DNA of 41,522 bases from Methanothrix sp. (lineage in GTDB: Archaea; Halobacteriota; Methanosarcinia; Methanotrichales; Methanotrichaceae): positions 1 through 41,522 of the forward strand of contig NZ_JAOAKP010000011.1 in the NCBI RefSeq assembly GCF_026419855.1. Reading direction: 5' to 3'. The position numbers and the translations under genes were made by a program. The notes under the pieces were generated by a model that was not told the DNA's origin, did not search any database, and was given only the letters and a program-made list of their open reading frames with translations. Shown piece by piece: positions 1 through 41,522 of the stretch (within the stretch, counting starts at the first letter, position 1; each line of letters starts with the position of its first letter).

Positions 1-77
1 ACATAAAATCATGTACGAATTGCGGCATATCCAGCATATTTTAAATTGGCTTATATGAAGTGACGCAAAGGACTATA
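1..77 (+). repeat. Family D element, cut by window start
   Basis: Right part of a short repeat that occurs complete at 1263-1377 (same strand) and 9270-9384 (opposite strand). It ends in the same GACGCAAAGGACTATA. The left end lies outside the window. The stretch 78-284 after it shows nothing I can assign beyond a weak TATA-like TTTTATGA near 272-279. Confidence 0.75.
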
Positions 78-284
78 AGTTCCTTATACCAACAAATAAA
101 ATCACATCAAACGCTTTCATCCTCTTGGCACACCTCTAATGTCGCATGCATCGTTTTCTGGATGTCCTCGATGAGAAAACTCTGCTCAGCCAGCAGTACT
201 TGACGGTGGGAGCTGCATCATAGAGCGTGCCTTTGCGTTACTGCTCCTGTTTCAGATCCGCCTGGGAAAATCTTTTATGATGCG

Positions 285-1247
285 ATGCTGACAGTAATGC
301 CAATGCGCCTAGTCATATTAGCTCTCATCATGCTCATCATCCCAGGGCTCTTCGGCGCTCTTGGTGGAACGGAGGACGGCTCGTTCTGCCCGACATGCCC
401 GGACTGGACGAACCTCGAGGGGTGGTACAGGCAGAAGGAGGCGTACTCGCAATCGCAGCTTCCTCCATCGCTAAGGACTGCGCAGCATAACGAGACGCTC
501 CAGGTCAAGAGCGCTGAGAATAGCTACGATGTGCAGGAGATCATAGCAGATCCTGAGAATATTGCAGGCTCTGTGCTCATCGATTCCCGCTCCCCTGAGG
601 AGTATGCGAGGGGTCATATCCCGGGGGCCAGGAACATCTGCTGGAAACACGTCAGATCCGCGGGGTCCATAAATGCATCTGCGCTCATTGATGCGCTGAG
701 GGCGAATGGCGTGAACACAACAGACAGAATCGTGGTTTACGGGGAGGGAGGCGACGCCTCATACCTCTTCTGGGCTCTGGAGTACATCGGTCACAGAAAC
801 GTCAGCCTCCTCAACGGTGGGGTCGACGCCTGGGTGAAAACAGGCAGACCACTTGTGCAGAACTCTCCCACAATGCGCGCATCTGATTACAGCGCTGATA
901 TCAACGGGGCGCTTCTCATAAAACCAGAGGATCTCGATGAGGCGATAGGAGCCGCCCAGATAATAGACACCAGGGAGAGCTTTGCAGACTTCGGCAGATC
1001 GAGGATACAGGGCGCGATACAGATTCCAGCCTCGTCGGTGCTTGCAGACGGTAGCGTTAAGGACGCACCGTCACTTGAATCGATATTCTCAGGGCGGGGT
1101 CTTGATAAAGACAGAACGCAGATCGTGTACGGGGATCTGCCAGACGCAAGCATCATGTACTACTGCCTGAGGCTGATGGGCTACAGGGCCGCGCTTCTGG
1201 ACGGCGACTGGAGAAGGACCGATGCGGTCGTGGGCAACATCAGGTGA
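285..1247 (+). CDS. Exported tandem rhodanese-domain protein lacking active-site Cys
   Basis: A 320-aa protein with an N-terminal hydrophobic signal or anchor (about residues 7-25), so it probably acts outside the membrane. Two rhodanese folds follow. The first has DSRSPEEYARGHIPGA and a loop reading VVYGEGGDAS. The second has DTRESFADFGRSRIQGA and a loop reading IVYGDLPDAS. Active rhodaneses carry a Cys at the start of that loop; here both have Gly, so sulfurtransferase activity of the usual type is unlikely and a binding or structural role is inferred. A CPTCPDW motif just after the signal peptide could hold a metal or thiol. The upstream TATA-like sequence at 272-279 would place a transcription start near the in-frame ATG at 303, which would give a shorter leaderless product with a cleaner signal peptide. 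Family assignment is firm; function is not. Confidence 0.85.
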   Translation: MLTVMPMRLVILALIMLIIPGLFGALGGTEDGSFCPTCPDWTNLEGWYRQKEAYSQSQLPPSLRTAQHNETLQVKSAENSYDVQEIIADPENIAGSVLIDSRSPEEYARGHIPGARNICWKHVRSAGSINASALIDALRANGVNTTDRIVVYGEGGDASYLFWALEYIGHRNVSLLNGGVDAWVKTGRPLVQNSPTMRASDYSADINGALLIKPEDLDEAIGAAQIIDTRESFADFGRSRIQGAIQIPASSVLADGSVKDAPSLESIFSGRGLDKDRTQIVYGDLPDASIMYYCLRLMGYRAALLDGDWRRTDAVVGNIR

Positions 1248-1262
1248 GATGCGCGTATCACT

Positions 1263-1377
1263 TATAGTATTCCGCATAAGTTGATGTAATATTGTATATT
1301 ACATAAAATTGTGTATGAAGTGTGATATGTCCAGCAAATTTTAAATTAGCTTATATGAAGTGACGCAAAGGACTATA
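1263..1377 (+). repeat. Family D element, complete copy
   Basis: A 115-bp AT-rich repeat bounded by TATAGT and ACTATA, nearly identical to the reverse complement of 9270-9384. It is flanked only by TA dinucleotides that could be a TA duplication; no longer duplication is visible. It contains no ORF. A small inverted repeat (TCCGG/CCGGA) lies just downstream near 1404-1421. Confidence 0.8.
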
Positions 1378-1470
1378 GATGATACCTTTTTGTGACATCC
1401 TCTCCGGCCTGAAGACCGGAATCTGCGAGCTGTTACTCGCCATCAACCTAACATGAAGCGTCCGATCACA

Positions 1471-2592
1471 TCAAAACAGCCTCTTCTGCACCCATCCGTT
1501 TATCTTCAGATATGGTATCGCCTTCCTTCTGATGCCGAGCCTGATGAGATCTGATGGGCTCTCTATCCTATTCCTTCTCCTGTACGAGACGATCCTTCGT
1601 GCGCTCTCCGGCCCTATGCCAGGCACGCGGATCAGGCTCTGAAGATCTGCCTCATTCACATCGAGCGGCTCCTCTAGCGATTCCCTGGCCAGCGTGACCT
1701 TCGGATCCTGGTTGATGAGAAAGCCATCATCGTCGAAGGCGTTCTTGATCTCCTCCGGCGATAAGCCGTAGATCCTGTAAAGCCAGTCGAGCTGGTAGAG
1801 CCTGCTCTCGCGCCACCTCGCCTGCGGCGTTCTGTGCTCAAACATCGTCCCCTCAAGAGGGACAAATGCGCTGTAGTAGACCCTGCTAACCCCGGTCTCC
1901 CTGTACTCCCTCACAACCCTCTGGAATATCTCGAGGTCTGTTTCACCAGCCGCACCCACCACAAGCTGTGTCGTCTGGGAGCCTCTGGAGCGTCTCGCCA
2001 GGATATCACGTATGTATAGCTGCCTGTCCAGTATGTCCCTCTCGTAATCCTTCGTGGGGCTGAGCTCCTGCATCACATCCCTGGACGGAGCCTCGATGTT
2101 GATGCTCACACGGTCGGCAAGCTCCACAGCCTGCTCTATCAGATGCCTCGAAGTCCCCGGGAGGATTTTGAGGTGGATGTACCCTGTGAACCCATGTCTT
2201 TCCCTGAGGATTCGCACGGTCTCGATCATACCCTCCATCGTTGAATCCTCATCTCTGCCTGCGCCAGAGCTCAGGAAGAGGCCGTCGATGCGCCCGTCTC
2301 TTCTCAGCCTGCTCACGAGATCGGAGAGCTCCTCCGGAGTGTAGGAGCATCCATTTGATACCCTGCCTGCATTGGGGCAGTAGCCGCACTGATGGTAGCA
2401 CTCGTTGGTGAAGAGCGTCTTGAAGAGGCGCACGCGACAGCCATCGCGTCCGGAAGCAATGTATATCAGCGAGTCGTCATTACGTCTGTAGCAGCATCTG
2501 TCATACCCCGTGCTTCTGCTGAGCGTCTGAACCTTCAGATCAACATCCTCGAGATCGAAGCTTGCGCCCTGAGCCAGGATCGATCTGTCCAT
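1471..2592 (-). CDS. Radical SAM protein with C-terminal HhH (putative DNA modification/repair)
   Basis: A 373-aa protein. The radical-SAM cluster motif is CYHQCGYC (CX3CX2C) at about residues 67-74, followed by GLFLSSG-type and EAPS barrel strands. The C-terminus has a helix-hairpin-helix (IRVPGIGPESARRI) followed by a second hairpin-like half, a DNA-binding feature. This arrangement matches the TIGR03916-type family of putative DNA modification/repair radical SAM proteins, which often sit next to a uracil-DNA-glycosylase-like gene. No such partner is beside it here. No strong ribosome site precedes the ATG, so a leaderless transcript is possible. The chemical reaction is unknown. Confidence 0.85.
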   Translation of the reverse strand: MDRSILAQGASFDLEDVDLKVQTLSRSTGYDRCCYRRNDDSLIYIASGRDGCRVRLFKTLFTNECYHQCGYCPNAGRVSNGCSYTPEELSDLVSRLRRDGRIDGLFLSSGAGRDEDSTMEGMIETVRILRERHGFTGYIHLKILPGTSRHLIEQAVELADRVSINIEAPSRDVMQELSPTKDYERDILDRQLYIRDILARRSRGSQTTQLVVGAAGETDLEIFQRVVREYRETGVSRVYYSAFVPLEGTMFEHRTPQARWRESRLYQLDWLYRIYGLSPEEIKNAFDDDGFLINQDPKVTLARESLEEPLDVNEADLQSLIRVPGIGPESARRIVSYRRRNRIESPSDLIRLGIRRKAIPYLKINGWVQKRLF

Positions 2593-2700
2593 CGTGTTAT
2601 GGTTCTGCTATCATGGTAGATATCATCTGCCCGTGCGTGGCGAAAGTGATCTCCAGATACAACGCTTATGGCACAAATGCATGCAGGAACGGCTCATGTA

Positions 2701-2804
2701 TGCGTCATCCGAAAGTTACAGATTGCAAGTTGATCTGCAACCCGCGCTGCACAACGAGAACCAATTGCCATGTATTTGCGTCATCGAAAGTTCCAGATCG
2801 CAAG
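2701..2804 (+). repeat. Local imperfect direct repeat
   Basis: A motif of about 28 bp starting TGCGTCATC and ending GCAAG occurs at 2701-2729 and again, with a few changes, at 2777-2804. It lies in the 466-bp space between the radical SAM gene and mch, which otherwise holds only a diverged family B element. I see no gene in this space. Confidence 0.5.
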
Positions 2805-2820
2805 AACGGTTACGTAGAAG

Positions 2821-2930
2821 GTCCATCCCAGTGATTCGGCGGATTGGTGATCCTGTAGATGCGACCGTGTCTATTGCTGCTAGTTGGAGTTATCAGCGCT
2901 CGCCTCCCTGACGATTCAACCGCATGAGCC
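2821..2930 (+). repeat. Family B element, diverged copy
   Basis: A 110-bp unit starting GTCCATCCCAGTGATTCGGCGG and ending CGATTCAACCGCATGAGCC in broken form. It matches the reverse complement of the diverged copy at 18499-18610 much better than the fresher B copies, so the two form an older subfamily. No target duplication remains. Confidence 0.6.
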
Positions 2931-3058
2931 AATATTTCGATGTCAAGCGCCAGCAGCTTCACCATCTCTCCTCAGGCTACCGATTTCGACCCCCTGCAGC
3001 TGTTCGAACCTGCGAACCCAGAAGCCATCGACTCCATTTTCAGTACGAAGCCGCCAGT

Positions 3059-4018
3059 TCACAGCATCTGAATACCAAACGATTCCATCAGGACCTCATG
3101 GTTCAGCCTTCCGCTCGTTATGGTTGTTCTGGATTTGAGCTCGTTCATCACCACCCTCGCAGGAGCGAAGATGTTGTGGTCGACCTTGAAGAAGTCGAAA
3201 CCAGCGGCTTTGAACGCATTGTAAAACGGCACACCATAATCCCTGGAACCAGATGATGGCACCTTTCTGACATAATCTTTGAGCTCTTCCAGATCATCAT
3301 ACTCCAGGGTGTAGTAGGTGTCACCGCCGTAGATTATGGCATCGTTAGATGCACCCATGCACCTAGTGGCATCGCCGGCCACCGGCGCGATCGGAGCCAC
3401 GCCCCAGCCGCTTTTTATCTTTGTTATATCGAAACCCATGGTGAAGAGCTTGTGCATGCCTGTCTCAACGATCCTGGCAGAGACCTGGACCATGCCTGCC
3501 ACAGAGTCGGTCGGGGCCACAGCGATTCTCAGGTCTGATGGCTCGATGCCACACATCTCAGCTATACGGGCAGCAACAGCAGCATCTGGAATCCTGCTGG
3601 ATTCAAGCACAATCGCCCCGACGTCTGAGTACTCGTCGAGACCGATCCTTTCGTAGAGCTCCTTCGTCTTCCGGGCAAGAGCCCTTGCAGGTCCGCTTCC
3701 CATCGCGAAGTACTTATCGACCTTGATCTGCCACATCGCGCACTGTGATCCCATGCAGGATACCGCAGGATGGTCTGTGGTGACCTGTATCCCAGGAATA
3801 GATATCCCCTTCAGATCATAGGGCACGATCTGAATGTCTGCCAGGTCTGCCATGCATATCCTGCTGATGAATATGCCTGCCCAGAGACCGCCAGGCGCTT
3901 TCACACCCGCATCTATGACAACCGCGCCGTTCTCCAGCTCTATCACATCGACCCTGAGATCATCGGCCAGATCCAGCATCTCCTCGAAGACCTCAAAGCC
4001 CATCTCGTTTATGCTCAT
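3059..4018 (-). CDS. mch: Methenyltetrahydromethanopterin cyclohydrolase
   Basis: A cytoplasmic C1-pathway enzyme that interconverts N5,N10-methenyl- and N5-formyl-tetrahydromethanopterin (sarcinapterin in this lineage). At about 319 aa it has the full family length. Characteristic stretches are MGSGPARALA, VAPTDSVAGMVQVSARIVE, GVAPIAPVAGDATRCMGASNDAIIYGG and a C-terminal MESFG. I start it at the ATG (4018); a TTG one codon upstream is also open and would sit 6 nt from a GGTGA ribosome site, so the two starts cannot be separated. It stands alone, with repeat-filled spacers on both sides. In an acetate-using methanogen this step serves mainly biosynthesis and methyl oxidation (inference). Confidence 0.97.
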   Translation of the reverse strand: MSINEMGFEVFEEMLDLADDLRVDVIELENGAVVIDAGVKAPGGLWAGIFISRICMADLADIQIVPYDLKGISIPGIQVTTDHPAVSCMGSQCAMWQIKVDKYFAMGSGPARALARKTKELYERIGLDEYSDVGAIVLESSRIPDAAVAARIAEMCGIEPSDLRIAVAPTDSVAGMVQVSARIVETGMHKLFTMGFDITKIKSGWGVAPIAPVAGDATRCMGASNDAIIYGGDTYYTLEYDDLEELKDYVRKVPSSGSRDYGVPFYNAFKAAGFDFFKVDHNIFAPARVVMNELKSRTTITSGRLNHEVLMESFGIQML

Positions 4019-4090
4019 CAAAGACGATCACCTTTTCCGACCGAGGAGTGCGAGATTGGATATAAACAAATCGTCAGAAAATCATCTCCA

Positions 4091-4283
4091 GGTAGTCTAC
4101 CTACGACGTGTAGATAAGTGCAGAAGCAATAGCTACAGGAGATTCATAGCCATCAACCACGCTGCAGGGCGTCGGACAGGTATTAACAGCTCCAGGATGT
4201 AGATTTTTATGCTGACAGCGTTCAACATAAACACCTCTCAGGGAGCCGGCCCACCAAGATCAACTCAACGAAGGTAGGCTACC
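4091..4283 (+). mobile_element. Family E MITE (IS1-like termini)
   Basis: A 193-bp element with terminal inverted repeats GGTAGTCTACCTACG / CGAAGGTAGGCTACC, flanked by an exact 8-bp duplication CATCTCCA (4083-4090 and 4284-4291). Its reverse complement recurs at 23444-23634. Its terminal GGTAGTCTACC matches the ends of the IS1-like element at 34339-35505. It encodes nothing. It fills most of the 334-bp gap between mch and the next gene. Confidence 0.88.
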
Positions 4284-4356
4284 CATCTCCATGGATGCGC
4301 GAAAGGGATCATGCAATCGTCTGCAGCGACGAGACGTGCTGCTCATATCCACGAAT

Positions 4357-5061
4357 TCAGTCAGTGCTGCTATTTGAGCTGACGACCCTCCCTTCGAGTA
4401 TTCGATCTGCGAGCCTGGAGAGCGGGAGGCTCTGCAGATAAACCCTTCCCGGACCTGTTAGTCTCGCCAGGAACAGCCCCTCACCGCCAAAGAGGGCGTT
4501 TCTCACCCCTCCCACGAGACGTATGTCGTAATCCACGTCCCTTGTGAAGGCAACGAGGCATCCTGTATCGACATTTATCGCCTCTCCAGCCCGGAGATCT
4601 CTGCTCATGAGAGCGCCTCCGGCATGGAGGAAGACCCTCCCCCTGCCCTTCAGCCTTTGAAGAATGAAACCCTCGCCACCGAAGAAGCCCGCACCAAGAC
4701 GCCTTGTGAACGCCACCTCTATCTCCACACCGCTCTCCCCGCAGAGGAACGCTCCCCTCTGACAGAGCAGATGACCGCCGATATCATCACGGTTCAGTGG
4801 CAGAATCTTTCCGGGAAACGGCGCAGAGAACGCCAGCTTCTTCACATCATCAGAGCGGTTGGTGAAGCCTGTTATGAACAAACCATCTCCAGCCACCGCT
4901 CTCTTCAACCCCTTTAGGATGCCTCCAGTGGATGCGCTCATCTCTATCCCATCGTCCATGAAGAGCATTGCGCCCGTCTCGGACCTGATGCTCTCGCCCG
5001 GAGCCAGCTGGACCTCCAGGACCTGAAGATCGTCCCCATGGATGCTGTATCTGAGACTCAT
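4357..5061 (-). CDS. AIM24/TIGR00266 family protein
   Basis: A 234-aa protein made of beta-rich halves with recurrent glycine motifs such as GAGFFGGEGF and ALFGGEGLF, and TGAMLFMD near the N-terminus. This is the signature of the AIM24/TIGR00266 family, found widely in prokaryotes and in mitochondria but of unknown biochemical role. There is no signal peptide or membrane segment. The ATG start is supported by GAGGT six bases upstream. It is monocistronic here, with a 204-bp AT-rich leader region upstream (5062-5265). Confidence 0.88.
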   Translation of the reverse strand: MSLRYSIHGDDLQVLEVQLAPGESIRSETGAMLFMDDGIEMSASTGGILKGLKRAVAGDGLFITGFTNRSDDVKKLAFSAPFPGKILPLNRDDIGGHLLCQRGAFLCGESGVEIEVAFTRRLGAGFFGGEGFILQRLKGRGRVFLHAGGALMSRDLRAGEAINVDTGCLVAFTRDVDYDIRLVGGVRNALFGGEGLFLARLTGPGRVYLQSLPLSRLADRILEGRVVSSNSSTD

Positions 5062-5265
5062 TCCAAAACCTCATGCGATATGCATGGCTCTCAGGATCGT
5101 TGAATATCTCTTTTCCCCTGCCCAGGGCGGAATCCACAATGCTGTTCGCATGAGGATTCCTATTAACCTCCTGTTTAATGACCTACTAATGTCGATGCAT
5201 GCTTTTATCAAAGTAGTTTTATATCAAAAAGCCGGGTTTTTAGGAATCCTCGCATGTCATCAAAT

Positions 5266-7110
5266 TCAGCATCTCCTCTCGATCCCGTTCCTCGCCTCTA
5301 AGAACGCACGTATCACCTCGGCCACAGACCATGCCTGTGATATGCAACCACCTGGTCTGTGCGGCGGATCGCCATCATACACCTCTGCAATGGTTCCCAT
5401 GCCGTAGCGTCGCTCCTCGAGGAGCGGCCTGAGTAGGGAGAGCGCATGCATCCTGCTCCTTTTGCTGTACATGTTTGCCCTGAGATACGCGGTGATGTAT
5501 GGCCCGATCAGCCATGGCCAGACTGTGCCCTGGTGGTATGCACGGTCCCTCTCCCGGGGAGATCCTTCGTAGCGCCCGATGTAGGCAGGATCTCTTGGTG
5601 ACAGTGTTCTCAGACCGTAGGGCGTGAGAAGATCCTCTGTTGCGCATCTCAGAACAGCGCGCGCCCGCTCTACCGATAAGAGCCCGTTGGAGAACGCGAC
5701 AGCTATGACCTGATTCGGTCTGATGGATCCATCGCATGGATCTATTGTATCGTAAAGGTACCCTGCATTGTTCCAGAACTGCCTGAACGAACGCCTGACG
5801 CGCTCTGCCATGCCATGCCACTTCCACTCGAGGTTCAGGGCCTTGCTGATAGCCTCCAGCGACCTCAGAGCCTCGTACCAGAGCGCGTTCACCTCAACGC
5901 ACTTTCCAGCCCTGGGGGTAACGCACCGGCCATTGACTCTCGCGTCCATCCAGGTCGCGCCCTCTGAGGATGATATTAGACAGTCGGAGTCCATGTATCC
6001 CACGGGTGTTCTGCCTGTATAGCATTCGATGATGCTCATCAGCGTTGGCCAGATCACCCTGATGAACTCGAGATCTGATGTGAGCCTGAAGTACTCACAT
6101 ACAGCTCTTATGAAGAGTAGCGATGCGTCCACGGTGTTGTACGAGCCGGCTCCGAGATCGTTTGGAACGAGGCCATCACGCACATGCTCCGAGAACGTCC
6201 TGAGCACAGCCCTGGCATCATCAAACCTGCCGGTTGAGAGGAGGAGGCCAGGGAGAGCGATCATGGCATCCCTGCCCCAGTCGTCGAACCAGTGGTATCC
6301 AGCGATTATGCTCATGCCGCTTCCGCGGCGGACAAGAAAGCTGTCTGCAGCGATAGCAAGCGATCTGATCTCCTCAGGAAGCATGGAGAGAATCCTGCGG
6401 CGCCGCTCCATCTCAGTTTCCAGCATCGAGCCGCTGGGTTCAACCATCACTGTGGAGGCGGTGATGCTCAGATCGAGCTCATTCTTCGCATCAGCCTCAA
6501 ACCATCCCGGGCAGAGGAGGTCCTCCCTCCAGCCCAGCCCGCGCGCCCTCTCTGCTTCGTACTCAAAGTTGTGGTACCACACCTCATCTCTCACATATCC
6601 CGCGCGGTCAGAGATTATGTGCAGATCGCATCTCGATCTGAGGAGAGTGCCCCTCTCCATGGCCTCCTGCCGTATCTCGGGCCTGCCTGAGACAGCGTGG
6701 AAGCATCTCGATGTGACAAGGGGCATGATCCTGATGTGAGCATCTCCGGAGATGTGGTACCGTACAACAGTCGTGTTCTCCCCATGGATCATGAAGATTT
6801 GCTTTGCGATCTCGACATCGTTCACCCTGTACAGATACGTGGGCAGAGGCTCTGCTGTGAACGATACAAGATACCTGAACCCCTGCGGATGCACGACACC
6901 TGGGTACTGGTGGTTCGCCAGCTCGATACCGTTAACGGTCTCATCAAGAGATGAGAGGAGGAGCCATCTGTCCACCGGAGGGCTCAGAGACGCGATCAGA
7001 AGGCCGTGATAGGCCCTGGTGTTCGCCCCGATGGATGTGGATGACGCATATCCGCCTATTCCATTTGTCACGATCCATTCCCTGGATATTCCATCGCTGT
7101 AGGGGATCAT
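5266..7110 (-). CDS. Glycogen debranching enzyme (amylo-alpha-1,6-glucosidase type)
   Basis: Hydrolyses alpha-1,6 branches of glycogen-like polysaccharide. The N-terminal domain opens with REWIVTNGIGGYASST and ANTRAYHGLLIASL, typical of this archaeal/bacterial family. The C-terminal (alpha/alpha)6 catalytic domain shows HWFDDWGRDAMIALPG, TWMDARVNGRCVTPR followed by an NALWYEAL helix, and GTVWPWLIGPYITAYL. I use the ATG at 7110 because GGTGA lies about 4 bases upstream. An ATG at 7143 overlaps the stop of the upstream GH57 gene (TGATG) and would add 11 residues; its ribosome site is poor. It is the second gene of a two-gene operon with the GH57 enzyme. Confidence 0.93.
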   Translation of the reverse strand: MIPYSDGISREWIVTNGIGGYASSTSIGANTRAYHGLLIASLSPPVDRWLLLSSLDETVNGIELANHQYPGVVHPQGFRYLVSFTAEPLPTYLYRVNDVEIAKQIFMIHGENTTVVRYHISGDAHIRIMPLVTSRCFHAVSGRPEIRQEAMERGTLLRSRCDLHIISDRAGYVRDEVWYHNFEYEAERARGLGWREDLLCPGWFEADAKNELDLSITASTVMVEPSGSMLETEMERRRRILSMLPEEIRSLAIAADSFLVRRGSGMSIIAGYHWFDDWGRDAMIALPGLLLSTGRFDDARAVLRTFSEHVRDGLVPNDLGAGSYNTVDASLLFIRAVCEYFRLTSDLEFIRVIWPTLMSIIECYTGRTPVGYMDSDCLISSSEGATWMDARVNGRCVTPRAGKCVEVNALWYEALRSLEAISKALNLEWKWHGMAERVRRSFRQFWNNAGYLYDTIDPCDGSIRPNQVIAVAFSNGLLSVERARAVLRCATEDLLTPYGLRTLSPRDPAYIGRYEGSPRERDRAYHQGTVWPWLIGPYITAYLRANMYSKRSRMHALSLLRPLLEERRYGMGTIAEVYDGDPPHRPGGCISQAWSVAEVIRAFLEARNGIERRC

Positions 7111-7142
7111 TGCTTCACCACTGCAGGATCTCACTCCGAGCA

Positions 7143-8669
7143 TCAAGATTTTTTTGCAGACCTCTTTATCCTTCCCTTGAATGCATCCAGCAGAGCGCCC
7201 CTGAGATCCTCGCCCTTCAGCCTGGATGCTTTTCTCAGCGCTCTCGCGAGACGCTCGTCTCCAAGGCTCTGGGATGCCCAGGTGGCGAAGCTTCCGAGAG
7301 ATGCGTGATGCTCAAGAGCATCAGTATCAGCTCCGCTGATCATACTCACCATTCCCTGAGTGCTCCAAGCGGTGCCAAGCTCAGCACCATCCTTTGTGGA
7401 GAGCACGAATGGATGATCAGCCATGTCAAGGATCTCTGACAGGCGACGGTGAAGATCAGAGAGCACGCTGAAGTATGTCACAGCCGCATCATACGGATTC
7501 CCGTACGGGCTGAAGTAGCTGTGCACCTCCCCCGGACCGCCACCGTGGGTGAATATGTAGTAGAGATGATCGCTCAGGCCGAGAAGCCTCCATATCCTGA
7601 GGATATCCTCTCCCGCCTCCCGCGAGGGACCCTGAAGATTCTGGAGGTACGTGTAGCAGGCCCACTGGAGTGCATTTCCAAGCCAGCAGCTTGTGTCCCT
7701 CTCCAGATCCGCCCATGATCTCGCACTTCTGACGCTCACAGTGCGAGATGGCTCCACCCTCTCAACGATCTCCGATGGTGTGGAAAATCTCAGGTTCTTC
7801 CATTTCAGGATCTCGCCAGGGAGATATCTCAGGAACTCGAATATCCCCGTCTCGGGCCAGTGGTGTTCCCCGAAGGTCTCGTAGTCCATGAAGAGGTTTA
7901 TGCACCTTCCAGGGGTTGCTGCGAGCCAGGCTGCATACTTGTCCGCCGTGAGCGGGAACTCCTCCCAGTTCCTCGACGAGAACCTGAACCCTATGTCATC
8001 TGTTAGCTGATAGTTCCTGAGAAGCAGTGAGATGCTCCTGCACCCCTCCGGCCTGTAAACGTGATTCGGATCCGCGATGACGCCCTCCGCGAATATCCCC
8101 CTGTAGCCCATATGCTCGGCCATCGCCGCGATCTCATCGTTGTATATCAGCTCTGTGTTCTCGAATACTGCTGGCCTAACGCCGAAGATATCCCACATGA
8201 GCTCCCTGTGCATCCTCACCTGCTCGCGGAACTCCTCCCCATCGAATAGACTGGTGAGCGAATGGTAGTAGGTCTGATCGAGCAGCTCCACGTTGCCTGT
8301 ATCCACCAGCTCGATGAACGTATCCAGGACATCAGGTCTGTATTTTTTGCACTGCTCCACGAACACCCCTGAGAGGCTGTATGCGACCTTGAACGGACGG
8401 TCTGTATCAGAGAAGTGTTTTATGAGATCGAGTATGATCCGGTTTGCAGGAAGGTAGCACTTCTTTGCCACCCTCTCGAATATGCTCCGGTTCTCTTTAT
8501 CATCAAAGTAGAAATCATAATGTGGGGCGGACCTTCGAAAGATGCTGCCCGACCAGAAGAAGTCCTTCTTGAGTCTGAACGGCTGATGGACCTCGAAGCA
8601 TATGGAGATCTCTGTCATACGCCTGAACATCTGCGGTTTATGGATATACTGCTTTGCCTTCGGATCCAT
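7143..8669 (-). CDS. Glycoside hydrolase family 57 (alpha-amylase-like)
   Basis: A GH57 polysaccharide hydrolase or transglycosylase of about 508 aa. Conserved blocks are ICFEVHQPFRL near the N-terminus, the FENTELIYNDEIA block around residue 170, and MDYETFGEHHWPETGIF, the GH57 motif carrying a catalytic-site acid. It lacks a signal peptide, so it probably acts on internal glycogen together with the debranching enzyme encoded immediately downstream. Several starts are possible: GTG 8672, ATG 8669, and ATG 8618 (starting MTEIS), which would place the VHQP block at the usual distance from the N-terminus. None has a strong ribosome site. Confidence 0.93.
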   Translation of the reverse strand: MDPKAKQYIHKPQMFRRMTEISICFEVHQPFRLKKDFFWSGSIFRRSAPHYDFYFDDKENRSIFERVAKKCYLPANRIILDLIKHFSDTDRPFKVAYSLSGVFVEQCKKYRPDVLDTFIELVDTGNVELLDQTYYHSLTSLFDGEEFREQVRMHRELMWDIFGVRPAVFENTELIYNDEIAAMAEHMGYRGIFAEGVIADPNHVYRPEGCRSISLLLRNYQLTDDIGFRFSSRNWEEFPLTADKYAAWLAATPGRCINLFMDYETFGEHHWPETGIFEFLRYLPGEILKWKNLRFSTPSEIVERVEPSRTVSVRSARSWADLERDTSCWLGNALQWACYTYLQNLQGPSREAGEDILRIWRLLGLSDHLYYIFTHGGGPGEVHSYFSPYGNPYDAAVTYFSVLSDLHRRLSEILDMADHPFVLSTKDGAELGTAWSTQGMVSMISGADTDALEHHASLGSFATWASQSLGDERLARALRKASRLKGEDLRGALLDAFKGRIKRSAKKS

Positions 8670-8734
8670 CACAGCCAGAAGGTTCGCATTTTATCACTAA
8701 CCCGTCCGCTGTGGCGGAGATTTCCCCTTCTGAC

Positions 8735-8851
8735 TGCTGTGTTGGATAAGTCTTTAAAATCCGCAAGCAGAAGACGATTCCAGGAATGCATGGAGAATAG
8801 ATCGGAATCGATATCTTGAGGCGTTATCTCAAAAGGTTATCCAACACAGCA
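8735..8851 (+). mobile_element. Family A MITE, copy 1
   Basis: A 117-bp element with perfect 15-bp terminal inverted repeats TGCTGTGTTGGATAA / TTATCCAACACAGCA, flanked by an exact 8-bp duplication CTTCTGAC (8727-8734 and 8852-8859). It is over 90% identical to copies at 10719-10835 and near 22568-22684. There is no ORF. Confidence 0.92.
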
Positions 8852-8912
8852 CTTCTGACATATTTATTGGGAGGCGCATCCCCTGATTTTGAGGATAACA
8901 GCATTGCACGCT

Positions 8913-9035
8913 CGCTCTTATCCATCCGATAACTTGCTTGGAGAGACAGCGGTACTGCTATGTTTCGTGGCGATTGAATGAGTGCTTCCAGCAAACGACT
9001 GGCATGACCTCCAAGTTGCTGGGTACATAAGAGCG
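8913..9035 (+). mobile_element. Family C MITE, copy 1
   Basis: A 123-bp element with inverted ends CGCTCTTAT / ATAAGAGCG and an inner inverted pair CCAGCAA/TTGCTGG, flanked by an exact 8-bp duplication TGCACGCT (8905-8912 and 9036-9043). Relatives lie at 16616, 18662 and 22230, in opposite orientation. Confidence 0.88.
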
Positions 9036-9043
9036 TGCACGCT

Positions 9044-9269
9044 CTTATCTATATGATGAGCCGGATTCTGTTATGCGTTCTTGAAGAATTGCTGAACGCT
9101 TACAGCAATCAGCTTGTCGACCTCTGGGGTGCTGAACGCACAGGAGCGACATTGCAGAAAGAGACGAAGTCGATCGCATCGAGGTCGCCAGAGCTACGCC
9201 CCTCAGGCGATTTGGCCACATGAATCATGGGAAGGAGCATACCGCCTTGGGCTTGGATACAGCTGTAAT
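9044..9269. other. Spacer without recognisable gene
   Basis: This lies between the family C and family D elements. A short open frame (from 9053) has no recognisable motif or ribosome site. I see no RNA gene or promoter I can defend. Confidence 0.4.
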
Positions 9270-9384
9270 TATAGTCCTTTGCGTCACTTCATATAAGCTA
9301 ATTTAAAATTTGATGGACATGTCGCACTTCATACACAATTTTATTTAATATGCAATATTATATAAACTTATGCGGAATACTATA
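9270..9384 (-). repeat. Family D element, complete copy (inverted)
   Basis: A 115-bp reverse-complement copy of 1263-1377 with the same TATAGT/ACTATA ends. It carries A/T-rich stretches that could act as promoter material, but no gene begins beside it. Confidence 0.8.
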
Positions 9385-9417
9385 CATGCAGGCACACAAT
9401 ACTGGCCTCGGCGTCGG

Positions 9418-9462
9418 CCAGAAGCTCTCTCCGTCGAGGGTGCTTTTGGAGGAAGCTTCTGG
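9418..9462 (-). other. Perfect 9-bp inverted repeat downstream of tRNA-Val
   Basis: CCAGAAGCT (9418-9426) pairs exactly with AGCTTCTGG (9454-9462) around a 27-base loop. It lies just 3' of the tRNA in the direction of transcription. It could be a processing or termination structure, or part of a small RNA; there is no T-run to settle it. Confidence 0.4.
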
Positions 9463-9495
9463 AAAGCGCATTCCATAGAAGAGCTTTGTGGGCAG

Positions 9496-9569
9496 TGGGC
9501 CCGACGCGATTCGAACGCGTGATCCCCGCCGTGTGAAGGCGATGTCATAACCACCTAGACCACGGGCCC
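9496..9569 (-). tRNA. tRNA-Val (anticodon CAC)
   Basis: A 74-nt cloverleaf on the minus strand. The acceptor stem GGGCCCG pairs with CGGGCCC, the T arm ACGCG-TTCGAAT-CGCGT is perfect, and the anticodon stem TCGCC/GGCGG encloses TTCACAC, giving anticodon CAC (valine, GUG codons). The discriminator base is A and the 3' CCA is not encoded. No intron is seen. Confidence 0.95.
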
Positions 9570-9688
9570 TCAAGGCAGAGAGATACGACCAATTATTAGT
9601 ACCTTGCCCTCGATTTGAGTCTGCGCGGCGAAACTATTGCATTCATACTTGAGGTATCGAGATGCACAGCATGCAGCTGACAGCAGCC

Positions 9689-9696
9689 TTTTTAAA
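9689..9696 (+). promoter_or_regulatory. TATA box for nadA
   Basis: TTTTTAAA at this position would start transcription about 25 bases downstream, close to 9718-9722. That favours the nadA start at 9726 over the ATG at 9699, which would lie upstream of the mRNA start. Confidence 0.5.
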
Positions 9697-9725
9697 CAAT
9701 GACCTATCACCAGATCCGGACTATT

Positions 9726-10619
9726 ATGCTTGAGAAGGAGATACTGAGGCTGAAGTCTGAGAGAAATGCCATCATACTCGCGCATAACTACCAGCCAGCG
9801 GACGTGCAGGACATCGCCGATCTCACCGGCGACTCCCTGGAGCTGAGCAGGGCCGCAGCCACAATCGACTGTAATGTCCTCATCTTCTGCGGTGTGGACT
9901 TCATGGCGCAGACAGCAGCCATACTCTCTCCTGAGAAGATCGTCGTGCATCCGGACAGGAGCGCCTGCTGCCCGATGGCACAGATGATCTCGCCCCAGGA
10001 TGTGAGATCGCTGAGAGAGGTACACCCTGATGCCGCAGTGGTCTGCTACGTCAATTCATCAGCCGAGGTCAAGGCTGAAAGCGATATATGCTGCACATCC
10101 GCGAATGGTGTGCAGGTCGTCAACGCACTGGACGCTGACGATATACTGTTCGTACCGGACAGGAACCTCGCGGCTTACATCGCCAGGCACACCGATAAGA
10201 GGATAATCCCCTGGAACGGATACTGCTACGTCCACGACAGATACACCGCATCGGACGTCCTGGAGGCAAGGAGAAAGCATCCTGATGCTGAGCTTCTCGT
10301 CCATCCCGAGTGCAGGCCTGAGGTCATAGATCTGGCAGATGGCGTGTACAGTACATCAGGGATGCTGAAGCACGCGAGAGCCAGCGGAGCGAGTGAGTTC
10401 ATAATAGGGACTGAGGTCGGTATCCTCCACAGGCTCTGCGCTGAGAACCCTGAGAAGAGGTTCTACCCGCTCAGCACAGGCGCTGTATGCGAGGACATGA
10501 AGAAGACATCGCTGAAGAAGGTCCTTAGAGCGCTGGAGACGCTCTCCCCCAGAGTGGAGGTCCCACATGCCACAGCGGTCAGGGCAAGACGGGCGATAGA
10601 GCGGATGCTCGCTGTCTGA
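9726..10619 (+). CDS. nadA: Quinolinate synthase A
   Basis: A [4Fe-4S] enzyme that condenses iminoaspartate with dihydroxyacetone phosphate to quinolinate, the first committed intermediate of NAD biosynthesis. Motifs: AIILAHNYQPADVQDIADLTGDSLELSR at the N-terminus (shown here only as landmark), IFCGVDFMAQTA, LLVHPECRPEV and STGAVCEDM. The Cys in the last three are the usual cluster ligands. From the ATG at 9726 the protein is 297 aa, normal for the family; an ATG at 9699 adds nine residues but falls upstream of the expected transcript start. There is no nadB or nadC beside it. Confidence 0.95.
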   Translation: MLEKEILRLKSERNAIILAHNYQPADVQDIADLTGDSLELSRAAATIDCNVLIFCGVDFMAQTAAILSPEKIVVHPDRSACCPMAQMISPQDVRSLREVHPDAAVVCYVNSSAEVKAESDICCTSANGVQVVNALDADDILFVPDRNLAAYIARHTDKRIIPWNGYCYVHDRYTASDVLEARRKHPDAELLVHPECRPEVIDLADGVYSTSGMLKHARASGASEFIIGTEVGILHRLCAENPEKRFYPLSTGAVCEDMKKTSLKKVLRALETLSPRVEVPHATAVRARRAIERMLAV

Positions 10620-10637
10620 GCATTCATAAAATCAAAT

Positions 10638-10873
10638 GGCTCATCCATCTGAATTAGCGGATTGGCAGAGAATGACAGAAAAGAGACCACACAGATCCCC
10701 GAAAATTCCGGCTCAATTTGCTGTGTTGGATAAGTCTTTAAAATCCGCAAGCAGAAGACGATTCCAGGAATGCGTGGAGAGTAGATCAGAATCAATAGCT
10801 AGAGACGTTATCACAAAAGGTTATCCAACACAGCAGCTCAATTCAGATCTCCGATAATTTGCGGAGGTGAGCC
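10638..10873 (+). mobile_element. Family B MITE interrupted by a family A MITE
   Basis: A family B element (ends GGCTCATCC / GGTGAGCC) flanked by an exact 8-bp duplication AATCAAAT (10630-10637 and 10874-10881). It is split by a complete family A element at 10719-10835. Removing A and one copy of its target duplication restores a 111-bp B unit. Confidence 0.92.
10719..10835 (+). mobile_element. Family A MITE, copy 2 (nested in B)
   Basis: A 117-bp element with the same 15-bp terminal inverted repeats as copy 1, flanked by an exact 8-bp duplication GCTCAATT (10711-10718 and 10836-10843). That sequence is part of the family B consensus, so insertion into B is certain. Confidence 0.93.
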
Positions 10874-10949
10874 AATCAAATTTATTAATGATTTTGCAGC
10901 GATGTGCAGAGGGCAGGTTCGTGGTCCCATCCGAACTTCCCCGCACCCC

Positions 10950-11903
10950 CTACGCGAATCTGGATGCAAACTCCACGGCGTAGTATGTGATTATCATATC
11001 CGCGCCTGCTCTTTTTATGGACGTCAGCGCCTCCAGCATTGCTCCATCTCGATCAATCCACTTCCTCTCTGCTGCTGCCATGATCATGCTGTACTCGCCG
11101 CTGACCTGGTAAGCAGCAGTAGGCATCCTGAACATGTCCTTGACCATCCGGAGTATGTCGAGGTAGGGCATCGCAGGCTTGACCATGACCATATCCGCGC
11201 CCTCCTCTATATCGAGCTGGACCTCCCAGAGGGCCTCGTTCGCATTCGCCGGGTCCATCTGGTAGCTACGGCGATCCCCGAACGCGAATCCGGACTCAGC
11301 TGCCTCTCTGAACGGGCCGTAGAAGTGTGATGCATACTTTGCAGCGTATGAGAGGATCGCGACATCGCTGTATCCAGCATCATCAAGAGCGGACCTTATC
11401 GCTTTCACCATATGATCCATCATACCACTCGGAGCGACGATATCCGCGCCGGCCTCTGCCTGGCTCACGGCCGTTCTTCCGAGAATCGGAAGCGTCTCAT
11501 CGTTAATTATCTCCTGCCCGCAAACCACGCCGCAGTGGCCATGGCTGGTGTACTCGCAGAGGCAGAGATCTGTTATGACAACGAGATCCGTGGACTCCTT
11601 GATGCGCCTTACGGCCTTCTGTATAACACCCTCACGATCATAAGCGCCGGATCCTGTATCATCCTTTCTGGACGGTATCCCGAAGAGTATCACCGCCGGA
11701 ATTCCGAGATCCTCGATGCGTCCCGCTTCCTCAGCCACAGTCTTCAGGCTCTGCCGCAGCTGTCCGGGCATTGAGCTTATCGGAACGGGCTCATCGATGC
11801 GCTCATCCACAAAGATCGGCATTATGAGATCCCTGACGGAGAGCCTTGTCTCCGCGACCATCTCCCTGATGCCGGGCTTTCTCAAACGCCTCATGCGCCT
11901 CAA
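10950..11903 (-). CDS. hemB: Delta-aminolevulinic acid dehydratase (porphobilinogen synthase)
   Basis: Condenses two 5-aminolevulinate molecules to porphobilinogen. It is 317 aa with PIFVDE near the N-terminus, [14 protein letters not shown] (metal-binding Cys/His region), [11 protein letters not shown] and [13 protein letters not shown] (Schiff-base lysine region), and [11 protein letters not shown] with the second active-site lysine. It starts at TTG 11903, overlapping the hemA stop; a strong GGAGGT lies six bases upstream, which favours TTG over the ATG three codons later. It is the last gene of the tetrapyrrole operon, feeding siroheme, heme, F430 and cobamide synthesis. Confidence 0.97.
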
Positions 11904-13153
11904 TCAGAAACCTCCTGGTTCAGTCTGAAGAGATCCGCAGCATACCTGAGCATCTCGGTATCGCCCCTCTCAGCAGCGGCTTTCAGAGCCTTTGTCGGCT
12001 CTGCGAATATCTTGTTTACAATCGAGTGGCTCATGTCCATGAGAACCTTCTGCTCTATCTCCCCCAGGGTATGATAGGCGCTGAGCTTGTTCATAGCCCT
12101 CCTGACCTCCTGCTCCTTTATCTTCTCAGCCTCTGAGTAGATCCTCGCAAGAAGCTCCTCGGCCTCCTTTCTCTTGTACTTGGCCCTGAGAAGCTCAAGC
12201 TCCTCCTCTATTATGGCCTCGACCTTCTCGATCTCCTTCATCCTCAGCCGCATGTTCTCATCGCTTATCTGCTTCAGGCTGTCTATGTTGTGAAGCTCCA
12301 CGCCCTCTATCTCGCGCACAGCCTCATCCACATCCCTGGGATTTGCAATGTCTATGATCAGAAGCTTGTTCTTCCGGCCCTCCATAGCGCGCTCGATATC
12401 CTCCTTGAGAAGTATGTAGTGGGGCGCCGAGGTCGCGCTTATCACAACGTCCGCCTCCCTTATCTTCCTCTTCATCTCCTCATAGGGCACAGCTGTGCCC
12501 CCGAGAGATGCAGCAAGGGAGAGCGCAGTTCCGAAAGTGCGGTTTGTCACATAGAGGGTACCTATGTTCTTTGAGACGAGCGCTTTCGATATCAGCTCCC
12601 CTGTCTCACCTGCGCCTATTACCAGTACAGATTTTCCCTCAAGACTTCCCAGTATATGCTCGGCGAGATCGACAGCTGCAGATCCAACGGAGACAGAGCG
12701 CTCGTTAATGGCAGTCTCCTTCCTCACGCGCTTTCCAACCTGAATGGCCTTCTTGAACGCTGTATCCAGGACCCAGCCTGTGTATCCAAGGTTCTTCGCG
12801 ATCCTGTAGAGCTCCTTCATCTGGCCGAGGATCTGATCCTCCCCTATTATCATGGACTCCAGACCTGAGGCGAGCCTGAGAAGGTGGAGAAGCGACTCAT
12901 CATGGTCGTGGATGTCTATTATCCTGGAGGAGACCCGGGCCTTCTTTGCTATCTCGAAGAGTACCTTCTCACCGCGGGGAGAGACCACGTATATCTCGAC
13001 ACGGTTGCATGTCTTGAGGACCACGCACTCCTCGACGGTGTCATGCGAGGAGACCCACTTCAGGAGAGCCTCGACATCGCCATGCCATGCGTTCTCGATC
13101 TCACTTATCGAGGCCTTCTTGTGAGTCACCAGCATCGAGGTTATCCTGCTCAT
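11900..13153 (-). CDS. hemA: Glutamyl-tRNA reductase
   Basis: NADPH-dependent reduction of glutamyl-tRNA to glutamate-1-semialdehyde, the entry to tetrapyrroles. It is 417 aa with [12 protein letters not shown], the catalytic-Cys region [45 protein letters not shown], the nucleotide-binding [17 protein letters not shown] and a C-terminal helical dimerisation region. The ATG at 13153 gives the usual N-terminus, though its ribosome site is weak. The first 53 bases overlap the end of the upstream precorrin-2 dehydrogenase gene, an unusually long overlap. No hemL is seen in the window. Confidence 0.97.
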
Positions 13154-13805
13154 CTGGCGTGAGATTCTCCCGGACTCTCATATAGGCCTTTTCATGGGCT
13201 CCTGCGATATCACCATTCTCCAGGCATGACCATACAGAGCTGTCTGAGAGCACAGACCAGAGCAGATCCCGCCTCCTGCTCTGCGGCTCCACATTCTTTT
13301 TTAGATCATTTCTTATACTGCGGAGGAGATCTGCCATCAGAGCGTAGACCTCCACATCACGCTCCAGCCTCATGCGGATGTACCTCGAGAGTGCCGGTAT
13401 CCCCGTTGATATCGCGAGGATCACGGATCTCCTTTTTACGATCGATGGCACCACAACCTCCCCCGCCCTGTCGACGCTGTTCACTAGCACGCCCTTTCTG
13501 CGCGCGATATCCTCCAGAGCTGCATTCAGCTCCTGGTCGCTTGTTGCAGGTATGGCGATGAATGCACCCTCTAGCGCCCTCTCCGCAATCTCCAGACCAT
13601 CTTCTCTCGTTAGATCCGCTTCCAGTACCTCCAGAATCCCATCTGATGCCATTCTGAGAATACCCTCGGTGAAGTCCCTGCTCACGACCGCTAGATCGCC
13701 CTGAGCAAAAAGCCTGGCCTTGCGCTCTGCCACATCACCGCCACCGAATATGACAATGCGCCTTCCCTTCAGGTCTATCAAAAGAGGAACGTGGCTTCTG
13801 CTCAT
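13101..13805 (-). CDS. Precorrin-2 dehydrogenase / sirohydrochlorin ferrochelatase-type (siroheme synthase N-domain)
   Basis: A 234-aa Met8/CysG-N-like protein that oxidises precorrin-2 to sirohydrochlorin with NAD. The N-terminus PLLIDLKGRRIVIFGGGDVAERKARLF is the Rossmann start (landmark), followed by AIPATSDQELNAALEDIARRKGVLVN and ISTGIPALSRYIRMRLE. The methyltransferase half of CysG is absent, as in other archaea. The ATG at 13805 overlaps the stop of the preceding ahbB-like gene as ATGA, implying translational coupling. The reading frame stays open upstream of that ATG, but only as a shadow of the preceding gene. Confidence 0.92.
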   Translation of the reverse strand: MSRSHVPLLIDLKGRRIVIFGGGDVAERKARLFAQGDLAVVSRDFTEGILRMASDGILEVLEADLTREDGLEIAERALEGAFIAIPATSDQELNAALEDIARRKGVLVNSVDRAGEVVVPSIVKRRSVILAISTGIPALSRYIRMRLERDVEVYALMADLLRSIRNDLKKNVEPQSRRRDLLWSVLSDSSVWSCLENGDIAGAHEKAYMRVRENLTPDEQDNLDAGDSQEGLDK

Positions 13806-14269
13806 ATCCTCGCGCTCGTCTTCTTGTACTCCCTCTCGCTGAAGAGTATTCTGTACTCCTTCACGCCTGTGGCTTCTGATATTCTGGAGGCGATCTCCTC
13901 GCACTCCTCCCTGCTTCTTGAATGTACAACCGTGTAGAGGTTGTAGGGCCACTCAGCACATGTTGCCCTCTGGTAACAGTGTGTGACCTCCTCGAATGAG
14001 GCCATTATGCCTCCAATCCTTTCGATATCCCCCTCGACATTCCAGACGATCATCGCGTTCGCAACTATCCCCAGCGCCCTGTGGCCTATGGTGGCTGCAA
14101 ACCTTCTCACCACCCCGGATTCGCGGAGGGCTCTGAGCCTTGATATCACAGTCTCCTCATCCAGCCCGAGCCTCTCTCCGAGCTCTCTGAATGGGTGTGG
14201 AACGATTGGTAGCCCATCCTGCAGTGCCCTGAGCAGCGCGAGATCTGCAGGATTCATTCCCCCGTACAT
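13802..14269 (-). CDS. AhbB-type siroheme decarboxylase / Lrp-AsnC-like protein
   Basis: A 155-aa protein with an N-terminal winged helix (ALLRALQDGLPIVPHPF, then an HTH region) and an AsnC-type ligand domain. The motif VTHCYQR followed by EWPYNLYTVVH is typical of the Ahb siroheme decarboxylases, which convert siroheme to didecarboxysiroheme in the archaeal heme pathway. These proteins are often mis-annotated as AsnC regulators. The start is fixed by a strong AGGAGGAG just before the ATG at 14269; longer open frame upstream is ignored. Only one of the two usual subunits (AhbA/AhbB) is encoded here. Its place at the head of the operon with siroheme and hem genes supports the enzymatic role. 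Confidence 0.85.
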   Translation of the reverse strand: MYGGMNPADLALLRALQDGLPIVPHPFRELGERLGLDEETVISRLRALRESGVVRRFAATIGHRALGIVANAMIVWNVEGDIERIGGIMASFEEVTHCYQRATCAEWPYNLYTVVHSRSREECEEIASRISEATGVKEYRILFSEREYKKTSARI

Positions 14270-14297
14270 ATCTCCTCCTGTGTGGGCGCTGAGCCTC

Positions 14298-16358
14298 TCA
14301 TGCAACCGCTGATATTCTCCATCCGTTGTCCCTCTCGAACGGATAGCGGTCCACCCCCCTCGATGGCACAGTCCTCGGAGAGTCTCCGGGGTTTCCACTC
14401 ACCTGGTGATCTGACCAGTAATTTCCTCCGATCGCCGGCCCCATATCCCAGAGGTTGCTTCCGTTATCCACAGCATTCTGTCCGAACATGGAGCCGTTAT
14501 CGATGAAGCTGTTGTGGTAGATTCTGTTGTCGTTGCAGTCGGTCAGGCTCAGGCCGACCATGCCATTGCCCACGAACCTGTTATCGGTTATGTTGCATCC
14601 TGAGCTGCTTCCCATTCGCATTCCGAATCTATCGTTCATGCTGATGTTGTTGCCTATGAACTGGAATCCGCGCACGCCGTTCACGAAGATCCCCTCTCTG
14701 TTCCGGAGAGCGGTGTTATCAGCGGCAGATCCTCCAGAGAGCTGTTCGATTCTTATCCCTACAGCGTTAACGCTAGCGTTGTTCATCGCAAGAACGCACT
14801 GATTCGAGCCGGAGATCGCTATTCCGTTGCTGTTTCCTGTCACCTCATTCTCATTCACTGTTGATCTGTGCGACCTGACAAGTCTTATTCCATCCTCTCT
14901 GTTCGACAAAATTCTGGAACGCACGATCTCCGATGATAGGGCATCGAGGAGATGCATCCCGGCGGTGCAGTTCTCCGCCTGGGAATCGGTTATCCTCGAC
15001 CTCCTGTCGCCCTCCAGTCTGAATCCGCTCTCAGTGCAGTCCAGCGCAGCGCTGCTCCTCACAAGAATATCCTGCGAGCGACCGAACCAGAAGCCGATCC
15101 CGCAGGCCTCTGCGGTCGTGTTCTCCACCACACAGTCTCCTGAGTCGAGTATCGACGTTCCTATCTCGCTCCTGTAGAGCCTGCAGTCCGAGATCCTGGA
15201 GTTGAGCGCTCCCACGAGCATGATGGCTGCGCTGCAGTTCGATATGCTCTGGTTTCTCACAGTGATGTTCTCGCAGTCGATAAGACCAACGAATCCGTAG
15301 CTCTTATCTATCGAAATGTCGCGGGCTCCGACCAGATAGAGAACCGGCCTGCCATCTATCATGTTCGATTCGTCAATGCTCTGGTTGAAGGAGTTGTCAT
15401 CCATCCTGGCCCTCGGATCTGATATGAGCCTGAGGTCGCCAAGGTTGCCTGCTTCTATTCTTAGGCTGTATCTGTTTGAGACCAGCAGGTTCTCCCTTAG
15501 CAGGTTGCCACCAGAGCCCTTCATCGATACGCCGTACTCGTTCCTCTCCACGATGTTGCCAACTATCCTGTTCCCGGTGGAGGATTTCATGAGAAGACCA
15601 TTGCCGTTGCGGAGAAGCCAGTTCGAAGATATGCTGTTGTTCCTCGAGTCCTCCAGATAAACTCCGGCGATCCTGTTGCTCTCGCATGTGTTATTCATTA
15701 TGATGTTGCTCTTCGCCGACTTCAGGCGTATGCCTATGTTCGATGTGGAGAGGTTGTTGAAAACAACGCTGTTGTTGTTTCCGGCCACATCTATCGCATT
15801 TCCCGCATATGTCACAGTGTTACCGGTGATCGTGGAGTCATTGCCTCTTACCTCTATGCCAGCCCCCAGCGGTCCTGATATCGTGTTCTTCTCGACGATC
15901 GCGGAGCCGTTAAGCCTTATCCCATATGCGGTGGCTGAGATGGTGTTGTTCGAGACCACTCCTCTGTATGCTGCGATTCCTGTGGAGGCGTTTTTGATGC
16001 TGCAGTTGGTCACATATGCATACCCTTCTATCACGACTGCCGGATCCCTGCCGCTACCGAGGATCGTGAGGTTGGATATGCTGCTCCCATATGATATCAT
16101 CCTGAAGGTCGTACGGCCCATGCCGTCTACGGTGGCGCCGTATCCCTTTATGGAGACCAGCTTATTGATCTCCACACTCTCCCTGTAGTACCCCGGCATG
16201 ACCAGTATCTCATCTCCATTCTGCGCATTTGCCAGCGCCGCGTTCACGCTTCTGATCGCGCCGGTCTTCCCCTGGTCTACAACCAGAGTCCTCGCGCTGG
16301 ATGCTGATACTATTGCGACCATCAGAACCACTATCAGTGCAGACCTCCACAGGCTCAC
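14298..16358 (-). CDS. Secreted NosD-like right-handed parallel beta-helix protein
   Basis: A 686-aa protein with a signal peptide (WRSALIVVLMVAIVSASSA) and then more than twenty short repeats of the type N-x-I-x-x-N, the PbH1/NosD beta-helix pattern. It begins with a VVDQGKTGAIRSVNAALANA segment and closes with IGGNYWSDH and GVDRYPF, the usual C-terminus of NosD-like surface proteins. It probably binds or processes extracellular carbohydrate or shapes the envelope; substrate unknown. It starts at GTG with GGAGGA six bases upstream and a TATA-like TTTATA just before. It ends 28 bases before the ahbB-like gene, probably by chance rather than shared function. Confidence 0.88.
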   Translation of the reverse strand: MSLWRSALIVVLMVAIVSASSARTLVVDQGKTGAIRSVNAALANAQNGDEILVMPGYYRESVEINKLVSIKGYGATVDGMGRTTFRMISYGSSISNLTILGSGRDPAVVIEGYAYVTNCSIKNASTGIAAYRGVVSNNTISATAYGIRLNGSAIVEKNTISGPLGAGIEVRGNDSTITGNTVTYAGNAIDVAGNNNSVVFNNLSTSNIGIRLKSAKSNIIMNNTCESNRIAGVYLEDSRNNSISSNWLLRNGNGLLMKSSTGNRIVGNIVERNEYGVSMKGSGGNLLRENLLVSNRYSLRIEAGNLGDLRLISDPRARMDDNSFNQSIDESNMIDGRPVLYLVGARDISIDKSYGFVGLIDCENITVRNQSISNCSAAIMLVGALNSRISDCRLYRSEIGTSILDSGDCVVENTTAEACGIGFWFGRSQDILVRSSAALDCTESGFRLEGDRRSRITDSQAENCTAGMHLLDALSSEIVRSRILSNREDGIRLVRSHRSTVNENEVTGNSNGIAISGSNQCVLAMNNASVNAVGIRIEQLSGGSAADNTALRNREGIFVNGVRGFQFIGNNISMNDRFGMRMGSSSGCNITDNRFVGNGMVGLSLTDCNDNRIYHNSFIDNGSMFGQNAVDNGSNLWDMGPAIGGNYWSDHQVSGNPGDSPRTVPSRGVDRYPFERDNGWRISAVA

Positions 16359-16457
16359 ACGAACTCCTCCAGATGAGTATAAACCTGATGGGTGATATAG
16401 TTTCGCCGGAGCATATCAACGAACTTCTGACCCTATCAGGCAGTTTGTTACAAAATC

Positions 16458-16465
16458 TTTAAATA
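16458..16465 (+). promoter_or_regulatory. TATA box for a leaderless small ORF
   Basis: TTTAAATA, centred about 24 bases before the ATG at 16485, the spacing expected for a leaderless archaeal transcript starting at that ATG. Confidence 0.5.
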
Positions 16466-16484
16466 ATATTACTAAAACATAACT

Positions 16485-16694
16485 ATGGATACGACCAGTT
16501 TTAACAGCTGCGGGCCGGGGCAGTCCTCCATCCTGCAGGCCCGCAACCTCCTTGCCAATTCATGGCGTGAGGAAGTGTGCCATGTGGAGATCTCCCACAT
16601 GTCATGCATTTCGTACGCTCTTATGTTTCCAGCAACTTGGAGGTCATGCAAGGCGGCTGCTGGAAACACTCATTCAATCGCCACGAGTGCATAG
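16485..16694 (+). pseudogene. Small ORF, probably 3'-truncated by a family C element
   Basis: A 69-codon frame starting at an ATG placed for leaderless expression. The first 44 codons are unique sequence and contain SCGPGQSS and several Cys/His. From 16616 on the frame runs into a family C MITE, so the last 25 codons are element sequence and the original C-terminus is lost. I do not recognise the product; it may be an intact small gene that recruited the element's sequence, or a remnant. Confidence 0.4.
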
Positions 16695-16738
16695 CAGTAA
16701 CACTATCTATCTGAGAAAGTTGTCAGATGGATGAGAGA
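16616..16738 (-). mobile_element. Family C MITE, copy 2
   Basis: A 123-bp relative of 8913-9035 in the opposite orientation. It begins CGCTCTTATGTTTCCAGCAA and has a decayed right end (GATGAGAGA). No target duplication is visible. It stands 19 bp from the family B element at 16758. Confidence 0.8.
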
Positions 16739-16757
16739 TACAGTTAAAAATCAATGT

Positions 16758-16867
16758 GGCTCATCTCCGCGAATTATCGGAGATCTGAATTGAGCCGGAA
16801 TTTCGGGGATCTGTGAGGTCTCTTTTCCGTCATTCTCTGCCAATCCGCTAATTCGGATGGATGAGCC
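16758..16867 (-). mobile_element. Family B MITE, intact copy
   Basis: A 110-bp element with ends GGCTCATC / GATGAGCC and inner paired GAATTATCGGA/TCCGCTAATTC, flanked by an exact 8-bp duplication ATCAATGT (16750-16757 and 16868-16875). It is the reverse complement of the copy at 10638 once the nested A element is removed. The following 16876-17000 shows nothing I can assign. Confidence 0.93.
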
Positions 16868-17005
16868 ATCAATGTTACTGAGCAGAAGTAAACGACCAAA
16901 TGCCGTGCAGTTCAACAAATCATGCATATGGCGAGAATGCTCCTTAAGCAAGTGGGAGTCAGGACTGATAATATTAATATTGATCTATATTTGAGATTGA
17001 GCAGA

Positions 17006-17015
17006 ATTTATAAAT
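17006..17015 (+). promoter_or_regulatory. TATA box for the LeuA-like gene
   Basis: ATTTATAAAT, a strong archaeal TATA element. Transcription should start near 17035-17042, leaving an untranslated leader of about 110 bases before the start codon at 17154. Confidence 0.55.
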
Positions 17016-17153
17016 ATCATCTTCAACCTTAGAGTTTGGCTTAGGGCCTGCGTATTCGTGCATGTGTGGAACTATGCTTTAATGCTTGCTTTTAGGGGTT
17101 GTCCGATCATCACAGCACGTCAAACACAGTGCCCTAGATGGAGGTTGATGTGC

Positions 17154-18434
17154 ATGCGGTTCATGTCCTATGAGGATTTGCCAAAGATAAGGCTGCCGAA
17201 CGGAAATGATGTGTTCGTAAGCGACTCCACGCTTCGCGATGGGGCCCAGATGCCCGGGATAGTCATAAATCTGAGGGACAGGCTGAGGATATACGAGTAC
17301 CTCCACAGGATAGGTATAGAGAAGCTGGAGGTGTTCCTGTTCAGCAGCACCGACAAGAAGGCTGCAAGGGAGATGCTGGACAGAGGCTACAACCCGGAGG
17401 TCACCGGCTGGAGCAGGGCGAACACGAATGACATAGATCTTGTGCTGGAGATGGATGGGATCAGGGAGACAGGCATACTGATGTCGATCTCGGATCCGCA
17501 CATACTGATAAAGATGGGCCTTCCTGGCAGGGAGGCTGCGCGGGAGATGTATCTCAATGCGCTTCAGTACGCTGTCGATCATGGTCTGAGAACCAGGGCG
17601 CATCTGGAGGACATCACGCGCTCGGATCTGGAGGGTTTCGTGTACCCGCTTGTGAGGGAGATAATCGATATAGACAGGGATTGCACCATCCGCATCTGCG
17701 ATACCCTCGGGTACGGGCTGCCATTTGATGGTCTGAACGACCCGTACTCGATACCCAGCATGGTCCGCAGGCTGCGCGAGATGGGAGTGAGAAACATAGA
17801 GACGCACATCCACGACGACTTCGGCTTTGGCACAGTGAACTCCATCGTCGGCTACTGGTACGGAGCAAACTGGTCGAACCTCACATTTCTGGGCATAGGG
17901 GAGAGGGCTGGCAACGCTGAGCTTGAGAAGGTTCTGCTGTTTCTGAAAACCAGGGTTGAGGGCTTCGAGAAGTACGATCTATCGTGCCTGACAGAGTTCG
18001 CGCAGTTCATGGAGGAGCGTGTGGGCATAAGGGTGCCGAGGAACAAAGCTGTGGTTGGCAGGAACATATTCTCACACGAGAGCGGCATACACACAGCTGG
18101 CGTTATCAAGAACCCCTTCACCTACGAGCCGTACCCGCCGGAGCTCGTGGGAGCCACCAGAAGCCTCATGATCGGCCCGACATCCGGCAGGGAGGTTCTG
18201 AAGATCAAGGTCGAGGAGGCTCTGAGAGAGCTCATCGATATGGATGTCAGTGTAAACAAGGACGACTGGCGGCTAAATCTCATACACTCTGAGATAAAGA
18301 GGCTGTACGATGAGGAGAAGAGGAGGTCATGCATATCTGATGAGGAGCTGAAGGCGTACGTTGAGAAGTACTTCCTCTTCGAGTCGATATTCGAGAAAGA
18401 GAGCCATACAAGTGGAGATCCCATGCCGGACTGA
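17154..18434 (+). CDS. HMGL-type acyltransferase (isopropylmalate/homocitrate/Re-citrate synthase family)
   Basis: A 426-aa Claisen-type synthase condensing acetyl-CoA (or similar) with a 2-oxoacid. The TIM barrel begins VSDSTLRDGAQMPGI with metal and catalytic residues, and has ETHIHDDFGFGT with the HxH metal ligands and NKAVVGRNIFSHESGIHTAGV, the LeuA-type subdomain. It lacks the LeuA C-terminal regulatory domain. The DSTLRDGAQMPG version and lack of a leucine-pathway context suggest a specialised branch; Re-citrate synthase is a reasonable guess, homocitrate synthase or citramalate synthase are others. GGAGGT seven bases before the ATG at 17154 fixes the start; the in-frame region back to 17058 is leader. 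Confidence 0.85.
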   Translation: MRFMSYEDLPKIRLPNGNDVFVSDSTLRDGAQMPGIVINLRDRLRIYEYLHRIGIEKLEVFLFSSTDKKAAREMLDRGYNPEVTGWSRANTNDIDLVLEMDGIRETGILMSISDPHILIKMGLPGREAAREMYLNALQYAVDHGLRTRAHLEDITRSDLEGFVYPLVREIIDIDRDCTIRICDTLGYGLPFDGLNDPYSIPSMVRRLREMGVRNIETHIHDDFGFGTVNSIVGYWYGANWSNLTFLGIGERAGNAELEKVLLFLKTRVEGFEKYDLSCLTEFAQFMEERVGIRVPRNKAVVGRNIFSHESGIHTAGVIKNPFTYEPYPPELVGATRSLMIGPTSGREVLKIKVEEALRELIDMDVSVNKDDWRLNLIHSEIKRLYDEEKRRSCISDEELKAYVEKYFLFESIFEKESHTSGDPMPD

Positions 18435-18498
18435 GCGAAAAGTCGGGAGAGATCGGCGATAAAGAGACAGACGATCTGTTCGGCCAGAATTTCTTGAC

Positions 18499-18610
18499 GG
18501 CTCATGCGGTCGAATCGTCGGATATGCGAGCTCTGGTAAATTCAATCAACGGCCACAGGCTCTGTCTCTTTCTGCGATATTACCGGTCCGTCGAATCACC
18601 GAGATGGGCT
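18499..18610 (-). repeat. Family B element, diverged copy (inverted)
   Basis: About 112 bp beginning GGCTCATGCGGTCGAATCGTCGG and ending in the imperfect partner GAATCACCGAGATGGGCT. It belongs with the 2821-2930 copy as an old subfamily. It lies ten bases from the next B element. Confidence 0.6.
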
Positions 18611-18620
18611 GTTTCGACTT

Positions 18621-18859
18621 GGCTCATCCAGTTGAATTAGCGGATCGAAGGAATAAGAAAACGCTCATATGTGCTTAGCAACTTTGATGTCATTCAAATC
18701 GGTCGCTGAAGGCATGAATTCACTCGCCAGGAGCGCATGGCCAGACCAATATCTGTTGGGCAAGTTATCATATGGACAAGAGCGTGAGGAAACAATAGAC
18801 AACATCGATCCCGAAAAGCTTGACTCAATCCGATATCAGATGATTCGTGAACATGCGCC
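18621..18859 (+). mobile_element. Family B MITE interrupted by a family C MITE
   Basis: Starts GGCTCATCCAGTTGAATTAGCGG and ends ATGCGCC, flanked by TTCGACTT (18613-18620) and CTCGACTT (18860-18867), an 8-bp duplication with one mismatch. A family C element at 18662-18784 divides it; without that insertion the B unit is about 108 bp. Confidence 0.87.
18662..18784 (-). mobile_element. Family C MITE, copy 3 (nested in B)
   Basis: A 123-bp element from CGCTCATATG to ACAAGAGCG. The B sequence on both sides carries the related TAAGAAAAC and TGAGGAAAC, which fits a 9-bp target duplication with two later changes. Confidence 0.82.
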
Positions 18860-18897
18860 CTCGACTTTATCTGTCGAGTAGCTGCAGCAGAGCAGTA

Positions 18898-18907
18898 TCT
18901 ATATAAG
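18898..18907 (+). promoter_or_regulatory. TATA box for the small exported protein
   Basis: TCTATATAAG, about 25 bases before a probable transcript start near 18925, giving a short leader that carries GGGTGA just before the ATG at 18938. Confidence 0.6.
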
Positions 18908-18937
18908 TATGCTGTAAAATTATCATGGGTGACCAAT

Positions 18938-19516
18938 ATGAGTAAACAGATCGTGTTTGCGGCTTTGTTCTGCGTCACAGTCCTGCTCTTCACAGGGATT
19001 GTCGCTGCTGAGCCGGTACTTCTGAGGGCTGATAGCGGAAAGAATGTGACGGAGATGAACACCACTCTTCATTTCTTTGATCTTGGTGTTGGAAAGGCGG
19101 TGAAGCTGACCGCACCGAGCCAGAACTGGAAGATTCAGGCAGTGCTCATCCCTGGAACCGACGGCTGGAACGAGACACAGGCAGAGCTGCCAGCAGCAAG
19201 GACCATAGCAGTGGAGATAAGAGACAGCGACTTCAATCTTCTGTATCACTGGTCGGATATCCAGCTTGAGTACTTCACATTCCCCGCTGGTTTGGGAGTT
19301 GCAAGAATCGAGGTTCCATCCGTGACAGTCAACGGTGATTTCTACATAGTCCTCTACGAGCGTGGAGCTGTGATGACATTTGCAGAGCTGGATAACGTGA
19401 AGGATCAATCATTCATATTCGACAGATCAACAGGCAACCTCTATCGTGGAGTACTTCCGGTCGGCAACAACGAAACGATTCCGGTGAACTGGGTCATCTG
19501 GGCGGTTGGAGAGTGA
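18938..19516 (+). CDS. Small exported protein of unknown function
   Basis: A 192-aa protein with a clear signal peptide (QIVFAALFCVTVLLFTGIVAAEP, cleavage probably after VAA). The mature part is beta-rich without Cys, with several N-x-S/T sites (NVT, NTT, NET) that could be glycosylated on the archaeal cell surface. I recognise no family. A GGTGA site places the start at ATG 18938 rather than at the GTG three codons upstream. It stands alone with its own TATA box, between clusters of family B and C elements. Confidence 0.75.
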   Translation: MSKQIVFAALFCVTVLLFTGIVAAEPVLLRADSGKNVTEMNTTLHFFDLGVGKAVKLTAPSQNWKIQAVLIPGTDGWNETQAELPAARTIAVEIRDSDFNLLYHWSDIQLEYFTFPAGLGVARIEVPSVTVNGDFYIVLYERGAVMTFAELDNVKDQSFIFDRSTGNLYRGVLPVGNNETIPVNWVIWAVGE

Positions 19517-19626
19517 TCTCTCCAATATTTTCATATGTTTCCAGGTAGTGCAGCTCGAAGTTGAATCGGCTGCAGATGGTTCCCTGCGAGCTTTCTCATC
19601 CGGTCAGATCCTCTGTTTTTTATCGA

Positions 19627-19736
19627 TGCTTATCCAGCTGAATTAGCGGATTCGCAGAAATGATGAAAAATAGACACCCAACGATCCAGAAAACTTGACT
19701 CGATCTGAATATCCGATGATTCACGGATGTGAAGCC
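19627..19736 (+). mobile_element. Family B MITE
   Basis: A 110-bp copy running from GCTTATCCAGCTGAATTAGCGG to the partner GATTCACGGATGTGAAGCC, flanked by TTTATCGA (19619-19626) and TCTATCGA (19737-19744), an 8-bp duplication with one mismatch. Confidence 0.85.
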
Positions 19737-19751
19737 TCTATCGAAACCATG

Positions 19752-19757
19752 TTATAT
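19752..19757 (+). promoter_or_regulatory. TATA box for the PAC2 gene (leaderless)
   Basis: TTATAT centred about 26 bases before the ATG at 19781, matching a transcript that starts at or next to the start codon. There is no ribosome site before that ATG. Confidence 0.5.
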
Positions 19758-19780
19758 CCGCACCTCCAACCCTGGATGTG

Positions 19781-20458
19781 ATGCTCTTCGAGAGAAAGGT
19801 GGCAGTTGTTAGCTTCCCGGGGATAGGCAGCGTTGGGAAGGTCGCGGTCGATTACCTGATAAGCTATATGAATTCCAGAATGATCATGACGCTGCCCTTC
19901 AGCGGCTTCCCTCCACAGGTCCTGATCCAGGAGGGCGTCGCCAGGCTCTTCACGCTGGATGTATTCTTCCCGGAGGGAAGAGACGATATCATTCTGCTCA
20001 CATCAGACGCCCAGCCGCTTGAGGTCCTGGGGATGAACAGGCTCGCTGGCGAGATTCTCAGAGAGCTCAGGGAGATGGGTGTGAAGGATGTCGTGACGCT
20101 CGCAGCATACGTGGGGGCGGTTCATGAGAATGTTGTGGGTACCGCCACAGATGTTGCTGGCCTGGATCTGCTGAAGAACGCAGGCATAGCTGTGATGCCC
20201 AGCAGCATAATAGGCGGCATGAATGGGATCATAGCGGGCATGGCCCCCCTCTACGGCCTCAGAGGATTTTGCATCCTCGGAACTACCTCAGGGGACCGGC
20301 TTGTGGATCTGAACGCTGCCAGGAACCTGCTGCTCTCGCTTAAAAAACTCCTCCAGATGGAGATAGACGTCTCGCAGCTCGAGATCGAGGAGGAAGAAGA
20401 GGAAGCGGAAGAGCCGGAGGTAGAGGAGTGCGAGGATGAGGAGATGCTCTACAGGTAG
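19781..20458 (+). CDS. PAC2-family protein (proteasome assembly chaperone-like)
   Basis: A 225-aa protein with the PAC2 fold: VVSFPGIGSVGKVAVDYLI near the N-terminus, LAAYVGAVHENVVGTATD in the middle and SSIIGGMNGIIAGMAPLYG before the C-terminal helix. Archaeal PAC2 proteins include PbaA-type proteasome assembly chaperones; others are of unknown role. The tail is extremely acidic (about 20 Glu/Asp in the last 35 residues), which suggests an exposed binding peptide. A GTG one codon upstream is also open. Its last ten bases overlap the end of the convergent DUF89 gene. Confidence 0.85.
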   Translation: MLFERKVAVVSFPGIGSVGKVAVDYLISYMNSRMIMTLPFSGFPPQVLIQEGVARLFTLDVFFPEGRDDIILLTSDAQPLEVLGMNRLAGEILRELREMGVKDVVTLAAYVGAVHENVVGTATDVAGLDLLKNAGIAVMPSSIIGGMNGIIAGMAPLYGLRGFCILGTTSGDRLVDLNAARNLLLSLKKLLQMEIDVSQLEIEEEEEEAEEPEVEECEDEEMLYR

Positions 20459-21303
20459 GCCCTCGCGACCAGCGCTCCCCGGCGAACACCGTTTGCGCGC
20501 GCGACCGGCTCGCACTTCGCCCTGAGGATGTAGATAAGTCTACCTTTTAGGGAGTCCTCAAACTCGCTTATCGTCTCGAAGTTGCCCATGCCCTTCGCGA
20601 TCACCAGCCAATTGGGATCGAAAAGCAGCCTCCTAGCCTCAGCATTTATCCTGTCAAGAGAGATCCCAACCACACCGCCTGTGGGCACGATCTCCGCATC
20701 TGTCATCTCCCTCAGCTCATCAGCTGTCACATCGTTCAGTATCGGCTCTGCCTTCGGGCCTATTACCACCCTCTTCCCCATCCCCCTGAGCTTCTCTATC
20801 ACGAAGAGATCGAACACCACCTCTCCAGCATTGTCTGTCAGGTAGAATATCTTCGAGGACCCGGCCAGGAGCTTCTTCAGGGCATCCAGATCCCCGACCA
20901 GATCCTCTCTCATGGTCTCCTCGAAGACTGATGAGAACGATCTGTTATCGAACTCATGACCCCTCACCCCGAACTCCATCGAGTTCGCGGCAGCTGCGAT
21001 TCTAACAAGAGCTTCCATTCGATCGTAGCTCTCATCGTAAAACCTCTCAGCAACAGGAAGAAGCTCACGGGCGACTGCGTTGCTCTCCTCCTTCAATTCC
21101 CTGTACGGATCCGCGACGCCGCTCACCCTCTTGATTATGAGCTCGCGCTCCGTTCCAACAATTGCAGGTACATCTCCTTTGTGAGAGGCCATGAAATCCA
21201 GAAGTTCGTGAATCGCAGCAAGCCTTAGATCCTCCGGCAGTGAGAGGAGCTCGCACTCGAATCCGGCCCTCTCGAGTATGCATATGTAGCAGCTCGACGC
21301 CAT
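20449..21303 (-). CDS. DUF89/ARMT1-like metal-dependent phosphatase
   Basis: A 284-aa protein of the DUF89 family, Mn/Co-dependent phosphatases thought to remove damaged phosphometabolites. Family marks are an N-terminal CYIC pair, YLTDNAGEVVFD (metal/phosphate site Asp-Asn), GPKAEPILNDVT and AKGMGNFET. It is cytoplasmic. The ATG at 21303 starts two bases after the stop of the upstream HDAC-like gene, so the two are co-transcribed and probably coupled. A longer start at 21318 overlaps that gene and leaves the CxxC pair unusually far in. Confidence 0.88.
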   Translation of the reverse strand: MASSCYICILERAGFECELLSLPEDLRLAAIHELLDFMASHKGDVPAIVGTERELIIKRVSGVADPYRELKEESNAVARELLPVAERFYDESYDRMEALVRIAAAANSMEFGVRGHEFDNRSFSSVFEETMREDLVGDLDALKKLLAGSSKIFYLTDNAGEVVFDLFVIEKLRGMGKRVVIGPKAEPILNDVTADELREMTDAEIVPTGGVVGISLDRINAEARRLLFDPNWLVIAKGMGNFETISEFEDSLKGRLIYILRAKCEPVARANGVRRGALVARAYL

Positions 21304-21305
21304 CC

Positions 21306-22160
21306 TCAATACGGCCACCGTCCAGCCAGAACAGCTATCACATCTGGAATCGCGCGGCGCGCCACATCTGGGTTCGAGCCACCACTGAGCACGAACACGA
21401 GTGGTTTGCCATCGACCGCTTTTTTGATCATGCTCGCCATCTTCGGATATGCATTCAGCGTGAGGTCGAACCCGCCGTAGTCATCGGTATGTGAATCATG
21501 CCCGAAGATCACGAAGCATACCTGGTAATCAAACCCCTCTGTGAGCTTCAGTGCGTTCTCCAGCTCCCTCAAAAACGTCTCGTCGTTCGCATTCCAGCCA
21601 ATGCCAAAATCGTAGTTGTTCATCTCGCGATCGAACTCCTTCTGTGATCCGGAGTGGAAGTTTATGTGGAACACATCCGGATCGTTCCCGAAGAAGTCTC
21701 TGGTCCCATCTCCGAAATGCGGATCCACATCTATTATCAGAAACCGCTTGAGGCCCATCTTGCGGAGCTTGAGTATTGTTATCGCGACATCGTTGAAATA
21801 GCAGAACCCCCAGCAGCTTCCCCTGGACGCGTGATGGCCTGCTGTTCCAGTGTATGCGAATGCGGACTCCGCCTTTCCGGAGACGACCAGCTCAGCCGCC
21901 ATCAGCACGCTTCCCGCTGAGAGCAGAGCGACATTCCAGTGCGGGTCATGCCTCATGTTGCGCATGTGGTTCTCTGTATGTGCCTCGGCCACGAGCTCCA
22001 CCGGCGCTGGCTGGGGTCGGAATACCTGAACTTCAACGCCATCAACGAGCCCCGAGCTCATGAGAGCGTCGAACGATGGCCTGATTCTATCCTTCAGCAC
22101 GGAGTATCCGTGTATTGGAAAATCCTCGTGGTACACAACAGCTACCTTCATCTTATCCAT
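21306..22160 (-). CDS. Histone deacetylase-fold (acetylpolyamine amidohydrolase-like) protein
   Basis: A 284-aa arginase/deacetylase-fold hydrolase acting on acyl-amide substrates. The general-base pair is in GTAGHHASRGSCWGFCYFND, zinc ligands are in IDVDPHFGDGT and in FGHDSHTDDYGG. The usual catalytic Tyr of the final GGY motif is absent: here the strand reads VLSGGSNPD, so Ser replaces Tyr and activity or substrate may differ. GGAGG seven bases before ATG 22160 fixes the start, 14 codons inside the longest frame. It is in an operon with the DUF89 gene. Confidence 0.88.
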   Translation of the reverse strand: MDKMKVAVVYHEDFPIHGYSVLKDRIRPSFDALMSSGLVDGVEVQVFRPQPAPVELVAEAHTENHMRNMRHDPHWNVALLSAGSVLMAAELVVSGKAESAFAYTGTAGHHASRGSCWGFCYFNDVAITILKLRKMGLKRFLIIDVDPHFGDGTRDFFGNDPDVFHINFHSGSQKEFDREMNNYDFGIGWNANDETFLRELENALKLTEGFDYQVCFVIFGHDSHTDDYGGFDLTLNAYPKMASMIKKAVDGKPLVFVLSGGSNPDVARRAIPDVIAVLAGRWPY

Positions 22161-22229
22161 GTGAATCCCTCCGCGTTCCATTGTCCTTAGAGGCACGCTC
22201 ATGATCTTATAACAACTTGTTGTTCTTGA

Positions 22230-22353
22230 CGCTCTTGTGTGTTCAGCAACTTAGATGTCAAGCATACTGGTTGCTGGATGCACTCATTCATTCGCCAGGA
22301 GCACATAGCGGGAACAGTGCCTCCCAAAGCAAGTCATCAAATGGATAAGAGCG
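22230..22353 (-). mobile_element. Family C MITE, copy 4
   Basis: 124 bp from CGCTCTTGTGTGTTCAGCAA to GGATAAGAGCG. The inverted repeat extends outward as TTGACGCTCTT/AAGAGCGTCAA. No direct target duplication is seen. It fills the upstream side of the HDAC-like gene and could hold part of its promoter. Confidence 0.8.
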
Positions 22354-22424
22354 TCAACCTGCAGGTGGCGATTACAGAAGCGGGGCTTCCTGAGTGCACT
22401 TCTTGCGGACCCCGAGCATGAGAT

Positions 22425-23341
22425 TCATCCGGACTTTATGCTCCCAATAGCCTCCAATTCTCCCGTATACCCTCTTCCAAGATCTGCTCTTTGGAACTCC
22501 TCATTATCCGGCAGGATCATCATGAAGACATCTGTGTAGTCGATGGAGGCGCTTCCATTCATTAACTGCTGTGTTGGATAAGTCTTTAAAATCCGCAAGC
22601 AGAAGACGATTCCAGGAATGTGTGGAGAGTAGATCGGAATCGATAGCTAGAGACGTTATCATAAAAAGTTATCCAACACAGCATTAATTAACTGGAAATC
22701 GAGCAGATGGCCGCCAGCTGTTCTCTCATCGTTTATGAAGTGAAGGTGGTATCCTGGAACATTCAGCCCGCTCGCGTATGAGGGTGTCCAGAATCCGACG
22801 ACTGTGCCGCTCTGGTTGTAAAGCTCGAAGATGCTCTGATTCATGAGAGCAACCGCGAGATTCGGGTATGGTTTTGTCTGAACAGGCACGCTTCTGGTTC
22901 TGATATGGGTGAACCTCCCATCAATCCTTATCGCGTAGAAGATGTTCCTCGTCGACAGCGGATCCTCCAGGTATCTCTCCACATCACTTATATTTGAGCT
23001 GCTGAGCGCGATCTCCTCATCTGGATCAAAGAATATGACATCCGCAAATGGTGTGAGCATGGAATGTTGACCTCATGAACAGAACCATCAGACCTCACCT
23101 TATAAAAATGACCATCAAGCCCGACCATCTCGCCATCTAGCGCGTCGAACGTGCCGAGCCCGAAGTCCCCGTGTTCCCTCAGCGCTCCAAATGCCATCGC
23201 CCCATCGAAAGCACCATCCATGAGCGCGGATATCGTGGAGAGCTGGAAGAGCACATCATCAGACCCTAACGCTCCGGCCGGGCCCTCGATCTGCATGCTC
23301 ATGATGAGCGCTATTGCAATTGCCTCGACAAAATGCCTCAT
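22425..23341 (-). pseudogene. budA: Acetolactate decarboxylase, broken by a frameshift and a MITE
   Basis: The intact enzyme turns alpha-acetolactate into acetoin. The sequence starts with a signal-like segment (RHFVEAIAIALIMSMQIEGPAGA), then LFQLSTISALMDGAFDG, EHGDFGLGTFDALDGEM, a one-base frameshift at 23061-23065 after GSVHEVN, then TPFADVIFFDP, RTRSVPVQTKPYP and NVPGYHLHFINDERTAGGHLLDFQL with the metal-binding His. There a family A element (22568-22684) is inserted. Beyond it the frame resumes perfectly to a stop at 22425 with NGSASIDYTDVFMMILP, so the gene was whole before insertion. Two separate lesions make function very unlikely. Confidence 0.9.
22568..22684 (+). mobile_element. Family A MITE, copy 3 (inside acetolactate decarboxylase)
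   Basis: The third copy of the 117-bp element, with the same TGCTGTGTTGGATAA / CAACACAGCA ends. Flanks TTCATTAAC (left) and TTAATTAAC (right) form a 9-bp duplication with one mismatch. Excision in silico restores the reading frame of the host gene. Confidence 0.92.
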
Positions 23342-23443
23342 GATACCTCATCAGCGCAGAAGCTCCAATCTAAGCTAAATCTGCATGCTGCTGCACAGTT
23401 TTCATTCTTTGCATCATATATATTCGCTGCAAGGATATCTGTG

Positions 23444-23634
23444 GGTAATCTACCTTCGTTGAGTTGATCTTGATGGGCCGGCTCCTTGAGATGTGTTTTT
23501 TGAACGCTGCCGACATGGAAATCGACATCCGAGACCTGTTAATACCTGTCCGACGCCGTACAGTGCGGTTGATGGCCATGAATCTTCTGTAGCTATTGCT
23601 TTTGCACTTATCCACACATCGTAGGTGGACTACC
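23444..23634 (-). mobile_element. Family E MITE, inverted copy
   Basis: 191 bp, reverse complement of the element at 4091-4283, with ends GGTAATCTACCTTCG / CGTAGGTGGACTACC and an exact 9-bp duplication ATATCTGTG (23435-23443 and 23635-23643). Confidence 0.88.
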
Positions 23635-23834
23635 ATATCTGTGAGGATCTACTATAAAATCCATTCATTAGAGCAGCATCCCATACCATCTTCAGCTCCT
23701 ATCTATGCTACCCACGCGGCCTGGAAGAACCGATCGAGGCGAATCGAAGTGCAGGAAGCTCGCAATTATTCCGAGAAGGTGCCAAGATGCGAATTCCATG
23801 GAGTGCTTTTATATGCTAGCAGCTATCAACATTT

Positions 23835-23842
23835 GATATAAA
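23835..23842 (+). promoter_or_regulatory. Probable TATA box of the redox/copper operon
   Basis: GATATAAA; a second candidate TTTATATG lies near 23807. A start about 25 bases downstream (23865-23868) would begin the transcript at the foot of the hairpin at 23868-23906. The rest of 23644-23834 shows no gene. Confidence 0.45.
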
Positions 23843-23867
23843 TCTCAAGATGTGCACACTTTACCAG

Positions 23868-23906
23868 ATGCACACCCGCCAGAAGCGGGGGTCTGGCTGG
23901 GTGCAT
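23868..23906 (+). promoter_or_regulatory. Stem-loop in the operon leader
   Basis: Outer arms ATGCAC (23868-23873) and GTGCAT (23901-23906) enclose an inner stem CCCGC/GCGGG (23875-23879, 23885-23889). It lies 42 bases before the first start codon and may fold at the very 5' end of the mRNA. A regulatory role is inference. Confidence 0.4.
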
Positions 23907-23947
23907 GCTGGGGCAATCTCGTATGCAGATCAGGTGGAGGTATACGA

Positions 23948-24229
23948 TTGGGAAAGGTACATGTCGATGGGCGTGATGCTGGTGGCGTGACCCTTTATGC
24001 GCTGAGCACATGCATGTGGTGCAAAAAGACCAAGGATCTCCTCTCCAATCTAGGCGTAGGCTACGATTACGTTTATGTGGATCTGACGAGCGGCGCTGAG
24101 AGGGCGGAGCTGATCGACGAGCTCAGGAGATTCAATCCTGATCTCACATTTCCGACGCTCGTTGCAAACGGCAGGGTGATCGTCGGATACAGAGAGAAGG
24201 AGATAAAGAGCGCTCTGGGGGTATCGTGA
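23948..24229 (+). CDS. Glutaredoxin/NrdH-like redoxin
   Basis: A 93-aa thioredoxin-fold protein with active-site CMWC in TLYALSTCMWCKKTKDLL, followed by the DLTSGAERAELIDEL helix and the cis-Pro region FPTLVANGRVIVGY. It should carry electrons from the ferredoxin-dependent reductase encoded directly downstream to a disulfide target, perhaps anaerobic ribonucleotide reductase as described for Methanosarcina. The only start compatible with a ribosome site is TTG 23948, preceded by GGAGGT at the right distance; no in-frame ATG or GTG lies before the CMWC motif. It is the first gene of the operon, and its TGA is followed at once by the GTG of the next gene. Confidence 0.88.
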   Translation: MGKVHVDGRDAGGVTLYALSTCMWCKKTKDLLSNLGVGYDYVYVDLTSGAERAELIDELRRFNPDLTFPTLVANGRVIVGYREKEIKSALGVS

Positions 24230-24718
24230 GTGGTCAGCGATGAGGATGTGGAGCAACTGTACCAGAGACTCAAAGAGGATGCCGAATCTGCAGGGTATCA
24301 TCTCAACCCGGACAGATCGTTCGTCATGGGGATCGTTCGCGGCCTGCTGACGAATTATGAGCGCTTCGGATACATGGCATGCCCATGCAGGCTTCCCTCA
24401 GGGGTCAGGGAGGAGGATCTGGACATAATCTGCCCCTGCGACTACAGGGATCAGGATCTCACGGAGTTCGGGGCGTGCTACTGCGCTCTTTATGTCTCTG
24501 AGCGTATCGCGAGGGGCGAGGATGAGCTGAGTCCGGTGCCTGAGAGGCGTGGATCCAGGCCAGGGCCAGCTCCTGAGAGCCAGGTCGTCGACCTCACAAG
24601 GCTCTCCAAGCCCGTGTGGAGGTGCAGGGTCTGCGGGTATCTCTGCGCCAGAGACGGGCCTCCGGAGGTATGCCCGATATGCAAGGCCTCCCGGGAGAGG
24701 TTCGAGAGGTTCATGTGA
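24230..24718 (+). CDS. Ferredoxin:disulfide reductase (FTR catalytic subunit fused to rubredoxin)
   Basis: A 162-aa fusion. The N-terminal 95 residues are the catalytic chain of ferredoxin:thioredoxin reductase with MACPCRL, IICPCDYRDQDL and FGACYCALYV, giving the [4Fe-4S] ligands and redox disulfide. A Pro/Ser-rich linker follows, then a rubredoxin domain WRCRVCGY ... EVCPICKA with the two CxxC iron knuckles. Related archaeal enzymes reduce a glutaredoxin-like partner with electrons from ferredoxin. It starts at GTG immediately after the upstream redoxin's stop, so the pair is translationally coupled and very likely one electron-transfer module. Confidence 0.92.
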   Translation: MVSDEDVEQLYQRLKEDAESAGYHLNPDRSFVMGIVRGLLTNYERFGYMACPCRLPSGVREEDLDIICPCDYRDQDLTEFGACYCALYVSERIARGEDELSPVPERRGSRPGPAPESQVVDLTRLSKPVWRCRVCGYLCARDGPPEVCPICKASRERFERFM

Positions 24719-24822
24719 TGGAGAGCAGCAGGGCGCAAACTCTGGTCTTCATGCCAGATAGGAGTTCGCTGTGCCTTTCAGCTCTGTATCGCCGGAAGGC
24801 GCAGTTTCAGTTCCCAGGGTGA
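24718..24822 (+). CDS. Possible 34-aa ORF between FDR and SHOCT genes
   Basis: An ATG overlapping the FDR stop (TGATG) opens 34 codons that end in the ribosome site of the next gene (GGGTGA). Position and overlap fit a coupled small gene, but composition (RSSLCLSALYRRKAQFQ) looks non-coding and there is no family. Kept only as a possibility. Confidence 0.2.
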   Translation: MESSRAQTLVFMPDRSSLCLSALYRRKAQFQFPG

Positions 24823-24828
24823 GGCCTC

Positions 24829-25167
24829 ATGATATCGTATCATATGATGGACTGGGGGCCAATGTGGTGGGGCACATGGGGCGTGTTCCCCTTCATATGG
24901 ATGCTCGGCTACTGGCTGGTGTTCCTGGTCATAGCGTATCTGGTCTACAGGGACGCCGAGTCGAGGGGCATGAACGGCCTGCTGTGGGCGCTTCTCGTCG
25001 TGCTTCCGTGGATCGGGATACTCTTTCTCATCGTGTACCTGCTGAAGAGAGATGAAACCTCGCGAAGAAGCGCGGAGTCGATCCTGGATGAGAGGTATGC
25101 GAGGGGAGAGCTCGCGAGGGATGAGTACCTGAGGATGAAAGAGGATCTCAGACGGGGAAGGGAATGA
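24829..25167 (+). CDS. Two-helix membrane protein with C-terminal SHOCT domain
   Basis: A 112-aa protein. A Trp/Met-rich start (MMDWGPMWWGTWGV) is followed by two membrane helices (about residues 20-40 and 50-68) and a soluble tail containing ILDERYARGELARDEYLRMKEDL, the SHOCT motif common at the ends of short membrane proteins. The Met-rich N-terminus beside copA could bind Cu(I), which is inference. GGTGAGG lies just before ATG 24829; ATG 24844 is an alternative. Its stop overlaps the copA start (ATGA). Confidence 0.8.
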   Translation: MISYHMMDWGPMWWGTWGVFPFIWMLGYWLVFLVIAYLVYRDAESRGMNGLLWALLVVLPWIGILFLIVYLLKRDETSRRSAESILDERYARGELARDEYLRMKEDLRRGRE

Positions 25168-27575
25168 AGAAAAAGGCAGAGATCAGGATCTCCGGAATGA
25201 CCTGTGCCACATGCGCCTCGACGATAGAGAGTGCTCTGAGAGAGAAAGGCGTCGAGAGCGCCAGCGTGAATCTGGGCAGCGAGACGGCCCACATTGAGTA
25301 TGATCCATCCAGACTGAAGCTCTCTGAGCTGGAGAGTGCGATCAGGGATGCAGGGTATGATGTGATCAATGAAAGAGCGACCGTGAAGGTGGGAGGGATG
25401 GTATGCGCCACATGCGAATCAACGGTCGCAGATGCGATTCGCGAGATCGATGGCGTCTCCGATGTCGCTGTGAATCTGAGCACAGAGAAGGCATACGTCA
25501 CCTACAACCCCAAAGTCGTCAGTCTGGATGATATCAGGAGAGCAATAGAGGACGCTGGATATCAGTACCTTGGCGTGGTTGGCGAGGAGTCCGAGAGCCT
25601 GGAGGTGGAAATCAGAGCCAGGGATCTCCAAGAGAGATTGCGGAAGATAATCGTCGGATTCGGGGCGAGCGCCCTACTGATGTTGCTCATGTACCTCGCG
25701 CCGATGACGCACACCATGAGCATAGTGATGATGTGCGTGGCGACCCCTGCCTTCGTGTACGTGAGCAGCGGTATATTCAGGGCGGCTCACAGGGCGCTCA
25801 GGAACAGAAACCTGAACATGGACGTCATGTACTCCATGGGCACTGGAGTGGCGTTCGTTTCCAGCGTCCTTAGCACACTCGGCGTGCTCTCACACGATTT
25901 CATCTTCTATGAGACTGCAGTGATGCTGGCGTCCTTCCTCAACCTGGGCAGGTACCTGGAGACCCGGGCGAAGTGGAGGACATCGGATGCGATCAAGAAG
26001 CTTGTCGCGCTACAGCCGAGGACCGCGACCCTGATTGTTAACGGCAGTGAGAAGGAGATACCCGCGGAGATTATAAAGCCGGGGGATATCATTCTGATAA
26101 GGCCCGGTGAGAGGGTACCGGCAGATGGGGAGATAATCGATGGCGAAGGGTACGTGGACGAGTCGATGGTGTCCGGAGAGCCTGTTCCTGTTCTGAAAAA
26201 GCCAGGATCACAGGTGATCGGAGGCACGCTGAACAAGAACGCAGCTCTGAAGATGCGCGCCGTGCGCGTCGGAAGGGAGACATTCCTGGCGCAGATAATC
26301 GATCTCGTCGATAAAGCGCAGGGATCAAGGCCGGAGATTCAGAGGCTAGCAGACAGAGTCGTGAGCGTGTTCATACCTGTGGTTCTTTCAATCGCGATGC
26401 TCTCATTTGTGGCATGGTATTTTCTGGGTGGAGCCTACATGCCTGAGGAGAGGGTCCTGATGTTCGCAATCTCCTCCATGATCTCCGTCCTCGTTGTGGC
26501 ATGTCCATGCGCACTCGGCCTTGCCACACCAACCGCGGTGACCGTCGGGATCGGGAGAGGTGCGGAGCTGGGAATACTCATCAAGAGCGGTGAGGCGCTT
26601 GAGGTCTCAGACAGGCTCACAACGGTGATATTCGATAAGACAGGAACGCTCACCGTGGGCAGGCCTGAGGTCACTGAGATCGTGGGCGATGAGCTGAGCA
26701 TTCTCAGGCTGGCGGCAGGCGTCGAGAGCAGATCCGAGCATCCGCTTGGCGAGGCTATCGTGCGCATGGCTACCTCGAAAGGTATCGACATACCCGAGGT
26801 GAGGGAGTTCTACGCATTCCCGGGCATGGGTGTTGCTGGACTTGTGGATAACATGGAGGTTGCTGTGGGGAACAGATCCTTCATCTCGGAGCGCGGAACC
26901 AGGATACCTGATGATATGCTGGAGAGAGCTCGCGCGCTCGAGGAGGTGGGACGGACAGTGCTCTTCGTCTCTGTCGCCGGCGCTGCAGCAGGAGCTTTCG
27001 CGATATCCGATGCGATCAAAGACTCAGCAAAACCTGCGGTGCAGAAGCTGAAGGGCATGGGGCTTGATGTCGTCATGATAACAGGGGACAACATCCGCTC
27101 CGCGAGATCTGTGGCAGAGCAGATCGGTATCGAGGAGGTTCATGCAGAGGTGCTCCCCCAGGACAAGGCATCTGAGGTCAGGAAGCTCCAGCATGCAGGC
27201 AGGACGGTCGCATTTGTCGGCGACGGCATAAATGACGCACCTGCCCTCGCACAGGCTGACCTCGGGATAGCGATCGGCTCCGGAACCGATGTCGCCATAG
27301 AGGCCGGAGAGATCGTTTTGATAAGAGACGATCTCATGGATGTTGTGAGAAGCATACAGCTTAGCAGAAAGGTGATGTCCAGGATAAAGCAGAACATATT
27401 CTGGGCGTTTGCTTACAACACAGCTCTGATACCGGTTGCGGCAGGAGCTCTCTATCCGGGATTTGGTATAGTATTCAGGCCGGAGCTGGCAGGTCTAGCG
27501 ATGGCGCTCTCCTCGGTCACGGTTGTCTCGCTCTCACTGATGCTCAAAAGGTATATACCAGATGCGCAAAAATAA
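25164..27575 (+). CDS. copA: Cu(I)-exporting P1B-type ATPase with two heavy-metal domains
   Basis: An 803-aa membrane pump exporting Cu(I) with ATP. Two N-terminal HMA domains have GMTCATC and GMVCATC. Eight membrane helices follow, with the phosphatase-loop SGEP motif, the membrane CPC in VVACPCALGLATPTA, the phosphorylation site FDKTGTLT, and GDGINDAPALAQADLGIAIGSGTDVA in the hinge. An SEHPLGEAIV nucleotide-binding His is present. All catalytic residues are intact and the length is normal. Translation is coupled to the SHOCT gene by an ATGA overlap; the YHS gene follows after 15 bases. Confidence 0.95.
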   Translation: MKKKAEIRISGMTCATCASTIESALREKGVESASVNLGSETAHIEYDPSRLKLSELESAIRDAGYDVINERATVKVGGMVCATCESTVADAIREIDGVSDVAVNLSTEKAYVTYNPKVVSLDDIRRAIEDAGYQYLGVVGEESESLEVEIRARDLQERLRKIIVGFGASALLMLLMYLAPMTHTMSIVMMCVATPAFVYVSSGIFRAAHRALRNRNLNMDVMYSMGTGVAFVSSVLSTLGVLSHDFIFYETAVMLASFLNLGRYLETRAKWRTSDAIKKLVALQPRTATLIVNGSEKEIPAEIIKPGDIILIRPGERVPADGEIIDGEGYVDESMVSGEPVPVLKKPGSQVIGGTLNKNAALKMRAVRVGRETFLAQIIDLVDKAQGSRPEIQRLADRVVSVFIPVVLSIAMLSFVAWYFLGGAYMPEERVLMFAISSMISVLVVACPCALGLATPTAVTVGIGRGAELGILIKSGEALEVSDRLTTVIFDKTGTLTVGRPEVTEIVGDELSILRLAAGVESRSEHPLGEAIVRMATSKGIDIPEVREFYAFPGMGVAGLVDNMEVAVGNRSFISERGTRIPDDMLERARALEEVGRTVLFVSVAGAAAGAFAISDAIKDSAKPAVQKLKGMGLDVVMITGDNIRSARSVAEQIGIEEVHAEVLPQDKASEVRKLQHAGRTVAFVGDGINDAPALAQADLGIAIGSGTDVAIEAGEIVLIRDDLMDVVRSIQLSRKVMSRIKQNIFWAFAYNTALIPVAAGALYPGFGIVFRPELAGLAMALSSVTVVSLSLMLKRYIPDAQK

Positions 27576-27590
27576 TTAAGAGGGTTCAAG

Positions 27591-27734
27591 ATGGCGATAG
27601 ATCCTGTGTGCAAGATGGAGGTCGACGAGAGGACTGCGAAGTTTGTAAGCGAGTACAAGGGCAGAAAGTACTACTTCTGCTCACCAGGTTGCAAAAAGGC
27701 GTTCGATAAGGAGCCGGAGAAGTATTTAAGTTGA
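27591..27734 (+). CDS. YHS-domain protein, 47 aa
   Basis: A very short protein that is almost only a YHS domain: DPVCKMEVDE, then YKGRKYYFCSPGCKKAFDKEPEKY. The three Cys probably bind a soft metal. Such small proteins and domains accompany copper and heavy-metal ATPases, and here it lies 15 bases after copA with AGAGGGT as ribosome site. It probably delivers or buffers Cu(I). It ends the operon. Confidence 0.88.
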   Translation: MAIDPVCKMEVDERTAKFVSEYKGRKYYFCSPGCKKAFDKEPEKYLS

Positions 27735-27925
27735 GCGAGGTACAGGGTTCTGGCGTGCGCAATCTCTCAGCTGTGATATTCTGAACTGCAGCAGGCGATC
27801 GCTGGATCGAATAAACATGGAGATCAGGAATGAGTCCAGCATGCACCGGCATAACATCTATCTGAACCAAATGATGGAACACACAGCATCCGCCCTGCTG
27901 CATATCCTCTCCAGGAAGGTGCTAT

Positions 27926-29311
27926 ATGGACAATTACGACGTCATAGTTGTCGGATCCGGAGCCGGACTCATAGTCGCACAGAGGGCTGTTTTTGAGGGT
28001 CTCAGGGTGGCTCTGGTCGAGCACGGCCCTCTTGGCGGAACGTGCCTCAACACCGGATGCATACCCTCTAAGATGCTGATACATCCTGCGGATGTTGTGA
28101 GATTGATCGAGGACGGCAGCAGGCTCGGGATAAAGGCTCACGTCGACTCGATAGATTTTGCATTCATAATGAAAAGAATGAGGGATCTGATCGAGACCGA
28201 GCGGAAGGAGATTGAGAAGGCGATCGGGGAGGAGGAGCTCCTGCACTGGTACCGCAGCACCGGCGTTTTTGTCGGTGATCACGTCATCAGGGTGGGAGAG
28301 GACGAGATAACTGCTCCCTGGATTGTCATCGCAGCAGGTGCCAGAACACTTGTTCCTCCCGTGGCAGGCCTCAGCGAGGCGGGATATCTGGATAACGTCT
28401 CCGTCTTCTCCTTAGAGAGACCACCGGAAAGCCTGATCATCCTGGGAGGTGGATATATCGCATGCGAGTTCGGGCACTTCTTCTCTGCGATGGGAACTGA
28501 TGTCACCATCGTGGGGCGCAACCCCAGGCTCCTGAAATCAGAGGACCACGAGATATCAGATATGGCGCTGAGGGCGCTATCCAGGCACATGCGAATCCAC
28601 ACGAACATGGAGGCGATACGTGTGGATCTGGAGGACGGAAAGAAGGTGGTGACTGCGATCGACAGATCCGGAGGAGAGACCGCGAGCTTCAGGGGTGATG
28701 AGATACTTCTCGCAGCCGGTAGACGTCCGAACACCGATACACTCCAGCCGGAGAAGAGTGGAGTTGAGATGGACAGAGCCGGCTGGATAAGAGTTAACGA
28801 GCATCTGGAGACCACAGCTACTGGGATATGGGCGCTGGGAGATGTCATCGGAAAGCACATGTTCAGACATACCGCGAACTACGAGGCATCTATAGTGGCC
28901 CATAACCTCATCAGCGCTGCCAGAGGAGAAAAGGAGAAGGCCAAGATGGATTACCATGCAGTGCCACATGCCATCTTCACGTATCCCCAGATCGCGGGCG
29001 TCGGAATGACCGAGGAGCAGGCGAGAGCGGCTGGGTACGATATCCTTGTCGGGCGTGCGCACTACAAACAGACAGCCATGGGATATGCTATGGATGAGGA
29101 CGGCATGGCCAAGGCGATAGTCGATGCGAGGAGCGGGCGGATCCTCGGATTCCACGTCATAGGATCCTCTGCACCGGAACTCGTGCAGCAGGTAACGTAT
29201 CTTATGAACGCTGAGAATCAGGATGTCACTCCGATGGCAAGATCACAGGTTATTCATCCAGCGATAAGTGAGGTTGTGGCGAGGGCCTTCGGGAATCTGC
29301 ATGGCGACTGA
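27926..29311 (+). CDS. Dihydrolipoamide dehydrogenase-type FAD disulfide oxidoreductase
   Basis: A 461-aa class I pyridine-nucleotide disulfide reductase. The FAD site VIVVGSGAGLIVAQRA, redox disulfide GGTCLNTGCIPSKMLI, NAD site LIILGGGYIACEFGHFF, second FAD motif IWALGDVIG and C-terminal IHPAISEVVARAF with the catalytic His/Glu are all present. It lacks the C-terminal Cys pair and N-terminal HMA of mercuric reductase. No 2-oxoacid dehydrogenase genes are nearby, so the lipoyl or other disulfide substrate is unknown. AAGGTG precedes the ATG. The 191-base gap after the YHS gene means joint transcription with the copper operon is possible, not certain. Confidence 0.9.
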   Translation: MDNYDVIVVGSGAGLIVAQRAVFEGLRVALVEHGPLGGTCLNTGCIPSKMLIHPADVVRLIEDGSRLGIKAHVDSIDFAFIMKRMRDLIETERKEIEKAIGEEELLHWYRSTGVFVGDHVIRVGEDEITAPWIVIAAGARTLVPPVAGLSEAGYLDNVSVFSLERPPESLIILGGGYIACEFGHFFSAMGTDVTIVGRNPRLLKSEDHEISDMALRALSRHMRIHTNMEAIRVDLEDGKKVVTAIDRSGGETASFRGDEILLAAGRRPNTDTLQPEKSGVEMDRAGWIRVNEHLETTATGIWALGDVIGKHMFRHTANYEASIVAHNLISAARGEKEKAKMDYHAVPHAIFTYPQIAGVGMTEEQARAAGYDILVGRAHYKQTAMGYAMDEDGMAKAIVDARSGRILGFHVIGSSAPELVQQVTYLMNAENQDVTPMARSQVIHPAISEVVARAFGNLHGD

Positions 29312-29543
29312 TGAGCATCCTGGAGGGGATTTTCGCCCCATACGCCCGCATCTACAGATGCTCTTTTTCAATCGATAACCTGTTCCGCTGGAGCATTGGT
29401 TTGACTGAGTCTGTGAACAAATGGTTGCTCTCAGCAAAACGATTGCAAAAACAAAAGGTGGACTTCAGAGGCAGCGCATCAAATTTGCTGTAAATTCGAA
29501 ACGGATCGGTATGCATCACAGCAGCTTGAGAGAAATTCATTGA

Positions 29544-29718
29544 TCATCGGTTAAGGAATCGCATGCAACATAATACGATGTTTATTTAACAATTTGCAAC
29601 TAAAAAGTATCATGCCGCTTGATGATATCGATAGCAATAGTCACAACGGTTAACTTCAAGATAATGTCAATGTAAAAATTGTTGAGTGATTCTTTCACCA
29701 AAACTGTCTTAACCGATG
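29544..29718 (+). mobile_element. Family F element
   Basis: About 175 bp bounded by TCATCGGTTAAG and its exact inverse CTTAACCGATGA. Its left 65 bases recur at 41457-41522. It is AT-rich and without ORF. No clear target duplication. The neighbouring 29312-29543 and 29719-29811 show no gene. Confidence 0.7.
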
Positions 29719-29811
29719 ACGTATGGAGAGAAATTTACAGCAATTCGGCACACTTCCTTCAGATGCATGGGATGAGCCAGACGCCCGATAAGGGAGGAGA
29801 CGAGGGCAATC

Positions 29812-30063
29812 CTACTGACCGAGCTCCAGATATATGCTCCTGCACGTCTCGAGCATTCTGATGCCCTCTTCTGTGGTCACATACTCATTTCCCTGATCCT
29901 TCCTGACATGAAGAAGGCCTTTTTTTGTGAGTGCATCAAGATAAGAGTTCAGCATCTTGAAGTTCAGGTTCGCGTTGTAGACTATCTTAGTCTTGTTGGC
30001 CCCATCAATGCATATCTCCAGTATATCAGACATGATCTGCACTTTGCTGCGTCTGGACGGCAT
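29812..30063 (-). CDS. Small winged-helix DNA-binding protein (HTH_45-like)
   Basis: An 83-aa archaeal transcription-regulator-like protein consisting of one winged helix: SKVQIMSDILEICIDGANKTKIVYNANLNF, then a recognition helix LNSYLDALTKKGLLHV and a wing with EYVTTEEG. This matches the archaeal HTH_45-type domain. The ATG at 30063 has GAGGTG ten bases upstream; the longer open frame upstream has no family match. It stands alone and its target is unknown. Confidence 0.82.
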   Translation of the reverse strand: MPSRRSKVQIMSDILEICIDGANKTKIVYNANLNFKMLNSYLDALTKKGLLHVRKDQGNEYVTTEEGIRMLETCRSIYLELGQ

Positions 30064-30599
30064 ATTGGATGCACCTCTCAACCGCACAACAAGACCTTGC
30101 TGCCTTCTAGCAAGATTGTTCTTTCTTGAGAGATATAAGGTTTGCCAATCAAGCTTGCAGCACAGCATGTGAGAACAGATTTAATTTTCGCTGGTGGTTG
30201 TGTACCGGATAGCTGAATGATTCTGCTGTATTCGAGAGCCATGGGCAAGATATCCCATGAGTCCGGCTGGGGCGGAGTGCAGTGGATTTCAATGATACGA
30301 GTATACGACCTCGGTGGTTGCCTGATATAAAACAGGGAACCTCCTCTCCGCCTGAAGACCTGAGTTTGCGCCCTGGACTCTCTATCAGGAGGTATGCGAT
30401 TGTCTGTGAAGCACATCCTGCGTATCTTGCGGGGAGAACGGAACGATCCCACATGGTTGATGCCCGTAGAGATGCTGGAGAGCTGATGGAGGCGTGGGAA
30501 GCCTGCTATCTTCATGCGAACAAGCAGAACCTCTTCCCATGTACTGCAACGCTGGAGGCTGCAGGTCTGAATGATTCGAGTACACGACTGCAACCGGAT
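30064..30599. other. 536-bp spacer without convincing gene
   Basis: Open frames on both strands here lack motifs, ribosome sites and sensible composition. About 100 bases at 30207-30305 resemble 36427-36525 (see findings), in both cases upstream of a minus-strand gene. No RNA gene is recognised. Confidence 0.4.
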
Positions 30600-31832
30600 T
30601 CAGCCCATGGACACGCTCTGATGCATGGATTTCACGTATCCCCTGAGGGCCTCGCCTGGCCTTGAGAGGTAGCCGGGCTCTATCACAGTTCCAGGGTAGA
30701 TGCACGTGTGCACCCCTGTCTTAACGCCATCACCCATTATAACACCAAGCTTTCTCCTTCCGGTATCCACAAGCACGCCCTTGACATAAGAGCGAATGTT
30801 CCTGTTGTCATGCCGGAGGTTCGATACAATGGTTCCGGCGCCTAGGTTGCAGCCGTATCCGATGACACTGTCCCCTACATAGGATAGATGGCCTATCTTG
30901 GTGCCGTCCATGATGGTCGAGTTCTTTATCTCAACCGCATTTCCCACCCTCACGCTGTTCCCTATGCACGATCCTGCGCGAATGTAGCAGTTCGGCCCTA
31001 TATCGCAGTTCCTCCCGATCCACACAGGGCCCTCGATGTAGGCGCCGTTTCTCACCAGGGTGCCGCTGCCGATCGACACACTTCCCTTGAGCGTGGCACC
31101 GCTCTCCACATCTCCCTCAACGACAGGGCTCCTTCTCGAGAGCACAGCGTTCGAGGCTGTGAGTATGTCCCAGGGAACGCCGACCTCTACCCACTCGCTC
31201 AGCTCGACGGCCCAGATTTTTCTGCCAGCTGCAGCAAGAGCGTTTATCCCATCGGTGAGCTCATACTCGCCCCTGATCGAGACGGGCACCTCCTCCATGA
31301 GCTCGAAGATCTCCCTGTCAAGAAGGTATATGCCAGCGTTTGCCATGTCAGACGGCGGCGACGGGCTCTTCTCTACGACTCCCTCCACCTGCCCATCTCT
31401 GAGCAGAAACACGCCGTACCGGCTCGCCTCCACGACCCTGTGTGTCGCGACGCTGAGATCCTCCAGCGACATCATGTGCCTGAGCGCCTCGACATCTGGA
31501 AGCACATCTCCGTTTATGACGAAGAACCTATCATCCGAGAATTCGCTTGCGACCATCAGCGCATGGCCTGTGCCAAGCTGTTTCTCCTGCACCGCATAGC
31601 TGATCTCCACACCGAAATCGCTGCCGTCCTTGAAGTAGGATGTTATCACCTCTCTCCGATAGCCCACAACGAACACAAACCTGTTTATCCCTGCATCTCT
31701 GCATCTCAGTATGAGCTCCTCGAGCAGGGGGGCTCCACCCACTGGAAGCATGACCTTCGGCCTGCTTGCGGTGAGGGGCCTCATCCTGGAGCCCTCGCCG
31801 GCAGCGAGTACTATAGCCTGCATGCCGTTCAT
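30600..31832 (-). CDS. Bifunctional sugar-1-phosphate nucleotidylyltransferase/acetyltransferase (GlmU-like)
   Basis: A 410-aa protein. The N-terminal Rossmann-like transferase domain has AIVLAAGEGSRMRPLTASRPKVMLPVG (NTP-binding signature plus Lys) and FFVINGDVLPD (metal Asp). The C-terminal left-handed beta helix shows hexapeptide repeats such as IGRNCDIGPNCYIRAGSCIG and VGDSVIGYGCNLGAG. In archaea these enzymes make UDP-GlcNAc or related sugar nucleotides for surface glycans and glycoproteins. GGGAGAT before ATG 31832 fixes the start; the longer frame upstream is spurious. Confidence 0.92.
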   Translation of the reverse strand: MNGMQAIVLAAGEGSRMRPLTASRPKVMLPVGGAPLLEELILRCRDAGINRFVFVVGYRREVITSYFKDGSDFGVEISYAVQEKQLGTGHALMVASEFSDDRFFVINGDVLPDVEALRHMMSLEDLSVATHRVVEASRYGVFLLRDGQVEGVVEKSPSPPSDMANAGIYLLDREIFELMEEVPVSIRGEYELTDGINALAAAGRKIWAVELSEWVEVGVPWDILTASNAVLSRRSPVVEGDVESGATLKGSVSIGSGTLVRNGAYIEGPVWIGRNCDIGPNCYIRAGSCIGNSVRVGNAVEIKNSTIMDGTKIGHLSYVGDSVIGYGCNLGAGTIVSNLRHDNRNIRSYVKGVLVDTGRRKLGVIMGDGVKTGVHTCIYPGTVIEPGYLSRPGEALRGYVKSMHQSVSMG

Positions 31833-31953
31833 AGTACATCTCCCGTCATTGATGGACCTCCGGATAGACCCGGGATCTCTACCTTTGCCATATGGATGTT
31901 CGTTGTGCTTCTCATGTACATGATGAGAAGCTGCAGATTTCGGGGTTGTGCCC

Positions 31954-33690
31954 TCATGCCCACCCACGCCTCTCCTTGTAGAGAGCTATCATCCTCTCCA
32001 CAGTCTCTGGATCGATACGCCCGAGCGTGCTCACGGTCTCGAAGAACCTTCTGGGTATTCTCGCCTTCGAGAGATCGAAGCCCTCCCTGGTCTTGAACCT
32101 GTACTTTTCCAGAAAGATCCTTCTCCCCAGCTCACTCAGCTCCTCCCTGCTCTTTGTTATTCCAATCGATCCCAGAGCATCGATTATATTCTCATCTGTG
32201 TAAACCCCTCTTGCGAAGAGGCATCCGACGAGCGAGTTGAACACGCTTCTGGAGTCATCCTCTCTGATTATCTGATCAACCATCGAGCTCGGATCGAGCT
32301 GCTTCTTCGCAGCTGTCTGGTCTATGCTGTATCCGGCGTTATCCAGATGCGAGTGTCTCACGCCCACAAGCTGGCCGACTATTGATGCAGGGCCTGTATG
32401 GTATCCTGAGACCTCGTTGCCACCCAGGGCCATCGCGAAATCCATTCCGCCGTATCTGGAGGCGGCGAACTCAACACCCCTTGCAAGCGCAGCGTAGAAC
32501 TCGTTCGGTGCGGCCACGATGTTCTCCATCGCCTTTATGTAGCCCTTCACGTTATTCCACTGGAACGGTACGCCAAGCGTCTCCTGAGGAGTGATCAGAT
32601 CCTTCTCGTAGGCCTCTGTCGCCCATGATAGCACAACGCCCGTGCTCATCGCATCAAGCCCCAGGCGCTCACATGTGTCTATCAGCTCCAGCACACCCTC
32701 AGCAGTCGTCACCCCAAGATTGCTGCCTAAAGAGTAAATCGGCTCGTAATCGTAGCTGACCCTCCTCACTTCAAACTCGTGATGTGGTGTGAACGCGGTC
32801 TTCAGCATCGCTATGTGTATGCACCCTATCGGGCAGTGCGCGCATGAGACCCTTCTGAAGAGGAACTCCTCCGCGAGCCTCTCGCCGCTTATGTTCTCCG
32901 CCTCTGCAAATGAGGTCGACTGGAAGTTGCGTGTCGGCAGCCCCTTCAGCTGGTTCAGCACGTTCACGTTTATGGGAGTCCCTAGGTCGTGGTACTTCTC
33001 CATCGCGTCTGTCTGGACGACCATCCTGTAAATTCGGTTGTATACTTCACGGTATCTCTTCGAGTCCGGGATCGCAACATCCTCTGTTCCAGAGATGACA
33101 ATGGCCTTCAGGTTCTTTGATCCGAAGACCGCGCCGAGGCCGAGCCTGCCGAAGTGCCTGTAGGTGTCGACAATCACAGAGGCATACCTGACCAACCTCT
33201 CGCCGGCAGGCCCTATCCTGATGATGCTCCTCCTCCCCACCCCCTTCTCGACATCCCTCAGGATGACGCCGACGCGGGCTGCGCCGATACCCCATATCGA
33301 TGTGGCATCGCGTATCTTCACTCTATCGTTCTCGATGGATATGTAGCAGGGGCGCTCAGCTCTGCCCTTTATCACAATCGACTCGTGGCCGGCGAACCTC
33401 ATTGCCATCGCGAGCCTTCCGCCTGCGTAGCACTCCCCGAGCTCCCCTGTCAGAGGGGACTTGAACTGGGCCACGGTCTTTGTCATCGCCGGGAACATCG
33501 TTGAGAGGGGCCCTATGCTGAAGATTATAGGCGCATCCGGTGACATGGGATCAACACCTGGAGGTGCCTCCTTGAGCAGAAGCTGTGTTGCGACCCCTGT
33601 CCCTCCAAGCCACTCCTCAAAGAGGTCGTGTTTCTCCTCGACCCAGCTCTCGCCGCTGGTGAGATCTATGTAAAGAACTCTTCTCAGCAT
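31954..33690 (-). CDS. Aldehyde:ferredoxin oxidoreductase family protein (W/Mo-bispterin)
   Basis: A 578-aa AOR-family enzyme that oxidises an aldehyde or related substrate with a tungsten-pterin cofactor and passes electrons to ferredoxin. Domain 1 starts LRRVLYIDLTSGESW and has the WLGGTG turn; domain 2/3 has SCAHCPIGCIH and a late Cys in NSLVGCLFARG, which together ligate the [4Fe-4S] cluster. Several AOR subfamilies exist and the substrate cannot be told from sequence. The gene follows one base after the ferredoxin stop, so both form an operon like the AOR-plus-polyferredoxin pairs of other anaerobes. Confidence 0.93.
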   Translation of the reverse strand: MLRRVLYIDLTSGESWVEEKHDLFEEWLGGTGVATQLLLKEAPPGVDPMSPDAPIIFSIGPLSTMFPAMTKTVAQFKSPLTGELGECYAGGRLAMAMRFAGHESIVIKGRAERPCYISIENDRVKIRDATSIWGIGAARVGVILRDVEKGVGRRSIIRIGPAGERLVRYASVIVDTYRHFGRLGLGAVFGSKNLKAIVISGTEDVAIPDSKRYREVYNRIYRMVVQTDAMEKYHDLGTPINVNVLNQLKGLPTRNFQSTSFAEAENISGERLAEEFLFRRVSCAHCPIGCIHIAMLKTAFTPHHEFEVRRVSYDYEPIYSLGSNLGVTTAEGVLELIDTCERLGLDAMSTGVVLSWATEAYEKDLITPQETLGVPFQWNNVKGYIKAMENIVAAPNEFYAALARGVEFAASRYGGMDFAMALGGNEVSGYHTGPASIVGQLVGVRHSHLDNAGYSIDQTAAKKQLDPSSMVDQIIREDDSRSVFNSLVGCLFARGVYTDENIIDALGSIGITKSREELSELGRRIFLEKYRFKTREGFDLSKARIPRRFFETVSTLGRIDPETVERMIALYKERRGWA

Positions 33691-33691
33691 T

Positions 33692-34150
33692 CTAATCCAC
33701 CTCGATCAGCTTGAGCACATCATGCGGACAGAAGGCAACACATGCCCCGCAGTGCTTGCACTTCACTGCCTTGCCCTCGCTGTCAAGGGAAATCGCTCCT
33801 ATGAGGCACGCATCAACGCATTTACCGCAGCCGTCGCAGAGATCTTTCTCAAAGACAACACTTCCATCCTCCTTCCTGGAGAGAGCTCCTTTTGGACAAG
33901 CTCTGACACACGCAGGATCCTCGCACGCGTGGCATACCACTATTATGGGGTCTCCCTCGATCCCCCCCTGCGTCTTTATCCTTATAGCTGAGCGCTCAAG
34001 CGATGCGCGACCCGTGTTAATCCTGCTGCATGCGAACATGCAGCTCAAACACCCAATGCACCTCTCCGGGTGTGCGACCTTCAACCTCCTCCGCTTCCTG
34101 GGCTTCTTCGCGACCTCCACGTTGGGTTTACCAGCAACAGCTCCTGCCAT
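33692..34150 (-). CDS. Ferredoxin-like electron-transfer subunit with four [4Fe-4S] clusters
   Basis: A 152-aa iron-sulfur protein of the HycB/YdhY type. After a basic N-terminus (KKPRKRRRLK) come four four-Cys groups: CIGCLSCMFAC, CHACEDPACVRAC, CDGCGKCVDAC and CKHCGACVAFC. It is the expected electron acceptor or donor for the AOR encoded one base downstream. There is no Tat or Sec signal, so the complex is cytoplasmic. GAGGT lies seven bases before the ATG. Confidence 0.93.
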   Translation of the reverse strand: MAGAVAGKPNVEVAKKPRKRRRLKVAHPERCIGCLSCMFACSRINTGRASLERSAIRIKTQGGIEGDPIIVVCHACEDPACVRACPKGALSRKEDGSVVFEKDLCDGCGKCVDACLIGAISLDSEGKAVKCKHCGACVAFCPHDVLKLIEVD

Positions 34151-34338
34151 CTCTCATACCTCTCCAAAGGCTGCACGCTGACGTGCAGATATTAAGAAGA
34201 TCCTCAAGAGATATATAACCAACCAATCTCTTGAAGACAGATGAGCTGGCTGCAAATTGAGCATTTGGCTCGGGATCCCGGAGAGCGATACTGCAGCGGC
34301 ACGACTCCCATTCAAAGAGTTTCATCTGCCATCATTCG

Positions 34339-35505
34339 GGTAGTCTACCCCAGCTATGTTTATATCACATTACCTGGGAAGTAATACTTTAGGTAATGAT
34401 CGATGAACTCAAGCGAGCTGGTTCCAGCGGGATCATTCTGCTGGAACGAGGATTGTCCGGACTATGGCAAGATAGATGGTGGTAACATAGTCAAGTATGG
34501 GCGGACGGGTAAAGGTACACAGAGGTTGAAGTGTAAGACATGCGGGAAGACGTTTGTTGAGAACAAGGGGACCATATTCTATGGTCTGCATCACAGTCAG
34601 GATGAGATTCTGGAATGTCTTGCCATGCTGGCTGAGAGGAACAGTCTGGCATCGATTCACAGGATAAAGGGGATCAAAGAGGAGACAGTGATGAGCTGGC
34701 TTCGGAAAGCTGCAAATCACGTCAAGGAGATCGAGGCGTTACTGCTGGCAAAATACGATCTTACTCGAGTTCAGCTCGATGCGATGTGGACTTACGTAGG
34801 CCACAAAGGGGAAAAAGTGGTCATCCAGAAGACTCAGACCGAGGCAGCTTCTGGCGTGGAACGGCGATAGAGATCGATACGAGGTTGAGAGTTGGTCGTG
34901 CGATCGGAAAGACTGAAGGAGAGGTTGCCATGAGCATGATGTCTCAAATACGGGACCGATGCAACCCAGAAATGCCACCTGCATTATGCAGCGATGGTAA
35001 CGATAGTTATCCGGAGGCCATGCTCGCCACCTGGGGAACTGTACCTGAATATTCCGGTCGAGGCCGACCTCCAACTCGGAAACAGCCACATCCAGAGTGG
35101 AAATGCATCCAGGTAACCAAACATCGATCGGGAAGCAGGCTGACCGGCATAAGTTATAAAGTAGTCTACGGAGATCCCGAAGATGTCATCAAGCTGATGG
35201 GCATCAACAACTCGTACGTCGAACGAACCAACCTCACCTCAAGGCAGATGAATGGCCGAATGGTACGAAAGACGCTCTCTTACTCAAAAGATGAAGAGAT
35301 GCTGAAAGCATCATGCATACTGGAGGACTGGATCTACAACCTGACACGACCTGTAAAATCATTACGTCTCGAGGTCAATGACGGCAAACGAAAATGGCAA
35401 CCCAGATCTCCAGCCATGGCCGCTGGCCTGACCGATCACATATGGACTCTAAAAGAACTTATGACTATGGTGGTAGTGCCAACAACATGTAGGGGGTAGA
35501 CTACC
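34339..35505 (+). mobile_element. IS1-like insertion sequence
   Basis: 1167 bp with inverted ends GGTAGTCTACCCC on both sides and partly matching bases beyond (ATGTT). It contains a two-frame transposase. I find no target duplication (left flank ATCATTCG, right flank TGTGGATC), so the element may have been rearranged after insertion. Its ends match those of the family E MITEs at 4091 and 23444, which keep 8- and 9-bp duplications as IS1 makes. Confidence 0.85.
34403..35499 (+). CDS. IS1-family transposase in two frames (-1 shift)
   Basis: Frame one (34403-34870) encodes a zinc ribbon ([12 protein letters not shown] ... [10 protein letters not shown]) and HTH ([18 protein letters not shown]), then QLDAMWTYV with the first catalytic Asp. 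The protein continues one frame back, reading through [30 protein letters not shown] (second Asp) and [14 protein letters not shown] (Glu), to a stop at 35499. The crossing point is probably the five-A run at 34812-34816. Either programmed -1 frameshifting, as IS1 uses, or loss of one A would explain it. All DDE residues survive, so the element may still be active. Confidence 0.82.
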
Positions 35506-35539
35506 TGTGGATCCATATGCCTAAATTTGGGGAGCTTAG

Positions 35540-35731
35540 GATCGAAGCCTCGTGGAGTCTGTATTCTCCTCCTTTAAGCAAAGAGCAAAAATATTCTTCT
35601 GCTCAATAACTGTGAACTTCAAACGCAAAGACAAGAAACTGGGAAGCTTGAGATGGATAAGAGCTATAGAATGCTGGAACAACTTCTGTAAAATGTTTAT
35701 GTTCTACTATAACTTCGCCAGGTGGTGCTAA
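35540..35731 (+). pseudogene. C-terminal remnant of a second transposase
   Basis: An open stretch of 63 codons starting just after the IS1-like element: RSLVESVFSSFKQRAKIFF, then WIRAIECWNNFCKMFMFYYNFAR and a stop. The pattern V-E plus basic residues and the YYN end is that of a DDE transposase C-terminus of another family. A stop codon lies immediately upstream in frame, and the rest is missing. Confidence 0.6.
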
Positions 35732-35810
35732 TGTTATTCGGACAGGTCTGTATTATTGTTTATGATTGCACGCCGGACAGTTCAAATCCAGCGGTGCTAA
35801 CAATCGGGTT

Positions 35811-35842
35811 GGAAAAAGCAGGTATCTGCACAAGTGCAGATA
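35811..35842 (-). terminator. Hairpin terminator after the split-barrel gene
   Basis: TATCTGCAC/GTGCAGATA (35823-35831 and 35834-35842) form a perfect 9-bp stem with a two-base loop. On the minus strand it is followed by CTTTTT. It lies about 70 bases after the stop of the minus-strand gene ending at 35914. Confidence 0.45.
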
Positions 35843-35913
35843 TCGATCATAGATGCCGAAAATAAATGAGCATCGCCCTTTCTGCCATATTCCTGCAGAT
35901 AAGGGCTGGCAGC

Positions 35914-36318
35914 TCAGACTATTCGCTCTCCCGCGCCCGGTCCCCACATCGCGTTGTATATCTCCTCGACTTTGAAGAGGACTGCAGCCTTCGCCGGCAG
36001 CTTTGGATTAACTCCATGAACCCACTTGACCATATCCTCGTAGATCGGCCCCGACCTGTGGACCTCCACAGATCCCTTTATCTGGAACGACTTCTTGGTC
36101 TCGGAGTTGTAGCAGACGATGGACATCCTCGGGTTTTCCTTAAGGTTCGCCGCGGTCTTGTTGAAGAAGTTGTCCGCGATCAGGAGCCTCTCGTCATCGA
36201 GTATCTTGAGGAGACCTATGAAAACAACATTTGGAATTCCATTTTTGCTGGCAGTAGCTATCGGCACAGGCTTCTGCTTCTCCAGGGTCTGCCTTACATC
36301 CTCTGGCATTTTTGCCAT
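35914..36318 (-). CDS. Pyridoxamine 5'-phosphate oxidase-like FMN-binding split-barrel protein
   Basis: A 134-aa protein with the PNPOx split barrel: PVPIATASKNGIPNVVFIG, DERLLIADNFFNKTAANLKENPRMSIVCY and FQIKGSVEV. It probably binds FMN or F420 and acts as a small flavin reductase or sensor; the substrate is unknown. It is transcribed alone from a TATA region (AAAAATAAATATG, about 36348-36360), with GGTGAT just before the ATG. A hairpin terminator follows. Confidence 0.88.
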   Translation of the reverse strand: MAKMPEDVRQTLEKQKPVPIATASKNGIPNVVFIGLLKILDDERLLIADNFFNKTAANLKENPRMSIVCYNSETKKSFQIKGSVEVHRSGPIYEDMVKWVHGVNPKLPAKAAVLFKVEEIYNAMWGPGAGERIV

Positions 36319-36550
36319 TCAGATCACCATGTTAATCGGAAGAGGACAACATATTTATTTTTTCCCCGGAGAGGAACAGCTAAAGCAATGCAATCGCATG
36401 CAATAAGCTCGATCATGAGATCGAACGGCTGAATGATTCTGCTGGAACGACAGCGTACGGGCGAGATATCCTTTGAATGTGACGGATTATGGGCTGCGAA
36501 TTTCTATGACACAAATATATGCGACCAGCGCCCCAGCAGCCATATCATGA

Positions 36551-38560
36551 CTAATTGTTACGGAAGCTCATCAGCAGGCTCTCGTAGAAGATCCTTTCCT
36601 TCCCCTCTGTCGTCCTGACGAGCCGGTCGAGTATCAGCTCCGGCGTTGATCTGGCAAGATGGTTGTACCTGGGGCTCCTGCTGAGTATGAGATTGTTGTT
36701 ATCATCTAAACCCTCTGCCTCTATCCCGTCCACCCTGAGAGCTGTCTTTGAGAATCTGCGTATCTCTTCTGCAAGATGGCTCACGAAAAGGGCCACAGAG
36801 CCGTTCTCATGTACCATATCGAGTATCGATGCGATTATCCTAGCAGAAGCCCCGGGCTCTGTTATTGCCTCCATCTCGTCCGCGAGCACGAGCTTCTGTT
36901 TCTCGGTGGCGACTGCGGAGAGCTTTCTCATCGTGCTCTCGAACGCTCCTGCGCTGAGGGTGCCGCTGCTCTTTGCAAAGAAGTAAAGCTCCTCGAAGAT
37001 CGATATCCTGCACTCGCTCGCGGGAACTGGAAGACCCATGTGTGCGAGTATCGCTATCTGTGCCATCAGCTCCAGGAGCGATGTCTTGCCGCCGGAGTTC
37101 ACCCCGCTGAGTATCGCGGCCCTCTCGCTGTACTCTGGGCCCCCGGATGCTCCCAGGGTGTAGCTCACAGGCTCCGGATTCTGGATGAAGAGATGCCTTC
37201 CATCGCGGAATCCAATTCCCGGGGCGTCGATGAGCTCAGGCATCGTGAGATCGCATGATATACCGAAGCTCCCGATGGCGTAGAGATAGTCGAGCTGCAT
37301 GAGCCTTTTTATGAGATTCGCCGCGATATCATCCATGCTCATCAGTGATCTGGCGATCCCTCTCCTCCAGCTCAGCGCGTCTGACTCTCTCTTCCTTCTC
37401 AGCTCAAGCTCCAGCTGGCGCAGAGCCCTGTGGTTGATCTCGAGAGGGTATTTTATCCCATCAGGTAGTATCTCCTCAAGCCATGCGGCCTCGCCACCTC
37501 TCAGGCTCAGATCCGCGGCGATCCTCGCCCTTGCATCTGTTATCACAGATTTGAAGATCCCCTGCATCTGCATCTCAAACACATCTCTGATCAGATCTCC
37601 GCGCTCCAGCGCCCTGAGGATATCCGGGCCGCCGAGAGTCACGGAGCTCGCCTCTATGCGCTCGCGCAGCTCAATGTTCGCCCGGGCGAGCGCAGAGTCG
37701 ATCGCTGCAGGTAACCCTCTCAGAATAACATCAATGCGTGATATGCCTGATGAATTTGTGTCATCGAACAGCCGTCTGAGCGCATCCCTGAGCTTATCCA
37801 GACCTTCGAACTTCTCGATGCCCCTCTCCTCAAGCATGGCTGCGAGCTCCATGGCAGCCTCTAGAGTATCTCTGTTCTCTGTATAGAAGCTCAGGACTGC
37901 CTCAGGGGCAATGTACCAGATCTCAAGACGCTCCGCGATTTCCACTCCGGGAAGGGATGCCCCCGGATCGCCAAGAACGATCACGTGATCGTAGCCGCTG
38001 GCCGTGTCACGCATCTCCCCCAAGCTCTCTGCCAGATGAATGTCGAGGAAGCGGTCAAAGCCCATCGATCTCGCCCTTGCGAGCTCCTCTGGGGATCTTG
38101 CGACAATCGCCCTTCCTCTTATCCTCTGCGCCTCCCTCCGCCTGAGCGGCTTTATCCTGCGCATGAGATCCCTTACGTCGCCGAGCCTTCTGCGGAGATC
38201 GACGGCTCGCATCGAGATCGAGCGCATCTCATTTATGAGCTCCGGAGATCCGGATGGAAAAAGAGTGGCTATCCTCATCCTGGCATACGTGGTGTTCGCG
38301 TGCTCCGCCATTCTGTTCAGGACTGCTCTGTATATACTCTCGGCCTCATCGGTGGCCAGGAAGGATTCGGGAGAGACGCGGTATCGCAGGCCTCTGGCTG
38401 CTCTGACCGTGGCTATGGCCTGGCGCTCCCCGATAGCCGCCCTCAGATTCTCCATATCCTCATCTGCGATCGCCCTGAGGGCCACCTCCTCGCTCCCGAA
38501 ATGTGAGATGAGACGCTCCCTCAGGCGAGGGCCGACTCCGGGAATATCCTGCAATCTCAC
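36551..38560 (-). CDS. MutS-like ATPase with N-terminal HhH
   Basis: A 669-aa archaeal MutS-related protein. The N-terminus is a helix-hairpin-helix (LQDIPGVGPRLRERLISHFG), the middle a long helical lever/clamp-like region, and the C-terminus the MutS ATPase with Walker A ILSGVNSGGKTSLLELMAQIA, the signature ESTMRKLSAV, Walker B KLVLADEMEAIT and the VSHLAEE switch. It lacks the mismatch-recognition domain and the Smr nuclease, so a role in recombination or structure-specific DNA binding is more likely than classic mismatch repair. The GTG start stands 25 bases from the TATA centre, which implies a leaderless mRNA. Confidence 0.9.
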   Translation of the reverse strand: MRLQDIPGVGPRLRERLISHFGSEEVALRAIADEDMENLRAAIGERQAIATVRAARGLRYRVSPESFLATDEAESIYRAVLNRMAEHANTTYARMRIATLFPSGSPELINEMRSISMRAVDLRRRLGDVRDLMRRIKPLRRREAQRIRGRAIVARSPEELARARSMGFDRFLDIHLAESLGEMRDTASGYDHVIVLGDPGASLPGVEIAERLEIWYIAPEAVLSFYTENRDTLEAAMELAAMLEERGIEKFEGLDKLRDALRRLFDDTNSSGISRIDVILRGLPAAIDSALARANIELRERIEASSVTLGGPDILRALERGDLIRDVFEMQMQGIFKSVITDARARIAADLSLRGGEAAWLEEILPDGIKYPLEINHRALRQLELELRRKRESDALSWRRGIARSLMSMDDIAANLIKRLMQLDYLYAIGSFGISCDLTMPELIDAPGIGFRDGRHLFIQNPEPVSYTLGASGGPEYSERAAILSGVNSGGKTSLLELMAQIAILAHMGLPVPASECRISIFEELYFFAKSSGTLSAGAFESTMRKLSAVATEKQKLVLADEMEAITEPGASARIIASILDMVHENGSVALFVSHLAEEIRRFSKTALRVDGIEAEGLDDNNNLILSRSPRYNHLARSTPELILDRLVRTTEGKERIFYESLLMSFRNN

Positions 38561-38576
38561 AGCATGGAGTGGTATG

Positions 38577-38593
38577 CTTTCTATATATGAAAG
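38577..38593. promoter_or_regulatory. Palindromic TATA element between divergent genes
   Basis: CTTTCTATATATGAAAG is symmetric and can serve both strands. Its centre is 25 bases from the GTG of the MutS-like gene (minus) and would start a plus transcript near 38610, 23 bases before the FtsZ-like start. Confidence 0.6.
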
Positions 38594-38632
38594 TCCTCAT
38601 ACGATCTGGGAGAAGCAGAGGGGTGTGAGATC

Positions 38633-39508
38633 TTGAGCAATCCTGGCATGCCCGGGATCATCGTGGCCGGATTCGGCTATGGTGCTGATCTTGTGCGTCG
38701 CGTGGCCCGGAGCAGTGCATGTGGCTGTGGGGATGTGATATGCACCAATAACAGCTCCTGCGCCGTCTCCATTTACAGTGAGCGAGGTGCTCAGAGGCAT
38801 GAATCGAAAACACTGAGCTCTGGAGAGTTTCCTGAGATTCTGGGCAGCGGAGCTGTTGTTTTCATGATTTCAGACACAAATGAATGGAAACGCACGTCGC
38901 GCCTTGCTGCCAGGATTGCGGAAGCGCATGATGTCGCGGTCATGGTTTTTCTGGTTGCGGATGCAGAGGGCGATGATCAGCAGCCCTTGCCCGAAGATCG
39001 GCGCCTCCGCCACTCCAACCATGAATGGATCTCCAAAAGGAGCTCTGTGGTGGTCGTCGACGCTCCTTCAGATTTGGATAATGTCGAGCTGCGCCTCGCT
39101 AAAATGATCGCATGCATCTCGAACATGCTGCTCGAGCCCTCCATAATAAATCTGGACCTCGCGGATCTCAGGACTGTGATGCGTTGTGGCACAGAGGCAT
39201 GCATCATCTCCGGAGCAGGCAGATCTCCGGAGAGCGCCCTGCGGGATGCTCTCGATAAATCGCTGAGCCTGATAGACACAAGTCGAGCGAAGGGCTGTCT
39301 GCTGCACATCACAGGCGGGGATACTCTGACGCTTAGGGATGCGAACCACATAGCGAAGAGCATGACGGGAGCGCTAGATCCACGGGCAAATGTGATATGG
39401 GGGATGAGGGTCAGGGATGATCTGGAGATGATAGAGATCACAGCGGTGCTCACAGGGAAAAATATAATGCGGAGTTCCACAAGAACAACCATGAGCTGGA
39501 CGATCTGA
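38633..39508 (+). CDS. Divergent FtsZ-family protein without the GTP-binding signature
   Basis: A 291-aa protein. The C-terminal half aligns by eye with archaeal FtsZ: INLDLADLRTVM, then a GCLLHITGGDTLTLRDAN segment and ALDPRANVIWGMRVRDDLE ending ITAVLTG. The N-terminal half keeps the Rossmann start IIVAGFGYGADLVRRV and the following strands, but where FtsZ has GGGTGTG it reads ISDTNEWKRTS. GTP hydrolysis and normal polymerisation are therefore unlikely. It may regulate FtsZ or form another filament (inference). The start is TTG, with GAGGGGTG six bases upstream; an ATG five codons on is an alternative. Two tiny ORFs follow closely and may be one operon. Confidence 0.8.
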   Translation: MSNPGMPGIIVAGFGYGADLVRRVARSSACGCGDVICTNNSSCAVSIYSERGAQRHESKTLSSGEFPEILGSGAVVFMISDTNEWKRTSRLAARIAEAHDVAVMVFLVADAEGDDQQPLPEDRRLRHSNHEWISKRSSVVVVDAPSDLDNVELRLAKMIACISNMLLEPSIINLDLADLRTVMRCGTEACIISGAGRSPESALRDALDKSLSLIDTSRAKGCLLHITGGDTLTLRDANHIAKSMTGALDPRANVIWGMRVRDDLEMIEITAVLTGKNIMRSSTRTTMSWTI

Positions 39509-39515
39509 GGGGCGG

Positions 39516-39650
39516 ATGGTGCAGATCAAGCAGGTTGATTTCTCAACAAAGCGCATGTCGAAGGCTGAAGGAACAGACGCAGATCCACCTCTCAGGCCGA
39601 ACCGGCCCGCTCACATGGGCATGATACTGAAATATGGGGAGGGGATATGA
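39516..39650 (+). CDS. 44-aa hydrophilic micropeptide
   Basis: It begins eight bases after the FtsZ-like stop, with GAGG in front of the ATG. The peptide is basic and Pro-rich (DPPLRPNRPAH) with KYGEG at the end. There is no family match. Its TGA overlaps the ATG of the next ORF (ATGA), which supports real translation. Confidence 0.5.
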   Translation: MVQIKQVDFSTKRMSKAEGTDADPPLRPNRPAHMGMILKYGEGI

Positions 39651-39733
39651 CAGCAGAGCTCGGCGCGCTGGCAGTTTCGCTGATCCTGATAGCGGCTCTG
39701 ATCTACAGCATAAAGCTCTACATGGAGGTCTGA
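39647..39733 (+). CDS. 28-aa single-transmembrane micropeptide
   Basis: MTAELGALAVSLILIAALIY followed by SIKLYMEV: one membrane helix with a short charged end. A strong GGAGGGGAT ribosome site lies directly before the ATG, and the start overlaps the previous ORF. The end overlaps the 3' end of tyrS by 16 bases in convergent orientation. It might anchor the FtsZ-like protein to the membrane (inference). Confidence 0.55.
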   Translation: MTAELGALAVSLILIAALIYSIKLYMEV

Positions 39734-40695
39734 GCCCGCAGGTATTTGACCCGCTCCCTGACCGGAGCGAGTATCTCTATCATGTACTCAGCGCAGGCCT
39801 TCTTCAGATCCATCGGATGGAGCGAGCCGCTCACGAAAGAATCCTCGAGCGCTCTGTAGCTCTCGAATGTGACATCTCCGCCGAACTTAGCCGGTCGCCG
39901 AACTGTGACCGAGTCGACCCGGGGAAATATGTGATACTTGAATATCTCTGTTATAGGATTATTCTCTGTCACCTTTGCCGGGCAGTATGCGGCCATGATT
40001 TTTTTCTCTATCTCCTCTGCCGGCTCATCGACCGCTATGTTGTTTCCCTTCGAGGATGACATCTTCTTCCCGTCCAGTCCCGGGATGAGAGGTGTGTGGA
40101 TGCACACCGGCGCATGGAACCCCAGCTTAGGCAGCTCCTCCCTTGCGAGCATGTGTATCTTTCTCTGATCCATGCCCCCAACTGCTACATCTATCTTCAG
40201 ATCGGCTATATCGACAGCCTGCATCAGCGGGTATATCATCTGAGAGACCATGGGGTTCTCAGCGCTCCTCGATACCTCGTCCATGCTTCTCCTCGCCCTG
40301 TTCAGCGTGGTGTTTCTCGCCATCTGCAGGACCTTTATCACGTACTCAGGTCTCAGCTGATACTCAGTTCCGTAGACGAACTCGGTTCTTTCCGGGTTTA
40401 ATCCCAGAGCGATAAAGCACTCCTTGTTGTAATCGGCGATCCTCCTCACCTCCTCAAGCGATCCCTTCTCGTTGAGGTAGGCGTGAAGATCTGCCAGGAG
40501 GACGACCACATCGAATCCCGCCCTCTGCATATCAAGAAGCTTGTTCGCGGTGAGCATGTGGCCGAGATGTATGTTCCCGCTCGTCTCGTAGCCGACATAA
40601 GCCCTTGGATGCTCCCTGGCATCAAGCATCTCCTGAAGCTCCTCCAGCGTCACAACCTCTTCAGCGTTCCTTATCACCAGCTCCAGCCGATCCAA
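39718..40695 (-). CDS. tyrS: Tyrosyl-tRNA synthetase
   Basis: A class I synthetase charging tRNA-Tyr. It is 325 aa, the short archaeal type without the bacterial S4-like tail. The Rossmann fold has YVGYETSGNIHLGHML (HIGH motif) and the KMSKS loop in GLDGKKMSSSKGNNI; the tyrosine pocket is seen in MIYPLMQAVDIADLKIDVAVGGMDQRK. The start is TTG with GGTGA six bases upstream; a TATA-like element lies near 40731-40738. No in-frame ATG precedes the first conserved helix. Confidence 0.96.
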   Translation of the reverse strand: MDRLELVIRNAEEVVTLEELQEMLDAREHPRAYVGYETSGNIHLGHMLTANKLLDMQRAGFDVVVLLADLHAYLNEKGSLEEVRRIADYNKECFIALGLNPERTEFVYGTEYQLRPEYVIKVLQMARNTTLNRARRSMDEVSRSAENPMVSQMIYPLMQAVDIADLKIDVAVGGMDQRKIHMLAREELPKLGFHAPVCIHTPLIPGLDGKKMSSSKGNNIAVDEPAEEIEKKIMAAYCPAKVTENNPITEIFKYHIFPRVDSVTVRRPAKFGGDVTFESYRALEDSFVSGSLHPMDLKKACAEYMIEILAPVRERVKYLRAQTSM

Positions 40696-41044
40696 TGAAC
40701 TTCACCACCGAGCCGGTGGAAATCAACCCGTATAATGCTTTTGGTCACTGGATATGAACGCGGTTCGCATCGATGGATGTCTTCTGTGTCTGTTCGCTAC
40801 AGAGACGTCTATCACTGGCTTGTGGGCTCATATCACCGAGATCAACAGCATGCCACTTCAAAGAATTTGTGTATGTTGTGTCACAAAATATTGATTTTCT
40901 GAAGATCATTCAATGATCTGACCACACAATTCGCGTGGAGTCTTTACAACATATTCAGCGATTCGAGCCAGCACACTGAAACAGCAAAAGATATGCAGTA
41001 CACCAGTGGGGTTTGCTCGAGCTGCTGTTGGTGAGACAGACTGT
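40696..41044. other. 349-bp spacer
   Basis: It contains the tyrS promoter region at its left end. The rest, AT-rich near 40875-40920, shows no gene; short frames are shadows without ribosome sites. Confidence 0.4.
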
Positions 41045-41332
41045 TCAGTTAAAAGACAAGCTCGAGCTCTTTGAATCAGTGATATCAGCGAGGCCGGGCT
41101 GCTCTCCGTTGGGTACAAGCGTGTATGTGGAGTTGCCTGCAACTACAACAACATAGCCATCCGCAGGGGTTGCGTTGTATCCGTGTGTGACTAGCAGGAA
41201 CGCCAGATCCAGAGATGTCATGAGAGGATCATCATATGAGCAGAGCAGATTCATCAGTCCGCTATCCACACAGCCCGCTGGAACCAGCAGCACCAGCGCC
41301 GTAAGAGCAAACACATTCATACATCTGTACAT
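41045..41332 (-). CDS. Small lipoprotein-like exported protein
   Basis: A 95-aa protein with a signal sequence ending in a lipobox-like LLVPAGC, so it may be anchored to the membrane outside the cell. The mature part holds LDLAFLLVTHGYNATPADGYVVVVAG and TYTLVPNGEQPG, perhaps a small protease- or transglutaminase-like fragment, but I do not recognise a family. GGTGA five bases before ATG 41332 fixes the start; a TATA box (41365-41374, GTTTAAATAT on the minus strand) is suitably placed. Confidence 0.65.
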   Translation of the reverse strand: MYRCMNVFALTALVLLVPAGCVDSGLMNLLCSYDDPLMTSLDLAFLLVTHGYNATPADGYVVVVAGNSTYTLVPNGEQPGLADITDSKSSSLSFN

Positions 41333-41456
41333 CTGTCTCACCGCTCCATATGGAGCACTGGAAGATATTTAAACATCACAGAACATAAAATCAGTACTTC
41401 TGGATATTACGTGTTGTACGTAAGTGCTTTCTGCATTTATGCGTTCGCTCCATTGG

Positions 41457-41522
41457 TCATCGGTTAAGGAATCGCATGCAACATAATACAATGTGTATTT
41501 AACAATTTGCAACTACAAGTAT
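41457..41522 (+). repeat. Family F element, cut by window end
   Basis: TCATCGGTTAAGGAATCGCA and the following sequence match 29544-29609 almost exactly (about 95% by eye). The right end is outside the window. Confidence 0.72.

Follow-up and report, generated by a model that had tools for sequence, protein, structure and literature searches.

Sequence comparisons identify the 291-aa product encoded at positions 38633 to 39508 (forward strand) of the window, the 41,522-nucleotide stretch of Methanothrix sp. DNA analyzed here, as the FtsZ2 orthologue of Methanotrichaceae in a degenerate form. As judged from alignments and substitution rates, this pseudo-FtsZ has lost most of its nucleotide-binding signature and also the C-terminal motif through which SepF binding would be expected; its C-terminal domain (CTD) evolves under purifying selection and retains an intact T7 loop. 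It is possible that the protein no longer builds filaments and instead regulates the FtsZ that remains.

Identity and genomic setting of pseudo-FtsZ

The 291-aa product matches the Pfam domain FtsZ_C (PF12327; E 9e-15, 55.1 bits against a cut-off of 27) and gave no match to the Pfam Tubulin/FtsZ GTPase domain PF00091. Residues 79 to 89 (38866–38898, forward strand) read ISDTNEWKRTS in place of the T4 signature GGGTGTG, and the original prediction of an FtsZ-like protein whose GTP-binding signature is gone is thus borne out. With the NCBIfam equivalog model for ftsZ (TIGR00065), pseudo-FtsZ scored 68.7 bits, below the cut-off of 295.2, whereas FtsZ1 of the same genome and an intact FtsZ2 scored 444.5 and 377.8 bits, respectively. 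Sequence matches in the PDB span only residues 133 to 281, approximately. Structure prediction returned an FtsZ fold: an AlphaFold model from a 33-row alignment, with the window protein first, had a pTM of 0.80 and a mean pLDDT of 79, and all Foldseek matches listed were FtsZ (best E 1.6e-15; TM about 0.55–0.67). CTD blocks mostly reached pLDDT 83 to 97, and those of the nucleotide domain (NTD) were less certain (46–90). The alignment is mostly FtsZ2 because only one pseudo-FtsZ relative (L099) came from the named genome collection.

Orthologues were sought in 50 genomes of the order, all from one family, the Methanotrichaceae. An open pseudo-FtsZ orthologue was found in all six sampled genomes of the genus (Methanothrix thermoacetophila group), a genus of acetate-consuming methanogens, so the protein is conserved, and in most other family genomes pseudo-FtsZ matches a full-length second FtsZ better than it matches FtsZ1. 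In trees with named archaeal FtsZs, pseudo-FtsZ falls inside the Methanotrichaceae FtsZ2 clade, with support of 99/98 for the full-length protein and 97/94 for the CTD only. The FtsZ2 label of this clade, in a tree built without Haloferax FtsZ2, derives from two observations: the clade stands apart from the FtsZ1-type paralogue, and it scores lower against MjFtsZ1. In the PDB search, the first FtsZ, which is FtsZ1-like, scored 419 bits against MjFtsZ1 and the more distant second FtsZ 306 bits. The long branch of pseudo-FtsZ leaves its exact sister within the family unsure. By these trees the protein is a degenerate family orthologue and not a new kind of protein, and the trees also rule out a new tubulin family.

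All six genus genomes retain FtsZ1, CetZ and SepF. Separate FtsZ1 and CetZ genes (C60 and C70, respectively, in the window genome) rule out a duplicate of either. Compared with PDB 3zid, pseudo-FtsZ is not the CetZ orthologue, and every genus-mate has a CetZ of its own. The Methanosaeta thermophila of the CetZ structure is the species now called Methanothrix thermoacetophila. The window genome is assigned to the M. thermoacetophila group on the CetZ of its genus-mate G046, which aligns with 3zid over its full length, with no mismatch in the alignment shown. A crystal structure of M. thermophila CetZ is named in the literature (PMC9856176).

Pseudo-FtsZ starts with TTG in the window copy and with ATG in five relatives; the earlier interval start, 38577, merely includes upstream DNA. 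A TATA-like box, GCTTTCTATATATGAA (38575–38590, forward strand), is identical in all six genus genomes and is probably a promoter. The box sits in a gap that pseudo-FtsZ shares with a divergent MutS-like gene (36551–38560, reverse strand), whose product has a MutS domain V and a helix-hairpin-helix. Further upstream, two overlapping ORFs at 34403–35499 (forward strand) resemble, judging from the translation, an IS1-type transposase in two frames; Pfam gave no match for the second of the two. A scan of the region with Rfam returned no known RNA family above noise.

Nucleotide site, T7 loop and selection

Residue loss was gauged at 96 near-invariant sites of 26 canonical FtsZ2s. Of these, 55 lie in the nucleotide domain, where the two pseudo-FtsZs in the alignment both keep 10, and 41 lie in helix H7 and the CTD (39089–39460, forward strand), where both keep 27. 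The NTD is shortened to about 150 residues. Its strand S1 and loop T1 persist as a remnant, IIVAGFGYGADLVRRV (residues 9–24; 38657–38704, forward strand), in which I9, G13, G15 and G17 are retained and the nucleotide-contacting Asn is lost (N to D at residue 19). The T4 motif is gone in all six genus genomes, the window copy keeping just one Thr. The T7 loop, PSIINLDLADLR (residues 169–180; 39137–39172, forward strand), is kept: INLDLAD, with the NxDxxD pattern formed by Asn173, Asp175 and Asp178, is present in six of six. Conservation of the CTD core extends well past T7 (GCLLHITGG, NVIWG). The C-terminal tails are ragged and lack the ID motif in all six genomes; many relatives have ..IDVI[KR]. 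In G042 an internal stop falls past the CTD, so that the reading frame ends early, at about residue 277.

Across the genus, the pseudo-FtsZ ORF is 68 to 81% identical to the window copy. Pairwise dN/dS among the six genomes was 0.42 to 0.66 for the NTD and 0.13 to 0.35 for the CTD, and FtsZ1 of the same genomes was almost invariant (about 0.01). Intact FtsZ2 pairs gave 0.03 to 0.13 (NTD) and 0.02 to 0.11 (CTD), so that even the pseudo-FtsZ CTD is under relaxed constraint by comparison. Pairs of degraded copies from g8 gave 0.43 to 0.59 (NTD) and 0.22 to 0.39 (CTD); the two lineages are thus alike, with a relaxed NTD and a less relaxed CTD. In a neutral simulation with six lineages and 0.15 substitutions per site each, a mean of 16 stops accumulated and none of 300 replicates stayed stop-free. 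A strict pseudogene is ruled out by the reading frame, open in all six genomes, and by the constraint on the CTD.

Elsewhere in the family, FtsZ2 ranges from intact to lost. T4 is intact in most of g9, in g3, g4, g5, g7 and g11 and in some of g8. Degradation of the GTP site falls in g8 and g6, with T4 reading GLGDGTGTF in G005, GLGDGAGGG in G014 and G009 and GLGDAAAGG in G012, and being degraded also in G007, G011 and G013. The second T7 Asp is Gly in G011 and G013, both g8 genomes with a degraded GTP site, which limits any argument from T7 to the genus of the window rather than to every degenerate lineage. In G047 (C67; L087, L199), ftsZ2 is broken by several frameshifts and stops. FtsZ2 was not found in six of the 50 family genomes (G001, G017, G019, G024, G027 and G038), where its role is dispensable if it is wholly absent; most family genomes were assembled from metagenomes, where a single absence may reflect a gap, but five of these six are at least 93% complete. 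This graded series, beside a near-invariant FtsZ1, amounts to a natural experiment on FtsZ2 function.

Small open reading frames behind ftsZ2

The layout of three ORFs is as originally described: the 291-aa ORF is followed by a 44-aa ORF (39516–39650, forward strand) and, through an ATGA overlap at 39647–39650, by a 28-aa ORF encoding a single-helix membrane micropeptide (39647–39733, forward strand). Of the checks that the original prediction had set, the FtsZ fold is confirmed, and synteny in relatives holds for the 28-aa ORF and fails for the 44-aa ORF. A counterpart of the latter is recognizable in one of five relatives, shortened (G045), and in the other four the start is absent or the frame interrupted; it probably arose by chance or is what remains of the C-terminal tail that FtsZ2 has lost.

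The micropeptide belongs to a family of 28 to 31 aa with a single helix and the C-terminal signature Y[SG][IV][RK]LYLE[IV] (window copy; L075–L098). Searches of Pfam and NCBIfam gave no match for the window copy. By profile search, 36 of the 50 family genomes each carry a single confident copy, and none was found in g8, g11, G001 or G005; G039 is uninformative because its contig ends. Among 238 genomes of the class, the same type of search gave just weak partial matches outside the family and no convincing copy, and the region behind ftsZ2 in other archaea showed no peptide resembling it. In all 31 genomes that have both genes, the peptide lies directly downstream of ftsZ2 (25 adjacencies checked by sequence, six by coordinates). 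These comprise the six pseudo-FtsZ genomes, where the peptide adjoins pseudo-FtsZ and is 93 to 100% identical, G047, where it is intact behind the broken gene, and 24 others with coding copies of FtsZ2, mostly of the intact GTPase type. The peptide persists without FtsZ2 in five genomes.

Among 19 divergent g9 copies, pN/pS was 0.29 with a pS of 0.52, and the peptide gene therefore behaves as coding sequence under selection. Within the genus, its silent sites (39656–39730; L070–L074) had a pS of 0.08 versus a dS of 0.13 to 0.67 for the pseudo-FtsZ CTD, which hints at extra constraint at the nucleotide level. A real, conserved membrane-peptide gene therefore adjoins pseudo-FtsZ, as had been claimed, but it is not dedicated to it. 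We infer that the family has in this peptide a membrane gene in its own right, which is inherited along with ftsZ2 and is unneeded for the mechanism proposed below. A conserved 28- to 31-aa membrane peptide behind ftsZ2 is a candidate divisome component.

Proposed action on FtsZ1 and alternative readings

In SaFtsZ filaments, Asn208, Asp210 and Asp213 of the upper-subunit T7 loop act on the GTP of the subunit below by positioning the water that attacks it, and the growing end is proposed to expose T7 (PMC8936486). Asn173, Asp175 and Asp178 of pseudo-FtsZ match these catalytic residues, and FtsZ1 keeps the receiving NTDAQ motif. We tentatively propose, with a confidence falling a little short of even, that pseudo-FtsZ is a GTP-independent accessory subunit of the FtsZ1 ring that docks through T7 on FtsZ1 and caps the filament or triggers hydrolysis. 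It would no longer bind GTP nor build a filament of its own, and would attach by its T7/S9 face to the GTP face that an FtsZ1 subunit exposes. Having lost its own GTP face, it would offer no site for another subunit, and the FtsZ1 end would be capped; alternatively, the docked protein would complete the FtsZ1 catalytic site and hydrolysis would be faster. With the T7 face kept and the GTP face absent, structure and conservation suggest that docking would be possible only at the opposite, GTP-exposed end. That an FtsZ pseudo-GTPase works in trans in the full sense, lending T7 to FtsZ1 and ending the filament as a built-in cap and GTPase activator, we consider rather unlikely. Against docking, the conservation of T7 could serve folding or self-association.

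The alternative of slow decay, possible although we would not expect it to be correct, holds that FtsZ2 is becoming dispensable in sheathed chain-formers and that pseudo-FtsZ is a stage toward loss, with no specific new mechanism. The intact, degraded, broken and absent copies found across the family favor it, as do the ragged tail without an ID motif and an NTD dN/dS of about 0.5. Members of the Methanotrichaceae grow as sheathed cell chains (PMC10598746), and it is plausible, if conjectural, that sheathed chains have less need of FtsZ2-type constriction and so relax selection, which leaves the retention of FtsZ2 elsewhere in the family unexplained. Decay does not sit easily with a frame open in six of six genomes where about 16 stops are expected neutrally, with the low dN/dS of the CTD, with the invariant promoter-like box or with the retained T7 residues.

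Those T7 residues are also left unexplained if the CTD is a scaffold or adaptor that stays clear of the nucleotide site of FtsZ1, whether as a dimer or by binding SepF, CetZ or some other component of the divisome. The conserved core past T7 and its confidently predicted fold speak for such a role, which we nonetheless regard as improbable; the tail motif expected for archaeal FtsZ–SepF binding (PMC8178401) is lost. A new two-part regulator made of pseudo-FtsZ and its own membrane peptide is the least credible reading and very improbable: the invariable adjacency and near identity within the genus are what it would predict, but the peptide also stands behind FtsZ2 in the 24 other genomes and outlasts FtsZ2 where that gene is missing or broken.

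The proposed accessory subunit has partial parallels. Many archaea encode two FtsZs, and in Haloferax volcanii the FtsZ2 ring is stabilized by FtsZ1, whereas FtsZ2 takes part in constriction (PMC8178401). Pseudo-FtsZ resembles euryarchaeal FtsZ2, such as that of H. volcanii, in its orthology by tree, its CTD and T7 loop and the presence of FtsZ1 and SepF alongside, and differs in lacking the GTP signature and the C-terminal ID motif and in its NTD of about 150 residues. Nmar_1262 of Nitrosopumilus maritimus (PMC3684127) is likewise an archaeal FtsZ without the GTP motif (AGKAGSA) and is non-polymerizing; however, it also lacks the T7 loop that pseudo-FtsZ keeps, and N. maritimus is thought to divide by Cdv proteins, whereas pseudo-FtsZ genomes keep FtsZ1. 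FtsZl1 and FtsZl2 (Makarova and Koonin 2010, PMC2875224) are also divergent members of the FtsZ–tubulin superfamily, but both families retain the GTP signature, and FtsZl1 is without similarity to the FtsZ CTD, the reverse of pseudo-FtsZ. MciZ of Bacillus subtilis caps filament ends (PMC8936486), the same kind of action as proposed here, but it is an unrelated peptide that binds the bottom (T7) face, whereas pseudo-FtsZ would offer T7 to the top (GTP) face.

No description of an FtsZ2 that lacks the GTP site and keeps T7 was found in the open-access literature on Methanotrichaceae, nor one of this protein in Methanothrix; according to one paper, data on genetic determinants of the cytoskeleton were lacking for the family (PMC10598746). 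A copy that has lost GTP binding and kept T7 would be a natural separation of the two parts of the FtsZ active site. Another tubulin-like gene is present in all six genus genomes (L003, L064–L068): it encodes a protein of about 510 to 520 aa (516 aa in the window genome) that contains GGGTGTG, gives a weak Tubulin match below the Pfam cut-off and perhaps represents a divergent FtsZ-like family.
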